The notes under the pieces were generated by a model. That model ran no database searches. It was not told the origin of the DNA and saw only the letters and a program-made list of their open reading frames with translations. From positions 1 to 64,000 of the forward strand of contig NZ_JACJSZ010000008.1 in NCBI RefSeq assembly GCF_014698445.1: DNA of 64,000 nucleotides. The letters run 5' to 3'. Shown here piece after piece: positions 1 to 64,000 of this stretch. The first letter of the stretch is position 1; each line of letters begins with the position of its first letter. This DNA comes from Microcystis elabens FACHB-917. Lineage in GTDB: Bacteria; Cyanobacteriota; Cyanobacteriia; PCC-6307; Cyanobiaceae. The position numbers were made by a program, and so were the translations under genes.

Positions 1-87
1 CTGCTCTGGGGCGCCACCCACAACCTCAACAAGTTATGGCGCTACCTGAAGCAACAACACCAACAGGAGGCGATGGCGATGGGGTGA
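1..87 (+). CDS. IS1182-like transposase, C-terminal end only
   Basis: An open frame enters from the left edge and ends at the TGA at 85-87. It encodes 28 residues containing ATHNLNKLWRY, which resembles the HNLLKLWR-type C-terminus of IS1182-family transposases, where this segment closes the DDE catalytic domain. The decayed transposase at 42.5-43.7 kb in this window ends with a related ATTHNLLKLF motif, so the two may be relatives. Only the tail is visible, so whether the element is intact cannot be judged. It marks the left border of the defence island. Confidence 0.6.
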   Translation: MLWGATHNLNKLWRYLKQQHQQEAMAMG

Positions 88-94
88 GGGGAAC

Positions 95-123
95 CAACCC
101 CGCCAAGCACCTTGGCGGGGTTG
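95..123. terminator. Perfect hairpin after the transposase
   Basis: A 13-bp perfect inverted repeat, CAACCCCGCCAAG and its complement, surrounds a 3-nt loop. It starts 8 bases after the transposase stop codon. There is no long T tract on either side, so it may be a terminator without a U-run, or part of the end of the insertion element. It separates the transposase from the BREX operon. Confidence 0.55.
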
Positions 124-181
124 CTCAAGCGCTCCTGGAGCAACGAATCCGGTAAAATCACGTTCAGCTGGCACACGAAAT

Positions 182-817
182 GTGCACGGCGGGGGAAAGC
201 GGCGGCGGCGACCGCGTTACGCGCAACTGGCTCCTAGCCGCACCCTGCTTCAGCCGTTGGACTTCCGCCAGCTCTTCAAGCTCCGCCTGATGGTGGCGGC
301 CCTGGGCGAGACCCAGCGGCTGGGCTGGTGGAACAGTGGCGTGCTGACGGGAACAGGGGAGTTCCTGTTCCAGCAGGGCTTCCCGCGCTCGACACCGTTC
401 GCGCAGACCCGGGCCGGCTTCCGGGTGGCCCAGCTGGCGTGCGATGAGGCCCTGGCGATCCAGCCCACCCCAGGCGGGCCGATCACCTGCCATCTGTTTC
501 GGCTCACGCCCCAGCTGGAGGACGCCTTCGAGAACGAGCGCAACCGCTGGATGGATGAGCCCCAGGAGTGGGCGAAATGTTTCCAGGCTGCCTGGGCGCT
601 GAGCTCAGAGCAGTGGCCCCAGGCGCTGATCGACCTGGCCGATCTGGACCCAGCGGCCCTCGACTGGGCGCGGCAGCAGACCCCACAGACCGCCAAGGCC
701 CTGCGGCTGGACGATCCCTTCGAGATCAACCAGGGCCACATCGAGCGGCTGGCGGCCGGGTTTGTCTGCGGCCAGCCCGGTCAGCTGGTGGTGCCGTACC
801 TGCAGGTGGCGGGCTGA
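182..817 (+). CDS. brxE: BrxE family BREX protein
   Basis: This is a 211-residue protein directly ahead of brxA, and its stop overlaps the brxA start as TGATG. The N-terminal half holds LFKLRLMVAALGE (about residues 30-43), GWWNSG, and a GFPRSTPFAQTRAG segment. These match my recollection of the BrxE family (KLRLVVAR-GE, WWN, F-RT--AQ). BrxE has no assigned biochemistry; it is known as an accessory gene of type 6 BREX loci. The listed GTG start is the first in frame. The first 25 or so residues are unusually arginine-rich, so the true start could be further in, near the LDFRQLFKL segment. The family call rests on recognition of the sequence and on position. Confidence 0.6.
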   Translation: MHGGGKRRRRPRYAQLAPSRTLLQPLDFRQLFKLRLMVAALGETQRLGWWNSGVLTGTGEFLFQQGFPRSTPFAQTRAGFRVAQLACDEALAIQPTPGGPITCHLFRLTPQLEDAFENERNRWMDEPQEWAKCFQAAWALSSEQWPQALIDLADLDPAALDWARQQTPQTAKALRLDDPFEINQGHIERLAAGFVCGQPGQLVVPYLQVAG

Positions 818-1662
818 TGGCGACGGCAACCAAGACCAGGCCGAAAGCCCCCGCGAAGCCCAGGCGCACGGCCAAGGCGAGAGCCAAAACTCCGGCCATC
901 CCCACCTACCGCAGCGATGGCCTGATCCGTGGCCCCCTGATCAGCGACACCCTGCAGGCGCTGCAGGGATGGGATCTGGAGGCCAGCAAGCGCGCCAACC
1001 TGGATCAGCTGCGCCAGACCAACAGCATCGGCGCCCCCACACAGGCCTGGTTGAAGAAGGTCTGCAGTGCCCTCAGCAGCCGCTTCGATCCAGTAGGGCG
1101 GGATCGGGCCCTGGTGCTGGCAGCCCAGACAGGCTCCGGCCAACGCCACTGGAAGCCGTTGCTGCTCTGGCACCTGGCCAACAGCGACCAGCTGCTGGGC
1201 GACGGCTTGCGCTGGAGTGCCCAGGTGTACAGCGATGGCGGTGATCTGCTGCAGACCGACCAGGCCCTCAGCTGGCTGGAGGGCACGGGATCGCAGGGAC
1301 ATCCTGAGGTGGCCGACTGGAGCGAAGCCACCCGCAAGCGTGTCGCCGGTGGCCTGCTCAAGGCCGGCGTCGATTTCGGGCTGCTGCAGGGCCGCGTGAA
1401 GCGCCGCTTCACGGCGTACTACCTGGCCGATGAGCCCCTGCTCTATGTGTTGCTGCAGGCCCTTGCCAGCAACCGCACCACCGCGGCGGCCCTGGCCGAT
1501 CCGCGTTGGCTGTGGTTCCGGCTGCCGGAGGCGGAGCTGGAGCACCGGTTGCTGCTGCTCCATCAGGCCCAGGTGATCAGCTACTACCGCGCCGGATCGG
1601 TGGTCGATCTGCAACTGCCAGCCAGCAGCGCTGAGGCCCTGGTGCAGGAGGTGTGGTCATGA
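817..1662 (+). CDS. brxA: BREX protein BrxA (DUF1819)
   Basis: This is a 281-residue protein. The ATG at 817 overlaps the previous stop (TGATG), and its own stop overlaps the brxB start (ATGA), so translation is probably coupled. The first 30 residues are Ala/Lys/Arg-rich (a basic tail), followed by a helical domain in which YRSDGLIRGPLISDTLQAL (about 31-49) resembles the start of the DUF1819 fold. BrxA is a small DNA-binding protein of BREX operons, and its exact role in methylation or phage restriction is unsettled. The position between brxE and brxB, with brxC and pglX following, supports the call. Confidence 0.8.
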   Translation: MATATKTRPKAPAKPRRTAKARAKTPAIPTYRSDGLIRGPLISDTLQALQGWDLEASKRANLDQLRQTNSIGAPTQAWLKKVCSALSSRFDPVGRDRALVLAAQTGSGQRHWKPLLLWHLANSDQLLGDGLRWSAQVYSDGGDLLQTDQALSWLEGTGSQGHPEVADWSEATRKRVAGGLLKAGVDFGLLQGRVKRRFTAYYLADEPLLYVLLQALASNRTTAAALADPRWLWFRLPEAELEHRLLLLHQAQVISYYRAGSVVDLQLPASSAEALVQEVWS

Positions 1663-2258
1663 CCCAGAAGGAGTGGCAGCGCTGCCTGCAGCAACAGCTG
1701 GAGCCGGTGCTTACTGCCGCCGATTCGGGCGTGGGGCTCAGCACCTACACCGACATGCCTTTTGGGATCTTTCTCTACCCCCCGGAAGACGAATGGGAGC
1801 TGCGCCAGGCGTTGCGGGATCTGGTGGTGCGCCTGGAGAACGCCGGCAAGACAGTGCAGCGCCTGTCGATGGCCCAGCTGCTGGAGCAGTCGATCGCGGC
1901 GGCCGGGTTGTCGCTGGAGGAGATCGCCCAGGGGGAAGTTGACCTGGGCATCGCCATGGTGCGCGACACCATCCGCGACGTGCTCAGCGGCAAGGCCGCC
2001 GGATCCACACCCCTCGATCAGCTGGTGGCCGAAGCGGTGGATGCCTCCAAGCCCACCACCAGTCACATCGTCTTTCTGGAGCGGGTGGGGGCGCTGTTTG
2101 GCCTGCACAGGCCTTCGGCGCTGCTGGAGAACCTGCACCACAAGGTGAGCCATCCGGTGGTGCTCTTCTATCCCGGCCAGCGGGATGGTCCGGCGGGGCT
2201 GCGCTTCATGGATGAGCTCGATGCCGACCACAACTACCGCCCCAAGCTGTTCGCCTGA
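1659..2258 (+). CDS. brxB: BREX protein BrxB (DUF1788)
   Basis: This is a 199-residue protein. The ATG at 1659 overlaps the brxA stop and is preferred over the upstream GTG at 1653. DUF1788-like features are IFLYPPEDEWELRQAL (about 31-46) and, near the C-terminus, a VGALFGLHRPSALLENLHH stretch followed by VVLFYPG. In other BREX systems BrxB is an essential small component that associates with the BrxC/PglX/PglZ machinery. brxC starts 2 bases after this stop codon. Confidence 0.85.
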   Translation: MTQKEWQRCLQQQLEPVLTAADSGVGLSTYTDMPFGIFLYPPEDEWELRQALRDLVVRLENAGKTVQRLSMAQLLEQSIAAAGLSLEEIAQGEVDLGIAMVRDTIRDVLSGKAAGSTPLDQLVAEAVDASKPTTSHIVFLERVGALFGLHRPSALLENLHHKVSHPVVLFYPGQRDGPAGLRFMDELDADHNYRPKLFA

Positions 2259-2260
2259 CC

Positions 2261-5200
2261 ATGACCACCACCGCCATCCGCGAGCTCTTCTCTGGTCGGA
2301 TCGACCGCAAGATCGAAGAGGTGATCAAGGTCGATCAGGACGACGTGGCGATCGTGCGCCAGGAGATCGACGAATACATCCTCACCGAGTCGATCGAGCA
2401 GAACATGATTCGCGTGCTGGAGGGCTACCGCCAGTCGGTGAACCAACCCAGCGAGGCGATCGCGATCTGGGTGGCGGGCTTCTTCGGGGCGGGGAAATCG
2501 AGCTTTGCCAAGTACGTGGGTCTGGCGATCAGCAACCGCGACCTGGCGGGCGACAGCGCCGGCGATCTGCTGGGCCAGCGGGCCAAGAACCTGCAGATCA
2601 AGGCGCTGCTGAAGGCGATCAACGAGCAGATCCCCACCGAGGCGATCATTTTTGACGTCTCGGCGGATCGCAACGTCAACGCCAGCGACGCGCTCACCAA
2701 GATCTTCTACCGCAAGCTGCTCGATCACCTCGGCTACTCCAGCAGCCTGGAGGTGGCTGAACTGGAGATTGAGCTGGAGGAGCAGGGCCGCATGCAGGCT
2801 TTCCTCGATTCCTTTGCCCAGCTCTACCCAGGGGAAGACTGGGCCGTCGCCAAAACAAGGCTGCTGCAGGCGATGCCCAGGGCCAGTGCGGTGATGCACG
2901 CCCTCGAACCGCAGACCTACGCCGAGAAGGACAGCTGGCTCAAGAGTGCACGCGATGAGAGCGTGCCGATCACACCCGCCAGCCTGGCGGAGCGCACCAT
3001 CGCGCTGATGGAGCGCAGGCATCCCGGCAAACAGCTGATGTTTGTGGTGGATGAGGTGGGCCAGTACGTGGCCCGCGACATCCAGAAGATGCTCGATCTG
3101 CAGGCGATCGTGCAGCAGCTCGGTGTGAAGGGCCGGGGCAAGGTGTGGGTGATGGTCACCTCCCAGGAGAAGCTCTCCGATGTGGTGGGCTACCTGGACG
3201 ACAACCGCACCGAACTGGCGCGGCTGCAGGACCGCTTCCCCTACAAGCCGGTGTTGGAGCCCTCCGATATCGCCGAGGTCACCAGCCGGCGGGTGCTCGG
3301 CAAGAACAGCACTGGGGAGCAGACCCTGCAGGGGTTGTTCCAGCAGCACCAGGGCCGCCTGGCCACCCACACCAAGCTCGACACCAAGATCCGGCTGCCC
3401 GAGCTCACCAGCAAGGCCTTCGCCGACCTCTACCCCCTGCTGCCGTATCAGATCGAGCTGATCATTCAGGTGGTGTCAGGCCTGCGGCTCTCCGGCGGCG
3501 CCAGCAAGCAGTTCGGCGGTGCCAACCGGGCGATCATCAAGCTCGCCCAGGAGCTGCTCACCAATCCCCAGAGCGGCCTGGCCGATGAGGCGCTGGGGGC
3601 GCTGGTGACGCTGGATCGGGTCTACGACCTGCAGAGCAACAACATCGATTCGCAGTACCGCGGCAAGATCAGCGACATCGCCACCAAGGCGACCCACCCG
3701 CTGGCGGTGCCGGTGGCCAAGGCGATCTGCCTGCTGCAGTTCGTTGATCAGGTGCCGGTCACCGAGCGCAACATCGCCGTGGTGCTGCACCCCCGGGTGG
3801 ATGGCGACTCGCTCGAATCGGAGGTGCAGGAGGCCTGCCGGCACCTGGAGGAGCGCAACCTGATCCGCAAGGCCGACGGCCAGTACCGCATCCCCAAACC
3901 CGAGGAGGAGGACTGGGAGCAGGTGCGCAGCCAGCAAGCGCCATCCGCTCAGGATCGCCACAACCTGCTGCAAGAGGCCTTGCGCCTCAACTGGGAGCCT
4001 GTGCCCAGTGCAGCCCTTGGCAATGGAGTGAAGACCTTCAAGGCGGCCCTGCACTTCCGCGGCAGCGAAGTGGTGAAAGGCGATGTGCCGGTGAAGGTGG
4101 AGCGCGTCGATGGCAGCGAGAACTTCGAGGAGCGGGTGGAGCAGCTGCGCCAGCAGAGCCAGCAGGACACCAACACCTTCTTCTGGGCCATGCGCCCCAG
4201 CCCGGAGCTGGATCGTGCATTGGGCGAATGGTTCCGCTCCCAGAAGGTGATCGACCTCAAGGGCCGCGACGCCAGCGGCAAGGGCCAGGTGCAGCTGGTG
4301 AGCGAGGAGCGGCGCAAGCTGGAGGGCTTCCGCCAGGACGCCTGCCGGCTGGTGGATCAGGCCCTGATCCATGGACAGGTGCTGCTGAATGGCGGCCCCT
4401 GCGCAATCGGAGCGAACGCCAGCCGCGCAGTGGAAGCGATCCGCGAGGCCCTCAGCGATGGCCTCGCCCAGATCTACGAGCGTTTCAGCGAAGCGGCAGT
4501 CAGCCCCAGCAGTGATGAGCTGAGCAAGCTGCTCAGCGCCGACAACCTCAAGGGCCTCACCGGCTCAATCGAAACCCTGCGCCTCTGCAAGGAGGAGGGG
4601 GGCCAGTGGGTGATCGACACCAACCGCCCGGCCCTGCAGGCCGTGCTCAACCGCATCAAGGTGAAAGGCGGCCAGAGCGGCAAGGAGCTGGTCGACTTCT
4701 TCGGGGATGCCCCCTACGGCTGGACGCTCGATGCGGTGAAGTTCCTGGTGGCCGCCCTGCAAGTGGGCAGCCACCTCAAGGCGACCCACAACGCCCAGAG
4801 CTTCGTGGGCGTGAGCAAACCCGAGGTGCGGCCGCTGTTCACCAACAACAGCACCTTCCGGGCCACGGCCTTCGGCCTGCACGAGGCCACCCTCAACCCC
4901 CAGGCTGTGATCGAAGCCTGTCAGTTGTTCCAGAGGTTTGCCGGCAAAACCGTGGCCGGCATCGCTGCTGGCCCCTTGGCCAAGGAGATCCGCACCACGG
5001 CTGTTGTCGTCAACGCCGACCTCAATGCCGCCAGCAAAGGAATGGTGCCGCTGGAGCTGCCCGGAAGGGAGGCGCTCGATCAGGCCTGCGAGCAGGTGTC
5101 CACCTGGCAGGACAGCGATGACGAGGAGGTGGTGAAGGCCTTCCGCGCCAGCGCCGAGGCCGTGAAGGAGCAATGGCAGCGGGCCACGGCGATCAAGGAA

Positions 5201-5791
5201 GTGCTCGATACCCGTCTGGAAGATCTGCGCCGGGCGCGCCATGCCCTGGGGGATCGACTCTGGGGCCAGCTGCAACAGGAGAGCGAGCTGCCCCAAGAGC
5301 TGCTCGATGCCGAGCACCAGCTGCGCGATCTGCTGCAGTCGCTGAGCTTCTACGAGCGGATCCCCGAGATCGACCAGCTCACCAAGAAACTGGAAGACGC
5401 CTACGCCCAGCGCCGCAGCGAAGCCCAGCAGGCACTGGCCGCTCAGGTGCAGCAGCGGATTGCCGACCTGCAGCAGGCCCCGGGTTTTGCCGAGCTCGAT
5501 GCCGAACGGCAGGACCAACTCACCGAACCGCTGCGGCAGCGAGCCCAGGCCAGCGAGGGGCTCGATCTGGTGCGGCTGCGCGATCAGCCCGCCATGCTCG
5601 AAGGTGTGCTGCGTCAGCAGGAACAGAAGGCCCAGCAGTGGGCTTTCCCCGCCCAGGAGGTGAGCACCGTGAGTGTGCGGGAGCTGTGCCGCGAGCCGTT
5701 TGATTCCGCCGGGCTCGAGGAGGTACTGGGTCGCATCCGAAAGCGCTGCGAAGAAGAGCTGGGCAACGACCGCAAAGTGCTGCTGCAGTGA
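2261..5791 (+). CDS. brxC: BREX P-loop ATPase BrxC
   Basis: This is a 1176-residue ATPase, a usual length for BrxC (DUF6079/PglY-like). The Walker A motif GFFGAGKS sits at residues 73-80, and a Walker B-like FVVDEVGQYVA at about 257-267. Both are followed by a long helical C-terminal region rich in Glu, Gln and Arg. BrxC is required for BREX defence and is thought to form a complex with BrxB, PglX and PglZ. The start is ATG at 2261, two bases after brxB. Base composition is uniformly GC-rich, unlike the middle of the next gene. Confidence 0.92.
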   Translation: MTTTAIRELFSGRIDRKIEEVIKVDQDDVAIVRQEIDEYILTESIEQNMIRVLEGYRQSVNQPSEAIAIWVAGFFGAGKSSFAKYVGLAISNRDLAGDSAGDLLGQRAKNLQIKALLKAINEQIPTEAIIFDVSADRNVNASDALTKIFYRKLLDHLGYSSSLEVAELEIELEEQGRMQAFLDSFAQLYPGEDWAVAKTRLLQAMPRASAVMHALEPQTYAEKDSWLKSARDESVPITPASLAERTIALMERRHPGKQLMFVVDEVGQYVARDIQKMLDLQAIVQQLGVKGRGKVWVMVTSQEKLSDVVGYLDDNRTELARLQDRFPYKPVLEPSDIAEVTSRRVLGKNSTGEQTLQGLFQQHQGRLATHTKLDTKIRLPELTSKAFADLYPLLPYQIELIIQVVSGLRLSGGASKQFGGANRAIIKLAQELLTNPQSGLADEALGALVTLDRVYDLQSNNIDSQYRGKISDIATKATHPLAVPVAKAICLLQFVDQVPVTERNIAVVLHPRVDGDSLESEVQEACRHLEERNLIRKADGQYRIPKPEEEDWEQVRSQQAPSAQDRHNLLQEALRLNWEPVPSAALGNGVKTFKAALHFRGSEVVKGDVPVKVERVDGSENFEERVEQLRQQSQQDTNTFFWAMRPSPELDRALGEWFRSQKVIDLKGRDASGKGQVQLVSEERRKLEGFRQDACRLVDQALIHGQVLLNGGPCAIGANASRAVEAIREALSDGLAQIYERFSEAAVSPSSDELSKLLSADNLKGLTGSIETLRLCKEEGGQWVIDTNRPALQAVLNRIKVKGGQSGKELVDFFGDAPYGWTLDAVKFLVAALQVGSHLKATHNAQSFVGVSKPEVRPLFTNNSTFRATAFGLHEATLNPQAVIEACQLFQRFAGKTVAGIAAGPLAKEIRTTAVVVNADLNAASKGMVPLELPGREALDQACEQVSTWQDSDDEEVVKAFRASAEAVKEQWQRATAIKEVLDTRLEDLRRARHALGDRLWGQLQQESELPQELLDAEHQLRDLLQSLSFYERIPEIDQLTKKLEDAYAQRRSEAQQALAAQVQQRIADLQQAPGFAELDAERQDQLTEPLRQRAQASEGLDLVRLRDQPAMLEGVLRQQEQKAQQWAFPAQEVSTVSVRELCREPFDSAGLEEVLGRIRKRCEEELGNDRKVLLQ

Positions 5792-5805
5792 GGAGGGCCT
5801 GAAGC

Positions 5806-8800
5806 ATGGAAAAGGAACAGCGCAACAGGCTCCAGAAGGCCACCCAGGATGCCCGCAAGCTGCTGGAGGAGGAGTTCCGCAGGCAGCTGCTACAGACCTA
5901 TGACATCGATGTGGACAGAGTGCGCTGGGCAGAGGAGGCCGGTGCGCACCTGCAGGCCGAGCAACGGCTGATCCGCGAGAAGCTCGTGGCCTGGATTGAG
6001 CACAAGGAAGCCCAGATCAACGACCCCAAGGAGGCGTTGTTACTGGCGCTGCGGGAGATGGCCTTCACGGCGCTGAACCGCTTCGTGGCGCTCAAGCTGA
6101 TGGAAGCCCGCGAGCTGGTGCGGCCCTGCGTGAGCGGCGGACTGGAGAGCGCTGGCTTCCTGGAGTTCACTGCTGTTGCCCAGGGGTTACTGGCGGATCA
6201 GGAGAGCAGCTACCGGCTCTATCTGGAGACGATCTTTGAGGATGTGAGCCGCGAGCTGCGCGCCCTGTTTGATCCTCGTGATCCGGCGAGTTTGTTGTGG
6301 CCGAAACGCACAGCGCTGTTGGAGCTGCTGGAGATTCTCAACCGCCCAGAACTGGCTGAGCTCTGGATCGAAGACGAGACTCTGGGCTGGGTGTACCAGT
6401 ACTTCAATGGTGATGCCGAGCGCAAGAAGATGCGTGAGGAGTCATCAGCGCCACGCAACAGCCGTGAACTGGCCGTACGCAACCAGTTCTTCACGCCGCG
6501 CTATGTGGTGGAGTTCCTCACCGACAACACCCTGGGCCGCATCTGGTACGAGATGCGCCAGGGCAACACGGGGCTGAAGGATCAGTGCCGCTATCTGGTG
6601 CGGCGACCCAAGGAGGTCTGGCTGCAGCCAGGGGAAGAACCTCCAGCCCAGCCGGATGCGGACGAAACCCTCAGCCAGGAGGAGCTGCTTCGCCAGCCGG
6701 TCTACATCCCCCATCGCTCGCTGAAGGATCCACGTGAAATCCGCATGCTTGATCCAGCCTGTGGGTCGATGCACTTTGGCATCTATGCGTTTGACCTGTA
6801 TCTGGATATTTATGCAGAGGCCTGGGAACTCGCGCAAGAATTAGGAGAGCAGAGCCAGCAACCGGAAGCCTTTGCCTCTTTTATGAACTATACGGCTAGC
6901 TTTGCAGACAAGGCAGCCTTTTTGCGAGAGACACCTAGGCTGATTCTCCAACACAACATCCATGGCATCGATATTGACGCCAGGGCCACTCAGATTGCAA
7001 GGCTAACTCTGTGGCTTCGGGCGCAAAGAGCCTGGCAAGCGCAAAAGCTGCCTGTCGCTGATCGCCCGCCAATCAACCGCTGCAACGTAGTGTGCGCGGA
7101 GCCAATGCCGGGCGAACGCGAACTGCTCATTGATTTTATTGACGAGCAGTTTCCAGAATCCGAAAGGGCAGTTCTTCAGCGCTTGCTGGAAGCAGTATTT
7201 GAAAAGATGCAGCTGGCCGGGGAGGCAGGGTCAGTACTTAATATTGAGGAAGAAATCCGAGACGTTATCGACAGTGCTCAACGTGACTGGACACACAGTG
7301 CCATACAACAGATTGAGATGTTCAACGAGAGCGAGTCCGAGAAGAATGGCGCAACGCTGGGCTCATCAGATGCCGACACACCTCGAGCCATTACTGATGA
7401 GTTTTGGGGAAATATTGAGGAGCGCATTTACACTGCGCTTTTCGCGTACGCCGAACGAGCCGAGGACATTACAGGCTTCCAGCGCCGACTCTTTGCAGAT
7501 GATACGGCAGTTGGATTTGCATTTGTTCACCTTCAGAGAATACGGTTTGACGCAATAGTCATGAATCCCCCGTTCGGAGAATGCACGAAACTTACCTATC
7601 TTCAGAGCATGCCAGCACAATTTGGGTCAAGCAGGCAAATTGCATCTTTATTTATTTCTAGGAGTATCTATCAATTGGCGCCAGGCGGCATGCTAGGGAT
7701 ATTGGCCCCACGTCTTTTAATGTTCCTTGATACCCTAGAGGCCTGGCGTTGCCATTTATTGGACTCTCACAGTATCACCCTCTGTGCGGATCTGGGATAT
7801 GGTGTCTTGGATGCAGTAGTCGAGCCTGCGGCGTTTGTCCTATCAGGGAAGAGCCTGTTGAGCACTTTCATACGACTATTGTCTGCGATTGATAAGAAAA
7901 CAGCACTATTAAGTGCAATTGCAGCTCCAGCAGGCAACAAAGACGTCATACCTTTAGCAAACGATTGGAATTTAGTTCCCGGCCATCGAATTGCTTATTG
8001 GGCTCCAAACCGTTGGCTGGAACTGTTTGCGAATGTAAAACTAGAAAGATTTGCCAGAGTCTCAAAAGGTTTAGAATCAGGGGATGACGAGCGTTTCTTG
8101 CGTCTATCTATTGAAGTTCCGTCGTCAGAGATTGGGTTGAGATGGTGGAGATATCCAAAGGGCGGGGACTACCAGCCTGCAGCTGGCAATGATGAGCTTG
8201 TAGTTGACTATAGTCTTGGCAATTTCGCACGAAGGGCAACTGACGCTGATTTATATGGCTCAGCGGGCGTAACATATACAAAGCGAACGACCAGCTTTTT
8301 GTCATTTCGCGCATTGCCCAAAGGGTGTATTTTTAGCCCAGGTGGTCCAGGAATCATTCCAACGCGAGATATCAACCCCTACCTATTGCTTTCTTACTTG
8401 AATAGTCGCCCAATCGGTGCTCTTGTTGAATTGTCAGTGGGCTCCGGAGACTCAGCAGTGAGAGGAAGTGCTGCACGCGACTACAACACAGGCATTATCA
8501 GAAGGCTACCTTACTTAATCAATAATTTATCCGCTGAAAAAGCCATGTTCGTTGAACATGCATTAATGACTCGTGTGCATCATGTTCAGAAGTATCAGCT
8601 ATCGGTGGATGAGCTTTCGCCCGCCTATGTGGGCTTCACATCAGAAGAATTCCGCGAGAGCCTTATTGCATCTGAGTTAAACAGATTGCGATCTCGCCTT
8701 GCTGACGCTTGCCTGGTCCTCGAGCATGATTGGGAGTGTGACAAGATTTGGAGAGAGATACTGGGTTTTGAATTAGCAGATGAGCGCCTACTGGAAGAGG

Positions 8801-10425
8801 AGTATGCAAAGCATCCATTCTGCTGTAAGCGATCCAATATTTCATTCCTCAAGCTCGCTTCTGAGAATATTGAGCCAAGCTTCAATGCTGATGAGTCAGC
8901 GGATTCGGAGCGAATTGGCCGTCAGCTAATGAAGCGCTCTCACATCGTTCACCCAGAGCTCGAGGCTCTTTGTCTTCAGCTTGACTGCAAACCAAAAGTC
9001 GTCATGGAGAGCAATGAATTTCAAGGCATGCTTGCAAACAACGCTCTTGGTTTTGCTAGCTCTCTTGTGTCATTTGCTGTCGGATGTTCATTAGGTCGCT
9101 GGGACATCAGTTATGCGCTGGGAAAGCGTATGCCACCTAAGATGCCCGACCCATTTGCCATGTTGTCCCTATGCCCACCTGGTCAGTTGCAGAATACGCA
9201 GGGTCGGCCTGCACGGCCTGAAGATTTGCATGATGCTTACCCCATAGATATTCCCTGGGACGGCATTCTTGTCAATGATCCCCAGAGCCTAAGGGACATC
9301 CAACAAAAAGCTCGGGAGGTCATCGAGTTCATTTGGAATGCCAATGGGAGGGCAAGTGCTTCTAGTATCGAGCAAGAGTTGTGCCATATACTGGGATTCA
9401 AGTCCCTTCGCGACTACTTCTCCAGGCCGAGTCTCTTCTTTGCTGATCATCTAAAGCGCTACTCGAAGAGTCGTCGTCAAGCGCCCATCTACTGGCAACT
9501 CTCTGCAGGAAATGGCAACTATTCGGCCTGGCTCTACTACCACCGCTTCACGAAAGATACGCTCTACCGAGTGCTACGAGATTTCGTCGAGCCTCGTATT
9601 CAGAAGGCCGAGCGAGAGCAGTTCGAACTTGAATCCCAGGGGGTACTGTCAGGTGGTGCAGCTTCGCGACTGCATGATGCACAGAACCTGATACAGGATC
9701 TGCGGCTACTCAAAAGCGAGCTGGATCTCGTCGCTCCGCTCTGGAATCCCAATCTCAATGATGGCGTGATCATCAACCACGCCATCCTCTGGCGCATCAC
9801 GCCCTACGCCCCCTGGCAGAAGAAGTGCAAGGAGTGTTGGGACAAGCTGGTGAAGGGTGATTACGACTGGGCTCATCTCGCCTTCCATCTCTGGCCCGAG
9901 CGGGTGATTCCCAAGTGCACCACCGATCGCAGCCTGGCCATCGCCCATGGCTTGGAGGAGCGGCTCTGGCAGGAAACCAACAACGGCAACTGGCTGCCGC
10001 GGCAGCTCTCCGACGCGGATCTGCAGGCCCTCGTCGCCGAGCACAGCAATCCTGCGGTCAAGAGTGCCCTGGAGAGATTCCTGGCTGCACCTCCGCCAGT
10101 AGCCCCAACCCGCACCCGTGCCAGCCGCAGCACCCGCGCCAGTGGTAGCTCCACGCCACGGCGTGCCCGTGGCAGCGCTGCAGTGGTGGATGCAGAGGCC
10201 ACCCGCCAGGTGCTGCTGGCCCTCACCGCCGCGCCATCCGATGGTCTGGCCAAGACGCAGATTGCCGATCTGATCGGCGTGGAGGCCAGCGCCCTCACCG
10301 CCGTGGTCAAGCAGCTCAAGGAGAGCGGGCAGATCGATCAGCTGGGTGAACGCCGCGGCGCCCGCTACGTGCTCAGTGAGCAGGGGCGGGCTGCAGTCGC
10401 TAGCCAGGCAGGGGAGGAAGACTGA
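5806..10425 (+). CDS. pglX: BREX adenine-specific DNA methyltransferase PglX
   Basis: This is a 1539-residue N6-adenine methyltransferase that marks host DNA for BREX. The SAM-binding motif I LDPACGSMHFG lies at about residue 315, and the catalytic NPPF motif (in DAIVMNPPFGE) at about 585. Target-recognition and helical regions follow. An extra tail after about residue 1425 has an Arg/Ser/Thr-rich linker and a winged-helix-like domain (SDGLAKTQIADLIGV, then LKESGQIDQLGERRGARYVLS) that ordinary PglX proteins do not, as far as I know, carry. The stretch from about 6.8 to 9.7 kb is visibly AT-richer, with different codon choice from both ends, suggesting recombination. It starts 14 bases after brxC, and its stop overlaps the next ATG. 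Confidence 0.93.
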   Translation: MEKEQRNRLQKATQDARKLLEEEFRRQLLQTYDIDVDRVRWAEEAGAHLQAEQRLIREKLVAWIEHKEAQINDPKEALLLALREMAFTALNRFVALKLMEARELVRPCVSGGLESAGFLEFTAVAQGLLADQESSYRLYLETIFEDVSRELRALFDPRDPASLLWPKRTALLELLEILNRPELAELWIEDETLGWVYQYFNGDAERKKMREESSAPRNSRELAVRNQFFTPRYVVEFLTDNTLGRIWYEMRQGNTGLKDQCRYLVRRPKEVWLQPGEEPPAQPDADETLSQEELLRQPVYIPHRSLKDPREIRMLDPACGSMHFGIYAFDLYLDIYAEAWELAQELGEQSQQPEAFASFMNYTASFADKAAFLRETPRLILQHNIHGIDIDARATQIARLTLWLRAQRAWQAQKLPVADRPPINRCNVVCAEPMPGERELLIDFIDEQFPESERAVLQRLLEAVFEKMQLAGEAGSVLNIEEEIRDVIDSAQRDWTHSAIQQIEMFNESESEKNGATLGSSDADTPRAITDEFWGNIEERIYTALFAYAERAEDITGFQRRLFADDTAVGFAFVHLQRIRFDAIVMNPPFGECTKLTYLQSMPAQFGSSRQIASLFISRSIYQLAPGGMLGILAPRLLMFLDTLEAWRCHLLDSHSITLCADLGYGVLDAVVEPAAFVLSGKSLLSTFIRLLSAIDKKTALLSAIAAPAGNKDVIPLANDWNLVPGHRIAYWAPNRWLELFANVKLERFARVSKGLESGDDERFLRLSIEVPSSEIGLRWWRYPKGGDYQPAAGNDELVVDYSLGNFARRATDADLYGSAGVTYTKRTTSFLSFRALPKGCIFSPGGPGIIPTRDINPYLLLSYLNSRPIGALVELSVGSGDSAVRGSAARDYNTGIIRRLPYLINNLSAEKAMFVEHALMTRVHHVQKYQLSVDELSPAYVGFTSEEFRESLIASELNRLRSRLADACLVLEHDWECDKIWREILGFELADERLLEEEYAKHPFCCKRSNISFLKLASENIEPSFNADESADSERIGRQLMKRSHIVHPELEALCLQLDCKPKVVMESNEFQGMLANNALGFASSLVSFAVGCSLGRWDISYALGKRMPPKMPDPFAMLSLCPPGQLQNTQGRPARPEDLHDAYPIDIPWDGILVNDPQSLRDIQQKAREVIEFIWNANGRASASSIEQELCHILGFKSLRDYFSRPSLFFADHLKRYSKSRRQAPIYWQLSAGNGNYSAWLYYHRFTKDTLYRVLRDFVEPRIQKAEREQFELESQGVLSGGAASRLHDAQNLIQDLRLLKSELDLVAPLWNPNLNDGVIINHAILWRITPYAPWQKKCKECWDKLVKGDYDWAHLAFHLWPERVIPKCTTDRSLAIAHGLEERLWQETNNGNWLPRQLSDADLQALVAEHSNPAVKSALERFLAAPPPVAPTRTRASRSTRASGSSTPRRARGSAAVVDAEATRQVLLALTAAPSDGLAKTQIADLIGVEASALTAVVKQLKESGQIDQLGERRGARYVLSEQGRAAVASQAGEED

Positions 10426-12350
10426 TGTCGGCCCCGGGGGCTGAATTTGATGTGACGCCCTTTCTCCACCAGGACGAAGGGCAGCACTTCGATCGAAAGT
10501 CGCTGTTCCACGGTCCCCCGGATGCCAAGAGACAACGTGAGCGAAGAGCCGTGCGCGACGAAGTGGCGCGTTATGCGGCGGCCTTCGCCAATGCCGAAGG
10601 CGGCGTGCTGATCCTCGGCATTGAAGACGACCACACAGTCAGCGGCCATCAACTTCCACCTGCTGCGTTGCAGACGCTCCTCGCCGTACCCCAGGCCCGC
10701 TGCCAACCACCCCTGCCACCGGGATTCGTCGTGCCCCTCGACGGCCACGAGCTGGTCGTGTTCGACGTACCCAGCACGGATGGCCCGGTCCAGGTGACTG
10801 GCGATGGCTTTCCGCTGCGCATGGGTGATCAGACCGTGGACAGCAGCGAAAGCAAGATCCGTGCCCTCAAGTTGCAGGGCCTGGTCGAAAGCCATGAAAG
10901 CCGGCCTTCCGCCCTGAAACTCGCAGACCTCAACAGCGATCTGCTCGCACAGGCACGCCGGGGCGCAGGCCTGGAATCCCTCAGCGATGCCGACTACCTG
11001 CTCAAGCGCAATCTGGCCGATCGCCGTGGATCAGAGCTGATTCTGCGGCAAGCCGCTGAGCTGCTGTTTGCCCGCCTGGGGCCAGAGCACCCCAACGCCG
11101 GCGTGCGGGTGTTCCGAGTGGTGGGTACGGAGCGACGCCTTGGTGCCACCCACAACGTTGAGGAGCGCCCGCGCATCGAGGGCAATCTGCCGGAGGTGTG
11201 GCAGGAGGCCGTCGGCGTGATCGGTGGCCTGATGCGCCAGCCCTCCCGCCTGGTGGGCAACCGCTTTCAAGCCGTGAGCGAGTACCCCCGCTTCTCCTGG
11301 CAGGAGGCCTTGCTCAATGCCATCGCCCACCGCGACTACAGCGTGCAGGGCAACTGCATCGAGGTGTGGCTCTTCGACGACCGGATGGAAGTCGTGAGCC
11401 CCGGCGGGCTGCTGCCCGAGCTCAACCTGCAGGAGCTGCTCAGCCGCAAGCGCGTGCACTGCAGCCGCAACCCACGGTTGATGCGCACCCTGGTGGATCT
11501 GGGCCTCACCCGCGACCAGGGCGAGGGGATCCCGCGCATGTTTGCCGAGATGGAAGATGCCTTCCTGCCAGCGCCTCGGATTGAGCCCACCGCCAGAAAC
11601 GTCACTGTGGTGCTGGGCAACACCACCACCCTCACCGAGGCGGACCGCACCTTCGTGGAGCGCCTCGCTGCCGAAGAACTCAGCCAGGAGGAGTTCCGCG
11701 CCCTGCTCCAGGCCCACCGCCACACCCAGGTGGACAACGCCAGCCTGCGGCAGCTGATCGGCCTCGACACCCTCGGTGCCAGTCAGGTCCTGCGACGCCT
11801 CAGGGATCGCTCCATGCTGGAGCTGCACCGAGCTGGCTCGCAGAGCTACTACACCCTCGGGCCGGCGCTGCTGGCTGGCGATCGCCCCGATCAGGGAAAA
11901 CTGGCCCTCGATCGAGGGGAGCTGGCAGCGGATCGAGGGGGGTTCCCCGCAGATCGAGGTGGGTTCAGCCGCGATCGAGGGGGGCTGGAGCAGGATCGAG
12001 GGGGGTTCAGCCGCGATCGAGGGGGGCTCGAACCGGATCGAGGGGGGCTGCTGGATCCTGAGCTCCACCAGGTACTCGCCTCTCTTGGCACTCGTCCTCG
12101 CAAGGAGAAGCTGCGGCAGGCGATCGGCCAGCTCTGCTCAGAGCAGTGGCGCTCTGTCGCCTGGCTGGCTGCATTGCTCAAGCTCAAGCCCCGGAATCTG
12201 TCGGATCGGCATCTGAGTCCAATGGTGAAAGACGGGCTGCTGGAACGGCGTTTTCCAGATGTCCCCAGCCACCCCGAGCAGGCCTATCGCTCCATGCCAC
12301 CACCAGTCCACGCGGCTGCCGCCAGCCCGGAGCAGGAGGACAACGCATGA
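10425..12350 (+). CDS. AlbA_2/Schlafen-type ATP-binding protein with heptad repeats
   Basis: This is a 641-residue protein overlapping pglX by TGATG. An N-terminal AlbA_2 domain shows QHFDRKSLF (about 18-26) and FANAEGGVLILGIEDD (about 51-66). A HATPase_c_4-like region follows with ALLNAIAHRDY and VVSPGGLLPE (about 295-330), then LTRDQGEGIPRMFAEM, then a winged-helix region. Residues about 495-540 are seven tandem 7-residue units of the DRGG(F/L)xx type. The C-terminal 100 residues resemble another DNA-binding domain. Proteins of this architecture are often annotated as RecG-like or ATP-binding transcriptional regulators and occur in BREX and other defence loci. Role inferred: regulator of the BREX operon or an accessory effector. 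A frameshifted relative lies at 18.3-20.0 kb. Confidence 0.8.
   Translation: MSAPGAEFDVTPFLHQDEGQHFDRKSLFHGPPDAKRQRERRAVRDEVARYAAAFANAEGGVLILGIEDDHTVSGHQLPPAALQTLLAVPQARCQPPLPPGFVVPLDGHELVVFDVPSTDGPVQVTGDGFPLRMGDQTVDSSESKIRALKLQGLVESHESRPSALKLADLNSDLLAQARRGAGLESLSDADYLLKRNLADRRGSELILRQAAELLFARLGPEHPNAGVRVFRVVGTERRLGATHNVEERPRIEGNLPEVWQEAVGVIGGLMRQPSRLVGNRFQAVSEYPRFSWQEALLNAIAHRDYSVQGNCIEVWLFDDRMEVVSPGGLLPELNLQELLSRKRVHCSRNPRLMRTLVDLGLTRDQGEGIPRMFAEMEDAFLPAPRIEPTARNVTVVLGNTTTLTEADRTFVERLAAEELSQEEFRALLQAHRHTQVDNASLRQLIGLDTLGASQVLRRLRDRSMLELHRAGSQSYYTLGPALLAGDRPDQGKLALDRGELAADRGGFPADRGGFSRDRGGLEQDRGGFSRDRGGLEPDRGGLLDPELHQVLASLGTRPRKEKLRQAIGQLCSEQWRSVAWLAALLKLKPRNLSDRHLSPMVKDGLLERRFPDVPSHPEQAYRSMPPPVHAAAASPEQEDNA
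11910..12043 (+). repeat. Seven 21-bp in-frame repeats (GATCGAGG core)
   Basis: The octamer GATCGAGG recurs at 11910, 11931, 11952, 11973, 11994, 12015 and 12036, an exact 21-bp period. Each unit encodes seven residues with a DRGG or DRGE core, so unit gain or loss would keep the reading frame. Flanking bases vary between copies, and several copies extend to GCGATCGAGG, close to the cyanobacterial HIP1 octamer. This looks like a variable-length coding tandem repeat. Confidence 0.9.
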
Positions 12351-13588
12351 TCTCCCTGATCGAAGCCCTCAACTACAGGTCGCTGCGCTACGTGCGCCAG
12401 CCCCTCGCTCCCTTTCAGATCCTGATCGGGCCCAATGGCAGCGGCAAAACCACCCTGCTCGAGGTGCCCAGCTTTCTGTCCCAGCTCATTGAGTTGGGGT
12501 TGGAGCTTGCCATGGGTGCTGATGATCGACTCCCGATTCCCCTGCTTGCCACAGATCCACGTCAGTTGCTCTGGAAGCAGCAGGGGCAGCTGTTTGAACT
12601 CGCTGTTGAGTGTCCCATCCCGGCTACGCAACAGGTCTGTCGCTATGAACTGGCGATTGATGCCATCGCCAGCAGCATTGTTGCCGAAAATCTGCTGGTG
12701 ATCCCCCGGGGCGATGACAAGCCCCGGCCGCCGTTGGATCGGTTCCCTTCACCCCGCACCATCCCCTCAACGATCCTGGTGAATCCCGATGGCTCGCTGC
12801 CCACAGGCTGGACGAAGGTGATCGGTCGCCACCAGCCAGCCAGGGCAACATTCTCTGCCGAAACCTCCAACTGGCAGACCACTCGCAAGATCCAGGCCGG
12901 TCGCACAGCCCTGGCCAGCCTCCCGGACGACCCTGAGCGCTTTCCCGTGGCCTGCTGGTTCAGGGACCGCCTGATCGGCCAGATGCATCGGCTGGTGCTC
13001 TCCGCTGAGCACATGCGTCTGCCATGCTCGTTTGCACGCCAGTGGGGCTTTCGGGCGGATGGCTCCAACCTGCCCTGGGTGCTACATCGCCTGCAGCAAA
13101 ATCCTGCGCGCTTTGCCCAGTGGCTGGCCCATCTTCAGGAAGCGCTGCCTGAATTCCGCAGTTTCTCCACCGTGCTGCGCGAGGAGGACCGCCACCGTTA
13201 TCTCACCGCCCGTGCCACAGAAGACGTGGCTCTGCCCTCCTGGTTGCTTTCCGACGGCACGCTGCGCCTGCTGGCGCTCACGTTGCTGGCCTATGTGGAG
13301 GATCTCAACGGCGGCTCCTACCTGATTGAAGAACCCGAGAACGGCATCCATCCCAAGGCGATGGAATCGGTGTTTCAGTCGCTCTCCTCTGTCTGCAACG
13401 CGCAGATTTTCTGTGCCACCCACTCGCCTGCGCTGCTCTGCCTCGCCCGTCCAGAGCAGCTGCTCTGCTTTGCCAAGACGGCAGAGGGTGCAACCGATGT
13501 GATCCAGGGGGATCAGCATCCGGCGCTTCGCGACTGGCAGCGCACGGTCGACCTGGAAACCCTGTTTGCATCGGGGGTGCTGGGATGA
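12347..13588 (+). CDS. AAA family ATPase (RecF/OLD-like, AAA_21)
   Basis: This is a 413-residue ATPase. The chosen ATG overlaps the stop of the AlbA gene (ATGA); longer in-frame starts would run deep into that gene. The Walker A motif GPNGSGKT lies near residues 28-35. Near the C-terminus come a signature-like LLSDGTLRLLALTLL, the Walker B YLIEEPENGIHP, and an ATHSPALL switch segment. Such SMC-like single-domain ATPases are common in defence loci and are usually followed by a TOPRIM-like or small partner protein. Here the following frame appears truncated. It shares the BREX operon, so an accessory anti-phage role is inferred. Confidence 0.82.
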   Translation: MISLIEALNYRSLRYVRQPLAPFQILIGPNGSGKTTLLEVPSFLSQLIELGLELAMGADDRLPIPLLATDPRQLLWKQQGQLFELAVECPIPATQQVCRYELAIDAIASSIVAENLLVIPRGDDKPRPPLDRFPSPRTIPSTILVNPDGSLPTGWTKVIGRHQPARATFSAETSNWQTTRKIQAGRTALASLPDDPERFPVACWFRDRLIGQMHRLVLSAEHMRLPCSFARQWGFRADGSNLPWVLHRLQQNPARFAQWLAHLQEALPEFRSFSTVLREEDRHRYLTARATEDVALPSWLLSDGTLRLLALTLLAYVEDLNGGSYLIEEPENGIHPKAMESVFQSLSSVCNAQIFCATHSPALLCLARPEQLLCFAKTAEGATDVIQGDQHPALRDWQRTVDLETLFASGVLG

Positions 13589-13797
13589 CCAGCGTCCGCG
13601 CCGATCTCAGGGTGGTTGTTGCCGGCTCATCCGAGGTGGATCGGGCCCTCGGTTGGCGGTCAGCAACGCTCCCACCATGGTGGAAGGTGCGTCATGACCA
13701 TGGCCAGCTCGCTGACGCCCGCGTTGCTGTCGCACTGATGCCATCCCCGGCCAACAGGCGCTTGGCGAGCGATCATCAACCTACTAGAGGAAAGCGC
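13585..13797 (+). pseudogene. Possible remnant of the ATPase partner gene
   Basis: An ATG at 13585 overlaps the ATPase stop (ATGA), as coupled partner genes do. The frame encodes about 71 residues starting with a hydrophobic beta-strand-like LRVVVAGSSE, reminiscent of the start of the small TOPRIM-like partners of such ATPases, then loses recognisable character. It continues in frame into the next gene, but that gene has its own ribosome binding site and ATG at 13798. I read this as the 5' end of a partner gene cut off by insertion of the AT-richer cassette. It could instead be a genuine N-terminal extension of the next protein. Confidence 0.35.
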
Positions 13798-14226
13798 ATG
13801 AGACCTCGACAAAACCATGGCTCCAAGAAAAAACTTGCTGACCTGAGCGATTGGCCACCACACCAACTGAATTCATTGGCCCTGAAGCTGAACGACAGTG
13901 GCAATCCACTGCACAAGCTGAATCCAGGAGATTACAACCTGACTCCACCATGTGCGGGCGGCAGACCTGGAAAGACCCTCTGCGACTCGGTGAAGATTTT
14001 CACAAAGGCAGAGGCGCTGAGTCTACTTCGTGAAGGATGCCGCAAGGGACTCATTGATCGCAATCTTGAAGATGGCTGGCCGAAAAGGATTTGGGCAGTT
14101 CATCAAGGAGTGGTTCTTGATGCGCAGCACGACAAAAGCCCTCCAGGCTCCTACCATGGCTACCCGTTGCAGGCCGACGATAACTTCAAGAGGTATATCT
14201 TAAATCGGTGGAATGGGCGGTTATGA
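13798..14226 (+). CDS. Unrecognised 142-aa protein, cassette gene 1
   Basis: I do not recognise this family. The ATG at 13798 is preceded by AGAGGAAA at a normal ribosome-binding distance and is preferred over the in-frame start at 13585. The protein begins basic (RPRQNHGSKKK) and ends with a compact motif-rich stretch: KRIWAVHQGVVLDAQ, then YHGYPLQADDNF, then a terminal RW. The repeated aromatic/His/Asp residues could be a nuclease or RNA-binding active site, but that is speculation. Its stop overlaps the ATG of the ImmA/IrrE-like gene, so the two are probably a coupled pair. Base composition is lower in GC than neighbouring BREX genes, which suggests separate acquisition. Confidence 0.65.
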   Translation: MRPRQNHGSKKKLADLSDWPPHQLNSLALKLNDSGNPLHKLNPGDYNLTPPCAGGRPGKTLCDSVKIFTKAEALSLLREGCRKGLIDRNLEDGWPKRIWAVHQGVVLDAQHDKSPPGSYHGYPLQADDNFKRYILNRWNGRL

Positions 14227-15581
14227 ACCAGAGCTTGATTCAGATTGGAGCGTGGGAACGCATTGAGCCCCTACCCATTGAGCAGGCGGTCACCTGCACG
14301 CGGATTCGGCTGAGCCTGGACGGCATCTGTATCACTGAACATGAAGACAACTTTTCGCATACCGTCCGCGAAGACGTGCTGTTGTCAGCCTATCCCTTGG
14401 CCCTGTGGTTTGCGACAAACTGGTGGCGCCTTCTTTATGAAACCAGGCCAACAATTGGCAAAGTACCTACCGACTGGCGTATTTCCCATGAGATACCATC
14501 AGCCAATGAAGGCTACATATGGCCTGTCGTCGTGTTCCAGAGCGAAGGCCCCTCAATTGCCTTGACGGTGCCCACCCAGGCAGGGGCCAGAAATGATTCA
14601 TTACGCTATCTAAATACCCATAAGAAACCTTTTTATATATGGCGTAGTCAGCTCAAGAAGAGTCTTTGTGACTTTATCAATGAGACCGTGTCTCGCCTGG
14701 AGGCAATGAATGTAGGCGAAACTGATCTTTCACGACTTTGGGTTGAAGTGCAGGACGAAGCACGCAATCCAGTCGAGAAATCTTACCGAATCATTGAGGC
14801 CTGCCTCGGTTACGATCCTGATGAAGCACCTTCCTTTTTGGTGGAACAACTTCTGGACATCAGGGAGCAAGCAGGATTCGATACAATACTTGAATTCGCA
14901 CCCACGCTTTTCGGAAATCCTGCACATCAATCACCAAGCATCCAGGATCTCGTCTCCTCTGCTTTCACTACCCCTGGCGTATTTGGCAGGCCAAATCTGC
15001 CAAGATTGGCGGAAATTCCCAACGTCACTGCATTTTTAGCTCCTTGGGAGCAGGCACGTAGAGCAGCTTCAGACCTACGCAAGACACTGTCCATAGGAAT
15101 TGAGAAGCTCACTACTAACACGCTGTGCGAACTTCTGGGTGTTAATCTTGATGCGCTGATTTCATCCGAGAGCCCATTCGGAGATATTCCCGTAAGCATT
15201 GGGATACGACGGCCTGATGGTAATACCAGATATTATTTAAGATCGATCAGGCGAGCAGATCATTCAGTGACGCAGAAGAGTCTACGGTTTCAGCTTGCCC
15301 GCTTGATTGGCGATGAGCTTATCCGGTCAGCGAGTGATCAGGGGTGGCTCGCATGCACGGAATCGCATACCTGGCGACAAGCATTTCAAAGGGCATTTGC
15401 GGCCGAGATTCTATGCCCGCCCGACATTGTTCAGGAAAGATTCAGGTCTCCCACGTTTGTACCGCCAGACGAGGTCATTGAAGACGTGGCTTGTCAATAT
15501 GAAGTGAGCGAGATGGTGGTAAGGAATCATCTTCAGAATCTTCCAGGCGCACCAGATGCGCTTACGGCGGTGGAGAAATGA
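14223..15581 (+). CDS. ImmA/IrrE-like protein lacking the HExxH motif, cassette gene 2
   Basis: This is a 452-residue protein starting at the ATG that overlaps the previous stop (14223-14226). The last 100 residues look like the end of an ImmA/IrrE metallopeptidase domain: LARLIGDELI (about 358) where HExxH would be expected, then AFAAEILCPPDIV (about 392), and DVACQYEVSEMVVRNHL. The zinc-binding histidines are not visible, so peptidase activity is doubtful. The N-terminal 300 residues are unrecognised. ImmA/IrrE proteins usually act on repressors or pair with small toxins and phage regulators. The coupling here suggests an antitoxin, sensor or activator for the 142-aa protein. The gene is AT-richer than its surroundings and overlaps pglZ by ATGA. 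Confidence 0.6.
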   Translation: MNQSLIQIGAWERIEPLPIEQAVTCTRIRLSLDGICITEHEDNFSHTVREDVLLSAYPLALWFATNWWRLLYETRPTIGKVPTDWRISHEIPSANEGYIWPVVVFQSEGPSIALTVPTQAGARNDSLRYLNTHKKPFYIWRSQLKKSLCDFINETVSRLEAMNVGETDLSRLWVEVQDEARNPVEKSYRIIEACLGYDPDEAPSFLVEQLLDIREQAGFDTILEFAPTLFGNPAHQSPSIQDLVSSAFTTPGVFGRPNLPRLAEIPNVTAFLAPWEQARRAASDLRKTLSIGIEKLTTNTLCELLGVNLDALISSESPFGDIPVSIGIRRPDGNTRYYLRSIRRADHSVTQKSLRFQLARLIGDELIRSASDQGWLACTESHTWRQAFQRAFAAEILCPPDIVQERFRSPTFVPPDEVIEDVACQYEVSEMVVRNHLQNLPGAPDALTAVEK

Positions 15582-18286
15582 GCATCACTAAGATGAATGT
15601 TAATCGCAGTCTCCCCAACAAACTGCAGGCCCGCTTCTGCCAGGAGCTCTCCCGCCAGCTCAGCCTTCACCGCGTGGTGCTGCTGTTCGACCCGGCAGAG
15701 CAGCTGCGCTCGCTGCTGGATGCCCTGGCCACCAGCCAACCCAGTGATGGAGTGCCCGGTGCGCTCAACCTCAGAGAGCTGCAGGCCCAGTGGGTGGTCG
15801 CTGGCACCAGTCTGTTTGCGCTGCGCCACCAGCTCGAGCCCCTCGTTTGCGCCGATCTGCCGGATCCGCTGCTCGTCTACCTGCCCCAGCGGCAGGAGGC
15901 CGATGGCCGGGCCACCCTGCTGGAGCTGATCCGCGCCGGCACGGTGTTTGAGGCGCAGCTGGTGAACCGGGCCCGCGTCTACCTGCGTGAGGTGATGGAG
16001 CCCGAGAAGGTGGAGCAGCTTCTCAAGCGGCCCGACCTCACCTACCGCGACATCGCCATCGCCCTGGAGCAAGCCGGCGAGGGTGGATTCAGCCAGCTCA
16101 AGGCCCTGTTCCGCCAGCAGCTCGGCGGCATGGGGAGCCCGCCGGAAAATGCCGAGCTGGCTCGGCTGTGGCTGACATCCGATCAGTTCGATGCCGGCAT
16201 CAACGCCAAGGGCCTGCAGAGCGAACTGCAGGATCTGCTCCACAGCCGCTGGGGCCTCGGCTTTCCAGCAGACGCCACCCTGGCCGACTGGCGCCAACGG
16301 GCCCAGCGGGCCCTGCTGCTGCATGAGTTCCTCCACGACTGGCACGGCGATGAGCTCACCGCCTTCGCCAAGCAATCCCTGCCGGTGGGCAAGGCCGCAG
16401 AAGAGAACGTCCTCACCGATGTGAAGGCCCTGCGCCGCAACCACGCCAGTGCCTACATCGCCATCGCCGCCCGGGTGGAAGAGGAGCTGGGCTTGCGCGA
16501 GCTGATCAACCACGAACGCCCGGGCGTGCTCGGCGCGATCGACACCTTCCCCTGCGAAGAGCAGTTCCTGCTGCGCAGCGTCGATGCCTTCCTGGCCAAG
16601 GGGGAAGCCGCCAAATCCCAGGAGCTGGTGCAGGCCCGCCAGGGCAGCTTCTGGCTGGTGGGCCAGCCCACCGATCCCACCCAGTCGCAGCGGCGGCTGC
16701 AGTGGGACCTGGCCCGAACGGCTGCTGCCCTCGGCCTGGCTCTCGATCAGGCAGAAGCCCAGCTGCCCAGGCCAACGGCTCCGGTTGCCGATTGGTTGGC
16801 CTACCAGGCCGATGCGGCCCACCACGTGGATGGGCTGCAGCGGCGGATGGAGCAGCAGGTGGCCGACCTGAGCGCATCTGCTGTGGAGGTCGCCCAGGGC
16901 CTGGAACATCTGCGCAACCGCTACGAGCAACTGCTCGACAAGCAGACCCGGCGTTTCACCGATGCTCTGCAGCAAGCGGGCTGGTTGATACCCGGCGCCA
17001 TGCCCCAGACCCGCATCTGGGCCGAGCGGGTGCAGCCGGGCTCTGGCCGGGTGGTGGTGTTCTGGGTGGATGCCCTGCGCTACGAGATGGGCGCCTCCCT
17101 GCATGAGCGTTTCAGCGGCTGGAGCCGCGAGCAGCTCAGCGACCTCAGGCTCGAGATCGCCCAGGCGGCGCTGCCCTCGATCACCCCAGTGGGCATGGCA
17201 GCCCTGCTGCCCGGCGCCGAACGCGGCTTTGCCGTCACCGAAGACGATGGCGATCCTTGCTCGGTGGTCGATGGCGTGCCCGTGGGTTGGAGCAACGACA
17301 AGTCCAAACGCCTCGCCCACCTGCAGCAACGCGTGCCTGCGGCCGTTGTGCTCAACCTGGTGGAGGTGATCCGCAGCAAGGAAGCGGCGCTGCTGGAGAA
17401 ACTCGCCGGCAATGGCCCGGTGGTGATCACCAGCATCGGCATCGATGAGGCTGGCGAGCGCGACAGCGACGAACGCCTCGCCAATGTGCGCGCCGACATG
17501 CAGCGCGAGCTCGACACCACCGAAGAAGCCGTGCGCCGCCTGGCGGCTCTATCGCTGGACCATCGGCTGGAGCGCTTCGTGATCACCGCCGATCACGGCT
17601 TCCTGCATCTGCCCCTGGGCCGCGAGCCGGCGATGCGAATCCCAGCCCCTGCTGGCAAAACCTTCAAGCTGGAGTGCCGCTGCTGGCTGGGCCACCCCTC
17701 AGCCGTTCAGGAGCCCAGCATCGAGATCCCACCAACAGAACTCGGCTATGGCAGCCATGGCCTCTCGGTGGTGGTGCCCCGCTCAGCCGGTGTGTTCAAG
17801 GCCGGCGGCAGCCTCTGCTATCACCACGGCGGCACCAGCCCTCAGGAGGTGCTGATCCCGCTGCTCAGCTTCCGCTGCAACCCCGCTGGCGCATCGTCGG
17901 ACACCGACGCCACCGCTGCCAAGGGCAAACGCGCCAAGCAACCGGCCTGGCCTGGAGCCCTGCCCGAGAAGATCACCAACCGCATCCTGATGCTGCCGAT
18001 CGAGCTTCCCGTCACCCTGCTCAACCAGGGCGAGAGCCGCCAGGTGGTGCTGGGCGCCTACGACAGCAAGAGCGACGAGCTGGTCGCCACCCCCATCCAG
18101 GCCATCGGCGCTGAGCTCGACACCGGCACCAACCGCCTCACCCTCACCCCCGGCCAGGCCGCCACCATCGGCCTGATGCTCCCCGCCGAGGTGAGCGCCA
18201 GGAAGCTCTACCTGGAGCTCCGCGACGCTGCGACGGATCTGGTGCTGCACAAGAGCCCGGAGCTGCCGGTGGATCTGATCGGGTGA
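15578..18286 (+). CDS. pglZ: BREX alkaline-phosphatase-fold protein PglZ
   Basis: This is a 902-residue protein whose ATG overlaps the preceding stop. The PglZ phosphatase-like core shows VVFWVDALRYEMGAS at about residues 491-505 (metal-binding Asp) and ITADHGFLHLP at about 667-677 (the DHG metal site), as in alkaline phosphatase superfamily members. The N-terminal half is helical, and a beta-rich C-terminal region follows an Ala/Lys linker. PglZ is the signature gene of BREX, and it works with PglX and BrxC in methylation and exclusion of phage DNA. GC content is high again here, contrasting with the cassette just upstream. The stop overlaps the next gene as TGATG. Confidence 0.93.
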   Translation: MSITKMNVNRSLPNKLQARFCQELSRQLSLHRVVLLFDPAEQLRSLLDALATSQPSDGVPGALNLRELQAQWVVAGTSLFALRHQLEPLVCADLPDPLLVYLPQRQEADGRATLLELIRAGTVFEAQLVNRARVYLREVMEPEKVEQLLKRPDLTYRDIAIALEQAGEGGFSQLKALFRQQLGGMGSPPENAELARLWLTSDQFDAGINAKGLQSELQDLLHSRWGLGFPADATLADWRQRAQRALLLHEFLHDWHGDELTAFAKQSLPVGKAAEENVLTDVKALRRNHASAYIAIAARVEEELGLRELINHERPGVLGAIDTFPCEEQFLLRSVDAFLAKGEAAKSQELVQARQGSFWLVGQPTDPTQSQRRLQWDLARTAAALGLALDQAEAQLPRPTAPVADWLAYQADAAHHVDGLQRRMEQQVADLSASAVEVAQGLEHLRNRYEQLLDKQTRRFTDALQQAGWLIPGAMPQTRIWAERVQPGSGRVVVFWVDALRYEMGASLHERFSGWSREQLSDLRLEIAQAALPSITPVGMAALLPGAERGFAVTEDDGDPCSVVDGVPVGWSNDKSKRLAHLQQRVPAAVVLNLVEVIRSKEAALLEKLAGNGPVVITSIGIDEAGERDSDERLANVRADMQRELDTTEEAVRRLAALSLDHRLERFVITADHGFLHLPLGREPAMRIPAPAGKTFKLECRCWLGHPSAVQEPSIEIPPTELGYGSHGLSVVVPRSAGVFKAGGSLCYHHGGTSPQEVLIPLLSFRCNPAGASSDTDATAAKGKRAKQPAWPGALPEKITNRILMLPIELPVTLLNQGESRQVVLGAYDSKSDELVATPIQAIGAELDTGTNRLTLTPGQAATIGLMLPAEVSARKLYLELRDAATDLVLHKSPELPVDLIG

Positions 18287-19963
18287 TGGCTATGGAGCAA
18301 GAGCGCCTCATCCCCACAGCTGAAAGCCTCACAGTCGAGTTCAAGTCCGATCACAAGGGGCCCCTTGGCGACAAAGACCTGGTGCTGGCTGCGGTGTGCT
18401 TGGCCAACAACCAGGGGGGCGATCTGTACCTAGGAGTGGAGGACGATGGCACCGTGACCGGGCTGCACTCCACCCGCGATCGCAACCGTGACCTGGCAGC
18501 GGTGATGGCCTCCCGCACCAACCCCCCCGCTGCCGGTCAGCGCCACTCGTCTGGAGGAATCGGGAAAGGAGCTGATCTGGTTCCAGGTGCCCCCTGTTCA
18601 GGGCACGGTCTTCAGCAGCGATGGCAAGGCCTTGGTGCGAGCTCTTGATGCCAAGGGCAAGCCCACCTGCCGTCCGATGGCCGGTGTCGATGTGCTGCGC
18701 CGTGCCAATCAACAGCGCGAAATCGATTGGTCGGGCCTGCCAGCGGCTGGGGCCACCCTTGCCGACCTCAACCCTGCCGAGCGGGATCGGTTGCGTGCCG
18801 CCGTGAAGCGCCACAAAGGGGAGGAATCACTGCTGGAGCTGGGCGATGAAGAGCTCGACCTGGCCCTGGGTCTGATCACCATGGGGACCGGTGGATCGCT
18901 GGTGCCGACCCACACCGGTCTGCTGTTGCTGGGCCAGGTGGCATCGCTGAGGCGCTTCATCCCTGGCCATGAAGTCGCCTTTCAGGTGCTCCAGGGCACC
19001 GACGTGCGCGTCAACCACTTTCACCGCAGCCCGCTGCTGGCCGTCGTCGAAGACCTCAGCCAACGGCTGGACCCTTTTGTGCAAGAAGAGGAACTGGAGG
19101 TCGGGATGTTTCGTGTTCCGATTCCCAACCTGCCTGCCAGCTGCTTTCGGGAGGCCTTTATCAACGCCCTTGCCCATCGCGATTACACCGCTCTGGCCGC
19201 GGTGCACGTGCAGTGGCAACTCGGCGACAACCTTGTGATCAGCAACCCCGGTGGATTCGTGCGTGGGGTTTCCATCGACAATCTGCTCACGGCGCCGCCG
19301 CGATCGCGCAACCCAGTGCTGGCTGATGCGCTCAAGCGCATCGGTCTGGCCGAGCGCACAGGGCGGGGGGTGGATCGCATCTTTGAAGGCCTGCTGGAAA
19401 CCGGTCGGCCTGCACCCAGCTACGCCCGCTCCAGCGACCACGACATCGTGGTTGAGCTGAGCACCCGCCCCGCCAACCTCAAGCTGGTGGCCCTCTGGCA
19501 GGACTACCAACAACGGCACGGGCAGGGCATGGGGCTCCTCAGCCTCCTGGTACTCCACCTGCTGCACGACCAACGCAAGCTCACGGTGGAGCAGCTGAGT
19601 GAGCAACTGAAACGCGATCCCACCCTGGTCAGACGCCACGTCGAGCAACTGCTGGAGTCAGGCCTGGTGGCCCCCCAGGGGCAGGGCAGGGGTCGCGCTT
19701 ACACCCTCTCCCAACGCGTTTACGCGGCCTTCGACCGTGAGGACGCCTACCAGTTCCAGGCCACGCTCCGGCCGGAGGAGATCGACCGGCGGATCCTCGA
19801 CCTGGCCACAGGCCTGGAAAGACTGCGGCGGAAGGATGTGATGGAAGCCCTCAGCGGTCTCGACGTGAGGCAGGCCAGCTACGCCCTCAAGCGCCTCTGC
19901 ATTCAGGGGAGACTGATCCCGTTCGGCAGCGGCAAGGGGAGGCACTACCAGCTCCCTCCCTAG
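18286..19963 (+). pseudogene. Second AlbA/HATPase protein, frameshifted in a C7 run
   Basis: The first frame (from ATG 18286) encodes an AlbA_2 domain start: SLTVEFKSDHKG, then GGDLYLGVEDDGTVTG. At the run of seven Cs at 18522-18528 the frame leaves this product. Removing one C restores a continuous reading of about 558 residues. Translation after the shift continues with ALAHRDY, VISNPGGFVRG, and RTGRGVDRIFEGLLE (HATPase_c_4-like), then two winged-helix segments. The reading frame downstream is intact to the TAG at 19961. The damage may be a real inactivating indel, a phase-variable run, programmed slippage, or a sequencing error. It is a relative of the 641-aa protein upstream but lacks the heptad repeats. 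Confidence 0.8.
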
Positions 19964-20012
19964 ATACGGACATTTTCGGACGTGTCCGTATCGTTTACGA
20001 ACGTGTCCGTAT
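19963..20012. promoter_or_regulatory. Triple 9-mer operator-like block upstream of brxL
   Basis: The 9-mer ATACGGACA occurs once on the plus strand (19964-19972) and twice inverted, as TGTCCGTAT at 19983-19991 and 20004-20012. The first two make a perfect 10-bp inverted repeat (GATACGGACA with a 10-nt spacer). The second and third lie 21 bp apart, two helical turns, in the context ACGTGTCCGTAT. The block starts at the stop codon of the previous gene and ends 46 bases before the brxL ATG. This arrangement suits cooperative binding by a regulator; one of the AlbA/winged-helix proteins of the operon is a reasonable candidate. Confidence 0.7.
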
Positions 20013-20058
20013 TTTGTTCGTTTCCAGCCCTCGGTCCGTTTTTGGTCGCCACGAGCCC

Positions 20059-22083
20059 ATGTCCACCACCACCCGCGACGCCCTCGACGACAAGGTCAAT
20101 CAGGTCTTTGCGGGCAAGTGCGTCCGCAAGGACCTGGTGCGGGCTGTGAAGGTGGGGGCCAACGTCCCGGTGTTTGTGCTCGAGTATCTGCTCGGCAAGT
20201 ACTGCGCCTCCTCCGACGCGGCAGCCATTGAGCTGGGCCTCACGGTGGTGAGGGACACCCTGGCCAACAACTACATCCGTCCCGACGAGGCCACCAAGGC
20301 CCAGAGCAAGGTCAAGCAGAAGGGCCGCTACACCTTCATCGACAAGGTCAAGGTGCGCCTGGTCGGCAGCACCTATGTGGCTGAGTGCGTCAACTTCGGC
20401 AGCAACAGCCTGCGCATCTCCGATGACGACGTGCATGCCTTCGAGCGGCTGCTCACCGGCGGGGTGTGGGCCCAGGTGGAGGTGGAATGGGATGAGAGCG
20501 ACAGCAAGGCGCCCTTCTCGATCAGCCAGCTCACACCGATCCAGCTGGCCAGCTTCAACCTGGACGACTACCGCAGGCTTCGCACCCAGTTCAGCACCGA
20601 GGAGTGGATCGACCTGCTGATCCGCTCGATGGGCTACGAGCCCTCACAGTTCAGCCAGCGTCTCAAATACCTCTTCCTGCTGCGGCTCATCGCCCTCTGC
20701 GAACGCAATTACAACCTGGTGGAGCTCGGCCCCCGTGGCACCGGCAAGAGCTTTGCGGTGCAGGAGCTCTCCCCCTACGCCGCCCTGCTCACCGGCCCCA
20801 CCACCGTGGCCAACCTCTTCGGCCACATGAATGGCAAGGTGAAAGGGATGGTGTCGATCTGGGACGTCGTCGGCTTCGACGAGGTGGCCGACCTGCAGAA
20901 GATGCCCAAGGAGGTCATCACCACCATGAAGACCTACTGCGAATCCGGCCAGTTCCAGCGTGGTGCCGAGAGCTTCGCCGGCGACGCCAGCATCGCCATG
21001 TTCGGCAACACCCAGCAGCCGATCGACGTGATGGTGCAGACGGGGCACCTGTTTGCCCCCATGCCCGACATCATCCGCGATGACCGTGCTTTCATCGACC
21101 GGCTGCACTGCTACCTGCCGGGTTGGGAAGTGCCCAACATGCGCAACGAGTTCTTCACGGACCACTACGGCTTCGTGATCGACTACCTGGCAGAAGCCCT
21201 GCGCGATCTGCGCAAGCTCAACTACACCGAGCTCTGCGACAGCCACTTCGGCCTGGGAAGTCACCTCAACACCCGCGACCGCAAGGCCGTGCGCCGCACA
21301 GTATCTGGTCTGGTCAAGATCATCCACCCCCATGGGGAACCGTCGAAGGAAGACCTGGAAGACATCGTCAAGCTCGCCATCGAGTGCCGCAGGCGCGTGA
21401 AGGAGCAGCTCAAGAAGATGGGCTCCTTCGAGTACAGCCAGACCTCGTTCAGTTACTCCGACAACGACACCGGCGAGGAGCATTTCGTCGGTGTTCCCGA
21501 GCAGGGCGGTCAGGATCTGATTGCCGCAGAGCCGATGGCACCGGGTTCGGTCTACACCGCGTCCGTCACCGGGGATGGCACCGTCGGGCTTTACCGCCTG
21601 GAGGTGTCCATCGCGGCTGGCAACGGCAAGCTCAAGCCAGCAGGGGGTGTCAGCGGCCCAATGAAGGAATCCATCCAAAGAGCATTCGCCTACCTGCAGG
21701 CCAACAAAAGTGCTTTCTCGATCAGCCATGAAGCCGACAACTACGACTACAACGTCGAAGCCATCGACCTGCTGGGCAACAAGGTGGAAGCCGAAGTCGG
21801 CGTGGCCTTCTTTGTAGCCGCCTTCTCCGCCATCCGCCGGGCCCCCGCCAGGGCCGGGATGCTCGTGATCGGCGACATGAGCATCCAGGGCAACATCAAG
21901 GCCGCCCGCTCCCTGGTGGAACCCCTGCAGGTGGCCATGGACAACGGTGCCCGCTGCGCGCTGATCCCGGGTGAGAACAAGCGCAGCTTCCTCGAGATCA
22001 ACACCGATGTGATCGACAAGATCGACCCGATCTTCTACAACGATGTGAAGACGGCCACGTTCAAGGGGCTGGATCTCAACTGA
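20059..22083 (+). CDS. brxL: BREX Lon-like ATPase/protease BrxL
   Basis: This is a 674-residue protein. ATG 20059 (STTTRDALDDKVNQVF follows) is preferred over upstream in-frame codons that fall in the operator-like repeats. An AAA+ Walker A GPRGTGKS lies at about residue 225, with VVGFDEVADLQKMP as Walker B. The C-terminal Lon-like domain has GDMSIQGNIKAARSLVEPL and ends with INTDVIDKIDPIFYNDVKTA. BrxL is the type 1 BREX effector-side protein, a multimeric DNA-binding AAA+ machine whose protease activity is uncertain. It is the last gene of the BREX island and has its own upstream regulatory block, unlike the tightly overlapped genes before it. Confidence 0.92.
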   Translation: MSTTTRDALDDKVNQVFAGKCVRKDLVRAVKVGANVPVFVLEYLLGKYCASSDAAAIELGLTVVRDTLANNYIRPDEATKAQSKVKQKGRYTFIDKVKVRLVGSTYVAECVNFGSNSLRISDDDVHAFERLLTGGVWAQVEVEWDESDSKAPFSISQLTPIQLASFNLDDYRRLRTQFSTEEWIDLLIRSMGYEPSQFSQRLKYLFLLRLIALCERNYNLVELGPRGTGKSFAVQELSPYAALLTGPTTVANLFGHMNGKVKGMVSIWDVVGFDEVADLQKMPKEVITTMKTYCESGQFQRGAESFAGDASIAMFGNTQQPIDVMVQTGHLFAPMPDIIRDDRAFIDRLHCYLPGWEVPNMRNEFFTDHYGFVIDYLAEALRDLRKLNYTELCDSHFGLGSHLNTRDRKAVRRTVSGLVKIIHPHGEPSKEDLEDIVKLAIECRRRVKEQLKKMGSFEYSQTSFSYSDNDTGEEHFVGVPEQGGQDLIAAEPMAPGSVYTASVTGDGTVGLYRLEVSIAAGNGKLKPAGGVSGPMKESIQRAFAYLQANKSAFSISHEADNYDYNVEAIDLLGNKVEAEVGVAFFVAAFSAIRRAPARAGMLVIGDMSIQGNIKAARSLVEPLQVAMDNGARCALIPGENKRSFLEINTDVIDKIDPIFYNDVKTATFKGLDLN

Positions 22084-22204
22084 CGCAAAGGCTCTTGCCC
22101 AGGCAGGTGAAGGTAGCGGTGCATTGAGGTCACTCTTTACCCCTGTAGGGCTTGTCGCACAGGCCACTTCATGGTGCGGGGCGGCGTCCTGCGCTGCGCC
22201 CACC

Positions 22205-22408
22205 ATGGCCCTCGCTCACGCCCACACCGCCCGTCGCCTTCAGTTCTCTGCCAGCAGCGATGGCTTGCTGATCTGGGTCAGTGAGGAGTGCTGGTGCCGG
22301 GGTCTGATCCGGCTCGCCAGGCTCCTCGATGATCTGCTCACCGAGCGCCAGGCCGAGCAGCCTGAGCCAGCCCTGGATCCAGAGCTGGAGGCACTGGTGC
22401 CCTTCTGA
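22205..22408 (+). CDS. Small hypothetical protein
   Basis: This possible 67-residue protein (ATG 22205) contains LQFSASSDGLLIWVS and RLARLLDDLLTE, a plausible small alpha/beta or helical fold. I do not recognise it. It lies alone in the 593-bp gap between brxL and the CNNM gene. No strong ribosome binding site is visible. I see nothing else recognisable in 22084-22204 or 22409-22676. Confidence 0.35.
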   Translation: MALAHAHTARRLQFSASSDGLLIWVSEECWCRGLIRLARLLDDLLTERQAEQPEPALDPELEALVPF

Positions 22409-22676
22409 GGGCTGGGGGCTGCGACCCCCTTTCATCGGACTTCAGCGGGGTTCAGCACGGCCATCGCGGACCTGGGCAGAGACGCAGCTGGGGTAGCCGA
22501 CTGCTCTGGCATCCGAGGACGTGGATCGCCACCGGGCCGGCGCACACCCACCGCATCCCTCGGCCGGTCCTCACGCCGCGTCAAGGAACGAGCCATGCGC
22601 CCTTCTACGTCGGGCGTCCTTGCCCCGGCGCTGGGCCGGGCGGCGGGGCCTAACCTTCAGCCACGACACCCTGCCG

Positions 22677-23951
22677 ATGCGCTTCCTGGTTCTGGCGATC
22701 CTGCTGGCCCTGCTGGCCTTCTTCGCTGCCGGGGAACTTGCGTTGATCCGTCTGCGGCCCAGCCGCGTCCAGCAGTTGGAGGAAGCGGAGGAGCCCGGAG
22801 CCCGTTCCGTGGCCCGGCTCCAGCATCGGATGCGCAGTGTTCTGGTAGCCACCCAGCTGGGCCTGGTGCTGGCACTGCTGGCTATGGGTTGGCTGGCCCG
22901 GGGCCTGGCGGAGCAGGTGGCCGGCTGGATCGGCGGGGGTGAACAGGCCTGGATCGATACCGGCGTGTTTCTGGTGCTGGCCCTGCTGGCCACGCTTCTT
23001 GGCGGTCTGGTGCCCAAGGCCTGGGTGCTGCACCGCCCCGAGGGCTCGGCCCTGCGGCTGGCGCCGCTGCTGGAGTCGCTCACCCGCACCCTGGCACCGT
23101 TGCTGCTGCTGATCGAGCGCTTCAGCGGCGGCCTGCTGCGGCTGCTGGGGCTGCCGCGCAACTGGGATGAGCTGGTACCGGTGCTGTCGGCCGGCGAGCT
23201 GGAGACGCTGATCGAGAGCGGCAGCGTCACCGGCCTGATGCCCGATGAGCGCAGCATTCTCGAGGGGGTGTTCTCCCTGCGGGACACCCTGGTGCGGGAG
23301 GTGATGATGCCCCGCTCCGGCATGGTCACCCTGCCGCTTGAGGTCACCTTCGCCCAGATGATGGAAGCGGTCCATGCCAGCCAGCACGCCCGCTTCCCGG
23401 TGATCGGCAGTTCCCTCGACGACGTGCGCGGCATGCTCGACCTGCGGCGGCTGGCCGAGCCGATCGCCCGTGGCCAGCTTCATCCCGACACGCCCCTGGC
23501 TCCCTGGATCCTGCCGGTGGCGCAGGTGCAGGAAAGTGCCTCCCTGGCAGATCTGCTGCCGCTGATCCGCAGCGGCCAGCCCCTGCTGGTGGTGGTCGAT
23601 GAGCATGGCGGTACCGAGGGTCTGGTCACCGTGGCCGACCTCACCGGCGAGATCGTCGGCGAGGACGACAACCCCCTGGAGACGGCCCAGGACCTGCTGC
23701 CCCTCGTCGACGGGAGCTGGTCGGCGGCGGGGGATCTGGAGATCGTCGAGCTCAACCGTCAGCTGGGCCTGCAGCTGCCCGAGGCGGACGGCCACCACAC
23801 CCTGGCGGGCTTCGTGCTGGAGCGCCTGCAGCACATCCCCTCCCCCGGGGAAGGGCTGCGCTGGCAGGGTGTCCGCATCGTTGTGCTGACCATGGACGGC
23901 CCCCGGATCGAGCGGGTTCAGATCACCCTCGCCAGCACGGACGGAACCTGA
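22677..23951 (+). CDS. CNNM/CorC (HlyC) family membrane protein with CBS domains
   Basis: This is a 424-residue protein. ATG 22677 starts directly before a hydrophobic helix (LVLAILLALLAFFAAGELAL), as in DUF21/CNNM transporters; earlier in-frame starts add unlikely sequence. Two or three further membrane segments follow to about residue 150. Then come a CBS pair (LREVMMPRSGMVTL, later LVVVDEHGGTEGLVTVADL, about 205-330) and a small CorC_HlyC C-terminal domain with GDLEIVELNRQLGL. The family is linked to magnesium or other divalent cation efflux at the cytoplasmic membrane. The gene stands alone, 35 bases upstream of the oxidoreductase. Confidence 0.85.
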   Translation: MRFLVLAILLALLAFFAAGELALIRLRPSRVQQLEEAEEPGARSVARLQHRMRSVLVATQLGLVLALLAMGWLARGLAEQVAGWIGGGEQAWIDTGVFLVLALLATLLGGLVPKAWVLHRPEGSALRLAPLLESLTRTLAPLLLLIERFSGGLLRLLGLPRNWDELVPVLSAGELETLIESGSVTGLMPDERSILEGVFSLRDTLVREVMMPRSGMVTLPLEVTFAQMMEAVHASQHARFPVIGSSLDDVRGMLDLRRLAEPIARGQLHPDTPLAPWILPVAQVQESASLADLLPLIRSGQPLLVVVDEHGGTEGLVTVADLTGEIVGEDDNPLETAQDLLPLVDGSWSAAGDLEIVELNRQLGLQLPEADGHHTLAGFVLERLQHIPSPGEGLRWQGVRIVVLTMDGPRIERVQITLASTDGT

Positions 23952-23986
23952 TCATCGATAATGCGCCCATCTGCTCCGGCCCTGCC

Positions 23987-24979
23987 ATGAACCCAGTGCG
24001 CGTGGGTGTCATCGGCATCGGCAACATGGGCTGGCACCACGCGCGGGTGCTGAGCCTGCTCCGCGATGCCGAGCTGGTCGGCGTCGCCGACCCCGACGAG
24101 GCCCGCGGCCGGCTGGCGGTGGAGCAGTTCGACTGCCGCTGGTTCGCCACCTACGAGGAGCTTCTCGGCGAGGTGGAGGCCGTCTGCATCGCCGTTCCCA
24201 CCCTGCTGCATCACCGGGTCGGCATGGCCTGCCTCCAGGCGGGGGTTCACGTGCTGATCGAGAAGCCGATCGCGGCCACCCAGGAGGAGGCGGCCGACCT
24301 GATCGGCGCCGCCGAAGCGGCGGGACGCCTGCTGCAGGTGGGCCACATCGAGCGCTTCAATCCCGCCTTCCGGGAGTTGTTGCGGGTGGTGGCCGGCGAG
24401 GAGGTGGTGGTGCTCGAGGCCCGGCGCCACAGCCCCAACGCCGACCGGGCCAACGACGTGTCGGTGGTGCTGGATCTGATGATCCACGACATCGATCTGG
24501 TGCTGGAGCTGGCCGCCTCGCCGGTGGTGCGGCTGGCGGCGGCCGGCGGTCGCAGCGCCGACGGCCCGATCGACTACGTCAATGCCACCCTGGGCTTCGC
24601 CAACGGCGTGGTGGCCAGCCTCACGGCCAGCAAGATGGCCCACCGCAAGATCCGCAGCCTCAGTGCCCACTGCCGCAGCAGCCTGATGGAGACGGACTTC
24701 CTCAACCGCAACCTGCGCATCCACCGGCGCTCCCATGAATCGGTGAGCGCCGACCACGGCGAGCTGCTGTATCGCAACGACGGTTTCATCGAAGAGGTGA
24801 GCACCACCTCGATCGAACCCCTCTACGCCGAGCTCGAGCACTTCCTCCAGTGCGTGCGCGGCCGGGAGACTCCTGCCGTGGATGGGCTGCAGGCCTCCCG
24901 GGCCCTGCAGTTGGCCGACCTGATCGAGCAGTGCGTCGAGCAGCCCAACCTCTGCATGGCTCTCGAGGCGCCCATCTAG
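23987..24979 (+). CDS. Gfo/Idh/MocA family NAD(P)-dependent oxidoreductase
   Basis: This is a 330-residue protein. The N-terminal Rossmann motif GVIGIGNMG (about 6-14) binds the dinucleotide, and IEKPIA (about 90-95) carries the conserved Lys-Pro of the family. The C-terminal half has the alpha/beta substrate domain (LDLMIHDIDLVLELA). Members oxidise or reduce sugars or inositol-like compounds; the substrate is not evident here. The stop TAG lies in a CTAG shared with the stop codon of the convergent GH15-like gene, a 4-bp overlap with no room for a terminator between them. Confidence 0.85.
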   Translation: MNPVRVGVIGIGNMGWHHARVLSLLRDAELVGVADPDEARGRLAVEQFDCRWFATYEELLGEVEAVCIAVPTLLHHRVGMACLQAGVHVLIEKPIAATQEEAADLIGAAEAAGRLLQVGHIERFNPAFRELLRVVAGEEVVVLEARRHSPNADRANDVSVVLDLMIHDIDLVLELAASPVVRLAAAGGRSADGPIDYVNATLGFANGVVASLTASKMAHRKIRSLSAHCRSSLMETDFLNRNLRIHRRSHESVSADHGELLYRNDGFIEEVSTTSIEPLYAELEHFLQCVRGRETPAVDGLQASRALQLADLIEQCVEQPNLCMALEAPI

Positions 24980-27900
24980 GGGGCCGCGGCCGGGTCGGTG
25001 AGCTCCTGCAGGGCCAGCAGCTGCCAGCGGCGGCAGTCGGCAGGGGAGGAGCAGTAGAAGCGATCCCAGGCCTCCGCCTTGTGGGGCCCGTAGGCGTCGC
25101 CGGGCACCTCGGGATGGCGCTGCTGCCAGCCCACCCGCACGGCGTGGCCGATCACCACGTCCAGGGCCAGGTCATCGTCGAACTGCACTTGGGGGTTGGC
25201 CGCCACGAAGGCCATCAGGGTGAGCAGGGTCTCGATGCAGAGCCGGCGGTACTCCGGGGCCTCGATCTTGCTCAGCAGGTGCTCCACCAGGATTGCGAAG
25301 TTCTTCTCCCCCGGCGTCTTCTCGCGCAGCAGCGGGGCGCTCTCCAGCCGGTTGCGCCGCTCCAGCTTGTCGCCGATCACCAGGCCGCGGCAGTGGTGCA
25401 GCAGGTCCCAGATGCCCGGGTAGAAATCCTTCGGCACCCGTTGCAGGGCCCCGAGCCGCATCCGGTGCTGGAGCCAGCTGCCGTCCTTGGGCAGTTCCGC
25501 CAGGGGATCCGGCACCTCCCAGCGCACCCGCCCGCGCAGGTGCAGCTGCTCCTTGCGCTGCAGGGAGGCCCGGGCGTGCTCCACGTCGGCCAGCACCGCC
25601 CGCAGCCGCCGGCGGATGGCATGGGGCGGCAGGCCGCAGAGCGCCTCGAAGGCCTCGCTGGAGCTGAGGTTGGCCTCCGCCGCCAGCTCGCCGGTGAGCA
25701 GCAGCAGGAACTGCCCCAGCTGCAGGGTGAGGCTGCCGCTGAGCAGATCCACATCGGAGCGGGCCAGGGCGTCGATGGCCAGCAGCAGCTCCTGCTGGAG
25801 CATCCATTCCCTGCCGTCCTCGCCGCTGAAGCGGCGCACCATCGCCGCGATCGCCAGGCTGCCCTCCGGTTGGCTGAGCAGCGAATCGCGCGTGTAGTTG
25901 CGGCCCACCACCACCTGTTTCTGCCGCAGCAGCAGGTCGGTGAGGGCATCCTCCAGCTGGGGGTGCACCAGACCCATGGAGCCGGCCGCCCGGCGCACCA
26001 CGCTCCAGTCGGCGTCGGCGAGGCCGCGGCGATAGACCTCCTCCAGCAGCACCTTCAGCCGCACCCCCGGGCCGCTGCGGGGTCCCTGCAGGCGGGCGTT
26101 GGGGCCGAGCCGGCGGCTCAGCAGCTCCAGCACCTCCGCCTGCTCCTCCAGCGAGCGGCTGGCCCAGAGCCTGTCCACCAGATGGGCCAGCGGCACGTCC
26201 TCCAGCTCCTGCTCCTGGCGCGCGGTGAGCGGCTGGTGGCTGGCGCTGGGCGGCAGCAGGGTATGGCCATCCGGCACCAGATCGCAGGCCGCCAGGGCCT
26301 GGGGCGGCAGGTCGACCAGGCTGGCGAGGCGCACCAGCTCCTCCAGCGACACCAGCCGCACCGGCACCGAACCCAGCTGGCCCTGCTGCAGATCCCGGCC
26401 CAGGTTCAGGAAGGCGTCGGGGTCCCGGCGGAAGGGGCCGGCGGCGACCGGCACGAGCAGCAGCGGGGCACCGGAGCTCCGCCAGTGGCGCTGCAACACC
26501 CGCACCTCGGTGGCCACCGTGTCGACCAGCACCTGGGCATCGTCGGCCAGGTAGAAGGTGTCCTCTTCCAGCACCGCCGGCAGGAAGCCGATCAGCTCGC
26601 CGTCATGGCGGTAGAGCCGGGCGGTCGCCTGGGTCTCCATGCGCACCGGCGGGTGGCCCGAGAGGCCCAGGCGGCCGTTGGCCCCCACCGTCGCCAGTCG
26701 CCGGGCCAGCTCTCGCGAGCTGGCCACCCGCAGGGGGGCCGACGCCGCTTCCGATGGCCGCCGCACCGGCAGGCCGGCGTCCGCCAGGGCCGCCGCGATG
26801 GCGTCGTTAGCCGGTGCCAGGGCCACCAGCACCTCCCCCGCGCCCGGGGGGGTGGGGTGGCGGCGACCGCTGGGATCGAGATCCTCGGCGGTGATCAGGC
26901 CGTGCAGCAGCAGATCCGACAGCCAGGTGAGGCTCTGGGTCCAGAGCAGCGGCACATTCTCGTTGGGGACGCGGATCTGACTGCCCGGCTGGCGGCGCTC
27001 GGCCTCGATCAGCCGCTCCGGCACCACGTACAGCTCCGGCAGCAGGGCCTCCCCGTCCACCGAGACGCTCAGCTCCTCGAGCTGCTCCCGCCAGCGGCGG
27101 GCTTCCTCCCAACGGCCCTCGCAGCAGGCCGTGATCAACTCGTAGGCCAGGAACAGGGGCCATTCGCATTCGATGTGCTCGAACCGGGCGAGCTCCTCCC
27201 GTTCGTAGTGGAGCCGGGTCACGTCCTCGATCACGGTCTGGTGCCCGTCGCGCCGGAAGCGCTTGTAGCCGTACGACCCCGCCAGCTCGCTGCGGATCTT
27301 CCCGCGGGTGCGTGCCACCAGCGCCGGATCCTCCACGGCCCAGGCGGGGTAGCCGATCACCGACAGGCAGGCGCTGTCGGCTTCCTTGCTGGCCGACTCC
27401 CGCGGCAGCAGGCCGCGCAGGGCCCGCCTGAGCCGCACGATGGCGTCGTGGGGGATGGTGAGGCAGCAGCTGCCGTCGCCGTGGGGGCCGTAAAGGTCCA
27501 GGCCCACCAGCGTCTCGAGGGCGGCCTTCACCATGCCGATCGAGCTGGCGTTGCGCTCCGGCTGGCCGTGGTTGCCCTTGTCGCCCCGCTCCCAGATGCC
27601 GTAGTCGGCCACCCGGTAGGCCCGGGCCACGTAATAGACGAGGTTCTGGAGGAAATCACGCTCGTGGCTGGTCTGCACGATCACCAGGCCCGAGCGGGTG
27701 AGCTGGGCGAGCTGCAGCAGGAACAGGGCCGTGGCGTCGAGTTGCAGATGGCCCCAGCCGTCGTCGGCCACCACCGGGTCCCCGGTGGCGGTGTCGAACT
27801 TGGCGTGGATGGCGTCGAGCCGTTCGAGGCTGGTCTTGAAACGCTCCACCTTCGCCGACTGGCGCATCATCGAGCGCATCAGCCCCCGCATCAGCTGCAG

Positions 27901-28218
27901 CACCCGCTGCTCCAGCTCGAAGCTGCGGCGGCAGGGTCCATGCAGCCGCCGGTGGGCCAGGGCCAGCCCCCAGACGCACTGGATGGAGTAGACGCAGTCC
28001 CGCACCCAGGCGTCTCCGTAGTTGCCGTGCACGGTGCTGGCGGTGCTGGCGGGCAGCAGACCCGTGATCGGATGCTGGCGGCGCAGGACGACGTGCTCGA
28101 TGCCGCGGTCGAGCCTCTCCAGCAGGCGCCTGGCCGCCGCCGCGTCGGTGGCAGGGGCGGGGGGATCGCTCACGACCCTGTCGCCATGGCTCACCGTATG
28201 GCTCACCGTGCTCTTCAT
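24976..28218 (-). CDS. Phosphorylase-kinase-like glycoside hydrolase family 15 protein
   Basis: This is a 1080-residue protein with the (alpha/alpha)6-barrel features of GH15/phosphorylase b kinase regulatory subunits: VHGNYGDAWVRDCVYSIQ near the N-terminus, then GDKGNHGQPERNASSIGMVK, then GYPAWAVEDPALV. A long C-terminal extension follows. The start at MKSTVSHTV is chosen because longer frames run into the divergent wecG-like gene. Homologues in cyanobacteria are annotated as GH15 proteins, and a role in polysaccharide or glycogen metabolism or its regulation is inferred. The window also encodes glycogen phosphorylase, but 30 kb away. It converges on the oxidoreductase gene. Confidence 0.8.
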   Translation of the reverse strand: MKSTVSHTVSHGDRVVSDPPAPATDAAAARRLLERLDRGIEHVVLRRQHPITGLLPASTASTVHGNYGDAWVRDCVYSIQCVWGLALAHRRLHGPCRRSFELEQRVLQLMRGLMRSMMRQSAKVERFKTSLERLDAIHAKFDTATGDPVVADDGWGHLQLDATALFLLQLAQLTRSGLVIVQTSHERDFLQNLVYYVARAYRVADYGIWERGDKGNHGQPERNASSIGMVKAALETLVGLDLYGPHGDGSCCLTIPHDAIVRLRRALRGLLPRESASKEADSACLSVIGYPAWAVEDPALVARTRGKIRSELAGSYGYKRFRRDGHQTVIEDVTRLHYEREELARFEHIECEWPLFLAYELITACCEGRWEEARRWREQLEELSVSVDGEALLPELYVVPERLIEAERRQPGSQIRVPNENVPLLWTQSLTWLSDLLLHGLITAEDLDPSGRRHPTPPGAGEVLVALAPANDAIAAALADAGLPVRRPSEAASAPLRVASSRELARRLATVGANGRLGLSGHPPVRMETQATARLYRHDGELIGFLPAVLEEDTFYLADDAQVLVDTVATEVRVLQRHWRSSGAPLLLVPVAAGPFRRDPDAFLNLGRDLQQGQLGSVPVRLVSLEELVRLASLVDLPPQALAACDLVPDGHTLLPPSASHQPLTARQEQELEDVPLAHLVDRLWASRSLEEQAEVLELLSRRLGPNARLQGPRSGPGVRLKVLLEEVYRRGLADADWSVVRRAAGSMGLVHPQLEDALTDLLLRQKQVVVGRNYTRDSLLSQPEGSLAIAAMVRRFSGEDGREWMLQQELLLAIDALARSDVDLLSGSLTLQLGQFLLLLTGELAAEANLSSSEAFEALCGLPPHAIRRRLRAVLADVEHARASLQRKEQLHLRGRVRWEVPDPLAELPKDGSWLQHRMRLGALQRVPKDFYPGIWDLLHHCRGLVIGDKLERRNRLESAPLLREKTPGEKNFAILVEHLLSKIEAPEYRRLCIETLLTLMAFVAANPQVQFDDDLALDVVIGHAVRVGWQQRHPEVPGDAYGPHKAEAWDRFYCSSPADCRRWQLLALQELTDPAAAP

Positions 28219-28297
28219 GCTTGCGTCAGGACGGGGCGTGCCGGCGGCGGGGGCCGTGGAACCAGGCCATAGATTCTCCCCGCCGTTGTTGCTTCCC

Positions 28298-29026
28298 ATG
28301 GCAGCCCTTGCGACCACGCCGGTCCGTGCCCGTGTCCTGGGCATCCCCGTGAATGTAAGCAACGACGTCTTCCGGGATGCGGTGGCCCTGCACGCGGCGG
28401 GCGGCGGCCAGATCGTCACCCTGAACGCGGAGATGACCATGGCGGCCCGGGCGGACCCCGACCTGGGGGCCGCGATCGAAGCGGCCCGGATGGTCATCCC
28501 CGATGGCGCCGGTGTGGTGTGGGCCCTGGGGCGCCAGGGCCACCGGGTACGTCGCGCCCCGGGCATCGAACTGGCCCACCGTCTGCTCGACCATGCGGCC
28601 GCCAGCGGCTGGCGTGTGGCCCTGGTGGGGGCGAGTCCAGCGGTGATGGATCAGCTGCGCGACCGCCTGGCCCACGACCTTCCCGCGCTCAGACTGGTGT
28701 TCAGCGTCCACGGCTACCAGAGCGCCGACGCCTGGCCGGGGCTGGAGCGCCAACTGCTGCAGTGTCGTCCCGACCTGGTGCTGGTGGCCCTGGGGGTGCC
28801 ACGCCAGGAGACCTGGATCTGGGAACTGCCCGGCACCCGCAGCGGTCTCTGGATGGGGGTGGGCGGCAGCTTCGACATCTGGGCCGGCGCCAAGAAACGG
28901 GCACCCGCCTGGATGGGGGCCCTCCACATCGAATGGCTCTACCGTCTGATCAAGGAGCCCAGCCGCTGGCGGCGGATGCTTTCGCTGCCGGCCTTCGCCT
29001 GGGCGGTGCTGCGGGAACGGCGCTGA
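28298..29026 (+). CDS. WecG/TagA/CpsF family glycosyltransferase
   Basis: This is a 242-residue protein with the family's hallmarks: GIPVNVSNDV near the N-terminus, IVTLNAEMTMAARADP, RMVIPDGAGVVWA, a VALVGAS segment (about 110), LVLVALGVPRQETWI, and GVGGSFDIWAGAKKRAPAWM. These enzymes transfer a sugar such as N-acetylmannosamine to lipid-linked intermediates in surface polysaccharide synthesis. ATG 28298 is chosen over longer starts that overlap the divergent GH15-like gene. The stop abuts the psbK stop inside a 12-bp palindrome. Confidence 0.9.
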   Translation: MAALATTPVRARVLGIPVNVSNDVFRDAVALHAAGGGQIVTLNAEMTMAARADPDLGAAIEAARMVIPDGAGVVWALGRQGHRVRRAPGIELAHRLLDHAAASGWRVALVGASPAVMDQLRDRLAHDLPALRLVFSVHGYQSADAWPGLERQLLQCRPDLVLVALGVPRQETWIWELPGTRSGLWMGVGGSFDIWAGAKKRAPAWMGALHIEWLYRLIKEPSRWRRMLSLPAFAWAVLRERR

Positions 29027-29197
29027 TCAGCGGAAGCCGACGGAGGCCTGCCAGACGAAGGCCAGCAGCAGGAAGAACAGGGGAATGATCGGCAGGATGT
29101 CCACCAAGGGGCCGAAGGCCTGGTAAGCCTCGGGCAGCTGGGCGAGGGTATGGGGCGCGATGTGGGGCGTGTGGGTGGCCAGCAGGGAGAGAGCCAT
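29027..29197 (-). CDS. psbK: Photosystem II reaction centre protein K
   Basis: This is a 56-residue precursor. The mature region [19 protein letters not shown] plus the single membrane helix ending [10 protein letters not shown] is a near-textbook PsbK. The first 19 or so residues are the cleaved leader. PsbK is a low-molecular-mass thylakoid subunit of photosystem II, near CP43. The gene sits 32 bases downstream of tgt on the same strand, so the two are probably co-transcribed. Confidence 0.97.
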
Positions 29198-29229
29198 GCC
29201 TGGGGGTGAACCATTGCAGTGGCCGGAAC

Positions 29230-30420
29230 CTACCACGTGTGGGCGGCCGGGGATCCGGGCTCCCAGGGAGCGAAATCCTCTGAAAAGCATCCATCGCCGA
29301 TGGCCTGGGCCATCGCGGCCGTGAAGCGCAGCAGGGTGGTGAGGTTGTGCAGGCTCAGCAGGGTGCGCCCCAGCAGTTCCTCGCTGCGGAACAGGTGGTG
29401 GAGGTAGCTGCGGCTGTGGTGACGGCAGGCCAGGCAGCCGCAGCCGGGGTCCAGGGGGCCGTGGTCGTGGCGGAAGCGGGCGTTGCGCAGGTTCCAGCGC
29501 TCCCCCCCCACCAGGGCGGTGCCGTGCCGGCCCAGCCGGGTGGGCAGCACGCAGTCGAAGAGGTCGAAGCCGTTGGCGACCGCGATCGCCATCTCCCGCA
29601 GGCTGCCCACCCCCATCAGGTAGCGGGGACGCGCCTCGGGCAGCAGCGGCCCCACCTCACGCACCACCCGGTGCATCTCCTCGACGGGTTCCCCCACGCT
29701 CACCCCGCCCACGGCGATGCCGGGCAGGTCCATCGCCGCCACCACCCGCGCCGAGGCCTCGCGCAGATGGGGGAAGCAGCCCCCCTGCACGATCCCGAAC
29801 AGGGCCTGGTCGCCGCCGCCATGGCAGGCGACGCAGCGCTCCAGCCAGCGGTGGGTGCGCCGGCACGCCTCCGCCACCGCCGCCTCGCTGGCGGGGTAGG
29901 GCGGGCACTGGTCGAAGGCCATGGCCACATCGGCCCCCAGGGCCCACTGGATGGCCATGGAGCGTTCCGGGGTCAGGTCGATCCGCGCGCCGTCCCGGGG
30001 GGAGCGGAACACCACGCCGTCGTCGTCGATCCGGTTGATGGCGTCGAGGCTGAACACCTGGAAGCCGCCCGAGTCGGTCAGCAGGGGGCCCTCCCAGCCC
30101 ATGAACCGATGCAGCCCACCGACCTCCGCCACCACGGCCTCCCCCGGCTGCAGGTGCAGGTGGAAGGTGTTGGCCAGCACCATCTGGGCCCCGGTCTCCC
30201 GCAGCTGGGGCGTGCTGACACCCTTCACGGTGGCGGCGGTGCCCACCGGCATGAAGCGGGGGGTGTGGACGGGGCCGTGGGGGGTGGTGAAGCAGCCGCA
30301 GCGGGCCCGGGTCCGCGGGCAGCGGGCGGTGATCGTGAAGTCGAAGGCGATGACGCCGCGGCGGCTCAGGGCAGACGCTAGGCGCCGCTGCTGCGACGCT
30401 GTCCGGGGTGCCCGCCACAT
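29230..30420 (-). CDS. tgt: tRNA-guanine transglycosylase
   Basis: The frame encodes 396 residues. The enzyme exchanges guanine for a queuosine precursor at the wobble position of specific tRNAs. Visible features are [12 protein letters not shown] (substrate-binding Asp), [25 protein letters not shown] (nucleophile Asp), and the zinc site [16 protein letters not shown]. The family's conserved start corresponds to the [17 protein letters not shown] region about 25 residues in, where no good start codon lies, so ATG 30420 is taken. The extra N-terminal stretch is Arg/Gln-rich. It is divergent from cobS with a very short gap and upstream of psbK. Confidence 0.93.
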
Positions 30421-30458
30421 CCACGTCCACGCCTGAGCCCACCGCCATCGCCCCGCCC

Positions 30459-31229
30459 ATGCCCCGCCTCAGCGCTCCACCGTGGCTGCGGGATCTGGCC
30501 GGGGCCTGGATCTTCTATTCGGTGCTGCCCGCCTGGCCGGCGCCGGCGCCCCGGTTCGAGCGGATCGCCCGCTTCGCCCCCTGGATCGGCGCCGTGCTCG
30601 GCGTGCTGCAGGGCCTGCTGTGGTGGGCCCTGCAGGGGCGGGTGCCCCTGGTGGCCCAGGTGGCGCTGGTGCTGGCGCTCGGCCTGTGGCTGAGCGGCGG
30701 TCTGCACATGGACGGCGTGATGGACACCGCCGATGGCCTGGCGGCGGGCGATCGCTGCCTGGAGGCGATGGGCGACAGCCGGGTGGGAGCCAGCGGGGTG
30801 CAGGCCCTGGCGCTGGTGCTGCTGCTGCGGGCCGGGGCGCTGGCGATGCTGGGGCCAGCGGCGCCGACGGCGCTGGTCTGGGCCGCGGTGGGCGGACGGG
30901 TGGCGCCCCTGCCCGCCATGGCCTGGTTCCCCTATCTGCGGCCGGGTGGCAGCGCCGGGTTCCATCGCGCCCACGGGGCCGGGCTGGGCGTGGAACTGCG
31001 GCCCACCCTGCTGCTGCTGCCGCCCCTGCTGCTGCTGCCCTGGCCGGGTCTGGCGGTCTGGCCCATGCCCGTCGGCGCGCTGGCCCTGGTGCCGGCCCTG
31101 CTGGTGCCCCTGGTCCTGGGCCGCCGCCTCGGAGGCCACAGCGGCGACAGCTACGGGGCCTGCGTGGAGTGGACCGAATCGATGGCCCTGCTGCTCATGG
31201 GTTTGGCGCTGACGGCCGGGGCAGACTGA
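30459..31229 (+). CDS. cobS: Adenosylcobinamide-GDP ribazoletransferase (cobalamin synthase)
   Basis: This is a 256-residue multi-pass membrane enzyme joining alpha-ribazole to adenosylcobinamide-GDP, the last assembly step of (pseudo)cobalamin. The signature [18 protein letters not shown] lies at about 85-102, and [16 protein letters not shown] near the C-terminus. Hydrophobic Leu/Pro-rich membrane segments fill the rest. The ATG at 30459 is preferred over the GTG at 30408, which would overlap the divergent tgt start. The 3' end overlaps the convergent sensor kinase gene by 35 bases. Confidence 0.92.
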
Positions 31230-32319
31230 GCCGGAAGGCGTTGCCGTGCTCCGGCAGCTCCTCGGCCAGACGCCGGGGCGGCACTACGAGCGCCAGCTCG
31301 CCGCCCAGGCTGCGGGCCAGATCGCGGCCGAGGGCCAGGCCCAGGCCGGTGCCGGGCAGGTCCTGGCCCCGGGTGCCCCGCACCCCCCGCCCGAAGATCG
31401 CCTCCCGCTCGGCGGCGGCGATGGCCGGCCCGCCGTCCCAGACCGTGAGCTGGAGCACGTCGGGGTCGGAGGCCCAGTGCAGGCCGACGGGGGCGCAGGG
31501 GGGGCTGTAGCGGAAGGCGTTCTCCAGCAGGTTGGCCAGGATCTCCGCCACCGCTCCGCTGTCGCCGCTCCAGGCCGGCAGGGTCGGGGGACCGTGCCAC
31601 TCCCGCCCCTGCAGGGTCGCGGTGGCGGCCGCCCGCTGCAGCAGCGGCTCCAGCAGCCCGGCCAGGGGCAGGCCCCCGGGCCCGCTCAGCAGGGGCGGCA
31701 GCAGCAGGGGTTGGGGGGAGGCCGGGGCGGCGAGCCGCCCCTCCGGCTGGACCAGGGCGCTGATGGCCTCCACGTAACGGTTGATCTGGCGTTCCTCGGC
31801 CAGCAGGCCCTGCACCAGGGGGCGGTCGTTGTGGTCAGGGCCGAGGCGTCGCAGCAGCAGCTGGCCGAAGGTGCGCAGGGCCGTGAGCGGATTGCGCAGC
31901 TGGTGCAGGAGCAGACCCAGTTGCTCCTCCCGTTCCGTGAGCCGTTGCCGCAGCTCCCCGCCTTCCAGATCGAGCCGCAGGGCTTCGGTGAGCACCAGGA
32001 CCACGGCCTGAAGCCGCTGGGCGAGCGGCTCCGGCCAGGGGTTGCGGGCGGCCTCCACCTGCAGGGCGCCGAGGAGGCGCTGGCCGTCGCGCAGAGGCAG
32101 CCAGCGCCGCTGTTCCGCGGGCACCCGCAGCCGGCTGACGCTGTCCACCGCCGACAGGGCCCGCTCGTCCGGGGGCCAGTGGCCGACCGGCAGCAGGGTG
32201 GGCTGACCCGTCTCCCCCTGCTGGGTGACGTAGACCACAAGGGAGCGGACCTCCGGACAGTCGACAAACTGTCCCAGCTGAAACCCCACCAGAGCCAGAA
32301 ACCGTTCCGAGACAGGCAT
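31195..32319 (-). CDS. Soluble sensor histidine kinase, Hik2/CSK-like
   Basis: This is a 374-residue kinase without membrane segments. The N-terminal about 120 residues form a GAF-like sensor domain with a Cys at position 21 (GQFVDCPEVRS), similar in place to the conserved Cys of Hik2 and plant chloroplast sensor kinase. The H-box LLHQLRNPLTALRTFGQLLL lies at about 140. The catalytic domain has NLLENAFRYSPP (N box), WDGGPAI and GTGLGLALGRDLA (G boxes). Hik2 responds to plastoquinone redox state or osmotic stress. The subfamily assignment comes from the characteristic H-box. Start ATG 32319 is chosen over upstream ones because it opens directly into the GAF-like domain. Confidence 0.85.
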   Translation of the reverse strand: MPVSERFLALVGFQLGQFVDCPEVRSLVVYVTQQGETGQPTLLPVGHWPPDERALSAVDSVSRLRVPAEQRRWLPLRDGQRLLGALQVEAARNPWPEPLAQRLQAVVLVLTEALRLDLEGGELRQRLTEREEQLGLLLHQLRNPLTALRTFGQLLLRRLGPDHNDRPLVQGLLAEERQINRYVEAISALVQPEGRLAAPASPQPLLLPPLLSGPGGLPLAGLLEPLLQRAAATATLQGREWHGPPTLPAWSGDSGAVAEILANLLENAFRYSPPCAPVGLHWASDPDVLQLTVWDGGPAIAAAEREAIFGRGVRGTRGQDLPGTGLGLALGRDLARSLGGELALVVPPRRLAEELPEHGNAFRLSLPRPSAPNP

Positions 32320-32726
32320 CACCGGCTGCAGTCCGGGACTTTCCGGGAAAGTTTCAGGAGAGCCGTGTCGAAACGCAAAAAAAGTTTTAAGATCTTGGTA
32401 ACGACCACTACTTCGCGGTCTGCGGACGGGCGGAGCATTGCAGTCGTAACGGCCGACGTTGCGCTTTACCCGCATCCAAGGCTACAGCAGAGGAAGCTGC
32501 AAACCGCCTCTGTTCCGGCCACCACCTCTTCCGGGGGGCGGCCGGGGTTATCGACGGTGATCCTCTCCGGCCAGCTCCAGGTCGATCGTCGTATGGACGT
32601 GGACCTGCCACCACCCGGTGGTCGGTCGTCCTTGGCGTTCGTCGCCGGCTCCCGCCGCCGCCGACCGTCTGCAGCAGTACCCACCCCCATTCCACCTTTC
32701 GGTCTCCCTTCACCGGGATCCATGCC
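32320..32726. other. 407-bp gap between divergent genes
   Basis: This gap separates the divergent sensor kinase and DUF3155 genes and must hold both promoters. It contains an A/T-rich patch around 32380-32400, unusual in this GC-rich region, and a palindrome near the kinase start (listed separately). Frames crossing it on either strand are shadow readings without recognisable protein character. I see no RNA gene in it. Confidence 0.5.
32338..32352. promoter_or_regulatory. 15-bp palindrome upstream of the sensor kinase
   Basis: ACTTTCCGGGAAAGT is a perfect 7-1-7 palindrome 18 bases upstream of the kinase ATG on the minus strand. It may be an operator or part of the 5' untranslated region. No regulator is identified. 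Confidence 0.35.
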
Positions 32727-33098
32727 ATGTCCAAGAAGCGCAAGCGGATCAGTCGCCGTCGTCTCGCAGGCCAGCGGGTCCTCGCCCATGTCCCGACCTT
32801 CAACCTCGAAACCGGCTCCCACAAGCCGGTGACGGCCGCTCGCCGCTACATCGCCGAAACGGAGCTGACGGCTCCGGCGATCCTCAATGTGCGCCGCAAC
32901 GAGCACACCACCGACCGCTTTTTCTGGGGGGAGAAGGGGCTGTTCAGCGCCCAGTACGCCGAGGAGAACCACTTCCTGTTCCCGTCGCTGCGCCTGATCG
33001 TCGACACCATCGGCGAGGAGGTGCTGTTCGAGGGTCTCGAAGCCCTGGCCTCCGATGACTGGGAGGAGATGGAGGAGTACGAATACGCCTTCGTCTGA
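32727..33098 (+). CDS. DUF3155 domain-containing protein
   Basis: This is a 123-residue protein of a family known almost only from cyanobacteria, with no assigned function. It begins with a basic stretch (SKKRKRISRRRLAGQRVL), has a central NVRRNEHTTDRFFWGEKG segment, and ends with an acidic tail (DDWEEMEEYEYAFV). The charged ends suggest nucleic-acid or ribosome contact, which is inference only. It stands alone and is followed by a strong inverted repeat. Confidence 0.85.
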   Translation: MSKKRKRISRRRLAGQRVLAHVPTFNLETGSHKPVTAARRYIAETELTAPAILNVRRNEHTTDRFFWGEKGLFSAQYAEENHFLFPSLRLIVDTIGEEVLFEGLEALASDDWEEMEEYEYAFV

Positions 33099-33110
33099 TC
33101 CGGCCCTCCG

Positions 33111-33149
33111 GTTCCTGGTCAGCCTCCCTGCCAGCCCCTGACCAGGAAC
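33111..33149. terminator. 12-bp inverted repeat between convergent genes
   Basis: GTTCCTGGTCAG and its exact complement flank a 15-nt loop, between the end of the DUF3155 gene and the end of the esterase gene. The repeat overlaps the last codons of the esterase. It lacks a long T run but is placed where a bidirectional terminator is expected. Confidence 0.6.
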
Positions 33150-33796
33150 TCCCGCATCGGAGCGATCAGTTCGGCATCGATGCTGTGGCCGCCGGGGAAG
33201 GCGATCCGTCGCACCGATCCGCCGGCCTCCGCCAGCGACCGCTCCAACGATGCACTGGCCGCGAACGGCACCACCGGGTCCTGCTCGCCATGGGTGAGCA
33301 GGATCGCCGTGCGTGGCCTCCGCGGTGTCCAGTCGGGATGGGGGTAGCCGCTGCAGGCGATCAACCCCGCGAGAGGCAGAGGGTCGGTGGCGTCGGGGCC
33401 GCAGCCGGTGGCCACATCGATGGCCATGGCCGCCCCCTGGGAGAAGCCCAGCAGGCAGGTCCGCTCAAGCGGCACCGACGCGCCCAGGGCCAGCAGCCGT
33501 TGACGCAGCGCCTGTCGGGCCGCCGGCAGCTGCGGCCATTCGGGCTGCTGCAGGTCGTACCACTGGCGGCCTGTACCGGCCGGATGGGGCAGGGGGGCCC
33601 GCAGGGCCACCACGCTCAGATCGATGCCGGCCGGATCGTCGCCCAGCAGCACCGGTCCCAGTTCGAGGAGGTCATCGGCGTCGGCCCCCCAGCCGTGCAG
33701 CAGCACCAGCCGTCGGGCGGCCCTTCGCGGGCCGGCGAACAGGGCGGTGGCATCGTCTTCGCCGCATCGGGCTTCATCCGAGGGATCCGTGGGCAC
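33119..33796 (-). CDS. Alpha/beta-hydrolase (phospholipase/carboxylesterase family)
   Basis: This is a 225-residue serine esterase. LVLLHGWGADADDLLELG forms the oxyanion region, GFSQGAAMA carries the nucleophile Ser (about 116), GEQDPVVPF the Asp and GGHSID the His of the triad. The size and motifs match the YpfH/carboxylesterase family, with small ester or lysophospholipid substrates. The first 25 residues before RRLVLLHG are poorly typical, so the start could be internal. It is divergent from purH by 56 bases. Confidence 0.85.
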   Translation of the reverse strand: MPTDPSDEARCGEDDATALFAGPRRAARRLVLLHGWGADADDLLELGPVLLGDDPAGIDLSVVALRAPLPHPAGTGRQWYDLQQPEWPQLPAARQALRQRLLALGASVPLERTCLLGFSQGAAMAIDVATGCGPDATDPLPLAGLIACSGYPHPDWTPRRPRTAILLTHGEQDPVVPFAASASLERSLAEAGGSVRRIAFPGGHSIDAELIAPMREFLVRGWQGG

Positions 33797-33852
33797 GGTG
33801 GGGGTCGGCTGCTGCTGCGTAGGTTGGCCCCTCCTCCGCCCTTTCCGCCGTC

Positions 33853-35412
33853 ATGGCTGCCACGGCCCTCCTGAGTGTGTCCGACAAGCGGGGCCTGGTG
33901 CCGCTGGCGGAGGGGCTGCTGGCCCAGGGTTTCGCCCTGCTCTCCAGCGGCGGCACCGCCGCGGCCCTGGCCGCCGCCGGCCTGCCGGTGACGAAGGTGG
34001 CGGAGCACACCGGCGCTCCGGAGATCCTCGGCGGCCGGGTCAAGACCCTCCATCCCCGCATCCACGGCGGCATCCTGGCCCGTCGGGATGACCCCGCCCA
34101 CCGTGCCGACCTGGAGGCCCAGGGGATCACGCCAATCGATGTGGTGGTGGTCAACCTCTATCCCTTCCGCGCCACCGTCGCCGACCCGGCCGTGAGCTGG
34201 GAGACGGCCATCGAGACCATCGACATCGGCGGCCCGGCCATGGTGCGCGCCGCCGCCAAGAACCACGCCGACGTGGCGGTGCTCACCGATCCCGACCAGT
34301 ACCCGGCGTTCCTGGCGGCCCTGGCGGCCGGCCAGGTCGACGCCACCCTGCGTCGCCAGCTCGCCCTGGCGGCCTTCGCCCACACCGCCGCCTACGACGC
34401 CGCCATCGCGGCCTGGATCGATGGCCGTCTTGCCGACGCGGACGGGGCCGAAGCCTCCGGTGAGCCCCTGCGGCTGGAGCTGCCCCTGCGGCAGGTGCTC
34501 CGCTACGGCGAGAATCCCCATCAGAGCGCTCGCTGGTTCGGACAGGCCGGCGTGGGGTGGGGGGCGGCCCGCCAGCTCCAGGGCAAGGAACTCAGCTACA
34601 ACAATCTGATCGACCTGGAGGCGGCCATCACCACCGTGGCGGCCTTCGGCTACGGCCCGGGCGCCGAGCCGGCGGCGGTTGTGATCAAGCACACCAACCC
34701 CTGCGGCGTCGCCATCGGCGGCGACGGCGCCGAGGCCCTGCTGCGGGCCCTGGATGCCGACCGGGTCTCGGCCTTCGGTGGCATCGTCGCCCTCAACGGG
34801 GCGGTGGATGGGGCAGCCGCCGAGCACCTGGCGGGGCTGTTCCTGGAATGCGTGGTGGCGCCCTCCTTTTCAGAGGCGGCCCACCGGCGGCTGGCGGCGA
34901 AGGCCAACCTGCGCCTGCTGGAGCTCGACCCCGGTGCCGTGGCGGGAGCAGCCGGAGCCCTGCAGCTGCGCAGCGTACTGGGGGGGGTGCTGGCCCAGCA
35001 GGCGGACGACGGCCCCGCCGATCCCGACGCCTGGCAGGTGGTGAGCGAGCGCCGGCCCGACGCCGACGAATGGCGGGATCTGCGCTTCGCCTGGCAGGTG
35101 GTGCGCCACGTGCGCTCCAACGCCATCCTGGTGGCCCGGGACGGCCGCAGCCTGGGGGTCGGGGCGGGCCAGATGAACCGGGTGGGCTCGGCCCGACTGG
35201 CCCTGGAGGCGGCCGGGGAGGCCGCCAGGGGTGCCGTCCTGGCCAGCGACGGCTTCTTCCCCTTCGACGACACCGTGCGGCTGGCGGCGGAGCACGGCAT
35301 CCGGGCGGTGATTCAACCCGGCGGCAGCAAGCGCGACGCCGATTCGATCGCCGCCTGCAATGCCAACGGCATGGTGATGGTGATCACCGGCCGGCGTCAC
35401 TTTCTGCACTGA
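33853..35412 (+). CDS. purH: Bifunctional AICAR transformylase/IMP cyclohydrolase
   Basis: This is a 519-residue enzyme for the last two steps of IMP synthesis. The N-terminal MGS-fold cyclohydrolase domain (about 1-190) shows ALLSVSDKRGLV, LLSSGGTA, and GGRVKTLHPRIHGGILARR. The C-terminal formyltransferase domain has VIKHTNPCGVA and RVGSARLALEAAG, and it ends near FPFDDTVRLAAEHGIRAVIQ. The length is standard and the start ATG is clear. Confidence 0.97.
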   Translation: MAATALLSVSDKRGLVPLAEGLLAQGFALLSSGGTAAALAAAGLPVTKVAEHTGAPEILGGRVKTLHPRIHGGILARRDDPAHRADLEAQGITPIDVVVVNLYPFRATVADPAVSWETAIETIDIGGPAMVRAAAKNHADVAVLTDPDQYPAFLAALAAGQVDATLRRQLALAAFAHTAAYDAAIAAWIDGRLADADGAEASGEPLRLELPLRQVLRYGENPHQSARWFGQAGVGWGAARQLQGKELSYNNLIDLEAAITTVAAFGYGPGAEPAAVVIKHTNPCGVAIGGDGAEALLRALDADRVSAFGGIVALNGAVDGAAAEHLAGLFLECVVAPSFSEAAHRRLAAKANLRLLELDPGAVAGAAGALQLRSVLGGVLAQQADDGPADPDAWQVVSERRPDADEWRDLRFAWQVVRHVRSNAILVARDGRSLGVGAGQMNRVGSARLALEAAGEAARGAVLASDGFFPFDDTVRLAAEHGIRAVIQPGGSKRDADSIAACNANGMVMVITGRRHFLH

Positions 35413-35479
35413 GGCCGCGGAGAGTTGTAACTTCGGAGCACTCACAGCCGGCCCCGGCCCGGTGGAGTTCCGACGCGCC

Positions 35480-35956
35480 ATGTTCGCCGCCCTGCCCGCC
35501 TCGCTCGCCTTCGGCCTCAACTTCGTCCATCCCCTGCTGATGTGGGTGCTGCTGGGTCTGGCGGGTTACGCCATGGTTCTGGGGATCAAGGCCAAGAAGA
35601 CACGGACGGCTTCCGCCGAGGACCGCAAGGAGCTGATCAAGGGCCAGTTCGCCAAACGCCATTTCCAGTTCGGCAGCCTCGTGCTGGCCCTGATGGTGCT
35701 CGGTTGCGTCGGCGGCATGGCCGTCACCTACATCAACAACGGCAAGCTGTTCGTCGGCCCGCACCTGCTGGTGGGCCTGGGCATGCTCTCGCTGATCGCC
35801 CTGGCGGCCTCCCTCTCGCCCCTGATGCAGGCAGGCAACCTGATCGCCCGCAAGGTGCACGTGGGGCTCAACATGACCCTCATGACCCTGTTCCTGTGGC
35901 AGGCCGTGAGCGGCATGCAGATCGTCAACAAGATCCTCACCGCCCCCACTCCCTGA
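35480..35956 (+). CDS. DUF4079 family membrane protein
   Basis: This is a protein of about 158 residues with four predicted membrane helices: LNFVHPLLMWVLLGLAGYAM, LVLALMVLGCVGGMAVTY, a GPHLLVGLGMLSLIALAA segment, and LNMTLMTLFLWQAVSGMQI. DUF4079 proteins occur in cyanobacteria and plastids and resemble small cytochrome b561-like folds; function is unknown. A GTG six codons upstream (35462) is an alternative start. Confidence 0.85.
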   Translation: MFAALPASLAFGLNFVHPLLMWVLLGLAGYAMVLGIKAKKTRTASAEDRKELIKGQFAKRHFQFGSLVLALMVLGCVGGMAVTYINNGKLFVGPHLLVGLGMLSLIALAASLSPLMQAGNLIARKVHVGLNMTLMTLFLWQAVSGMQIVNKILTAPTP

Positions 35957-35966
35957 GGACGAACCC

Positions 35967-36644
35967 TCAGAACTGGGCCCGGCGCCGGGGAGGACAGGGG
36001 ATGCCGTGACTGGCGTGGAAATCTTCCTGTACCTTCCAGGTGAGCCGGCGTGAGATCTGCCGCACGATCTGACGCAGCAGGTGGTCGCCGCTGCTCTGGA
36101 CCAGGTGCTCCGGGAGCAACGAGAGCATCGCCGGCAGGCGCAGCCACACGGCCAGGTCGAGCTGCCAGCGCACCAGGGTGTGGAGCATCACCCCATCCAC
36201 CTCCTCATGGGACACCTCGGAGCCGCTGGCCTCATCGAGCCGCAGGGAGGCCGCGAATTCGACGTCGTAGAGCCCCCGCAGGGCCGCGTCGGACTGGGGC
36301 AGGGGCACGGTGACGATGCGGTAGATGCCGGCGGCCTGGGGGAGCAGTTCGAGGCCGATGGTGGGCTCCACCTCGAAGCCGAAGTTGCCGAAGCGGCCGA
36401 GGGTCAGCACATAACCCTGGCTGCCGATGGGCTCCACCGTCATCGGGGCGGCGCAGCGGCGGAACCAGCCCTCATGACGGTCGAGGTAGGCGCCCACCAC
36501 GGCGGCCGGAGCCCGCATTTCCATCAAATCGGCGAAGGTGCTGGCGTAGCGGCGGATGGCAGGGTCCTGCCGGTCGCGCAGGCGTTCGACCGGGGTGGCC
36601 CCGGCGGCGTCGGCAGCCTGGTGCAGGGGGGAACCTGCCGCCAT
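35967..36644 (-). CDS. DUF1997 family protein
   Basis: This is a 225-residue soluble protein of a cyanobacterium/plastid family without known function. Visible are YASTFADLMEMRAPAAVV, GRFGNFGFEVEPTIGLEL, and a C-terminal region VRQISRRLTWKVQEDFHAS, which is the part I recognise most. It may be a START/SRPBCC-like lipid-binding fold, which is inference. It converges with DUF4079, ending 11 bases from it. Confidence 0.75.
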   Translation of the reverse strand: MAAGSPLHQAADAAGATPVERLRDRQDPAIRRYASTFADLMEMRAPAAVVGAYLDRHEGWFRRCAAPMTVEPIGSQGYVLTLGRFGNFGFEVEPTIGLELLPQAAGIYRIVTVPLPQSDAALRGLYDVEFAASLRLDEASGSEVSHEEVDGVMLHTLVRWQLDLAVWLRLPAMLSLLPEHLVQSSGDHLLRQIVRQISRRLTWKVQEDFHASHGIPCPPRRRAQF

Positions 36645-36765
36645 CGTGGTCTGGGGCGTGCGGTGGGTCAGAGGGGAACGGCCAGAAAGGACGGGGGTTC
36701 GGATCTCCCGGGCGGCCCTGGGGGGAGGAAAACCTTTCGTGAATGTAAAGCCACCCGTTCGGGGT

Positions 36766-37974
36766 TCACTCCTCGCTGAGGCCCACCAGCCGCTCGATCA
36801 CGTCCTCCACGACCCGGTCGGGGGTGGAGGCCCCGGAGGTGATGCCCACCCGCACCGGCCCCTGGGGGAGGAAGGGCTCCAGGGTCTCGAGCTCTCCCCC
36901 CAGGGGCTTGTGCTCGATCCGGTTGCCCGGTCCGATCCGCTCGGGGGTGTCGATGTGGAAGGAGCGGATGCCGCGGCTGACGGCGATCTCCTGCAGGTGG
37001 GTGGTGTTGGAGGAGTTGTAGCCGCCGATGACCACCATCAGGTCGAGAGGCTCGTCCACCAGGGCGAACATGGCGTCCTGGCGCTCCTGGGTGGCATCGC
37101 AGATGGTGTTGAAGGCCAGGAAGTGCTCGTCAAGCCCGGCGGAGCCGTAGCGCTGCATCATGGTGCGCTCGAACAGCCGGCCGATCTCCTCGGTCTCGCT
37201 CTTGAGCATGGTGGTCTGGTTGGCGACGCCCACCTGCACAAGGTCGCGGTCGGGATCGAACCCGGGGGAGCAGGCGTTGGCGAAGTGGGCCATGAAGGCT
37301 TCGCGATCGGTGGCCCCCTGGCCCCGCTCCAGGATGTAGTCGCTGACCATGCGGGCTTCGGCCAAGTCTAGCACCACCAGGTAGGTGCCGGCGAAGGAAC
37401 TCGTGGCCAGGGTCTCCTCGTGCTTCACCTTGCCGTGGATGATCGAGGTGAAGGCATGCTTCTTGTGCTTCTCGACGGTGTTCCACACCTTCGAGACCCA
37501 GGGGCAGGTGGTGTCGACGATGTGGCAGCCCCGCTCGTTGAGCAGCTGCATCTCCTGCACCGTGGCGCCGAAGGCCGGCAGGATCACCACGTCGCCGATG
37601 CCCACCTCGGAGAAGTCCTTGACGTCGTCGTCGACCGGGATGAAGCGCACGTCCATCTGGCGCAGATGGGCATTGACCGAGGGGTTGTGGATGATCTCGT
37701 TGGTGATCCAGATCCTCTCGCTGGGGTAGTGGCGGCGGGTCTCGTAGGCCATGGCCACGGCCCGCTCCACGCCCCAGCAGAAGCCGAAGGCCTCCGCCAG
37801 GCGGATCCGGAGGCGGCCACGCTGCAGCACGTGGCCGTTCTCCCTGAGGCTGGCGATCAGATTGCTCTGATAAGCCTGCTCGAGGCTGCCCGCGACCTCA
37901 TCGCCCAGGCCGAAGCCGCGGCGGTTGTAGCGATCCGAGTGGTGGAGGGAGCGCTTGAAGGCACGGGTGTCCAC
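36766..37974 (-). CDS. ispH: 4-hydroxy-3-methylbut-2-enyl diphosphate reductase
   Basis: This is a 402-residue iron-sulfur enzyme that ends the MEP isoprenoid pathway by making IPP and DMAPP. It is the longer cyanobacterium/plant form. The three cluster cysteines are visible in [22 protein letters not shown] and [20 protein letters not shown] and [10 protein letters not shown] are further family motifs. GTG at 37974 ([20 protein letters not shown]) matches the conserved cyanobacterial N-terminus and is taken as start; the frame upstream is not coding. Confidence 0.96.
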
Positions 37975-38026
37975 AGGCAGGGTCCGGGTTGTGCTGACTC
38001 TATGGGGGTCGGCAGTGGGTCGGGCG

Positions 38027-38052
38027 AAAAAAACCGCGGCCAGGGCCGCGGT
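38027..38052 (-). terminator. Rho-independent terminator of the ammonium transporter gene
   Basis: A perfect 9-bp stem (ACCGCGGCC with its complement, 2-nt loop) is followed on the minus strand by seven Ts. It lies 26 bases past the transporter stop codon and also insulates the downstream ispH gene. Confidence 0.92.
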
Positions 38053-38077
38053 CGGATCCGGGAGCGGGCTCCAGGGG

Positions 38078-39592
38078 TCAGTTGGTGGAGGCGACGAAGT
38101 CGGGATAGGCCTCCATGGCGTGCTCGCTGATGTCGAGACCGACCAGCTCCTCCTTCTCGTGGACCCGGATGCCGCCGGTGAGGGCGCCGAGGATGCTCCA
38201 GAGGATCCAGGCGGTGATGATCGTGAAGATCGCGTAGGCGAAGACGCCCAGGAACTGCAGGCCCAGCTGGTTGAAGCCCTTGCCGAGGAGCAGACCGGCG
38301 TCCTTGTTGAACAGGCCCACGGCCAGGGTGCCCCAGATGCCGCCGACACCGTGGACGGAGAAGGCGCCGACGGGGTCGTCGATGCCGATCGAATCCATGA
38401 AGCTGACGGCGTAGACGACGATGGCGCCACCGATGAAGCCGACGACCCAGGCGGCCCACATGGGGAAGCCGTCGCAGCCGGCGGTGACGCCCACCAGGCC
38501 GGCCAGGATGCCGTTGATGGCCATGGTGAGGTCGGGCTTGCCGGAGTGGATCTGGGAGATCAGGGTGCCGGCGATGCCGCCGCCGGCGGCGCCCAGGGTG
38601 GTGGTGACGGCGATGTAGGGGACGGTTTCGTTCATGGCCAGGACGGAGCCCGGGTTGAAGCCGTACCAGCCGAGCCAGAGGATCAGGCAGCCGAGGGTAG
38701 CCAGGGCCAGGCTATGGCCGGGAATGGCCTGGGGCTTTGAGTCGACGTACTTGCCGATGCGGGGGCCGAGGATCATGGCGCCGACGACACCGGCCCAGGC
38801 GCCGACGGAATGGACCAGGGTGGATCCGGCGAAGTCGATGAAGCCGAGCTGGTTGAGCCAGCCGTTGGCGTTCCACTTCCAGCTGCCGGCGATCGGATAG
38901 ATGATGCCCACCAGGATCAGGGAGAAGATCACGAACTCCTTGAACTTGATGCGCTCGGCCACCAGACCGGAAACGATCGTGGCGGCGGTGCCAGCGAAGG
39001 CGGCCTGGAAGAGGAAGTCGACGCTGGGAACGAGCTTGCCTTCGGTCACCATCTCAGGGGTGACGGTGGGGTCGAAGAACAGGCCCTTGAATTGGATCCA
39101 GCCACCGGCGATCGAGTCGCCGTACATCAGGGAGTAGCCGATGAACCAGTAGGCCGTCACCGCCAGGGCGAAGACGATCAGGTTCTTGGCCAGGATGTTG
39201 ACGGCGTTCTTCTGGCGACAGAGGCCGGCCTCCACCATCGCGAAGCCGGCATTCATGAAGATCACCAGGAAGGCCGCGATGGCCAGCCAGAGGTTGTTGA
39301 TCAGGAAGGCGGGGGTGAGCTCAGGCAGTTCGGCCGCGTGGGCCGAAAGGTTGAACACGCCCAGGATGAACAGCGCCAGAGGCACACAGGCAAACCAGGT
39401 CAGGCCCGCTCGTGAGGAGAGACCACGAACCTTGCGCAAGAGCAGGGCCGGAGCCTCCAGCAGACTGGTCTCGCTGAGGCTTCTCGGCGGTCGAACCTTG
39501 TGCGGGTGACTTGAATCAATCATGGGAACGTGGTGAAGAGAACGTTCGACTTCTGACGCCGGAGCAGGCATCAACAAGCCTCGACTATCCAT
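38078..39592 (-). CDS. amt: Ammonium transporter, Amt family
   Basis: This is a protein of about 504 residues with eleven to twelve hydrophobic segments of the Amt/MEP/Rh fold, conducting ammonium across the cytoplasmic membrane. Motifs include [37 protein letters not shown] (pore His), [10 protein letters not shown] and [13 protein letters not shown] (second pore His). ATG 39592 is preferred because AGGAG sits about 7 bases upstream. About 65 residues then precede a signal-peptide-like segment ending NLSAHA, so an internal start such as MIDSSHP is possible. Nitrogen control is expected, but I could not find a convincing NtcA box. It has its own terminator. Confidence 0.95.
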
Positions 39593-39786
39593 GACGGACT
39601 CCTGTTCCAATGTCTGATTCGCTACCAAATGAAGCCGAGACCCCCCGCGACGGTCGGCGGCCCCGGACCGGGCTCGACCTTAAAAAATGTAGAGAGTTTG
39701 CACAAACGTTCAGAATGAACAGTATCGAGGCGCTAGAAATGCATCAGGGAGGTCTAAGTGGCTTCCCTGCCTTCGCCTCTGTCGCC

Positions 39787-39981
39787 ATGGCCCGTTCCGC
39801 CCTCTGCTATCGCGGTCTCTCCTACGACCACGCCCACGACGAGCTCCCCTCGCCCGCCCCGATCGACCACGTCTACCGCGGCCATCACTACGACGCGCCG
39901 CTGCGGCACCAGCCGTCCCCGGTGGATGAGGGCCTCGATCTCGTCTATCGCGGCACCCACTACCACCATCACCACGCCTGA
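39787..39981 (+). CDS. DUF4278 domain-containing small protein
   Basis: This is a 64-residue protein. Its three YRG-x-x-Y units (CYRGLSY, VYRGHHY, VYRGTHY) are the mark of DUF4278, a small cyanobacterial family of unknown function. The C-terminus is His-rich (HYHHHHA), which could bind metal. ATG 39787 is preferred; the longer frame from 39610 reads through the promoter region of the divergent transporter. It overlaps the convergent sfsA gene by 13 bases. Confidence 0.75.
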   Translation: MARSALCYRGLSYDHAHDELPSPAPIDHVYRGHHYDAPLRHQPSPVDEGLDLVYRGTHYHHHHA

Positions 39982-40727
39982 GCGGCCAGGCCCAGCCACG
40001 TCACTGACGTCGCCTCGAAGCGGTAACGGCAGGGGAGCACCTCCACCCCGGCCGCGGCAGCGGCCCTGAACAGCTCCCCGTAGCGGGGGTCGGCGCTGTC
40101 CCCCGGCGCGAAGCGCGTCACGTCACCGCGGCTCAGGCAGGGCACCAGCACCGCCCGGGCTGCCGGCACCAGGGCGGTGAGCTCCACCAGGTGCTTCTGA
40201 CCCCGTTCCGTGACCGTGTCGGGGAACAGGGCCAGGTCGCCGTCGCTCCAGGTGGTGTTCTTCACCTCCACGTAGATCGGCCGGGGATCGGCGGCGCCCT
40301 CCGCCGGTGTCAGCAGCAGATCGATCCGGCTGCGGCGCCCCTCGCCGTAGGGCACCTCGGCCCGGATGCCGGCGATCGGGCCCAGCCAGGGCTCCAGGCA
40401 TCCCGCCTCGATCGTGGCCCGCACCAGCCGGTTGGGCAGCGCCGTGTTGACCCCCACCCAGACCGGACGGCCTCCATGGCCGGGCACTTCGGCCTGCTCC
40501 CAGGTCCAGGCCAGCTTGCGGCTGGGTGAGGGATCGTGGCGCAGACGCACACGACCGCCCGGCAGCAGCACGCCGGTCATCGGCCCGGTGTTGGGGCAGT
40601 GGGCCGTCACCGTCATGCCCTCATCCAGGGCCACATCGGCCAGGAAGCGCTTGTAGCGCTTCAGCAGCACCCCTTCCACCAGCGGACCGGTGGACAGCAC
40701 GGACACGGCAACGGTCGCTGGGGCCAT
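39969..40727 (-). CDS. sfsA: SfsA family protein (DNA/RNA nuclease, sugar fermentation stimulation)
   Basis: This is a 252-residue protein. The N-terminal OB-like part has LVEGVLLKRYKRFLADV and HCPNTGPMTG. The C-terminal restriction-endonuclease-like part has SRIDLLLT, YVEVKNTTW (catalytic Glu/Lys), FPDTVTERGQKHLVEL. SfsA was first linked to maltose metabolism in E. coli and is a predicted sugar-responsive DNA-binding or nuclease protein. It is divergent from murJ. Confidence 0.93.
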   Translation of the reverse strand: MAPATVAVSVLSTGPLVEGVLLKRYKRFLADVALDEGMTVTAHCPNTGPMTGVLLPGGRVRLRHDPSPSRKLAWTWEQAEVPGHGGRPVWVGVNTALPNRLVRATIEAGCLEPWLGPIAGIRAEVPYGEGRRSRIDLLLTPAEGAADPRPIYVEVKNTTWSDGDLALFPDTVTERGQKHLVELTALVPAARAVLVPCLSRGDVTRFAPGDSADPRYGELFRAAAAAGVEVLPCRYRFEATSVTWLGLAAQAW

Positions 40728-40792
40728 GGATCGGGTGCCCGGGGGTAGCCGGCCATACTGCCGTGCGTTCCGATGGGCAATCCACTGCCGCC

Positions 40793-42397
40793 ATGGCCCG
40801 ATCCCTGCGCCGGATTGCCCTGATCGTGGGGGTGGCCACGGCCCTCAGCAAGGTCGCCGGTCTGCTGCGCCAGCAGGTGATCGCCGCCGCCTTCGGCGTG
40901 GGTGCCGCCTACGACGCCTACAACTACGCCTACGTGCTGCCTGGGTTCCTGCTGATCCTGCTCGGCGGCATCAACGGCCCGTTCCACAGCGCCATGGTCA
41001 GCGTCCTGGCCCGGCGGCCGCGGCATGAGGGCGCCCATGTCCTGGCCAGCATCAACACCCTCGTGGGGGCCGGGCTGATCGTCGTCACCCTGCTGCTGCT
41101 GGTGGCCGCCGATCCGCTCATCGATCTGGTGGGTCCGAGCCTCGATCCAGAGCGCCACGCCCTGGCGGTGCTGCAGCTGCGCTGGATGGCGCCGATGGCC
41201 CTGTTCGCCGGCCTGATCGGCCTCGGCTTCGGCGCCCTCAACGCCGCCGACGTGTTCTGGCTGCCCTCGGTGAGCCCCCTGCTCTCCAGCGTCGCCGTGA
41301 TCGGCGGCATCGGCCTGCTCTGGTGGCAGCTGGGCAGCGGCATCACCCTGCCGGCCGCCACGGTGATCGGGGGCGTGGTGCTGGCCGCCAGCACGACGGT
41401 GGGGGCGATCCTGCAATGGCTGATCCAGCTGCCGGCCCTGGCGAAGGAGGGCCTCAACCGCCTCCAGCTGGTGTGGGACTGGCGCGATCCTGGCGTGCGC
41501 GAGGTGCTGCAGGTGATGGGTCCGGCCACCCTCTCCTCGGGCATGCTGCAGATCAACGTGTTCGTGTCGCTGTTCTTCGCCTCCGGGATGCCGGCGGCGG
41601 CGGCGGGCCTGGGCTACGCCAACCTGCTGGTGCAGACCCCCCTGGGCCTGCTCTCCAATGTGCTGCTGGTGCCCCTGCTGCCCGTGTACGCCCGCCTCAC
41701 GGCGCCGGAGGACCGGCCCGAACTGGTGGCCCGCATCCGCCAGGGCCTGATGCTCTCCAACGCCACCATGCTGCCCCTGGGGGCGCTGATGGTGGCCCTG
41801 GCGGTGCCGATCGTGGCCCTCATCTATCAGCGCGGCGCCTTCGACCGCGGCGCCGCCGACCTGGTGGGCCAGCTGCTGATGGCCTACGGGATCGGCATGC
41901 CGGCCTACCTGGGCCGCGACGTGCTGGTGCGGGTCTTCTATGCCCTCGGCGACGGCAACACCCCCTTCCGCTGGTCCGTGGCCGGCATCGGCCTCAACGC
42001 GCTCTTCTGCTGGGCCTTCACCGGCGGCCCCACCCCGGCGTGGGGCCTCCAGCTGCCCATGCTCAACGCCGGCGCCGCGGGGCTGGTGCTGGCCACCGTG
42101 GCTGTGAACCTGATCACCTGCACCGGCCTGCTGCTGGCCCTGAGCCGCCGGCTGGGGGGTCTGCCCCTGCGGCCCTGGGCCGCCGACAGCGGCAAGCTGC
42201 TGCTGGCCGCCCTGGCCGGCGGGGCAGCCTGCTGGTGGCTCTCGCAGGCGGTGGCCTGGCCCCCGGGCCTGGGGGGTCTGCTGCTCCAGAACACGAGCTG
42301 CGCCGCCATGGCGGTGGGCCTCTACGGCCTGCTGGCCAGCCTGGCCGGCGTGCCCGAGGCCGGTCAGCTGCTGCGGATGGTGCGCCGCCGGGCCTGA
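40793..42397 (+). CDS. murJ: Lipid II flippase MurJ
   Basis: This is a 534-residue MOP-superfamily membrane protein with about 14 hydrophobic helices, which moves lipid II across the cytoplasmic membrane for peptidoglycan synthesis. Family landmarks are SKVAGLLRQQVIAAAFGVG near the N-terminus, LLLVPLLPVYARLT, IYQRGAFD, and RVFYALGDGNTPF. ATG 40793 directly precedes ARSLRRIALIVG, and earlier in-frame starts overlap sfsA promoter sequence. No terminator is evident before the decayed transposase that follows. Confidence 0.95.
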   Translation: MARSLRRIALIVGVATALSKVAGLLRQQVIAAAFGVGAAYDAYNYAYVLPGFLLILLGGINGPFHSAMVSVLARRPRHEGAHVLASINTLVGAGLIVVTLLLLVAADPLIDLVGPSLDPERHALAVLQLRWMAPMALFAGLIGLGFGALNAADVFWLPSVSPLLSSVAVIGGIGLLWWQLGSGITLPAATVIGGVVLAASTTVGAILQWLIQLPALAKEGLNRLQLVWDWRDPGVREVLQVMGPATLSSGMLQINVFVSLFFASGMPAAAAGLGYANLLVQTPLGLLSNVLLVPLLPVYARLTAPEDRPELVARIRQGLMLSNATMLPLGALMVALAVPIVALIYQRGAFDRGAADLVGQLLMAYGIGMPAYLGRDVLVRVFYALGDGNTPFRWSVAGIGLNALFCWAFTGGPTPAWGLQLPMLNAGAAGLVLATVAVNLITCTGLLLALSRRLGGLPLRPWAADSGKLLLAALAGGAACWWLSQAVAWPPGLGGLLLQNTSCAAMAVGLYGLLASLAGVPEAGQLLRMVRRRA

Positions 42398-42490
42398 GCC
42401 GATCGCTCCGGGCTAGGAACCTGTCGTGCACAGACCAGCGCCCAAGCGCTCCACAGCCGCTCCGAATCTGCCCAAACCACTGGGGCTGCA

Positions 42491-43651
42491 ATGGTTTTCA
42501 GCAGGATCATGGGCATGGTCAAGCCCAAATCCCTCCGGCCCTGGAATCCCGATCTGACGCGGCTCTTCCCGCCCTCACCCTTGGAATGGATTGCCGGAGA
42601 TTCAATTGGTGTTTTTCCCTCTGGGTCTGAGCGCTGAGCTCGATCTCAAGGTCATTCACGCCGTCTGTCGTCTAACGGCAGCAAGATCCGCGTGAAGAAG
42701 AGGGCTTACGCCCCCGGAATGATGGTGCTCCTGCTTCCGTACGCCTACGGCATCGGGTTGAGCAGTTCCCGCAAGATCGTGAAGGCCTGCTGGGAAGAAG
42801 CCGCGTTCCGGGTGCTCACCGGCAACCAGCAACCGGACCACAGCCGGATCAACGACTTCCGCCGTCGTCATCTCGATGCCCTGGCTGGACTGGTTGTTCA
42901 GGCCATGCGGCTCCGCCAGACGGCGGGGCTGGTGAAGCTGGGCCATGTCGCCCTGGATGACACCAAGGTGAAAGCCCGTGCCAGCCAACACAAGGCTATG
43001 GGCCACGAGCGGATGCTTCAGCCCAGAGGGCTTCTGCGAAGCAGTGGAGCGAGCGGCAGCTGGAGGGCGAGATGCGTTCGCTGCTGCGCAAAACCGAGAT
43101 CATCGATGCCCAGGAGGACGGGCAGCACGGCAAGGGCAAGCGGGGCGACGAGCTGCCTCCAGAGCTGCGGCGCCGCAAACGCCATCACGCCGCGCTCGTG
43201 GTCCCCACAGGCGAGCGGAGGACGCTCAGAGGCTGGCGATCGGGACCTCCCAGACGAGAGGCCTGGTATCACCAATCCTCAGTTCGGGGAGCAATCGGCT
43301 GGCGATGCCGAGCCGCCACCTTGGAAGCCTGCCGGGAGAAGGAGCTCAACGCCTAAATCTCCACCAGCCAGCGGGAGCATGGCCAGCGGCCCAGGCCATC
43401 CCGGGGACCAGCGCCCAGAGATCCTGATGCCCGGGGCCGAATGGATCGGAAGCTCAGATCTAAGGCCGGCCAGGCGATCTACGCCTTGCGCAAGACGATC
43501 TTGGAGCCCATGTCCGGTCAGATCAAAGGCGCCAGGGGCCTGGATCACTTCCGATGGCGCGGCCTGGGGAAATGGGAACGGGATAGGGGCGCTGATGGCC
43601 ACCACCCACAACCTGCTCAAGCTGTTCCGGGCATCGATGGCCACTGTCTGA
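42491..43651 (+). pseudogene. Decayed IS1182-like transposase
   Basis: Fragments of one transposase appear in order in different frames. RPWNPDLTRLFPPSPLEW is followed by a frame break and FFPLGLSAELDLKVIHAV. A third frame then gives YAPGMMVLLLPYAYGIGLSS and NDFRRRHLDALAGLV. Later come PMSGQIKGARGLDHFRWRG and, in another frame, ATTHNLLKLFRAS at the end. Several frameshifts and a lost central part make it inactive. IS1182 elements encode one DDE transposase of about 450-550 residues. No clear terminal inverted repeats were found. It lies between murJ and a damaged glyoxalase gene. Confidence 0.8.
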
Positions 43652-43697
43652 GTCCAGTTCGGCAGGCTGTGATTGGCCATACCTGAATCCAAGGGAC

Positions 43698-44189
43698 CTA
43701 ACCACGGCGTCTTGCCCTGGCAGCAATGTGCGACACGCTTCCATGCGGCCGAGCCCCCCTTCCATTCCGCCAGCTCCACGGTGATGCCCCCGGACCCCGC
43801 AGAAACACCAGTTTGCGGTGATGAAAGTCCATCACCGCGTTGCGCAGCTGGACACCCCCGGCCTGCAGCCGAGCCACCGTGGCCTCCAGGTCGTCGACGG
43901 CGAAGCAGATGTGGTCGAAGCCCACCCGGGCCAGGTTGTCCATGGCCGGCTCGGGAAGGGGTTCGAGGTGGCGGTAGTGCAGCAGCTGCACCTCCAGGCG
44001 CGGCATCGCCCCGGCCAGCACGAGGGTCACGTGGTCGGCCTCGATGCCCTCCACCCCCATGTATTGGGCGAACTGGGGCCCGCTGATCACCACGGCCTTG
44101 TCCTCGACGAAGCCCAGCAGGGCGAAGAAGTGCCGGGCCGCCGCCAGGTCGCGCACGACGACGGTGACGTGGTCGAAATGGCGGAGCAT
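43698..44189 (-). pseudogene. Glyoxalase/VOC family protein with frameshifted C-terminus
   Basis: ATG 44189 opens a vicinal-oxygen-chelate (VOC) domain: LRHFDHVTVVVRDLAAARHF, EVQLLHY and FDHICFAVDDLEATV. The domain reads well to VFLRGPG, where a run of five Cs at 43787-43791 shifts the frame; adding one base restores GGITVELAEW, the expected last strand with its metal-binding Glu. The corrected frame then runs on toward the decayed transposase without an obvious natural stop, so the 3' end may have been cut by that element. VOC proteins bind a divalent metal and isomerise or cleave small molecules; the substrate is unknown. Confidence 0.7.
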
Positions 44190-44355
44190 GGGTGCCTCCT
44201 GGCTGCGCTGATGGCCGAAGGCCGTTGACATGAGCATCCATGGACAGCCCGATTCTGGCGGTGCCAGGCGCCACACGGCACGGGGCCCGGACGGTGCCTG
44301 CCCCCCCACCCGTGGATCCCAGCGGCCAGAGTGAGGGCCACTTCCGGCCGGCACC

Positions 44356-46623
44356 ATGAGCGACGACGCCAGCCCCGCCGAACCCGCCGCCCCTGACCAG
44401 GGCGGCGGCTGGCCCCTGATCGACGGCTGGGCCAGGGCCACCCTCAGCCCCCGGGGGCTGAAGCTCTGGCAGACCCTCAACCACCGCAGCGCCTGCCTCT
44501 CCTGCGCCTGGGGCACCGGCGGCCAGCACGGCGGCTTCTTTGACGAACTGGGGGAGCCACTGCAGCGCTGCCTCAAGAGCGTCGAAGCGATCATGGCCGA
44601 GCTGCAGCCGGCGGTGAGCGAGGGGGTGTTCGGCCGCCGCAGCCTGGCGGACCTCCAGCAGCTCAGCTCGATGGAGGCCGACCGCCTCGGCCGCCTCAGC
44701 CACCCCCTGCTGCTGCGGGAGGGCGGCAGCCACTACGAGCGCATCGGCTGGGACGACGTGTTCGCCATCGCCGAGGCCGCCTTCCGGCGCCCGCCGGAGC
44801 GGGTGGCCTCCTACAGCTCGGGCCGCTCCTCCAACGAAGCCGCCTACCTGCTGCAGCTGCTGCTGCGGGCCATGGGCTCCAACAACCTGGCCGACTGCTC
44901 CGACCTCTGCCACGCCCCCTCCACCGTGGGGCTCAACGCCATCTTCGGCTCAGGCACCTCGATGGTGAGCCTGGAGAGCCTTCAGCAGGCCGACTGCGTG
45001 GTGCTGGTGGGCTCCAACGCCCCGGCCAACCACCCGCGGCTGATGAACGAGCTGATCAAGCTGCGCCAGCGGGGCGGCACGGTGATCGTCATCAACCCGG
45101 TGATCGAGGTGGGGCTGCTGAAGTTCGGCTCCCCCGCCTTCCCGATCCGCTCGATGCTGGCGGGCTCGGAGATCGCCTCGCTGTTCCTGCAGCCCGTGCC
45201 GGGCAGCGACACGGCCGTGTTCCTGGGGCTGCAGAAGGCCCTGCTGGAGGCCGGCGCCGTACGGCGCGACTTTCTTGCCGCCCACGCCGAGGGCTGGGAA
45301 TCGCTGCTGGCGCAGCTGGAGGTCACCTCCTGGGAGGCGATCACCTCCAGCTGCGGTCTGAGCCGCCGGGAGCTGGAGCACGCCGCCGCCGTGATCGCCG
45401 CGGCCCGGGGCGTGGTGTTCGCCTGGGCGATGGGCATCACCCACCACGCCAACGGCATCGACAACGTGCAGGCAATCGCCAACACGGCCCTGCTCAGCGG
45501 CAACGTGGGCCGGCCCGGCGCCGGCACCATGCCGATCCGGGGCCACTCCAACGTGCAGGGCTTCGGCTCGATGGGGGTCACGGTGAAGCTGCGGGCGGAG
45601 ATGCAGCGGGCCCTGGAGCAGCTGCTGGGCCGGCCCCTGAGCCGGGTGCCCGGCTACGACACCCGCGCCCTGATCGAGGCCGCCGCTGCTCGCCGGGTCG
45701 ACAGCCTGCTGTGCCTGGGGGGCAACCTCTGGGGCGCCAACCCCGACAGCGGCGAGGCGAAGCGGGCCCTGGGGCGGATCGACACGATCCTCTATCTGGC
45801 CACCAAGCCCAACCAGGGCCATTTCCACGGCCTGGCCGCCCGCCAGACCCTGGTGCTGCCGGTGTTCAACCGCTTCGAGACCCCGCACCGCACCACCACT
45901 GAGTCGGGCAACAACTACGTGCGCCTCAACGAACCGGGCACCACCCACCTGCGCAGCGCCGACCTGATCAGCGAGGTGGCCTTCCTGGCCGAACTGGCCC
46001 GGCGGCTGATGGGCACCGATCCGATCGACTGGGGGCGGCTGCAGGATCCCGTCTACGTGCGGGAACTGATCGGCCGCACCGTGCCCGGCTACGGACCGAT
46101 CGGCCGCATCGACGCCACCCGGCAGGAGTTCAGCGTCGAGGGGCGCCTGTTCGAGCGCCCCCACTTCCCCACCCCCTCCGGCAAGGCACGGATGGCGCCC
46201 ACCCCCCTGCCCGAACTCACGCTGCCGGAGGCGGAGCACTTCGGCGGCCTGCCGCCGGGGGAGGGGGGCCTGGTGCTGGCCCTGATCACGGCCCGCAGCT
46301 ACGGCCAGCACAACACCGTCGTCTACAAGGCGGGCGACAGCTACCGGGGCATGCCCCACCGCCACACGATCCTGATGAACCGGGCCGACCTGCGCCGCGC
46401 CGGCCTGGCGGCCCACCAGCGGGTGACGGTGCAGGGGGAGGCGGGCGCCCTGGAGGGCGTCGAGATCATCCCCGGCGAGATCCGCGAGGGGGCGGCGCTG
46501 ATGTTCTACCCGGAGGTGAACATGCTGATGAAGGCCGTCATCGACCCCCGCTGCGGCACCCCGGCCTTCAAGCGGGTGCCGGTGCTGGTGCGGGGGCTGG
46601 TCGCCACCGGCCATGGCGCCTGA
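44356..46623 (+). CDS. FdhF/YdeP-type molybdopterin oxidoreductase
   Basis: This is a 755-residue member of the molybdopterin oxidoreductase superfamily, closest to YdeP/alpha-subunit-like proteins. Cysteines near the N-terminus (SACLSCAW) stand where formate dehydrogenases bind a 4Fe-4S cluster. The cofactor-binding core shows SYSSGRSSNEAAY, SDLCHAPSTVGLN, GANPDSGEA and GNNYVRLNEPGT. The C-terminal domain has RSYGQHNTVVYKAGD. The E. coli homologue is linked to acid resistance; the substrate is unknown. moaA and mobA nearby supply its cofactor. The next, decayed gene begins 21 bases downstream. Confidence 0.85.
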   Translation: MSDDASPAEPAAPDQGGGWPLIDGWARATLSPRGLKLWQTLNHRSACLSCAWGTGGQHGGFFDELGEPLQRCLKSVEAIMAELQPAVSEGVFGRRSLADLQQLSSMEADRLGRLSHPLLLREGGSHYERIGWDDVFAIAEAAFRRPPERVASYSSGRSSNEAAYLLQLLLRAMGSNNLADCSDLCHAPSTVGLNAIFGSGTSMVSLESLQQADCVVLVGSNAPANHPRLMNELIKLRQRGGTVIVINPVIEVGLLKFGSPAFPIRSMLAGSEIASLFLQPVPGSDTAVFLGLQKALLEAGAVRRDFLAAHAEGWESLLAQLEVTSWEAITSSCGLSRRELEHAAAVIAAARGVVFAWAMGITHHANGIDNVQAIANTALLSGNVGRPGAGTMPIRGHSNVQGFGSMGVTVKLRAEMQRALEQLLGRPLSRVPGYDTRALIEAAAARRVDSLLCLGGNLWGANPDSGEAKRALGRIDTILYLATKPNQGHFHGLAARQTLVLPVFNRFETPHRTTTESGNNYVRLNEPGTTHLRSADLISEVAFLAELARRLMGTDPIDWGRLQDPVYVRELIGRTVPGYGPIGRIDATRQEFSVEGRLFERPHFPTPSGKARMAPTPLPELTLPEAEHFGGLPPGEGGLVLALITARSYGQHNTVVYKAGDSYRGMPHRHTILMNRADLRRAGLAAHQRVTVQGEAGALEGVEIIPGEIREGAALMFYPEVNMLMKAVIDPRCGTPAFKRVPVLVRGLVATGHGA

Positions 46624-46644
46624 CGCCGACGAGGGGCGGATGAA

Positions 46645-49202
<2,558 letters not shown>

Positions 49203-49203
<1 letters not shown>

Positions 49204-50261
49204 CAGCCCCCCAGGTAGGCCATCTCCGCCGGCGCCGGCCGCTGCTCGGCCGCTTCCTGCCGCTCCTCGCTCCAGCGGTCGCGGCGGGCATGCCACAGCG
49301 CCTCGAGGGCATGCCGCAGCCGCTCCGGATCGGGCCGGGGCCGAAGCCAGGGCTTGAGGTCAGTGCCGCTGGCGGCGAACAGGCAGCTGTAGGCCACCCC
49401 ATCGGCGGTGATCCGCAGCCGGTTGCAGTCGCCGCAGAAGGGTGCCGTGATCGAGGCCACCACAGCCAGGTGACCACCGCCGTCCCGGTAGCGCCAGCGG
49501 CCGGCGGTGCCGTGGGGCGCCCGCCCCACCGGCTCCAGTGGCCAGGCCGCTCCGATGCGGGCCACCATCTCGGCCGCCGGCAGCACCTGCTCCGGCACCC
49601 AGCCGTTGCGGTTGCCCACGTCCATGAACTCGATCAGACGCAGCTCCAGCCCCTGCTCCCGGGCCATGGCCGCCAGGGGGAGCAGCTGGTCGGCATTGCC
49701 GGATCGGGTGATCACGGCGTTGAGCTTCAGGGCCCCGCGCTCCGGGTCGAAGCCGGCCTCCCGGGCGTAGCGGATCGCCGCCAGCACCTTCTCCAGCACG
49801 GCGGCGCCGGCGGCGGCGCCCCCCAGGCCGGCCATGCGGGCCACGCTGGCCCCGTCGGTGCCATCGAGGCTGAGGGTGATCCGGTCGAGCCCAGCGACCT
49901 TGAGCTGCAGGGCCCGTTCGGCGTTCAGCAGCACCCCGTTGGTGGTGAGGGCGATCTCCCGCAGGGCGCCGCGGGGATCGCCGGGGTCCCGCCGGCGCAG
50001 GGGCTGCAGGGCGGCGACCAGCTCCTCCAGGCGTCGATGCAGCAGGGGCTCGCCGCCGGTGAGGCGCAGGGTGTGCACCCCCAGGCCCACGGTCGCCACC
50101 ACCAGGGCCAGCCGCTCCGCCAGGGTCAGCAGCTCCGGCGGGTCCTCCAGGTCCGGGCAGCAGTAGGGGCAGGCCAGATTGCAGCGGGCCGTCAGCGACA
50201 GCCGCAGCACCCCCAGGGGCCGGCCATGCAGATCCAGGGGACGCTCCGCCATGGCAGGCAA
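49203..50261 (-). CDS. moaA: GTP 3',8-cyclase MoaA (molybdenum cofactor synthesis)
   Basis: This is a 352-residue radical-SAM enzyme that starts molybdenum cofactor synthesis from GTP. The N-terminal cluster motif is CNLACPYC (about 28-35), followed by TLRLTGGEPLL. The C-terminal cluster is in CGDCNRLRITADGVAYSC, and the protein ends in Gly-Gly as MoaA should. It follows mobA almost directly on the same strand and converges with the decayed glycosidase gene. Confidence 0.94.
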
Positions 50262-50262
50262 G

Positions 50263-50859
50263 CTAGGGCCACAGGCCGGTGACGTCGTCGGGCCGGTTGG
50301 CGTTGCGCAGACCCGCGGCCGGCAGGGGCACCGGCACCACCGCCTCCGCCGCCAGCCAGTCCTGCAGCCGCCGGCCGCCGGCCGCCGTGAAGGCCCCCAG
50401 CCGCCGGCGCAGGCCGGGGTGGGCCGGATAGACCCCCAGCAGCGGCTGCAGCCGCCGGCCGTCGTGGGCCAGGTGGATGGCGGCGGGAGCCGTGGCGGCG
50501 GCGGCCACCAGGGCCTCGAGGGCGGCGGTCTCCAGCCAGGGCATGTCCACCGGGCAGAGCAACAGGTCCTGGCCGGGATGGTGCGCCATCAGACGATCGA
50601 GGGCCAGCAGCGGCCCCTCCCGGGGCGGCGGCTCCTCCAGCACCGTGACCGGCCGGCCCAGCCCGTCCCGCCGGGACCGCGCCAGGGCGTGGTGGGCCGG
50701 GTGGTGGCTGACCAGGGTGATCGGCAGCGGCAGGGCCGCCAGCCGCCCGAGGCTGAACGACAGCCAGGTGCCCCCGGCGGGATGGGACAGCAGGGCCTTG
50801 TCCGTGCCCATGCGGCGGCTGGTGCCGCCGCTGAGCAGGCAGGCCCGCAGACCGCTCAC
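50263..50859 (-). CDS. mobA: Molybdenum cofactor guanylyltransferase MobA
   Basis: This is a 198-residue nucleotidyltransferase that attaches GMP to molybdopterin. The signature LLSGGTSRRMGTDKALL is at residues 8-24, with LLLCPVDMPWL as the metal-binding Asp region and RNANRPDD near the C-terminus. The start overlaps the upstream gene's stop (ATGA), and moaA follows within a few bases, so the three genes form one operon. Confidence 0.92.
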   Translation of the reverse strand: MSGLRACLLSGGTSRRMGTDKALLSHPAGGTWLSFSLGRLAALPLPITLVSHHPAHHALARSRRDGLGRPVTVLEEPPPREGPLLALDRLMAHHPGQDLLLCPVDMPWLETAALEALVAAAATAPAAIHLAHDGRRLQPLLGVYPAHPGLRRRLGAFTAAGGRRLQDWLAAEAVVPVPLPAAGLRNANRPDDVTGLWP

Positions 50860-51344
50860 GGCGCCGCGGGTCCGGAAGCGCCGGGGGCCAGCAGGCCGAA
50901 TTCCGCCAGGGCCCGCGGCAGGTTGCGGTGCTCATGGCCCGGATGGCTGAGCTTCACCAGGGCAAAGCGCTGCAGCTCATCGAGCTCCTCCCAGGCGTGG
51001 GGGGGCAGGGTCAGCCGCAGCTGGCGGCAGGAGGCGAGCAGCACCTCCGGGGGGCCGTCATCACGCTGCCAGGGGGCGCCGCAGGCGGGCTCCAGCCGAC
51101 CGGCGACACCGGCGGCCATGGCAGCCGTGCGCTGGGCGAGCCAGTGGTCCAGCGCCGCCAGGGACGCGTGATCGTCAGGCCACTCCAGCAGCCGCTGCCG
51201 TTCCTCCGCGTCGAGATCGCCCCAATGCACCAGCTTCAGCTTGATCCCCACCAGATCGAGCTTGCGCCGCACCGCCATCGGGATGCAGCGCAGGTCGCCG
51301 ACGAAGTCGGCCTCGAAGCCGAAGCAGTGGTCGTGGCGGCCCAT
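50856..51344 (-). CDS. Nitrate reductase associated protein (Nitr_red_assoc)
   Basis: This is a 162-residue protein. CFGFEADFVGDLRCIPMAVR at the start, then LVGIKLKLVHW and HAWEELDELQRFALVKLSHPG, match the small Nitr_red_assoc family, which in cyanobacteria occurs near nitrate assimilation genes. A role in nitrate reductase maturation or cofactor delivery is inferred. It heads the mobA-moaA operon, fitting a link to molybdoenzymes; narB is not in this window. Confidence 0.82.
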   Translation of the reverse strand: MGRHDHCFGFEADFVGDLRCIPMAVRRKLDLVGIKLKLVHWGDLDAEERQRLLEWPDDHASLAALDHWLAQRTAAMAAGVAGRLEPACGAPWQRDDGPPEVLLASCRQLRLTLPPHAWEELDELQRFALVKLSHPGHEHRNLPRALAEFGLLAPGASGPAAP

Positions 51345-51495
51345 CGGCCCGTCCCTGGGCAGCCTTCACCCTAGGCATCACCAGCGCCGGAACTGGCCCA
51401 GGCCCGGCGGCCTTTCGTAGCCGATCTCACCGTGGAACCCCGCCAGGATTAGGTTCACTGAACAGACCACAGAGGCTTCTGACGAAGTCGCTCCC

Positions 51496-52053
51496 ATGAC
51501 CGCCACCGTCCCGTCGCGAGACGAGCTGCAGGAACACCGGCCCTCGGGGGCCAGCCCGGGTCCCCGGCCGGCACCGATGTTCGAGCTGATCCCCTACGAG
51601 AAGTTCCGCGACACCCCGTCGGTACGCTTCTTCGACATCACCGTGCCCCGTTCCAACAAGCGGGATCTGGTGGTCCACTCCGGTCCAGCGGTGAGCCCAC
51701 CGGACTGCCCCGAGACCGGAAGCTGGCAATTCTATCTCCACCCCCACCAGGAGGACAACCTGCTCGCCATGCACGGCGGCCGCACCTTCTTCCTCGTCAA
51801 TCTGGGCTGGAACTACCAGTACCACATCGTTCGCCTCGACTGCGGCGGCGACATCCTGCGCATTCCTCCCGGCACGTTCCACCGCTCCGTCTCCGATCCC
51901 GACGGCTCCCTGGTGCTCAACCAGGCCGTACGCGAGGAGGGCGCCAGCGTGGTGCGCGAGTTCCGGGTCTACAACAGCCACCGCATCCCCCGGCTGTTCG
52001 CCGTCACGTCCAAGACCGCCCCCCTGCCCAAGCTGCACGGGGTGAGCTGGTAG
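51496..52053 (+). CDS. Cupin-like protein of unknown function
   Basis: This is a 185-residue protein with a double-stranded beta-helix pattern: FYLHPHQEDNLLAMHGGRT (about 75-93), FFLVNLGWNYQYHIV, then LRIPPGTFHRSVSDPDG, in which His residues could bind metal as in cupins. It resembles RmlC-like/cupin proteins annotated as hypothetical in cyanobacteria; the substrate is unknown. The 151-bp gap upstream separates it from the divergent nitrate-reductase-associated gene. It converges with the GGDEF/EAL remnant. Confidence 0.6.
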   Translation: MTATVPSRDELQEHRPSGASPGPRPAPMFELIPYEKFRDTPSVRFFDITVPRSNKRDLVVHSGPAVSPPDCPETGSWQFYLHPHQEDNLLAMHGGRTFFLVNLGWNYQYHIVRLDCGGDILRIPPGTFHRSVSDPDGSLVLNQAVREEGASVVREFRVYNSHRIPRLFAVTSKTAPLPKLHGVSW

Positions 52054-52073
52054 CGGCAGGCCTTCAGGAGGCC

Positions 52074-53238
52074 TCAGGCCACCGCCGCGCCGCCCAGCAG
52101 GGCGCCGAACGCTTCGGCGTGCATCGGCCGGCCGAGCAGGTGACCCTGGAACTGATCGCAGCCCGGGCTCCGCAGCATCCGCAGCTGCTTGGCGGTTACC
52201 ACCCCCTCCGCCAGGGTCATCAGCCCCAGTTCCTTTGCCATGACGATGGTGGCCTTGACGATGGGCAGGCTGAAGCCGCTTTCGGCGAGCTGCCGCAGCT
52301 GCTCTCCTGCCCGTTCGGGATCGTTCAGCAACGCCGTTTCGGTGATCTCCAGCTCGAGGTTCTCCGGCGCCAGGTCGTAGGCGCTCGGCCCCCAGCTGGA
52401 GCGGCGAGATGTTGATCGCCCGTCCCAGGCAGTTGATGATCGCTTGGAAAGTGTCGAGGTCGAGGTTGATCAGGGCGATGCCGCGCTCGGAGCCGGCCGA
52501 CCGCAGCAGGCGGGCCAGCTGACGGACGGCGGCGGCCTTGTTGGGCAGCCGGGTGAGGGGATCGACGAAGGCGATGCGCTCCAGTTGCTGCTGGATCTCG
52601 TGCTGCTCGCTGATGTCCTGGACGGTGCCGACGGTGATGAGCTGCGCACCGTCATCATCCAGGGTGGTGCGCCCCCGCTCCAGCACCACCTTCAGCAGGC
52701 CATCGCCAAGGAGCAGGCGATGTTCGATCCGGTAGGGCCGGCCTGTGCGGAACGACTCCTGGAAGGTGGCATCGACCAGGGCGCGGTCCTGGGGATGCAC
52801 CGTCTGGAGAAAGTGGGCGTAGGAGGGGGCCGTCAGCTCCGGGGCGGTGTTGAAGATGCTGTAGGTCTCGTTCGACCAGAGCAGCTCCCCCGTGCGGTGG
52901 TTCAGCTCCCAGCTGCCCACATGGGTGAGCCGCTCGGCCTCCTGGAGAAGGGACCCCAGCCGGCCGCAGAGGTTGGCCATCAGGTCGTCGGCCAGCTCCA
53001 CGTCCGCCTGAATCGCCGCCGGATTGAGGGTGAGGAAGTGCTCGCGGGCGTAGCCGAGCCGCTCATGGGCCGATCGATTGCAGTCGATGAAATGACCACT
53101 GGCCAGATCAAGGACCACAAGATCATCGCTGCCCAGGTCGGCAGCGAAACGCAGTGCATCGGCGACCCTGTCGACGCAAGCAATCAGCCCCTGTTCCGCC
53201 GGGGTGCTGAACCAGAAGGATTGCACTGAAGGTTCCAT
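52074..53238 (-). pseudogene. PAS-GGDEF-EAL protein with large internal losses
   Basis: From ATG 53238 one frame gives two PAS-like sensor segments (FAADLGSDDLVVLDLASGHF and LTHVGSWELNHRTGELLWSN), then a GGDEF start (FVDPLTRLPNKAAAVRQLAR, IALINLDLDTFQAII). At about 52410 the frame breaks. The C-terminal frame reads ENLELEITETALLNDPERAG, then jumps from LAESG directly to a late EAL part (MAKELGLMTLAEGVV, GCDQFQGHLLGRPM). Missing are most of GGDEF, including its signature, the start of EAL, and the DDFGTGYSS-to-FPVD stretch of EAL. It cannot make or cleave cyclic di-GMP. The deletions look real rather than simple sequencing errors. Confidence 0.82.
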
Positions 53239-53473
53239 TCACGAGGGATCTTAGGCAGTGTTTTCATTGCTGACCAGGATGGGGAAGAACCCCTCCTGCC
53301 TGGCTGAAGCGCGGCGGGAAAACGGCCTTGAACCTGAAGATTTCACTGGAGAGCCGGGAAGCCCGGGGCCTAAAAAGTGAGGAGAAGAGAAGAATTCAAC
53401 CTCCCCTGATCCTTCGTGGGCACTTGATTGTCGCTGCTTGGTCGTCCCGTGGTCGTCCCCTGGCGTCAGCGGC

Positions 53474-55567
53474 TCAGTCGATCCTGAGGTCGATGGTGAG
53501 ATCCATCGGGCGCTGGCGTCCCCGCCAGGGGAGGGCACCGGGCAGCGGCGCCGCCAGGGGTCCGTCGACAGCCTCGAAGCGATGGCCGTCTGGGTGCAGG
53601 CGGAAGCCCCACTCGCCGTCGGGGGTGCGCAGCAGGAGCTCCAGCGGCAGGTGGGGTTCGATCGCCGGATGCAGGCATGGGTAGAGCCGCTGGAAGCGGA
53701 AGCGGACCGCCAGCGGCGGTCCGGTCCCGTCGGCGCCGGTCTCCAGCGGCAGGGGCCGGCCGTTGAGGAAAAGCCCGCAGCCACGGCGGAAGGATTCGTT
53801 GGCCATCACCTCGAAGCGGCGCAGGGAACCGTCGATGAACCGGCTGGTGAACCCTCCCTGCACCGGCGTGTCGCAGATCAGGGGCCAGGGCTCAGGGGCG
53901 GGCCGCAGCTCCAGGGCCGGTGCCGTACCGGTGGGGACGGCCTCCCCGTGCCAGTGCAGCAGGGGCGGGAAACGCCACTCCCAGATGGCCCGGAACGGCG
54001 CCGGATCCAGGGCCAGACCATCGGCCGCCAGGTCGGCCAGAATCGCCCCCAGGTCGGCCCACAGCTGGCTGGGCAGCAGCTGGCGGTCGTGCAGGGCCGG
54101 ACCCCAGTCGTGCAGCCATTCGGGCCGGTGGCGGGGCTCGAGCAGGTGCGCCGCCAGGGCGCTCCACAGCAGGGCGATGGTGCTGCTCCACTCCATGCGG
54201 GGCAGGCTCTCCAGCGCCCGGAACTCCACCAGGCCGAGACATCCGGCCGGGGCGCCGGGGTTCCAGAACTTGTCGAAGCTGATCTCGCTGCGGTGGTTGT
54301 TGCCGCTGCGGTCGGCGTGGAGATGGCGCAGCGTCTCGCCGATCAGGCCCCGGCAGTCGCCGAACGGTTCGTCGGAGGGGCGTCCGTCCGCCTGCTCGAT
54401 GGCCCTGTAGGCCAGCTCCAGGTCGAAGCATTCGCCGATCGCCTCATCCGGCCGCGGCGACTGGGAGGCCGGCCCCACCCCCGAACCGCAGAACAGGTAG
54501 GCCAGGGCCGGATGGCGCTGCCAGTAGCGCAGGATCCCGGTCAGCCAGGCCGGCCGGGAGAAGAAGGGATGGTGGTCCAGGTCTGGGCCGCCCCAGAGCA
54601 GGTGGTTGCCGCCGCCGGTTCCCTCCTGGCGGCCATCACCGAGGTCCTTCCAGCTGCGCAGCCCCACCCGCTCGCCGGCCTCCTCCAGCCGCTGCAGCCA
54701 GTCGCGGTAGTCCGTCCAGCCGTGGCAGACGGGCAGGTTGATCTCCAGCACGCCGGGGTCGGCCGTCAGGCCGAGCACCTGCCAGCGCTCACCGGCATCG
54801 AGCGGCAGCACGCCGCTCAGCCGGGGTGCCGCCAGCGCGCCGAGGCCGTCCGCCACCGCCTGCAGCAGCAGCCGCAGGGGTTCCCGCGCCAGGGGGGGCA
54901 GGAACAGCTCCCAGCCGTCAGGGTCCACTTCCAGGGTGAGCATCTGGCGGGGCACGTCCTCAGGCAGGTGCTCCAGGGGCAGGCGCAGGCCGGCGGGGCC
55001 GGGGGCGCCGGTGAGCTCCCGCAGGCCCTCCTCCAGGGGCCAGGGCGCCACCGCCCAGGCCACAGCGGCCTCCGGATCGTCCGCTGCGGACGGCGCCACG
55101 CTCAGGGGGGCGGCCCAGACCCGCCGTTCGGGTTCGTAGGGGTCCCGCAGATCCACGGGCTGGAGTGCGATGCCCAGTCGGGCCCCCAGCTGCTCCAGCC
55201 AGGCCGGGGCGGCGTCGACCGTCAGCGGGGGACCCTCCAGGCCGGGCTGGCAGAGCCCTGGCCAGCGCACGGGGGCCGTGCCGTCGGCGCCGAGGAACAG
55301 GCGCAAGGCCCAGCGGGGATTGACCTCGCCGTCGTAGCGCTTGCCGGGGCAGTACAGAAGGGTGCTGCCGGGCCAGAGCCGCTGCTGCAGATCCCGGGCC
55401 AGGGCCCGGGCGATGGGGAGCTTGGTGGGACCGTCGGCGGTCACGCTCCACTCGGGCCCCTCCGGCTCCAGCGGCACCAGGGTGGGCTCGCCGCCGAGGG
55501 TGAGCTGGATGCCGGCGGCCCTGAGGCGGGATTCGGCCGCCTCGGCCACCCTGTCCATCCAGCTCAT
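53474..55567 (-). CDS. DUF2126 protein (transglutaminase-associated)
   Basis: This is a 697-residue protein composed of the DUF2126 domain, without the transglutaminase domain it is often fused to. Recognisable parts are LTLGGEPTLVPLEPEGPEW near the N-terminus, LLYCPGKRYDGEVNPRWAL, NHLLWGGPDLDHHPFF, and NPGAPAGCLGLVEFRALE. In many bacteria DUF2126, transglutaminase, alpha-E and circularly permuted ATP-grasp genes cluster and are predicted to form or trim peptide-like bonds. All four occur here, with the transglutaminase as a separate gene and glgP in between. Confidence 0.85.
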   Translation of the reverse strand: MSWMDRVAEAAESRLRAAGIQLTLGGEPTLVPLEPEGPEWSVTADGPTKLPIARALARDLQQRLWPGSTLLYCPGKRYDGEVNPRWALRLFLGADGTAPVRWPGLCQPGLEGPPLTVDAAPAWLEQLGARLGIALQPVDLRDPYEPERRVWAAPLSVAPSAADDPEAAVAWAVAPWPLEEGLRELTGAPGPAGLRLPLEHLPEDVPRQMLTLEVDPDGWELFLPPLAREPLRLLLQAVADGLGALAAPRLSGVLPLDAGERWQVLGLTADPGVLEINLPVCHGWTDYRDWLQRLEEAGERVGLRSWKDLGDGRQEGTGGGNHLLWGGPDLDHHPFFSRPAWLTGILRYWQRHPALAYLFCGSGVGPASQSPRPDEAIGECFDLELAYRAIEQADGRPSDEPFGDCRGLIGETLRHLHADRSGNNHRSEISFDKFWNPGAPAGCLGLVEFRALESLPRMEWSSTIALLWSALAAHLLEPRHRPEWLHDWGPALHDRQLLPSQLWADLGAILADLAADGLALDPAPFRAIWEWRFPPLLHWHGEAVPTGTAPALELRPAPEPWPLICDTPVQGGFTSRFIDGSLRRFEVMANESFRRGCGLFLNGRPLPLETGADGTGPPLAVRFRFQRLYPCLHPAIEPHLPLELLLRTPDGEWGFRLHPDGHRFEAVDGPLAAPLPGALPWRGRQRPMDLTIDLRID

Positions 55568-55597
55568 GCGGACCAGCTCATGCGGTTTGCGGGAGGC

Positions 55598-58024
<2,427 letters not shown>

Positions 58025-58128
58025 GGGGACCGTCGGCAGTCGGCGTTCTGGACCAGTCCTGGCCTGGGGAGTATGACTGCCGCTGATGCATCGGCTACCA
58101 GCTTGCGCAACTTAACAGTGGCTTCGCT

Positions 58129-59028
58129 TCAGCCGTGCAGCAGCTCATGCCTGACGGAGCCCATGGGTGTGGGTTCCAGCAGCTCCGCCTCGATGGCCCA
58201 TTCCAGCTTGCTCTCCACCCCCGCCGGGCCCGAGAAGCTGCCGTTCACCGCCGCGGTGAGAGTGGGCTTGGAGGAGGTGGCCAGGGTGATGTAGCGGTCG
58301 TCAATGCTGCCCATGCCACTGGGGTCGAACCCCCGCCAGCCGGCTCCGGGCAGATAGACCTCCGCCCAGGCGTGCAGGTCGTACTGCTGAGGCTGCGGCT
58401 CCACCAGGTGGTAACCGCTCACGAACCGGGACGGCAGGCCGACGCAGCGGCAGGACTCGACCATCAGCATCGCCAGGTCGCGGCAGGAGCCCACCCGCTC
58501 CTTGAGGGTGCGCCCCGCTGGCCAGGCCGGTCCCACATGCCGCTGGGTGTACTTGACCCGGTCCTTGATGATCTCCACCAGCTGCTCGAGGAACATCAGC
58601 CCCCGCTGGTCGCTGCCCATCAGCGCCTCCTGGGCCAGATCCACCGCGGCCGGGTCGTGCTGGCCGTTGGGCAGCCAGCCCTCCAGGGAGCCCAGCAGAT
58701 CGCCGTTGAGGTGGCCCACCGGATAGGGGAGCAGCGGCTCCTGGTCCTCCAGGCAGCTGACCAGGGCCGGGGGCTGCTGGGTCTCCACATCGCTGATCGC
58801 CTGGACCCGGAAATGCCCGGTGCTGCCGGTGAACCGGGCTCGCAGGATCTCGTCGCCGCTGGCGGCCAGCAATGGATAGAACCGCGACGGCTCCGGCGTG
58901 ACCGCCAGGTGGAACTGCAGCAGGCGCTGGAAGCCGTGACCCCGGGGCTTGAGGCAGAAACGGTGCGGACCCAGGAAGACCGGCGCGCTGTAGTGGTAGT
59001 CGAAGGTGTGGGTTATGCGGGCTCGCAT
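58129..59028 (-). CDS. Transglutaminase-like cysteine protease family protein
   Basis: This is a 299-residue protein: an N-terminal beta domain beginning RITHTFDYHYSAPVFLGPH, then a transglutaminase core with a triad visible as VGSCRDLAMLM (Cys about 182), YDLHAWAEVYL (His about 219) and WRGFDPS (Asp about 236). Such proteins probably cut or join peptide or amide bonds. The start overlaps the alpha-E gene by 16 bases. Confidence 0.92.
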   Translation of the reverse strand: MRARITHTFDYHYSAPVFLGPHRFCLKPRGHGFQRLLQFHLAVTPEPSRFYPLLAASGDEILRARFTGSTGHFRVQAISDVETQQPPALVSCLEDQEPLLPYPVGHLNGDLLGSLEGWLPNGQHDPAAVDLAQEALMGSDQRGLMFLEQLVEIIKDRVKYTQRHVGPAWPAGRTLKERVGSCRDLAMLMVESCRCVGLPSRFVSGYHLVEPQPQQYDLHAWAEVYLPGAGWRGFDPSGMGSIDDRYITLATSSKPTLTAAVNGSFSGPAGVESKLEWAIEAELLEPTPMGSVRHELLHG

Positions 59029-59993
59029 ACCGCCTCCTGACGGGCGGTGGTGCCGGTGGGCGCGATGAAGTAGCGCGCTTCGATCAGGGTGTGCAGGCGA
59101 TTGAGATCGGACTGGAAGTGGTCGATGGCTTCATGGAGTCCGGTGGCCACCAGTTCGTCAATCCTGGTGAAACTCCAGTGGGCCAGGGTGAGGCCGATCA
59201 GGCACTCGAGATCGTCGGCGGGACGGGGAACGGAACTGCCGCGGATGATGCGGAGGGTTTCGCTGATCCGCTCCAGGCAATAGCGCACCGAGCGAGGGAA
59301 GATCGGATCGAGCAGCAGGAATGCCGCCACGGCCTTGGGTTCGATGGCCTGCTGGCTGGACTGCCGGAACATCTGGTAGGCCCCGGCCGAGCGCAGCAGG
59401 GAGATCCACTGCAGCTCGTCCAGCACCCCGCCGACCTCCTCAGGCGACGGCAGCAGCAGGAAGTATTTGACGTCGAGGATCCGGGTGGTCTTGTCGGCCC
59501 GCTCCAGCAGCCGCCCCAGTCGGCTGAACTGCCAGGAGAGGTCGCGGCTGAGGGTGGCGTCAGTGATGCCATAGAAGAGCTGACAGGCGCGGCGGATCTC
59601 CCGCAGCTGCTCCTGGGGCGGCTGCTGCCAGAAGCTCTCCTCCTGCAGCGTCCAGTAGATGTCGTTGATCTGCTCCCACATCTCCGTGGTCATGACCTCA
59701 CGGATCTGGCGCGCGTTCTCCCGGGCGTTGGCGATGCAGTTGAGAACACTGCTGGGGTTCTCCGACTCCCGGACCAGGAAGTGGATCACGGCGGCGGGGG
59801 TGACCACGGGGTAGAGCTCATCGAAGAGCTTGCGGTCGCCGCTGGCGTCGATCAGCGGCAGCCAGGGTTCGGCGCTGCCGGGGGGACAGTCGAGGGCCAT
59901 GGCCTCGCTCACCTCCACGAAGCGGGAGATGTTCTCGGCCCGCTCGACGTTGCGGTTGATCCAGTAGAGGGAGTCGGCGACGCGGCTCAGCAT
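59013..59993 (-). CDS. Alpha-E domain-containing protein
   Basis: This is a 326-residue, mostly helical protein starting MLSRVADSLYWINRNVERAE, the typical opening of the alpha-E family. LLERADKTTRILDVKYFLLL and FPRSVRYCLERISETL are further conserved segments. The function is unknown; it accompanies the ATP-grasp and transglutaminase proteins in many genomes and is assumed to belong to the same complex or pathway. It overlaps the ATP-grasp gene by 7 bases. Confidence 0.92.
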   Translation of the reverse strand: MLSRVADSLYWINRNVERAENISRFVEVSEAMALDCPPGSAEPWLPLIDASGDRKLFDELYPVVTPAAVIHFLVRESENPSSVLNCIANARENARQIREVMTTEMWEQINDIYWTLQEESFWQQPPQEQLREIRRACQLFYGITDATLSRDLSWQFSRLGRLLERADKTTRILDVKYFLLLPSPEEVGGVLDELQWISLLRSAGAYQMFRQSSQQAIEPKAVAAFLLLDPIFPRSVRYCLERISETLRIIRGSSVPRPADDLECLIGLTLAHWSFTRIDELVATGLHEAIDHFQSDLNRLHTLIEARYFIAPTGTTARQEAVCEPA

Positions 59994-61426
59994 GGGGCTT
60001 CATCCACGATCCAGGTGTCCTTGCAGCCGCCGCCCTGGGAGGAATTGACAACCAGGGATCCGCGCCGCAGCGCCACCCGGGTGAGACCGCCGGGGCTCAC
60101 CCAGGCCTCCTTGCCGCGCAGCACATAGGGCCGCAGATCCACGTGGCAGGGGTAGAGCTCGCCCTCACTGAGGGAGGGGACCGTGGAGAGCTCCAGGGTC
60201 GGCTGGGCGATGTAGTTGCGGGGGTTGGCCTGGATCTTGACGGCGAACTCCGCGATCTCCGCCTGGGTGGCATGGGGGCCGATCAGCATCCCGTAGCCAC
60301 CGGCCTCGGCCACTGCCTTCACCACCAGCTCGCCGAGGTGGGCCAGCACGTAGGCCTGGTCGTCGGGGCGTGAACAGAGGTAGGTGGGGACGTTCTCGAT
60401 GATCGGCTCCTCACCCAGGTAATAGCGGATCATGTCGCCGACGTAGGCGTAGATCAGCTTGTCATCGGCCACGCCGGTGCCGGGTGCATTGGCGATCGCC
60501 ACCCGGTCGGCGGCATAGGCCCCCATCAGCCCCCTCACGCCCAGCAGGGAATCGCTGCGGAACACGGCAGGGTCGAGGAAGTCGTCGTCGATGCGGCGGT
60601 AGATCACATCGACCGCCTCCAGGCCGGCGGTGCTGCGCATCCAGACCCGATCGCCCTCGCAGACCAGATCGCGCCCCTCCACCAGCTGGATGCCCATCTG
60701 CTGGGCGAGGTAGCTGTGCTCGAAGTAGGCGCTGTTGAACACGCCGGGGGTGAGCAGCACCACCTTGGGGGTATCGGTCCAGGGGGCCAGCTCCCGCAGG
60801 GTCTGCAGGAGGTGGGAGGGGTAGTCGTCGATGGGCTGCACGGTGCGGCCGGCGAACAGGCTCGGGAACATGCGCTTCATCACGCGCCGGTTCTCGAGGA
60901 AGTAGGCCACCCCCGAGGGACAGCGCAGGTTGTCCTCCAGGACCCGCCAGGTGCCGTCGCCGTCGCGCACCAGATCGAGGCCGGAGATGTGGCACCAGCG
61001 GCCGAGGGGAGGGCGGAACCCCTGCATCTGGGGCCGCCAGCCCTGGGAGCTCTCGACGTCGGCCCTGGGAACCACCCCGTCGGCGAGGATCTTCTGGTCG
61101 CCGTAGACGTCGGCCAGGAAGCGGTCGATCGCCTCCAGACGCTGGAACAGGCCCCGCTCCAGCCGCTCCCAGTCCCGGGCACTGATCAGACGGGGGAGGG
61201 GATCGAAGGGGAGGATCCGCTCCACGCCCTTGCTGTCGGAATCGTTGAGCCGGAAGGTAGCGCCGAGCCGCTTCAGCAGCATGCCGGCGGCCGCGTGGTT
61301 GCGGTTCAGCTGGTCGAGGCCCATCTGGCCCAGGGAGGACAGCAGGGGCGTCAGGGTCGCCCGGGGCTGGTCGGTGGAGCTGAAGTACTCGTCGTACCCA
61401 TGGTTCGGCTTGTACTGACTGAACAT
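59987..61426 (-). CDS. Circularly permuted ATP-grasp type 2 protein
   Basis: This is a 479-residue protein. YDEYFSSTDQPR near the start, then ISGLDLVRDGDGTWRVLEDN and RCPSGVAYFLENRRVMKRMF form the permuted ATP-grasp core, and VVLLTPGVFNSAYFEHSYLA and VIYRRIDDDFLDP follow. ATP-grasp enzymes ligate carboxylates to amines; the substrate is not known, but peptide ligation has been predicted for this cluster. It is the first gene of the minus-strand run; its promoter would lie in the 200-bp gap up to 61640. Confidence 0.93.
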   Translation of the reverse strand: MFSQYKPNHGYDEYFSSTDQPRATLTPLLSSLGQMGLDQLNRNHAAAGMLLKRLGATFRLNDSDSKGVERILPFDPLPRLISARDWERLERGLFQRLEAIDRFLADVYGDQKILADGVVPRADVESSQGWRPQMQGFRPPLGRWCHISGLDLVRDGDGTWRVLEDNLRCPSGVAYFLENRRVMKRMFPSLFAGRTVQPIDDYPSHLLQTLRELAPWTDTPKVVLLTPGVFNSAYFEHSYLAQQMGIQLVEGRDLVCEGDRVWMRSTAGLEAVDVIYRRIDDDFLDPAVFRSDSLLGVRGLMGAYAADRVAIANAPGTGVADDKLIYAYVGDMIRYYLGEEPIIENVPTYLCSRPDDQAYVLAHLGELVVKAVAEAGGYGMLIGPHATQAEIAEFAVKIQANPRNYIAQPTLELSTVPSLSEGELYPCHVDLRPYVLRGKEAWVSPGGLTRVALRRGSLVVNSSQGGGCKDTWIVDEAPC

Positions 61427-61653
61427 GCCACACCCGTTCGCGCGGTTGGATCCTGCAGTGCCGCCGGGGTGCCCCCCCGTTGCCGTTGCTACGAAACACG
61501 GGGTGCCTTGCCGGCCCCTCGTCGGCGCCGGCGCAGGCGGACGCCGACCAGCGCGTCACTTCTAGCGCGCCATACGAATAGCGTTTTCATAAGCATCCAC
61601 CGCTGCGGCCTGCGCCGGGTCCGTGGATGAACACATCTGCAGGGAGGAGGGTC

Positions 61654-62084
61654 ATGCTGACCGGCCAGAGCGGACTCCAGACCTCCACGGCTGGGCGTGT
61701 CACCGGCTCCCTGCTACAGGACCGGGCGAGGCCGGGAACCCGTCGGGAGAAGCGCGCCTACGCCCGCCAGTCCATCGAGAGTTGCCGCACCATCGCCGTC
61801 CGGCGCCTCGACGGCGAGGGTGAGCCCTGCGGACGCTGGTTCCTCGCCGACATCGCCGACGTGGCCGAGGCCGGGAAGTGCGCTCCCATCCCGGCTTCGG
61901 CCAGCTGCGCTGGTTCACCCGGGCCCACTTCGCCCTCAGCTTCAGCGTGGCCTTCGCCACCCCCCTGGCGGAGGTGCCGGTGCTCTCGGTGGAGCGGCGC
62001 GGCACGCGCCGGGATCCCAACCAGGAGGACTGGGCGCTCGAGGAGGAGCGGCAGCGGGCAGGCAGCCGACCCGATGCGCCCTGA
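61654..62084 (+). pseudogene. PilZ-like protein remnant with frame break
   Basis: ATG 61654 follows a strong AGGGAGGAGG ribosome binding site. The frame begins like a PilZ-type protein (KRAYARQSIESCRTIAVRR, then DIADVAEAG). At about 61878 it leaves this product; a second frame continues with HPGFGQLRWFTRAHFALS and VAFATPLAEVPVLSVERRG, the expected C-terminal half, ending at 62084. Several residues of the middle strands seem lost, so a deletion caused the shift. PilZ domains bind cyclic di-GMP, but the family call is tentative, and the key RxxxR and D/NxSxxG motifs are weak. Confidence 0.45.
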
Positions 62085-62105
62085 CCGGCTCGGCGCCCAG
62101 AGCCG

Positions 62106-63830
<1,725 letters not shown>

Positions 63831-63837
63831 GGGGGTG

Positions 63838-64000
63838 TCAGTCGAGAGGGCCGTTCACCAGTCCGTTGAAGCCGAAGACGCGGCGGTCGCCGACGTAGGG
63901 CACCAGATCCACGTCCCGCTGGTCGCCGGGCTCGAAGCGGATGGCGGTGCCGGCGGGGATGTCGAGCCGCAGGCCGCGGGCCGCCTCGCGGTCGAATTCC
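63838..64000 (-). CDS. ureB: Urease subunit beta, C-terminal part
   Basis: This partial gene runs off the right edge. The 53 visible C-terminal residues read [20 protein letters not shown] and end [11 protein letters not shown], the conserved end of the urease beta subunit. The rest, and presumably ureA, lie beyond the window. Confidence 0.95.

What the first reader, a model, noticed from the sequence alone, without database searches (positions are those of the whole stretch)
13798..15581. Two-gene cassette of a 142-aa unknown protein and a degenerate ImmA/IrrE-like protein inside BREX
Seen: coupled genes (ATGA overlap) with lower GC than the flanking ATPase and pglZ; the first has a clean ribosome binding site and a motif-rich C-terminus (YHGYPLQADDNF, then RW); the second keeps an ImmA/IrrE-like tail but not HExxH. 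Known: ImmA/IrrE proteins pair with toxins and repressors. Inference: an undescribed toxin-partner or sensor-effector module riding in the BREX operon.
Basis: partly seen in the sequence, partly recalled or inferred. Interest (0 to 1): 0.75.

Follow-up and report, generated by a model that had tools for sequence, protein, structure and literature searches.

The report
Toxin–antitoxin-like gene pair inside BREX
Two overlapping genes inside a cyanobacterial anti-phage (BREX) operon belong to a widespread, undescribed gene pair that looks like a poison-and-antidote switch, in which the antidote carries a disabled copy of a DNA-damage-sensing protease.

Summary
Gene 1 (13798-14226) and gene 2 (14223-15581) are real, overlapping, low-GC genes inside a type 1 BREX operon. 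The gene 2 protein is a remote ImmA/IrrE homologue whose zinc site is lost in the whole family.

The pair is an obligate module of its own, found in many phyla. In 80 genome loci and one viral contig, gene 1, or remains of it, precedes gene 2 wherever the contig allows a check, with one exception. Most copies lie outside BREX; the BREX copies form one clade.

Four indirect lines make gene 1 the toxin and gene 2 the antitoxin. Gene 1 decays beside intact gene 2 in 12 loci, the reverse in one. Gene 1 divergence tracks only the N-terminal domain of gene 2, whose model resembles CdiI immunity proteins. Weak fold matches of gene 1 are mostly RelE/HigB/ParE/CdiA toxins. In Rhizobium etli a gene 2 homologue fused to a TumA-like domain pairs with a TumE toxin.

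The closest known system is VapBC52, whose IrrE-type antitoxin cuts itself on ssDNA; this one cannot do so by that chemistry. Toxicity, neutralisation and phage protection are untested. Class: new variant of a type II toxin-antitoxin system.

The parts
13798..14226 (+). gene 1, 142 aa: proposed toxin. Family-invariant residues (58 sequences) G35, H39, K59, L61, C62, D63, G80, P95, W99, Y119, P123; H120 in 57 of 58
   Evidence: ORF; homologues align from residue 1; dN/dS 0.10-0.14; no Pfam, NCBIfam or PADLOC match above noise
14223..15581 (+). gene 2, 452 aa: proposed antitoxin; N-terminal Whirly/CdiI-like domain plus C-terminal zinc-less ImmA/IrrE (CapP-like) domain with HTH tail
   Evidence: ORF; AlphaFold2 pLDDT 90 and VIA matches; hhalign to M78 proteins E 3e-6
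14223..14226 (+). ATGA overlap of gene 1 and gene 2 (translational coupling)
   Evidence: sequence; overlap or abutment in 59 of 63 loci with full-length neighbours
13786..13794 (+). Shine-Dalgarno-like AGAGGAAAG before gene 1
   Evidence: sequence
14223..14717 (+). gene 2 residues 1-165: domain whose divergence tracks gene 1; proposed toxin-binding domain
   Evidence: VIA: CdiI of B. dolosa Z 6.0, CdiI of E. cloacae Z 5.3, Whirly and Pur-alpha Z 4-5; partial Mantel 0.557, p 0.001
15015..15578 (+). gene 2 residues 265-452: ImmA/IrrE/CapP-like domain without zinc site
   Evidence: VIA: CapP 7t5t Z 10.9, PprI/IrrE Z 9.1-9.3; hhalign
15300..15314 (+). degenerate HExxH: R360-L-I-G-D364
   Evidence: R360 in 65 of 65 homologues, D364 in 48; R360 and D364 align with the two His of true M78 proteins
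15378..15380 (+). Q386 at the place of the third zinc ligand (Glu), invariant in 65 of 65
13585..13797 (+). deletion remnant of a MAD4 gene (not part of gene 1)
   Evidence: intact MAD4 in L020 (NF047734, 193 bits, cut-off 160) compared with window, L018 and L019
12347..13588 (+). upstream MAD3-like ATPase, neighbour, not part of the pair
   Evidence: NF047739, 425 bits, cut-off 420; dN/dS 0.36-0.37 against L018/L019, higher than the pair
15578..18286 (+). pglZ, BREX core gene, overlaps gene 2 by ATGA
   Evidence: PADLOC PglZ 4.5e-135

Best explanation
Genes 1 and 2 form a two-gene, translationally coupled toxin-antitoxin module that has settled in the accessory slot of a type 1 BREX operon. 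Gene 1 makes a small toxin, probably an RNase of the RelE/CdiA-CT (BECR) kind that would stop translation. Gene 2 makes a large antitoxin. Its N-terminal Whirly/CdiI-like domain binds and blocks gene 1. Its C-terminal ImmA/IrrE (CapP/VapB52-like) domain has lost zinc and cannot cut proteins by the IrrE mechanism, so it probably serves as a DNA-binding or ligand-sensing regulatory domain. When gene 2 is lost, inactivated or conformationally switched, for instance when the main defence fails, gene 1 is freed and arrests the cell as a backup. Shown by computation: the pairing, the coupling, the lost zinc site, the IrrE fold, the asymmetric decay, the co-variation with the N-domain and the TumE-linked homologue. 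Inferred: toxicity, neutralisation, RNase activity, the trigger and phage defence.
For: Obligate pairing and coupling in 81 loci and in 388 cyanobacterial genomes. Asymmetric decay, 12 against 1. Gene 1 divergence tracks gene 2 residues 1-165, and not the C-terminus once that is controlled for. Fold matches: gene 1 to BECR toxins, weak; gene 2 N-domain to CdiI and C-domain to CapP/IrrE. A gene 2 homologue fused to a TumA-like domain beside a TumE toxin; TumE-TumA is a tested toxin-antitoxin system (PMC10584680). VapBC52 shows that an IrrE-domain protein can be an antitoxin (PMC13273310). Presence on plasmids and patchy spread. BREX loci elsewhere carry backup RNase effectors (PMC12839542).
Against: No toxicity or binding was tested. 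The fold match of gene 1 is weak (best Z 4.5, no Foldseek E below 0.3) and no BECR catalytic set was identified. Loci were ranked by gene 2 similarity, which favours intact gene 2, and some breaks may be assembly errors. Some co-variation could come from linked inheritance. The TumE-linked case is a single locus.
Confidence: 0.72

Rival explanations
1. Gene 2 is the toxin or effector (as COG2856 proteins were once predicted to be) and gene 1 is its antitoxin or substrate.
For: COG2856 was proposed as the toxin of COG2856-Xre pairs (PMC2701414). Gene 1 is the smaller partner.
Against: The zinc site is gone in all 65 members. Gene 1 is lost or broken beside intact gene 2 in 12 loci and only once the reverse; loss of an antitoxin beside a live toxin should be rare. 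A gene 2 homologue is fused to a TumA-like domain beside a TumE toxin.
Confidence: 0.1
2. Gene 1 and gene 2 form a stable sensor-effector defence complex and not a classical addiction module; gene 2 recognises a phage signal (for example ssDNA through the Whirly/IrrE folds) and switches gene 1 on.
For: Gene 2 resembles CapP and PprI, which respond to ssDNA (abstract of PMC10904395; PMC13273310). Some copies lie in or beside BREX, Dpt or OloA defence genes.
Against: No ligand was tested. Many copies lie next to ordinary genes. This shades into the best explanation.
Confidence: 0.13
3. A BREX-specific subunit or regulator needed for BREX methylation or exclusion.
For: In-frame overlap with pglZ and purifying selection equal to PglZ.
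Against: The five BREX-resident copies (window, L018, L019, L020, L072) are one clade and nearly all other relatives are outside BREX. Sister BREX operons lack the pair; in G041 pglX and pglZ are 18 bp apart.
Confidence: 0.05

Closest known systems
VapBC52 toxin-antitoxin system of Mycobacterium tuberculosis (PMC13273310)
   Same: Antitoxin with an IrrE/CapP-like peptidase domain and HTH, linked to an N-terminal domain needed for toxin binding; small toxin partner
   Different: VapB52 keeps HExxH and cuts itself on ssDNA; gene 2 has lost all zinc ligands. Its toxin is a PIN RNase, not gene 1, and its N-terminal domain is helical, not Whirly/CdiI-like
ImmA/IrrE (COG2856, Peptidase_M78) with Xre repressors; CapP-CapH; PprI-DdrO
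   Same: Fold and HTH tail of the gene 2 C-terminal domain
   Different: No zinc site, an added N-terminal domain, and a gene 1 partner in place of an Xre repressor
CdiA-CT/CdiI contact-dependent inhibition toxin-immunity pairs
   Same: Best fold matches of gene 1 and of the gene 2 N-domain are to CDI members: CdiA-CT of C. taiwanensis and CdiI proteins
   Different: Gene 1 is a stand-alone small protein with no delivery part seen; Z scores are low; no sequence similarity found
TumE-TumA toxin-antitoxin systems (PMC10584680)
   Same: A gene 2 homologue in R. etli is fused to a TumA-like domain beside TumE
   Different: Gene 1 is not related to TumE by profile
Backup nuclease effectors in BREX loci (PMC12839542)
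   Same: Accessory effector genes within the core BREX operon; this window also has a Schlafen-type gene and a MAD3-like ATPase
   Different: The text of that survey does not mention ImmA, IrrE or BECR proteins

Membership tests
ImmA/IrrE (Peptidase_M78) | M78/IrrE fold | tested here: met
   CapP Z 10.9 (161 aligned, 3.4 A), PprI/IrrE Z 9.1-9.3; hhalign E 3e-6, probability 88%; Tistrella member passes the Pfam cut-off, 29 against 22 bits; the window protein itself has no Pfam match
ImmA/IrrE (Peptidase_M78) | HExxH plus Glu zinc site (active metallopeptidase) | tested here: not met
   R360, mostly F/L at the Glu position, mostly D364, and invariant Q386 in 65 members. So it is a relative of the family and not an active M78 peptidase
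Type II toxin-antitoxin system | tightly linked, coupled two-gene operon | tested here: met
   59 of 63 loci overlap or abut
Type II toxin-antitoxin system | partners occur together; patchy, mobile distribution | tested here: met
   plasmids
Type II toxin-antitoxin system | toxin may be lost while antitoxin is kept, rarely the reverse | tested here: met
   12 against 1 (binomial p 6e-7 under length-proportional breakage), with a ranking bias towards intact gene 2
Type II toxin-antitoxin system | one protein toxic, the other neutralises it by binding | not testable with these tools
   needs expression tests
BECR (Barnase/EndoU/Colicin/RelE) toxin, gene 1 | BECR fold | tested here: inconclusive
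   most rows of the VIA list are RelE/HigB/ParE/CdiA toxins, but best Z 4.5 (65 aligned, 3.1 A); Foldseek E not below 0.3
BECR (Barnase/EndoU/Colicin/RelE) toxin, gene 1 | RNase activity and catalytic residues | not testable with these tools
   conserved H39, K59, H120 and Y119 are only candidates
CdiI-type immunity domain, gene 2 N-terminus | shared fold | tested here: inconclusive
   Z 6.0 over 122 residues and Z 5.3 over 114; Whirly and Pur-alpha proteins Z 4-5
VapB52-type antitoxin | IrrE domain with zinc site and ssDNA-triggered self-cleavage | tested here: not met
   zinc ligands absent; cleavage itself not testable here
BREX core component | regular presence in BREX operons and BREX presence at the gene's loci | tested here: not met
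   BREX genes close to the window's found at one of 81 retrieved loci (L072) plus the window's relatives L018-L020; pair absent from sister BREX operons

The most novel reading that the evidence does not exclude
A broad antitoxin family built on a dead ImmA/IrrE protease that keeps its sensing fold but releases its toxin without proteolysis. It can take different toxins (gene 1 or TumE) and serves as a backup suicide switch when housed in BREX.
Probability: 0.3. Interest if true: 0.82.

Novelty: new variant of a known kind. Interest (0 to 1): 0.63.

Why it matters
It would add an undescribed, widespread toxin-antitoxin family whose toxin has no known domain and whose antitoxin is a pseudo-protease related to CapP, PprI and VapB52, proteins tied to DNA damage and phage sensing. 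The conserved loss of the zinc site asks how such a domain signals without cutting, which a few mutants could test. It also shows a variable slot between pglX and pglZ where BREX operons swap backup effectors.

Tried and rejected
(1) Reading gene 1 as a 213-aa protein from 13585: rejected, the extra part is a MAD4 remnant. (2) Single-sequence searches of viral and genome contigs with gene 2 found nothing; an alignment of distant plasmid copies did. (3) Pfam, NCBIfam and PADLOC: no family for either window protein (the weak DruF2 match of gene 1, E 0.027, is taken as noise). (4) Sequence search of solved structures with both profiles: only chance matches. (5) Viral fold library: no significant match. 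(6) Gene 1 against TumE by profile: no relation. (7) A recurring third gene in the neighbourhood: none found. (8) A first MAD3 dN/dS of 0.85 was an artefact of an indel and an upstream overlap; the codon-aligned value is 0.36. (9) A link to phages: no match among phage records and one viral contig. (10) The literature searches gave no earlier description of the pair; the held library lacks most subscription papers.

Full report
What is there. Gene 1 (13798-14226, 142 aa) and gene 2 (14223-15581, 452 aa) overlap by ATGA, and gene 2 overlaps pglZ the same way. Their GC (51.7% and 50.5%) is well below that of the neighbours. The operon is a BREX of the BrxA-BrxB-BrxC-PglX-PglZ-BrxL kind, with a Schlafen/HATPase gene and a MAD3-like ATPase between pglX and gene 1. 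The frame upstream of gene 1 is open to 13585. That stretch is the deletion remnant of MAD4, the partner of MAD3: a relative, L020, has an intact MAD4 there (193 bits, cut-off 160), and a similar deletion is seen in L019. Compared with two near relatives, dN/dS is 0.10-0.14 for gene 1 and 0.13-0.14 for gene 2, like PglZ (0.14-0.16), while MAD3, without MAD4, stands at 0.36-0.37. Both genes are therefore real and kept.

A module of its own. Neither window protein matches Pfam, NCBIfam or PADLOC above noise. A search with gene 2 in plasmids found distant pairs in Massilia, Rhizobium, Sphingomonas, Allorhizobium, Tistrella and Agrobacterium, each with gene 1 directly upstream. An alignment of these found 409 relatives in genome contigs, of which the best 80 were kept, plus one viral contig. 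Of these 81 loci, 62 have both genes intact, 12 have a broken, reduced or missing gene 1 beside an intact gene 2, one (L077) has a broken gene 2 beside an intact gene 1, one (L032) has gene 1 cut near the contig edge, and five lack room to tell. Gene 1 is missing without trace only in L065. In 59 of 63 loci with full-length neighbours the genes overlap or abut, most often by 8 or 4 bases. In 388 cyanobacterial genomes drawn without regard to the pair, both occur together in nine (one with a broken gene 1); the singles are fragments or one weak match.

Place in BREX. Among the 81 retrieved loci, BREX genes close to the window's were found only at Synechococcus lacustris L072, besides the window's relatives L018, L019 and L020. 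BrxD and BrxHI were each matched by one protein in a pooled scan of neighbours, which does not name the locus. The BREX copies form one supported clade of five (96/94). In sister BREX operons the space between pglX and pglZ is empty (18 bp, G041), or holds an AlbA/HATPase pair (G019) or a Schlafen gene (G516); in G032 pglX is followed by MAD3-MAD4-gene 1-gene 2. So the pair is one of several exchangeable accessories. A 2026 survey describes backup effectors in BREX, including PIN, HEPN, Schlafen and OLD types, and does not mention ImmA, IrrE or BECR (PMC12839542). Outside BREX, neighbours include dptFGH and an OloA gene, but also catalase, a permease and other ordinary genes, with no recurring third gene.

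Gene 2. The AlphaFold2 model is good (pLDDT 90). Residues 265-452 match CapP (Z 10.9) and PprI/IrrE (Z 9.1-9.3), and the family profile matches true M78 proteins of related genomes (E 3e-6). In that alignment the two zinc histidines fall on R360 and D364, the catalytic Glu on a mostly hydrophobic position and the third ligand on Q386. R360 and Q386 are invariant in 65 members, and no member has the HExxH motif. It is thus a fixed pseudo-protease, with the caveat that the scan pattern RAFA[AQR][ESA][LFI]L[CA]P may favour this branch. Residues 1-165 match two CdiI immunity proteins (Z 6.0 and 5.3) and the Whirly/Pur-alpha fold (Z 4-5); at these values the match is only suggestive.

Gene 1. The AlphaFold2 model is fair (pLDDT 83), with low confidence in the most conserved loop. 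Foldseek gives no significant match. The second-look list is led by CdiA-CT of Cupriavidus taiwanensis (Z 4.5, 65 residues, 3.1 A) and consists mostly of RelE, HigB, ParE and CdiA toxins. This points to a BECR-type RNase but does not prove it; such toxins are often not recognised by sequence (PMC9086364).

Who is the toxin. First, gene 1 decays beside intact gene 2 in 12 loci and the reverse occurs once, although gene 2 is three times longer (p 6e-7 if breaks scale with length). The list was ranked by gene 2 similarity and some breaks may be assembly errors, so this probably overstates the asymmetry. Second, the divergence of gene 1 across 50 loci follows gene 2 residues 1-165 (partial Mantel 0.557, p 0.001) and not residues 265-452 once the N-domain is controlled for (0.06, p 0.22). 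The correlation is not highest in the residues nearest to gene 1, which argues against simple physical linkage. Third, in R. etli a gene 2 homologue (hhalign E 7e-19, residues 58-444) is fused to a TumA-like winged helix and follows a TumE toxin gene (29 bits, cut-off 23.4). TumE-TumA is an experimentally shown toxin-antitoxin family that inhibits translation (PMC10584680). This is one locus.

Mechanism and nearest kin. The nearest described system is VapBC52: its antitoxin has an IrrE/CapP-like domain, ssDNA triggers self-cleavage and loss of the toxin-binding domain, and the toxin helps against phage (PMC13273310). Gene 2 has a comparable layout, an N-terminal domain proposed to bind the toxin plus an IrrE-like domain, but cannot use that chemistry. 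I propose that gene 2 holds gene 1 through its N-domain and that the IrrE-like domain binds DNA or a ligand, so that gene 1 is released by shape change or by loss of gene 2. COG2856 proteins were earlier predicted as toxins of Xre pairs (PMC2701414); the data here make gene 2 the antitoxin.

Verdict. The pair is a new variant of the type II toxin-antitoxin kind, and BREX is one of its homes and not its function. Toxicity, neutralisation, RNase activity and phage defence remain to be tested.

Noticed in passing
window 13585-13797; L019 14958-15105; L020 1194-1826: MAD4 is deleted to a remnant downstream of the MAD3-like ATPase in the window and L019, but intact in L020; MAD3 in the MAD4-less genomes evolves faster (dN/dS 0.36-0.46 among them against 0.23-0.27 to L020).
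   Followed up: partly
L018 4670-5450 and 7350-7400: By inspection, a Phd/PIN-type toxin-antitoxin pair sits between MAD3 and gene 1 in this relative, and the end of the PIN gene is repeated just after gene 2, suggesting repeat-mediated shuffling in the slot.
   Followed up: no
L133, L134, L135, L072, window 10425-15578: The pglX-pglZ interval of this cyanobacterial BREX is a variable slot with different accessory genes in different genomes, empty in one.
   Followed up: yes
L010 1295-11275: Massilia sp. H6 plasmid carries dptFGH (phosphorothioation-dependent restriction) directly upstream of the gene 1-gene 2 pair.
   Followed up: no
L099 14958-16860: A second, much diverged gene 1/gene 2-like pair lies about 5 kb downstream of the first in Castellaniella caeni.
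   Followed up: no
L015 8001-8591; NC_015854.1 3107-3607: Acidithiobacillus caldus plasmids carry a stand-alone copy of the gene 2 N-terminal domain without gene 1 or the IrrE-like part; in pTcM1 it is next to an N-6 DNA methylase gene.
   Followed up: no
window 18283-18648 and 18587-19963: An AlbA/Schlafen piece and an HATPase-wHTH protein lie in two overlapping frames between pglZ and brxL; in relatives the same genes lie before pglZ.
   Followed up: partly
window 13894-13896 (residue 33 of gene 1): The window copy has Asp where 57 of 58 homologues have Tyr, and near relatives L018 and L019 keep Tyr; the window toxin may be weakened.
   Followed up: no
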